From: Crossaster papposus
Taxonomy: Eukaryota; Echinodermata; Asteroidea; Velatida; Solasteridae
Length of the DNA stretch: 64,000 bases
Assembly: GCA_037893245.1 (NCBI GenBank)
Contig: JBAIAA010000095.1
Coordinates: 1,054,001 to 1,118,000 of the forward strand
Reading direction: 5' to 3'
Part shown: positions 1 to 64,000 of the stretch, one piece after another
Layout: each line of letters starts with the position of its first letter
How positions within the stretch are numbered: position 1 is the stretch's first letter
Position numbers and translations under genes: made by a program
Notes under the pieces: generated by a model
What the model was told of the DNA's origin: nothing
The model's database searches: none
Seen by the model: the letters and a program-made list of their open reading frames with translations, nothing else

Positions 1-177
1 TGTGTCCATGGAGAGTCTCAGACTAAGACCAAGACTGTTTTACAAATCCAAGCTTCGTCTTCGTTCAGGCTTCGTTCATGCAGTTTAGCAATGGGCTGGG
101 GCTGGTCCTGGAGACGAAGCCGAAGCTAGCGAGTTGGAAAACATCCCAAGTCACTCCCAATATGGTTTTTTTCACAG

Positions 178-419
178 CTAGCTAGACTTGAACATGTCGC
201 ACAGAAGTCGTTCAATGGGCACGCTGCCTATGGTCCGTCTGAAGAACAACTCCTCGATACACCGCGAGTCGATGCAGCTGATGTGAGGCAGGGCCAAGAG
301 GAGCCTCCCAAAGCGGACCCTCTGGATTGGCTGCCTCGCGCGTGTGACGTCAGAAAGGACCAATTGGGTCTCGTCTTGTATGGTTTCCACCTTCTGAGAT
401 TCACGCAGTCCTTTGCTCT
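178..419 (-). CDS. Nuclear receptor exon 6, ligand-binding domain end and AF-2 helix
   Basis: Encodes residues 363-442 and the TAG stop at 178-180. It holds helix 10/11 ([14 protein letters not shown]), the motif [10 protein letters not shown] and the AF-2 activation helix [10 protein letters not shown], all characteristic of PNR/TLX. The protein ends with KSS. The acceptor is tcacatgcacag. No polyadenylation signal was found in the 177 bases left in the window. Confidence 0.93.
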
Positions 420-3400
420 CTGTGCATGTGAGGGAAGATAACACATTCTAAATTAGTAGGCGGCCCCCAAAATGCATGAATATGTATTATTGCCGTTATG
501 TCCAGGAATTGGCTTCCATAACAATGCCCATTATCCACCAGGCATGTGCTCAATAGTTGTACTACAATAGTTATGATCCTGTTCATTGGACCAATAAACA
601 TTCAAAATACCAGCTTAGCTTCCAGGGGAGTATTCAGCTCGACGCTGCCATTTTATCACAAAGCAGCTAAATCAACCTCTGCCCTCACAGGTACACATTT
701 ACTCCTGGGTGGAGAGAAGCAATGAGTGCCAAAGTGCATTTCTCGAAGGCAAACGCACCATAACCCCAGACTGGATTCGAACCCACAACCTGCAGAATTA
801 ACCCACAGACCACGAATTCAATGCGCCAAACCAAGAAGCCACGGCACTTTCGTGGGTAGTTGTATGCTTTCCGGCCTACAGCGAATGGTTCTCGGGCTCA
901 TAGCCTGAAAGTTGTTTTGGGGAGGGACCAAACGACCCAGAGGTGTGAAGGTAATCACCAAAAACATACCTGGCTTGAAGAGGACCAATGCCTTGAGGCA
1001 GGCAAACTCCAGAGTGTCCGTTTGTAGATCCCGTAGCCTTCTCATGACGCCCTGTAGTTGCCGCATGGCAGCCTTCAGCGCCAATACACCGCAGCTACTT
1101 CTTCCGTCCGTGGTGTTGATCAGGCAGTCAGAGTTTAGCATGGCTTCTGCGTGGGAAGAAAAAAAGGCAAAATCAAGGTTGGCTCGTACAAACACACCGC
1201 CATTTCCAAGGTGCCAGTAATTACCTCGAACCAATGCGCCGAATGACCTGTGGGCCTACACTGTTATGGCAAGACTGTTAGGCTTTGTGGACACCTCCGT
1301 TTCTTTCACAGAAAGAGGGATTTACTAGCGTCTACCATGTACCAGCATATTTTAAAAAGGGCGGCGGGGATAGGCGAAACACCAAGATCCTTTTTTATAA
1401 TCATAAAGAGGTGCAATATGCCATAGAGCCTTTCTCTATGAATATGCAGTGCCTCGCTCTTGACCAATCCAGAGCCGGCCACTGCATGACAGAATGAGTC
1501 GACATCATGTTTTTGCATTGTTCAATGCACCATTGCGTATGTGCGACAACAGGTTTAAGCAGGTCTAAATTTCTTAGAAAACTTAGATATGTCAAGTTGG
1601 GAAGAAGTATGTCTTCCTAATTTAGAATAACACACTGTTTCATCTAAATTCATCAAGTAACTAAAACGATTCATTTTAATTTGATTATCTGAAATCAAGC
1701 GTCAACAATGACAGTGGTTTTTTTTAATATCTAGAAAATTACTCAAAGTAATACAGCTACTTCACCTATTTCGATTGGTATCGACCACTGGCAGGCGCTC
1801 AACACAAAGAGATCGCTCCAAGTTTCCTCCAATAGGATGGCCTGATCCCGGAACGGAAGTGCAAGGAATGCCGGGATACCCCGCGCCCACTTGACCGTCA
1901 TGAACAGCAGACGCGCCGCGCACTCGTAGACGTTCTCTGCTAAAATGGTGTTACTGGGATAAAGCTGACGTTTGCAGTCGCTGAAAAGCTCTGGACCGTT
2001 TTTTGATGGCCTGGGTGGTAAGGAGTCTGTGAAGAAAAAAACCCACACAAACAGCAAAATCGTTAATATGAGGTTGGACGAATATTGTCGAAGACCCCAA
2101 TTACAAATGCCCTCACAGGAAACAATGCTCACAACTCGCCATCCAAGGTGTTCGAGGCACACATCAACTCTATTTCAATATCTTTCGCATTCTGTTCAAT
2201 CTATTTTAGGAGGGGGAGTCGGGTTGGTGTAGCGGTTCTTTCCTCGCCTTCCACCACTATGACCCGGGTTCGAATCCGGCCTGGGCCAATATGTGGATTG
2301 GGTTTTCAGTCCCTGCCTGACTCCGTGGGTTTTTCCCCAGGATATTCTTCTGGGGTTTTCCTCCCACCTCTAAAACTGTAACTTCTTCACATTAATTGTT
2401 AAATGAAATAAAAAATTGTTGAATGAAATTTGTTCCCGCCGTGAATATGGCCATTGATGCTGGTACGGCGTTAAACCCTAAATACTCACTCACTCACTCA
2501 CTCTATTTTAGGAAGTTTTGTTGAGTGTCCCACTAATGACCCCCCGACTTGGTTCCAGAAAAACTACTGGACCAAATCGAGTGATCTTGGTATAAGTGTT
2601 TTGTATCTAGAAAGATTTCCCCGTCTATCCAAAACTATTTTTTCTGGTCGGAGGGCTAGGGTACTGCAAAAGGGTTGTTCCGCGTATATTATGGACCACC
2701 CTGTTTACTGGCTCCGCTGTGTGGGACCTGCCTAGCTTTGGGCGTCCTATAGCTGATGCATTTCTAGCTGATGCATTTATAACAGATGGTGATTATTTTT
2801 AGTTTATGTTTGTCCGTAAGCATCACCTGTGTCGCGGTGGTTCGTACCAACCCCGTTGTTGTCTCCTACGCCCATAACAGTAATCTGCCGTGGATCGAAG
2901 GCACGGTCCGCCAGCAGCAGACTGTGCAAGAACGGGTGGACCATCACGTCCGGGAACACCGGGCCCGCAGGCAGCGGCCGCGGCGCGTAGTCGGCGGGCA
3001 CGACCGGCGAGAACCCCGAGAGACGGGCGTCGTGGTTGAAGATACCGACCGGCGGCAGCGGCGGCGGCGGCGGTACCGGTACGGGGAATGAGTCGTCTGT
3101 GAGCGGCGGGGAGATGCCGCACTTATCCGGGCTGTGTCGGCTGTATTGGTAGCATCTCGGCGCTCGCTCGTGCTGGACAGCTGCGAAATTAAAAGTGCAA
3201 CAAAATAGCTGAATGTCAAAATACTTCAATTTGTATAAGACAGACTTGCGGGGTACCATTGTCCCTATTGTTGCCCACCATAGCAGTTTCCTGTGGGGGA
3301 AACAGATTTCTAAAGATTTTCGCTGTGTGGAAGATAGAGCCTATATTGTTTATACCTTCCCCACAAGGCTACGTGTACACACGTCGCGTGTATAGTTTTA

Positions 3401-6400
3401 CCAAGCAGACAGAAAGACGGACTAACAAACAGGCCGAGTACGCCTAAACACATAAAAACAGCCAAACAGAAATGCAGAAACAAACCAAAAACGAATTATA
3501 AATGCGTGCATATAAAATGATAGAGTACCATGGCCCAGATAGGCTACCGTGTTTAACTTATGGTTCGAATCCTGCGAGGAGCGTGGTGTTTGTGCCCTTG
3601 GGCAGGACACTTTGACTACTGCCTCACTCCACCAAGATGTTATTTGGTACCTGTGAGGGTCGAAGCCGATTGGCTGCCGCGTGTTTCATTACCTAACGAA
3701 CAGGGTAATGATAAATAACTGCAAAGCGTGTTGAGATCGTCGATATGATTGAAAGCGCGCGTATTTTCTTGTTTATTTTGTAAGCCAAGATGATTGCCAA
3801 TGAGAAGTAATCTCGGTCAAGAAAGGATAACGAAAAATATTACACTTTAAAGTTCAGGTTAAAACTAGCTCATTGGCATTAAGCTCAAATAATCGGGGAA
3901 AGAAACTATTGTTGTCCCTCAACCAATAATTTTTGCGGGCGCCCATGCACGGTCTTCGGGAGTCAACAGCTGTGCGGCTCCCGTAGTACCGACAGACAGC
4001 TTGCCCTCTCCCGTCCCCTGCCCCATCGATTGGTAAGCAGAATTGACCTTTGACCTTTGAACTTTGCAACAGCCTATCTTTAAAAAAAAATGATATCAAG
4101 TAAAAAAAAAAATTATGATGTATAGAGATAAGCGTTTTTATTTAAATAATCGGAAATTCCAGTCGCAATACAAAAGGTTGTCATATGTGACCTGTCACCA
4201 CAAAATGAGACTAAAGTCGCACAATGTGATTCAGAGATAATTATGGCCATCCAAAGTCAAAATATGAAGGGGTGGTCAATTTTAAGATTTTGCGTAATTT
4301 GGAAATCCCAAGTCCTATTTTACATATTCCTATTTTTGGGGTGAGATCAGATGATCGAAAACCTCTTAAGATGTTCAAAGTAAGTTTTCACACAAACACG
4401 TTTTGTGAAACCCATGACTTTCTAGAGCGCTGTAAAAAGTATTTATCGCAAAACCCCCAAGTGTTATATACCATTGGAAAGCTCTGTTTCTCAAGAATTT
4501 GAAAATACCAATATCTAATTTTCAATATTTTCGACTTTACTCTCATTTTGTGGTGACAGGTCACAAACAATTAATAGAGTTCGCATCGTGCTATTTGTTT
4601 GTGAGTTTTGTTTCTGAGGAAAAGCCCTGGATAGAAACTCGATGCTTCCAAAAACGAGCTTTCGTGAAACTCCAAATCAATTAAAAAAAAAAAAAAAACC
4701 ACTTTTCAATAATCTCCCCACGAAGGAAGCCTTTTAATCAATCATTGATCCGTTCCCGAACCTCGACCGGCACGACCTAAATAAAAAAAACGCAGGCAAG
4801 GCAGATGATGATGATACCTAACAAAACTGGCCTGTAATTAATGACATGGGAACAACAGAGCGAGGTGAAACGATTCTGTGGCGACAAAGAGTTGCCGTGA
4901 AGACCTCGGATGGTGGCGGTAGGTTGCTGGGACGAACCGCCTCGTTCATACGGGGGCCGGGGGCGCCGATGCTTTATTGAACCCGTCTCTGCGTTGAAGG
5001 ACTTGGTGCATGCGCCATGCGGATAAGTTTGAGATCCTGTGGCTCCGATCTTTTGAAATTCAGATATACAATACAGATACGGATACTACAGATACAGATA
5101 CATATAAGAAAGTCCCCAGATAGTTTTGGGTATAACAATCTCAACTCACACCTGAGGTGCGCGGGGTGCGTACGAGTTCCCCAGTCCCTATGTTCCCCAA
5201 TCCCTATGTTTCCCGATCCCTATGTTCCCCGATCCCAATGTTACCATGACCCCTATGTTCCCCACTCCCTATGTTCCCCAACCTCTATGTTCCCCAATCC
5301 CTATGTTCCCCGATCCCTATGTTCCCAGATCCTTATGTTCCCCGATCCCTATGTTCCCCGATCCCTATGTTCCCCGATCCTTATGTTCCCGGATCCCAAT
5401 GTCACCCTGATCCTTCATGTTTTCCGATCCCATGTTCCCCGGTCCCTATGTTCCCCGATCCTAATGTTACCCAATCCCTATGTTCCCCAACCCCTATGTT
5501 CCCTGATCCCTATGTTTCCCAATCCCTATTTTCCCCAATCCCTATGTTCCCCAACCCCTATGTTTCCCGATTCCTATGTTCCCCGATCCAATGTTCCCCC
5601 ATTCCAATGTTCCCCAATCCCTACACTCTCAAAACATGTATTAATATTTTGTTGGTTAAGAAAGTTGGTAAAATGTTTACTATAAACAATGTATTTGTTT
5701 TCTTCCCAATTTGACCAATGTTGGATACATTTAACCCAACGTTGAGCAAAATCGTTAACAATTTTGTTTAACCAACTCACTGTTGTGTTGTTTACCTGGT
5801 AACCAACGGTTGAGTAACATTGTATCAGCGTTGGTATAACTGTTGGTTACCAGGTGAATAATCTACCTTATTGCTTAATCTACAGTATTGGTTACCTTAA
5901 CGCATTTTCTTTTTTAGAGTTTTTGTACTTTTTGGCAGCCAAAGTAAATTTAATTTAATTTAATAACACCCGTCTTTTCCTGGTATTTTATAGTTTTCAT
6001 GATACTTTCCTTAATTTTCACAGTAAAAAATTCACACTGCAAGGTCTAAACTACAGTAACCAATGTTTTACAACAAATTTAACCAGTTCGCGCCGGGATT
6101 ATTTTTCAGACATTGATCGGGCCGCGCCCATTGCGTTTCCACGAACTTCGATCCGCGGCGAGGCGGGTTTTAGGCCGGCATCCGTGGGTATCCACTCTGA
6201 TATTTCCGGCCTCGTTCCCTGCAAGCCGGTCGCTGCATTACATAATTTGCGGCCTTGCTCGTGACGTGTTTGTCTGTCATCAATTTAATTGAAAACTCAA
6301 CCAATTTGGTTTACAATAAACTGACCAAACAAATGGAAAGTTCAAGTGACCTTAAAGGTAGGCTACACCATTGGCAAATTATCAGAAATGGGTGGATTTA

Positions 6401-9400
6401 TGGGGGGCTGTATTTTATAGTAAATATCGTTTAACTGACCTGTTTGAAGTTTTACAACGATGAATGCTGAGAAAAGCAAGAAAAAACATTGTTTGTTTTC
6501 AACTGGCGCCAAGCAGTTTGTTGTGTTGTTCTTGTTTTTTTCGCGAATTTTGTCTTTTCAATTTGATTTTTTTGAACAATTACTGGATATTTAGCGCAAT
6601 CATTTTGCTGGGTGCCCAACATCATTATTTACTTTCAAATAAGTAAGATATTTCATAATAATTCGGTAGTAATTTTTTTTCGATATCTGAAAATGTTGTA
6701 TCCTACCTTTAGGACTGGTCAACCGGTCAACCAAATTCATCGCAACCCACGAACATGGTTAAACCATAGAGAAAGGAAACCAGTTTACCAACTACTGGGT
6801 TCAGGTTTTACTGTTTAAAATAACCAAAAGTAATGTGACCAAATAATTTGTAATTGTTTTACCAATGTAATGTTAGGTCTGGGGCCAATTTCATAGAGCT
6901 GCTTAAGCACAAAATGTTGCTTAAGCACAAAAACCCTTGCTTAATAAATCAGATAAGGAGCCCAAAATTCCATGCGATTGTTACGCTAAGCTAACAACAT
7001 CCAAGTACCAATCACAAACAATATACATCACAATGGAGTTGTGGCTGGTAAGCTGGTTTTACTAAGCAAGAATGTTTTGTGATGCGATGTAATTAATTCG
7101 GTTAACACAAGGAACTTACCCAAGGCACAAAAGCATGTTATGATGATCACAAACAAAATTAAGCTCATGTCATTTTAATAGGCTAGGGCCCTATACATTG
7201 TTCATGCGTGGTGCAGAGGCCTGTAAATATACAATTAATTAATTTCCCATCCTGTGTTCAAGGTCTATAAGGAGACAGATCCGTTTTAGTTGACCCATAG
7301 AGCTACTATATCACCCACTGTCTGATCAGAGCCCAGCCTAATTACAATCCGATCAATACTCTGGACGCTTTCGGGCCATTGTATTAAAAAACTGGATAAC
7401 GAAGTCATCCTTCGATCGCGACGCTCTATAGAGATTAACCCAGACCGTCTAAAACACAGACACATACAATCCATTTTTTTAATCAAACAACATGACCACA
7501 AATTCCGTTCTCGGGCAAAAAAACTGGGTCCGGAGTTGTTCATTATGGTTTGATGCGTCGACCAGTTTATGACTGGTGTACTATACGGACAATTTCTAAA
7601 TTACTCTCTAAATAAGCTCGCTCTCAAAACGACTGAGTTTTGTTTATAAAACCACTAAAAAAAAGAGTTAAATTGAGTTTTCAGTGTGAACATTATTCCA
7701 AAGATCACTCTACTGAGAAGAGTGAATGTCCACTGTTTAGAGGAGCCCAGGAGAACAGCTCTTTATTTTAGAGTTTGTCTTCATATAGCTAGCTCAGAAA
7801 AACGAAATTTCAATCTTTTTTGAGTTTTTTTAATTTTAACATTATTCCAAAAACCACTCTAGAAAAGTAAATGTTCACTGTTTAGAGGAGCCCAGGAGAA
7901 CAGCTCTTTATTTTAGAGTTTGTCTTCATATAGCTAGCTCAGAAAAACGAAATTTCAATCTTTTTTGAGTTTTTTTAATTTTAACATTATTCCAAAAACC
8001 ACTCTAGAAAAGTAAATGTTCACTGTTTAGAGGAGCCCAGGAGAACAGCTCTTTATTTTAGAGTTTGTCTTCATAATTATAGCTAGCTCCGAAAAAAATA
8101 ATTTTCACTCTTTTTTGATTTTTAATTTGTTTTTTTAAGAGACTAACCTTTTTTTAGAGTGAGCGTTACACTAATTTACATTTTAGAGAGTATTAGTGAA
8201 ACTGAGGCTATCAGTGCTAAGTCAAATTGATTAATTGAAAAAATTATCCTCTTAACAAAACACAGCTTGGGGACCGACGGCAATCGTTGTAAATTGATAC
8301 AATTTTTTTCTTTTTTTGACAACCATGTACACCGGTTGCTGTGATTCCACATAGGATACTAAATTTAAGAAAATTGGGTCAGTGTTTAAAAACAGTCCGT
8401 TGGAAATTGATACAAAATCTCACTTTTCTTGAAAACTTTTCTTGGAGCGGTTATGTCCACGCAGGAAGAATAGTCTCCATTGGAATACAATTATGAGAAA
8501 CGTCACTGCAGAAACGCTTCTCAGATTCAAATTTGTTGAGATAAAAAAGGATATCTTTTTCCTTAACCACAGTACTTCGAAGTGAAAAGTTTCAAAAAAT
8601 GCCTTATACTATCCAAAGCTGCTATACTTCTTACCAAGTAAGTATTTATTGCCAATATTTTTTTGGAGTAATTACCAAACGTATACGATCCCTTTATGGG
8701 AAAGTATTCCATAATAATTCAGTCGTTTTGTTTGTAATGTTTGCGAATGATGTAGCCTATAGGCCTACTAATACCTTTAAAGTGATGATATAAAACGCGT
8801 GATTAAAATAACAAATTGTCTGGTTAGTAGTTACAGAATTCATGCAATAAACACAAATGTTGCTTTTAAAAATGGTATCAAACTTACCGTTCCGGTTCAT
8901 GTTCACCTCCATGCACTTTCTGAACCGGCAGGCCTGGCACTGGTTGCGCCGCGTCAGGTCCACCACGCACCGCCCTCCCTCCTTGCACACGTAGGCCATG
9001 TTGCGCCGGACGCTCCGCTTGAAGAACCCACGGCAGCCGTCGCAGCTGAAGACCCCGTAGTGCTTGCCGGAGCTACGGTCCCCGCAGACCTGGCACAGTA
9101 CTTCGGGTTTCTTACCGCCGGGCGGCGGCGGTGGGCTGAGGACCGGGTAAGGGTGCTGGGAAGCTTGGGGAATTTAAGCGGTTAAAGAGATCCAGAAATT
9201 GAGTATGACAAGGATACATGAACCCTCAACATTATTATACGATTAAAATTAACATCAGGTAAAAATAAACAATTATCATAAAACCAAATACACAAAATGT
9301 ATTTATTTATTTAAGTTTGTTATTTCCTATATATTTTTTTAATTTTTATTACGATAGAAACATCGGTTTCTGGTTTTGTTTTTACAGATGCCCTGTTCGT

Positions 9401-10740
9401 GATATATGCGCCCCCCCCCCAAAAAAAAAACAACAACAAAAAAAACACGTTTTTTTTCTCTAAAAAAGAATAGATCTATTTTCAATAGTTAGGGCCTATA
9501 GTTATAATACAATTATTTTACACATTTTTAATTATTGCATTTAATCTTGCATTTTTCAATCTTTTCCTATAAGCATTATACCGCATACATTTAGGCCGTA
9601 TAAGATCGACCCTATAAACCAGCCTAACTGCTTTTCTATGTTGCTATGCCTTTCCGAAATTTGAACAAAATCACCCCTGCAAACAGTAAAAACATATTGG
9701 TCATTTTTAACCAAAGTAGTGGTCGAAATAATAATTTTTCTTGTTTAAATTGACCAATAAAATGGTTGGACACATATCTATCAATCAAGCGATTATTTCA
9801 ACCAATCTGTTTTTAGGGTGTGTCCTGTTATATAAACTGTATGTAGGCCTACAAATGCCCTTAATAACTGTCTGTATAGGCGCACGATCTATGCCCCTGT
9901 CCTATACAAACTGTTAATTTAAGATCTCTTAAATTGTTAATTTAAGATCTCTTTAGACGTAGCCCTAGTATTATTACTTAATCAAAACTACTAACATGTA
10001 TAACTCGACCGCAAAGCATGTTACGTTTTAAAATGCAATCCGAGTCGAACTTACAATGTCATCAACTTCATATTTTGTTGGACAGAACAATAATGGTATA
10101 GTCAAAAATTTTGACTGCTGCTTTGTTCGGTTATATACAACATGAAACACATTATTTGGACTCAACGTGTTTATACGGCATGCTCACTATACGAAAACTG
10201 GCAAGTTTTAGTTTATACCCGGACAAAAAAAACGAACATGAAAAAGAACCATATTGTTCGTTAATATCACTGTATAGTGTATATTTTAAAAACACATTTA
10301 TTAGGCTTGTCACAATAACATCATTTTTATCAAACTAAACTTCCCTGACAACAAATTGTTAATTTAAGATGCCGTTTCCAGAAAATTCAAATTTAAGGCA
10401 AACAAAAATAATGAATATTATTGTCTGAAAGATACATATCGTGTAGGCCTATACATGTATTATATACTAACACATGCATTTTCTCTCAGATTAAACAACA
10501 GTCATTTCTTTCTCAAGTCTGGAATACAAACAAAAAAAGGAAAGGAAAAAAAACAAAAACAGATGTTTCACAACATTATTTTCGACTAAACCTGGATTGC
10601 GGCATTCAAACGTACCAAAAATAGGCCTATTTATAACAATAAACAACCCACACAAATACAAGTAAGTTAAACCAACTTAAAATGTAAAAGTAACTTAAAA
10701 CACCAGGTTTTTATTTTTTACCTTGATTTGTTTCCTCCAT
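178..10740 (-). CDS. NR2E-group nuclear receptor, six-exon gene model
   Basis: Predicted ligand-regulated or orphan transcription factor acting in the nucleus. Exons on the minus strand are 10740-10722, 9163-8888, 3180-2827, 2026-1766, 1146-970 and 419-178. Every junction has AG/GT signals and phase 1, and the six pieces give one open frame of 442 codons plus a TAG stop. The DNA-binding domain is at about residues 30-95, the C-terminal extension AVQHERAPR at 99-107, a proline-rich hinge follows, and the ligand-binding domain runs from about 220 to 442. The C-terminal half, with stretches such as [10 protein letters not shown] and [10 protein letters not shown], matches what is known of PNR (NR2E3). 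The P-box CDGCRG does not, so an NR2E6-like receptor is the main alternative. The 442-residue length is normal for the group. It lies downstream of the collagen gene on the same strand, with no sign of shared function. The 5' UTR and promoter are undefined. Confidence 0.9.
970..1146 (-). CDS. Nuclear receptor exon 5, ligand-binding domain helices 7-9
   Basis: Encodes residues 304-363. It begins [20 protein letters not shown] and ends [14 protein letters not shown], the helix 8-9 region conserved in NR2E receptors. Splice sites are ttcttcccacgcag and gtatgttt. The glutamate codon at the next junction (G from this exon, AG from exon 6) restores the family motif FKPE. Confidence 0.92.
1766..2026 (-). 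CDS. Nuclear receptor exon 4, ligand-binding domain helices 3-5
   Basis: Encodes residues 217-304. The stretch [18 protein letters not shown], followed by [18 protein letters not shown], is the ligand-binding-domain signature (helix 3 to helix 5) and is very close to the known PNR and TLX sequences. The invariant lysine/glutamine positions of the coactivator groove can be recognised (VKWA; DQ.ILLEE). The acceptor is tttcttcacag and the donor gtgaag. Confidence 0.93.
2218..2430 (+). mobile_element. SINE-1 (tRNA-derived), copy 1
   Basis: Contains an A-box (TGGTGTAGCGG) and B-box (GGTTCGAATCC) for RNA polymerase III, followed by a shared body (GGATTGGGTTTTCAGTCCCT, CCAGGATATTCTTCTGGGGT). In intron 3 of the receptor gene. 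Confidence 0.82.
2827..3180 (-). CDS. Nuclear receptor exon 3, C-terminal extension and hinge
   Basis: Encodes residues 99-217. It begins with AVQHERAPR, the C-terminal extension conserved in NR2 receptors, and splices directly to exon 2 across a 5.7-kb intron (acceptor tttcgcag). The rest is a low-complexity hinge with [12 protein letters not shown], then a hydrophobic stretch around [16 protein letters not shown] that probably leads into helix 1 of the ligand-binding domain. The exon is locally GC-rich, unlike its surroundings. The donor is gtgatg, which is weak but in phase with exon 4. Confidence 0.85.
4186..4565. mobile_element. TGTGACC-clan MITE, type a (nuclear receptor intron 2)
   Basis: 380 bp with long inverted ends beginning TGTGACCTGTCACCACAAAA and ending with the complement. 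Inside the left repeat is AAAGTCGCAC. About 80 bp from the right end is the core TATACCATTGGAAAGC. No coding capacity. Confidence 0.85.
5178..5626. repeat. 17-bp minisatellite
   Basis: About 25 imperfect copies of CGATCCCTATGTTCCCC in receptor intron 2. Variants affect mainly the first half of the unit (CGATC, CAATC, CAACC). Because 17 is not a multiple of 3, open frames across it have a 17-residue repeat and are artefacts. Confidence 0.9.
6079..6312. mobile_element. CAGTTCGCGCC MITE, copy 1
   Basis: Begins TTAACCAGTTCGCGCC; the inside has GGCGGGTTTTAGGCCGGCAT and GGCCTTGCTCGTGACGTGTTT, shared with the four other copies. The right end is decayed and its position approximate. Confidence 0.7.
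6352..6718. mobile_element. Family-B repeat (AAGGTAGG...ACACCATT ends), copy 1
   Basis: Starts AAAGGTAGGCTACACCATTG and ends GTATCCTACCTTTA. The interior has TTTTATAGTAAATATCGTTT and CGGTAGTAATT. Other copies are at 25549-25930 (inverted), 39805-40232 and from 63853 to the window edge, with single-end matches at 31563 and 52473. Confidence 0.75.
6893..7080. mobile_element. GGGGCCAATTTCAT MITE, left part
   Basis: Starts GGGGCCAATTTCATAGAGCT and carries the AAGCACAAAA.TTGCTTA motif of the family. The matching right end is not recognisable. Confidence 0.65.
7672..8150. repeat. 145-bp tandem repeat, three copies
   Basis: TTTAGAGGAGCCCAGGAGAA occurs at 7736, 7881 and 8026, a constant 145-bp spacing. 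The second and third units are almost identical, the first more diverged. In receptor intron 2. Confidence 0.9.
8160..8880. other. Receptor intron 2, unassigned part
   Basis: AT-rich sequence with no recognised repeat except a weak family-B-like stretch (8640-8770: CCATAATAATTCAGTCGTTT). No splice-compatible coding segment was found between exon 3 and the zinc-finger exon; direct joining of the two preserves the family motif. Confidence 0.5.
8888..9163 (-). CDS. Nuclear receptor exon 2, complete two-zinc-finger DNA-binding domain
   Basis: Encodes residues 7-99. A short proline run precedes the first finger. Zinc-binding cysteines fall at residues 30, 33, 47, 50 (finger 1) and 66, 72, 82, 85 (finger 2), with normal C-x5-C-x9-C-x2-C spacing in the second. 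The first finger reads [19 protein letters not shown] and the second ends [12 protein letters not shown], as in the NR2E group. The P-box, which selects the DNA half-site, is CDGCRG; TLX has CDGCAG and PNR CNGCSG (from memory). The whole domain sits in a single exon. The donor is gtaagtt. A second possible acceptor 8 bp inside the exon (at 9156) would not keep phase with exon 1. Confidence 0.93.
10722..10740 (-). CDS. Nuclear receptor exon 1 (start codon, six codons)
   Basis: Encodes MEETNQ plus the first base of codon 7, followed by the donor gtaaaa. I chose it because its phase (one base left over) fits the acceptor at 9164, giving an alanine codon across the junction and an open frame into the zinc fingers. 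Exon 2 itself has an in-frame stop just upstream of that acceptor, so the start must lie in another exon. The bases around the ATG (GTTATGG) are acceptable but not strong. The upstream sequence has no obvious stop for several codons, so a longer N-terminus is possible. This exon is far less certain than the other five. Confidence 0.55.
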
Positions 10741-13312
10741 AACTCTGATCACAAAGTCGATCTGTTCAAACAACAAGTGGAATTCAATTGTACAAGCGAG
10801 GCCTGGTCCGGTCGGTCCCGGAGAGTAACTGTACCGTGAACAAGACGGAAGCAACGGACCAACTAATTGACTCGGACGCGCTTTGTTTCGGTCCAGTGAT
10901 CTGCAAAGCTCGGCGTCATCTGATCATTTGAACGACCGAGTCCTCTTTTGCGTGTATTTGTGTAGTATCATTTTATTGATAATAATCAAGGTATTATGGA
11001 ACAATATTGGCGCGGGAAGTTTTTTTTGTTTTGCATGTGTGGTGGTCTTGCTCCTGGCGCGCGCGCCGCGCGTGGTAAGTTATTGACGGCTATTTCATGA
11101 AGTGACTAATATAATATGGGTAAAAACCGACCCTTATATCAAACTGTGCTTCAGTAAACAAGGGGGGTGGGGGTTGAGGGGAGGGGTGGAGGTTGAGGGG
11201 AGGGGGTAGGGCACAAGGGAACCACCAGTCTGTTCCTCTCTTATGCCCCCGACCCAAAACAGTAGAGCCTAAAAAGTATATACAGTCGAAATCTACCCTT
11301 TCAACTGCAGAAGAATATATCACTCGATAATGAACAAAATATATAACTATCATTTACTTTTACGGCACTAGACTCGTGCGTGACCCTTGCAAACTGATCG
11401 CAGATGGGTCATCTAATACTATTGATGCAACAGCCGTCCGATAAAGTTAGGCAGACTGAAAACGCGTGAGAACTCGACAGGTGGAAGATCCGTGTGTTTT
11501 GAGCGGGAATCGCTTTGCGCGATGCCGTTTATATACTATATACGCAGCTTACCGATTGCCACGAAAAACACACAAGATAATTGACCACATTTTTTGTTTT
11601 GTTTTTATATTTTTATACATTTTGGGTAAATGTTTACAGTTGCTATCACAGGTTGATCTTGAATTGGGGTTAAGAGAAGTATAAACGTTAGGCCTTTTGT
11701 CAGCGTTGGTGATATCGTGTGATCTGGCACGCGTTGACTTATTGATGGAAGGTTAGGCCTATTATAGCCGAGCTAGCCGCTGTTTCAGATAGGGTATTAA
11801 TTTATGAATTCTTAACACAATGGAATACATAATTATGGATAGATACAATATAGGCCTACACCCAATTGTTTTGAAAGTGTTTAAAGTTAGAAGATGCTAG
11901 AAAAACACCCTTGCTTTTCTTGTAGTCTGGTTCCTTGACTTCCTTCAGACGAAACAGCAATTTATAGACGTCAGGAAATTACCAGGCTAGGCTTGCACCC
12001 ATTCAAAGATATGTAACCGTGCGGCAAATACATTTCTGGACTAACAAAATATAAACAATCTGGGAGCAATGTTTGCAAGTAGTCAGGTTTTTCCAACGAT
12101 TGCCGGCTGGGAATCGTTAAAAAATTAATATAAAAATTACACTTTTCTTGAAAACTAATAAACTCTAGGTAACGTGATTGCCCATAATAATTTTTGACTG
12201 TTATTTACTTACACCCCATTCAGGTAAGGTATATATTTCATAATAATTCAGTAGTTTTGTTAGTTGGTGCTTGAAAATGTGTAGAACTTTAATCGGCCAC
12301 TGATTTTATTAATGAACTCTAGAAATTAGCTACAAAAGAGCAACTGACAAAATTTTTAATTTTGCGCACACGCGCAGCAAGTCAACAGTCAAACCCACAA
12401 TTTACATTTGGTGTATTTGTCGGTGTACATCTGGCACGATATATTATCGATATTGATCCTGATGTTTGGGCGGGGGAAACATGGCTACAGCACAGTAATA
12501 TTTGCCGGATCGATAACCGGGCCACATGCCAAACACAGTCATTAATCACTACAATCTCAATCCATGTTATACCAAGTGCCCATCACGTGTGTATATGTGT
12601 ATGTCCTCGATCTCAGCCAAGTCAACATCGATCAAGCAGTGCCTGCATAATAGGCTATCATGGCTATGCCAGGAATTAGCATCAGCTGGGAACTCCTCCG
12701 AGCTAGAGGTGATCTTGCGACATGAAATCGCCATCGGTCCAGCGCTACACTCTTTAACTTCATTCTGGCTAGCCTTTAAACAAGGCCACATGTCTGATAG
12801 AGGCCGAGCGACTAAAAAGAGACTAATCGCGAAAACCTGAGTGAACGCCAGTGCGAATTGCCCAGACAAGTGGCCTTTATCAATCTGGTTTGGATTTCTT
12901 ATGTTAACCTTTGTTTCCGACTGGAATCGCTACCGAAATGGTAGCGTCCAATCAGCGAACGTATCTCCGCGTGCCGGCGTCAGCTTATATTTGAGTTGGA
13001 CTAGTTCATTTTACAAACAGGGAATGTCCAATCATGTCACTTACAATATTTAGCTCAAATCATTAGTTGCTTCCTAATTTATTGCAATTTTGCATGTAAA
13101 ATAGATTTGAATGTGATATCTTGTATTTATCATTCATATATTCAACTCAGAAGCAACATTTATTTACGTTTTTTTACCTTTTCTTACATGCTTTGATATT
13201 GAACGAATCACGAACGAAACCAACTGGGAGATCGCCGTTCTGATTGGGCGTATTGGCATGCTAATATGTATCTATGAATAATTCATGCCGAGCAGTGAAA
13301 CCTACATTGCAA

Positions 13313-13395
13313 AAGGCCTCGTGACATTCGTCACTCGGTCGCGCGGGCGGGTATCTAGACTCATCTCAGCCGCTTAGCCAGAGTCACGAGGCCTT
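13313..13395. other. Perfect 13-bp inverted repeat in the receptor upstream region
   Basis: AAGGCCTCGTGAC (13313-13325) and GTCACGAGGCCTT (13383-13395), with a 57-nt GC-rich loop (CGGTCGCGCGGGCGGG). About 2.6 kb upstream of the receptor start. Could be a cis-element, an RNA hairpin or the ends of a very short element. Confidence 0.6.
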
Positions 13396-14038
13396 GTCAA
13401 AAGGCTACATTCTATGACAGAGAGAACTCTTCATTGTGTCCGCGGAATCTCGAGAATTCTTTTCAGATTTATAGTTCGCGCTCTGCAGTGTGTGTGTGAA
13501 CAACGACTTACGACTGTTGGTCCTGGTCTTTTATAGTCAATACGTCACGGTTGTTTCAGTTCAAATATCCATTGTACCTACTGGTAACAGACACTGCAGC
13601 TTATCAAACTGTCGACTATAAATGCATTGTATAGGCTTATTTATTTTAAATTAGTAGTAGTCTGTTCTTAAAGGGATCGGGACGGTTTTTTCCCCGTCAC
13701 ATCTCTCGCTTTATCTAAAGCGCATTTGCCTGTAAAGGTAGTCATAGTAACGTGTTCAAGCTGAACCAATGAACTCAATATAATATTGATTGCTTTATTT
13801 GGCAAACAAAACGCTTACATCTAAATAAACTTTCGCATTCATTGTCGAAATGAAAGTATGCGATTTAGCTGTGTAAGAGTTTCGAGCACAATAACGCGTA
13901 CGGCACGAAGCCAATGTGGTGTTTTTTTCGTCCCTGCCCGATTCCGTGAGTTTTTCACAGAATATTCTTCTGGGGATTCTCTAGTCCATTACTGTCTGTG
14001 GTAACAGTTAAAAGTAAAAGTAAAGTAAAAAGTAAAAT

Positions 14039-14488
14039 TGTGACCCACTCTGCAAAAATAAGTCTGATGTGTTAAAAATGTTATTTGTTTTCAATTTTAC
14101 AGTTGGTCAGAAAAAGCAGGAAATAAGCTTTCATTTGATATATGGCACAACTCTGTAGTGTAATGCATTGGTCTTTTACAATTTTGGGAAATTTGCTTTT
14201 TCTCAGTTTTAATCAAAATGTCTTTGAAAAGAAATGAAGATTTACAATTGTAGTGCTTCATCAGATGCTATGGTAAGAGAATGACAAAACCTGTATTAAA
14301 TTTAATTTAGGGATCCAAACAATCTTTTCAATCGATCAGAACTGAAAGTATAGGTGTCGGGGAAACCAAAATGCCTTAAAACTAAAATATTATTTGTTGA
14401 AAGAAAAATCACCTCCGAGACAATAAACAGCCCTTTACGTTAAAATGTATTTTGAGACATCAGACTCATTTTTGCAGAGCGGGTCACA
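14039..14488. mobile_element. TGTGACC-clan MITE, type c
   Basis: 450 bp, in the spacer between the genes. Ends are TGTGACCCACTCTGCAAAAA and its complement, with ATGAGTCTGATG-like sequence further in. Nearly the same element recurs at 33231-33665. The core appears reversed near the left end (GCTTTCATTTGATATATG). Confidence 0.85.
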
Positions 14489-16379
14489 ATTGTCGTTTAA
14501 CACAACACCGCGGTAATGCTGGTAGAAATGCTGGTTATGAAGTATCAAAATTCGCAAACTGTCGACTTCCGAAGGACAAAAGAGCAGCAATAATAATGAT
14601 TGGGAGACCCAGTCCAACTTGTCAATGCAGTTCACTCTGAGCCATAATGTTCTATTTCTGCAAGCTAATATTACGAAAGCGGCGAATATAAACCAAATCA
14701 AATCTTAGAAAAAAGAAAGAAAAAAAAAGGCAAAACAGAAAAACTACATAACGTAGGTTATAATACACAGCTGGAGTACACGTTGGGCTTATAGAGCAAT
14801 AACAGGCCTTTTGTTTTTATTAATCACAGTGACGTCACAGTGAACGTGGAACCTAGCTCCATAGTTATATACATAGACTAACCAGGCCCGACGAAAATAG
14901 GCTAATCTTGTCTGCTGGGAAATTGATGTAAACTATTCCTAAACTAATAATTGCTCTATTAATATTTGTGGTTTGGTAAATTAAATCCCAGAAAGGACTG
15001 GCGCGAATTAATGTCGTGAGTTAAATAATAACATCTTTTGCTTTTTAAAACTAAGAGGATCTTGACTTTTTTTGGAAAGAGGTTTTGTGTGCGAGGTAGG
15101 AGCAAAGTTTACAGATAGTTTGCTTGAGTTAAAGTAAACAAGTTGTTAAGGTATAAAAGCTAATATAAGTTTTAACTGTAAATTGAAATGGAGCAAAATA
15201 TTATTTAGTTCTCATATGGCTAAGTTGCATTTCGTGAAAATGAAATACATGACGAAGTTAGTTGATGATATAGTACTGCAACTACATAAAAATAACTATA
15301 GAGGAATAAACTATATTTTGAGATTTGAAATACTCTGCAGAATTCTACATGCACTCATATTTGTCGTTTCGTATTTGTTAAGAATACAAGTAACGAATGG
15401 CATTATATACATGATATGTTAAATGTTTTAAAGCCTGAACGAAAATGTCTATATAATGACTTCGAAAGTTGAATGTGGTCCCACTTTACGGTCGCTAACT
15501 GACACCACTTTTGGAATTGTTGAAGTAAAGAAGAAGAAAAAAACACGACTGGAGTATAAAATTGTCGACACCACATCAGAATAAAAACAAATTCAAATCA
15601 AAGCGAAACGCTTTAGAAGAATGAACAGGCTAGGCCTGCGTGGAATTCAACGATTCGACACAGGTGTGGATTTGTGGAATCTATAGTTTAATATTAACAC
15701 CATAATTATTTGTTTTTGTCGTGGATTTTACGTTACTGACAAACACCATTTTGGCGTCGTTGTTTAATGGTCAAATATTTAATATCAATAAAGATGCACA
15801 TGATTGGTTGGTAAAAAGGGGCAAAGCAATAAACAGTTTCATATACTTCTAGTTTTCCTTTTTTTTCTTCCTTTTTATTTTGATGTGGTGCCGACTGAAA
15901 GAATGACTTTCGGTTTAACGCTATACATGTATAAAGCTGTACCATCGAGCCCGATCCAATTATACACCAAATATACTCCGCATAAAGGATAATATAAAAC
16001 AAAATCATTTGTTTGAAACGAACAAATACATATAAAAACTATTAAGGGAATACATGCAAATTAAAAAAAAATAGAATAATAAAAAAAGCAACCTGAACTT
16101 TTCTACAGCATCTAATTTGCTACTGCCCGGGAGATTGATCTAGAACTACAGGACAACAAAAACTGGGCGTATTAGGCGTTAAATTTATCACTCAAAAAAA
16201 TTATAATATACAAGCCATTACCGGGCCATCTTTAAGATACATTCGTACATGTTAAGTGGTCAGTAATTAGGATAAAAAGGTAATATACATTGTGTCTTAA
16301 GAAAAAAAAGTAACCAAGATTTAAATGCTTATTACTCAGAAAATATTAGGCTTAATGAATAATAGTATAACTATCACCA

Positions 16380-16622
16380 GGGGCCAATTTCATAAAACAT
16401 GTAAGCACACAAATTTGCTTAGCACAAACAAGTCTTGCTCAGTAAAAACAAGTTATCAGCCAAAACTCCATGTGCTTTTCATTCAAAGCAAAAACCAGCT
16501 GAATACCAGTCACAAACACTAAACATCAACAAACATTTTGGTTTGTAACCCGGTTTTTTTCCAAGATGAATTTTCATGCTAAGCAAATTTTGGTGCTTAC
16601 ACGTTTTATGAAATTGGCCCCA
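16380..16622. mobile_element. GGGGCCAATTTCAT MITE with both ends
   Basis: About 243 bp with inverted ends GGGGCCAATTTCATAAAACA and its complement. In the spacer between the two genes. Confidence 0.8.
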
Positions 16623-18035
16623 GTTTGGTTGTGACACGGGTAAGCTTACAATTGTGTCATCAACGAATAAGTGTAAGATTGAAAAAAACCAAAGATGTTT
16701 TATTTGGAACTTATTGGTCTTTTTCTTTTTAAACATTATGAACACCGTGCAGATAAGACGAGTTTTAATCTGGTGCAAAGTCATTTTTAATGTCATCCAG
16801 TCAAACCAATGTTGTTCGGTCATCCATAAAATTATGACAATACTTGGTATTAAATGAAAGAGTACGCGATGACGCAACCGATAGTGATTATTGCTTCATA
16901 ATAAACAGTGTATTTTTTTGAGTAAAGAGTATTTCAATCTTGATTTCTTTTTTTTCCTTCAAAGAAAAACTGTAGATGATATGAAATTAAGTTTCTAAGT
17001 AACTTAGGCATTGTGGTAATGTCAACAACAACAACGACGACGACGAATAATAGGAATTATTGAAACAATAAACGCAGGGAGATATGTTAAACCCAAAAAT
17101 AAAAAGCTAGGGGAAATAATTCAGATTTTTAACTATAAGACGGAGGGTGACAATGTCAAGATACAGGAAGTTAACTAAGAAAGTGGGCTGAATGGATATC
17201 ACTTCAGGATAATCTTAGATAGATACAAACAATTGAAAATATTTTTAAGAAGAAAAAAAATACTTTCATTGAAAGAGAGCAGTGTAAACATTAGAAAAAA
17301 ATAGTATTTTATTTAAAGGCAGCATTATCGAGGTCACTTTGTGCTGATAGCGTTCACATTTGTTATTCCTTGCAATGCCAGAGATTGTTTATTTTACTTT
17401 TACATCAAGCAATATTTGTTTTCTTATTTTTTTCCTAAACACACAAAAGAAAAACCCTTATTTCTAAATTCCTACTTTGCTATTAATTAGAAAAGAAAAA
17501 TTATTATAAAACAAAATACCCAAGTTTAATAAGATTATACATACACTTGAAAAAAGAAAAAAGATATCTTGTAGAAAAAAAATGGCAAGAATGTTGGACT
17601 ATAAAAGAAGAGAAATTCCACTAAATTTGAATGTCTACCTACGGTATTGGACCAAATGTACATATGCCCTGTGCAGCAATAATGTATGCATATATAAGTG
17701 TAACTATGTTTAGAATTTTGGTCAATTAAAGATAAATTTCTCTAGAATCTAGTGTAAGCAGGTTCACTACCTTAGAGAAAATCTAAATGAACTCTAGATG
17801 AACTCCTTTGTCTAGTTTACTCGGGTAATAAATGTGTGTATGCATAAATTTAGCTTCTAGCAAAACACCCTTTGTTTTTCTTTTCTTTAGGTAAGTTAAT
17901 AAAAAAAAATCACAAACACGAATAGCACCATTGTTTTTTTCAAGACAAAAAGTCTCTCTAACCGACGTCCATGGGTGACAGGTAAAAGAGACAGGTATTC
18001 CTAAACAGCTGCTAGGCGTGGCCCTTGTTTTGTTT

Positions 18036-62374
<44,339 letters not shown>

Positions 62375-62559
62375 CTGTAACAGATTGCAGTGAATGCTAC
62401 TACTTACAATGATAATAATAATAATGGGCTAATTATTCTTACTGGCAGCTGAGAAGCTGAATTGCGACGGACGTGGTTACAAGGAGTCGATGGCATGTAG
62501 ACAGCCGCCATAGGACCCGATATCTGACCACGGAGCACAACCAGAGATTGATTGAATTT

Positions 62560-63535
62560 TGCTTACAATTATTATCCCTGTTTATCAGGAACGAGATTAT
62601 TTCTGCAGCAGCTCGAGATCAGCGCAATATGTGACCTGTCATCACAAAATGAGCGTAAAGTCGGCAAAATCAAAAATTGAGATATGGGTATTTCTAAATT
62701 CTGTGGAAACAGAGCTTTCCAATGGTATATAACACTTGGAGCTTTGATACTCAATATTTGTTTTCTTTTTCTTTTTTAGTCTTAATAAAGAGATTATGAG
62801 AAAACGGGCATTTCTTGCGAGAAATTGTGTGAAAGGCATAGAAAGGCATAGTCAAAATTGTCTCAAAAAGTTATTTTGTTTTTATCTGATCGTCCTGAAA
62901 AATTGGGAATAGATTGTTGGGGATTTAGTCTTTAAAAAAACCATATAATCTCAAAATCGACCACCCCTTCAAATTTTGACTGGGAAATCACTCCGTGCGA
63001 CTTTACGCTCATTTTGTGATGACAGGTCACATATGGTCTCTACCTTCACAGGTACCCATGTATACCCCTGGGTAGAGAGAGGCTATTTCAGTAAAGTGTC
63101 TTGCCCAAGAGCACAAGCACCATGTTCCCGTCAGGATTTGAACCCGTATACCATCGCAAATGAGTCAATGTGCCCTCTGACGTCACGTGTTTACATCTGT
63201 ATTCAAATGTGCCCAGCAGTATGCGCACACACCGTGTTTTACATAAAATTTGCTTAAAGATTGACGTCGCAGGTCAGATCACCATTGAATTATGTGACCT
63301 CTGATGTCATCTCTTAACCAAATGTATGTAAAACATGATGCGTGCGCATACTGCCGGGCACATTTAAATACAGATGTAAATAGAGGCCACATTGTCTATA
63401 CACCTGGGTAGAGAGAGGCTATTGCAGTAAAGTGTCTTGCCCAAGAACACAGGCACCATGTATCCGTCAGGATTCGAACCCGTGTACCATCGCACACGAG
63501 TCGAACACCGTAACTATTGGACCACAGCGCCCCAC
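62560..63535 (-). mobile_element. Two SINE-2 copies, one split by a TGTGACC-clan element
   Basis: The split copy occupies 62560-62629 and 63032-63175, the second copy 63395-63535. Both end with GTACAC/GTATAC and ACCATCG words from the tRNA-like head. Between them is unassigned sequence with a near-inverted pair around CAGTATGCGCACAC (63210) and GTGCGCATACTGC (63341). Confidence 0.7.
62630..63031. mobile_element. TGTGACC-clan MITE, type a, inserted in a SINE
   Basis: 402 bp with TA on each side. It splits a tRNA-type SINE copy: AGATCAGCGCA lies before and TGGTCTCTACC after, and these are joined in the unbroken copy at 39267. This is direct evidence that the clan is (or was) mobile and duplicates TA. 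Confidence 0.88.
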
Positions 63536-64000
63536 ATGTAAAACAAATGCCAAACGTCAATTGATTTATTTCTCCTTGTGACTAAATTTGTTGTAAATTA
63601 AAAAACAACTATATCCTATTTTATAATACATGTACAGGGCCCAATTTCTTGGCTCTGCTTATCGTAAGCGAAAAATCCACGCTTACTGTAGCAGAAAATG
63701 TTGTGCTTATGGTAAGCGTATTTCACGCGTTAGCGAGGGATTTAGGCTTCTGTGCATACGTACATCCCGCAATAAGCACAAAAAGGTGATCGAAGCGCGG
63801 AATTCTGTGGCGTTGTTTTTGTGGATGTTTGCAATGTTGTATATTGCCATTAAAAGGTAGGATACACCATTGGTAATTGCTTGAATTACCGTGAATGGGA
63901 GGATTTGGGGGTAAAAATTGTTTTAATGGATGCGGAGAAAAGTCAGAAAACCGGCGTCGGGCAGTTGTTTTTATGTTATTCTGGTTATTTTTGCAATCGC

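Follow-up and report, generated by a model that had tools for sequence, protein, structure and literature searches.

MITEs of one clan, recognizable by their TGTGACC tips, carry on one of their two ends only a pair of conserved blocks, the inner of which (the core) starts at a near-fixed 83-84 bases from the tip. Judging from the conservation of these blocks across types, the two transposon ends are fairly probably asymmetric, with an accessory site resembling an enhancer inside the core-bearing one, in what would be an old MITE clan.

The clan and its types

The window, i.e. the whole 64-kb stretch of DNA that was analysed, corresponds to C95:1054001-1118000 of a 1.02-Gb genome in 1841 contigs. 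On a reading of its frames only, it resembles an animal gene region, several minus-strand frames reading as collagen. BLAST with 12 hand-picked elements identified 17 copies and two fragments of the clan, and TGTGACC was found 29 times against 6.6 expected, a count reached by none of 100 shuffles; the 17 copies that an earlier note on this DNA had claimed are thereby confirmed. A paired-end finder returned no element in control runs on three shuffled windows or on the reversed window. The elements have the attributes of MITEs, being short, with inverted repeats, a 2-bp duplication and thousands of ends (coding was judged by the length of open frames in the window). Going by the genome total, 0.35 occurrences of the exact core-end pattern and 0.14 of the second core form (described below) would be expected in the window; the observed numbers are five and 0. 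The window is thus a hot spot for the first core-end pattern, which is partly why the clan was noticed.

Seven types of inverted repeat are represented in the window, where the earlier note had counted at least six, and more are found elsewhere in the genome: T1 (four copies and a fragment at 29265-29376), T2 (two), T3 (three), T3x (one), T4 (four, and a solo end at 25312-25340), T5 (two) and T6 (one). Other loci of the genome add T7 (L032), T9 (L036), T10 (L037) and T11 (L031), as well as T8 (L044), which is palindromic and only 157 bp long, and T12 (L034), of which the core-bearing end is known, the two ends of L034 not matching each other. The 12 type representatives measure 157-440 bp and all have inverted repeats. 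The copies and fragments in the window are the following.

4186..4565, plus strand: T1 copy (T1a); core 4468-4482, 83 bases from the right tip
14039..14488, minus strand: T3 copy; AT duplication; core 14127-14141, 88 bases from its tip
25312..25340, no strand: solo T4 inverted-repeat fragment
26489..26912, minus strand: T2 copy; core 26573-26587, 84 bases from the tip
29265..29376, plus strand: T1 right-end fragment; core 29280-29294
32835..33228, minus strand: T3x copy; TT duplication; T3-like core 88 bases from the tip at 32835
32897-32911, inside the preceding copy: extra inverted core-like site of T3x
33231..33665, minus strand: T3 copy; 2-bp TT junction in common with T3x; core 33315-33329, 84 bases from the tip
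37212..37626, plus strand: T5 copy; TA duplication; core 37528-37542, 84 bases from the tip
42034..42289, plus strand: T6 copy; TA duplication; core 42191-42205, 84 bases from the tip
43302..43723, plus strand: T5 copy; AA duplication; core 43650-43664, 59 bases from the tip (spacer shortened)
43979..44299, plus strand: T4 copy; deletion near the left, right end cut
46539..46841, plus strand: T3 copy, left-truncated; core 46777-46791, 50 bases from the tip
46876..47288, plus strand: T1 copy; AA duplication; core 47190-47204, 84 bases from the tip
49306..49639, plus strand: T4 copy, left-truncated; core-like site 77 bases from the tip
54700..55095, minus strand: T1 copy, one tip lost; core 54774-54788
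55208..55644, minus strand: T4 copy, tip of the core end lost
57627..58052, minus strand: T4 copy; TT duplication; diverged core (17/18 to the T4 core) 84 bases from the tip at 57627
60090..60509, plus strand: T2 copy; AA duplication; core 60411-60425, 84 bases from the tip
62630..63031, minus strand: T1 copy; TA duplication; core 62714-62728, 84 bases from the tip

Two conserved blocks on one end

Read inward from the tip, the core is GCTTTCNAATGRTRT, and the second block on the same end is GAGATAT at 47-56. With up to two mismatches allowed, the core motif has 14 matches in the window, in 13 of the 17 copies and one fragment. The T3x match among these is the extra, inverted site, its regular core (88 bases from the tip) having 16 of 18 letters as in T3, which was seen in none of 5000 shuffles, and the four T4 copies carry a diverged core form. 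Across the seven types, the best core 15-mer scores 74, against a mean of 67.0 (sd 0.99, maximum 69) in 40 dinucleotide shuffles, a margin that becomes smaller when both strands are allowed (74 against a mean of 69.5 and a maximum of 72). When the seven types were aligned without gaps from the core-bearing tip, the best 15 columns fell within 83-101 and scored 87/105, against a mean of 57.8 and a maximum of 66 in 1000 shuffles; T3x was placed by its other end in this alignment, which if anything lowers the score. The same gap-free test on the left ends revealed no conserved block, the best score of 60 being reached by 232 of 1000 shuffles.

The core was found at exactly 84 in T1, T2, T3, T4, T5, T6, T11 (11/15 core letters matched) and T12 (14/15), a figure that applies to the best copy of each type. 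Pairwise identity between the core ends of the eight types with a core at exactly 84 was 0.93 in the tip, 0.87 in an AAA motif of the inverted repeat, 0.69 in block 47-56, 0.42 in the spacer (57-84) and 0.73 in the core, for a background of 0.27, while seven left ends gave 0.36 and 0.33 at the places of the block and the core. The core-end alignment and these identities support the view of the earlier note that the core is more conserved than the remaining interior, and the types did not prove to be unrelated families with a core no better conserved than the rest. The note was also right that transposase binding alone leaves the core unexplained. The core is one-sided, at a near-fixed distance and accompanied by the block at 47-56.

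In other types the core starts at 83 (T9), 85-87 (T7), 85-86 (T10 or a near relative) or 88 (T3x), and in T8 it is weak (10/15) and mostly at 81-84. Besides the T5 copy at 43302 (59) and the T3 copy at 46539 (50), exceptions to the spacing are a T1 copy in L039 (64) and T6 copies in L029 (101) and L030 (111). A T2 copy with a TA duplication (L024) has no core at the regular place, and T9 has a better core-like site (14/15) elsewhere in the element. Among elements whose best core-like site scores at least 12, this site is at 83-84 in 13/32 and at 81-88 in 19/32, in a sample in which most fetched elements were picked for an unusual length of 264-294 bp and many are partly deleted. The core is retained even in short types, such as T9 (202 bp), T10 (235 bp) and T6 (256 bp).

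Core variants mostly differ between types, with CCAATGGTAT in T1, CAAATGATGT in T2 and in the T6 of the window, CATTTGATAT in T3, AAAATAATGT in T4 and CTAATGATAC or a near form in T5. A comparison of the tabulated forms indicates that the type-specific changes in the middle of the inverted repeat are not mirrored in the core of the same element. The reader of the core is therefore probably a host protein or a domain that has stayed conserved. Around the core, a hairpin or inverted repeat is strong only in T8 and weak in the other types, and Rfam gave one match in the window, a tRNA, no known RNA family covering the core at gathering score.

The two blocks might instead be promoter or RNA-processing signals of an ancestral transposase gene, kept by descent and with no role in mobility. 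One-sidedness would suit a gene starting at one end, and the T1 core read inward does contain CCAAT and TATATAA. However, these two motifs are not kept together in other types, and a promoter would have no reason to persist in short MITEs of many families or to stay at a set distance from the tip, with conservation falling after about position 101 (to 0.34 for 100-130), which makes this explanation unlikely.

Spacing of tip and core in the genome

Genome-wide, the tip followed by GCTTTCNAATG with the core starting 76-106 from the tip was found at 5656 places (2824 + 2832), against 0 for a reversed-pattern control. The same pattern at 45-75 gave 334 places (169 + 165; control 0) and at 107-137 only 52 (25 + 27; control 0 + 1), and by eye a second tip lies nearer the core in about 30 of 47 lettered rows among these 52. 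Among the first 100 places listed at 76-106, 45 have the core at 84 and 22 at 83 (67 together); by family, assigned from seven letters, these are 34/54 at 84 in T1, 11/19 at 84 in T2 and 19/27 at 83 in T5. The second core form, GCTTTAAAATRATRT, was found at 2231 places (1069 + 1162; control 0), and of the first 100 listed, 35 are at 83 and 34 at 84 (69 together), with another eight at 92, all of them in arrays on C13. These counts are to be read with the proviso that copies within a family are not independent and that genome counts are dominated by a few families (T1, T2 and T5 in the 100 listed). A sample of 200 kb, drawn from six contigs at fixed, round positions, contained ten core-like sites (at least 13/15). 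Upstream of three of them an exact tip lies no more than 250 bases away (at 84, 83 and 245), and the site with its tip at 245 also has one-mismatch tips at 84 and 77. The genome-wide counts show that the tip-core spacing rule is general in the genome.

The spacers are weakly alignable in 6/28 type pairs, and the core ends are therefore homologous. The constancy of the spacing may thus be partly plain descent, and spacing is not fully independent evidence. Taken further, these alignable spacers could mean that the blocks have no function, the core end of a common ancestor having by chance been slower to decay or having been passed on through a recent common donor. This is quite unlikely given that these elements lack any such conservation in their left ends at the positions of the block and the core, and that core variants which are mostly the family's own speak against recent exchange among all families.

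Inverted repeats and pairing of the arms

Each end has an inverted repeat of ~34-37 bp in which a conserved tip (1-7), an AAA (18-20) and an AAGTCG-like box (29-34) are separated by type-specific letters. In 12 types, with one copy each and both arms counted, conservation by column is 96-100% in the tip, 92-96% in the AAA, 88% for a G at 24 and 67-83% in the box, which supports the idea of one clan with a shared tip and inner box. Identity between types is 0.46 in the middle (8-27), and T1 splits into two sub-forms in the genome-wide pattern listing. The types appear to be related families whose inverted repeats have diverged. What the earlier note had described as a swapped middle does consist of type-specific letters with matching arms, but this middle is not free, as the AAA and the G at 24 are conserved.

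It had been proposed along with this that one transposase reads only the tip and the inner box, and that a fold-back requirement or gene conversion keeps the middle paired. Covariation of the arms by type is confirmed, the middle being 0.858 identical between arms of a type against a mean of 0.487 (maximum 0.692) when arms are permuted among types (10000 permutations). However, a transposase reading only tip and box takes no account of the conserved AAA, and a diverged end with a matching transposase for each type fits equally well. Nor is fold-back or gene conversion favoured as the cause of the pairing, because there is little pairing beyond the repeat (left-right identity is 0.45 at 36-55, i.e. 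it fades at the edge of the inverted repeat) and stable mismatches between arms are found in 8/12 type representatives by ungapped count (T3, T3x, T4, T5, T6, T9, T10 and T11). In the T3, T4, T5, T6, T9, T10 and T11 representatives, one copy each, the arms differ at 1-6 of 20 middle positions; mismatches in T3x, whose arm at 32835 is four bases longer than its partner, and in T9 come partly from such differences in length. One mismatch is common to both full window copies of T3, and likewise for T5. In the TA-flanked element L025:1501-1782 the arms match, by eye, at only 11/20 middle positions. Such elements show that arm pairing is not obligatory, and as diverging families with family-specific recognition would give the observed pattern of arms, no fold-back requirement is needed, leaving the single-transposase proposal highly improbable.

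Target sites and candidate transposases

An exact 2-bp duplication was found in 30 of 41 pairs of ends, against a mean of 12.8 and a maximum of 21 with permuted flanks (2000 trials). The 41 pairs include three palindromes unlike the clan (L052, L056 and L062) and leave out pairs in which a tip reads TGTGCCC or CGTGACC. The duplications consist of TA in 16 cases, AA in nine, TT in four and AT in one, and in 53/60 strand readings the preceding base is A and the following base T. A|WW|T is thus shown to be the target of the clan, with 2 bp (TA, AA or TT) duplicated on insertion. Neighbouring elements have one 2-bp junction in common in two cases (33228/33231 in the window and 1782/1785 in L025), which would be favoured if the CA-WW-TG at the flank of an inserted element serves again as the preferred site.

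These duplications are not those of Tc1/mariner in the strict sense, for which TA would be expected throughout. Matches to DDE_Tnp_4 and to YqaJ (ISL2EU-type) number at least 150 each in the genome, with at least 12 pairs of the two within about 3 kb as counted by eye (e.g. C635:1465724/1467358, C5:2435513/2438368 and C161:165669/164008). Two loci with such genes (L068 and L069) contain inner element parts only, and at five others (on C3, C5, C9, C14 and C18) the nearest listed clan end is, by eye, at least 38 kb away, a comparison of low power made with one core form. No autonomous copy or transposase could be tied to the clan among the DDE_Tnp_4 and YqaJ genes of the genome that were examined. 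A YqaJ gene on C26 (L035) was considered as a link, a clan end lying between it and a transposase-like frame on the opposite strand, and was set aside because this may be a nested insertion. IS481EU, a candidate for TG..CA ends, was set aside for its duplications of 4, 15 or 25 bp, as given in the available part of PMC10045372. Viral contigs gave 0 loci in two scans; a looser scan gave 23 loci with scattered spacing, interpreted as chance matches, and the only one with a tip upstream shows no MITE on reading.

A putative mechanism and its significance

The scenario we favour, that of an accessory site on an asymmetric end, would run as follows. The elements would be non-autonomous DNA transposons of one old clan, since split into many families, and their inverted repeats would be the primary binding sites of family-specific transposases, which would account for the agreement between arms within a type and for the divergence between types. 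The blocks on the core end would be accessory binding sites, recognised either by some conserved portion of the transposase or by a DNA-bending protein of the host, and their set distance would let the core end fold into the transposition complex. They would thus act like an internal transposition enhancer, and copies retaining them would be those that were mobilised. As a MITE has no other obvious selectable function, the presence of conserved, spaced blocks on one side of elements that can otherwise hardly be aligned suggests that the blocks take part in mobility. The figure of 84 equals eight turns of 10.5 bp, which is a matter of arithmetic and carries no weight as evidence. A more specific version, to which we attach only a tentative and minor weight, is that the families have a platform in common (the tip, the contact points and a one-sided enhancer at 84 bp) with private addresses, the family letters that differ on both arms. 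If so, families could share the geometry of the complex and yet avoid moving each other's copies.

No publication was recognised as describing the clan in the literature searched (titles and abstract openings), and an entry for the clan may already exist in Repbase. A few well-studied transposons are known to have internal enhancers. Thousands of natural copies in many families here reveal which positions are kept besides the tips, on one end only and at a set distance, and the one-sided spacing rule is testable with designed mini-elements. The end architecture would also offer a way to group MITEs of families that look unrelated.

Comparison with known systems

The internal enhancers of the P element and phage Mu are accessory sites placed inside the element, away from the ends where cleavage occurs. 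As regards target sites, PIF/Harbinger elements have a 3-bp TWA duplication, and ISL2EU, in the PHIS superfamily, duplicates AT at A|AT|T (both from the part of PMC4482050 available to us). No 3-bp duplication was found in the 41 pairs of the clan. To ISL2EU, as described there, the clan is akin in having a 2-bp duplication flanked by A and T, and genes of this type are common in the genome, but it differs in that AT was duplicated in only 1/30 cases (PMC4482050). In mPing and mPong, internal sequences set mobility, as shown by mutation (PMC9921582, in the part available). The likeness to mPing/Ping is that the interior of a MITE would affect mobility, which in the clan is inferred from a block at a set distance across many families, whereas there it was shown by mutation (PMC9921582). 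Finally, the left end of Sleeping Beauty, a Tc1/mariner element, has a half-DR transpositional enhancer that raises transposition, i.e. an extra conserved internal site on one end only, in addition to symmetric inverted repeats as in the clan (PMC7827188, in the part available). Its half-DR resembles its own binding repeat, whereas the clan core does not follow its middle, and it inserts at TA, whereas clan duplications are TA, AA or TT (PMC7827188). Even so, as far as the accessible parts of these sources go, the half-DR of Sleeping Beauty would appear to be the closest working parallel among the systems compared.

Distribution and arrangement of the elements

Exact core-bearing ends, in which the clan tip and the conserved core lie at a set spacing, number five in window 1-64000 against 0.35 expected from the genome total, a density about 14 times that of the genome at large. 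By eye, several clan elements are located between collagen-like Gly-X-Y frames. Other features of the window are as follows.

8760-9173 (-), open frame with nuclear-receptor-like zinc-finger sequence, by eye
39273-39674, 52162-52458 and 56659-56949, minus strand, examples of the collagen-like frames
44626-44698 (-), match to a tRNA model
2213-2364, 19690-19841, 27576-27666, 51100-51190 and 59104-59255, copies of an interspersed repeat that is tRNA-like and, by eye, resembles a SINE
18744-19243 and 24667-25170, tandem arrays with units of 11 bp and 12 bp

Elsewhere in the genome, a single contig (G000:C130) carries six near-identical copies of family T1 (287-288 bp), and another holds eight core-bearing ends with a tip-to-core spacing of 92 bases (G000:C13:214745-216705 and 586472-593342), several of them about 0.93 kb apart, which seem to be a piece of the clan caught up in tandem arrays. 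On a third contig (G000:C3), a series of elements at about 344-497 kb is found again ~200 kb further on, at 546-693 kb (e.g. 344042/546098, 361668/563081 and 417294/617473), reflecting either duplication of a large segment or an error in the assembly.

Palindromic elements and shared junctions

Short inverted-repeat elements of two kinds lie at the following positions in the window and in loci (L) of the same genome.

L044:1175-1331, L026:1501-1657, L043:1235-1385 and L059:2153-2309, near-perfect palindromic clan member, 151-157 bp
Window 63208-63362, L045:997-1152, L051:112-266 and L057:2987-3142, second family, ~155 bp, TGTGCCC-like tips

The 151-157-bp palindrome, in which the core is weak, looks like two core-bearing ends joined head to head. 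Adjoining elements were also seen to have a single 2-bp junction in common (window 33228-33231; L025:1782-1785), as if element ends recreated the preferred target site, A|WW|T.
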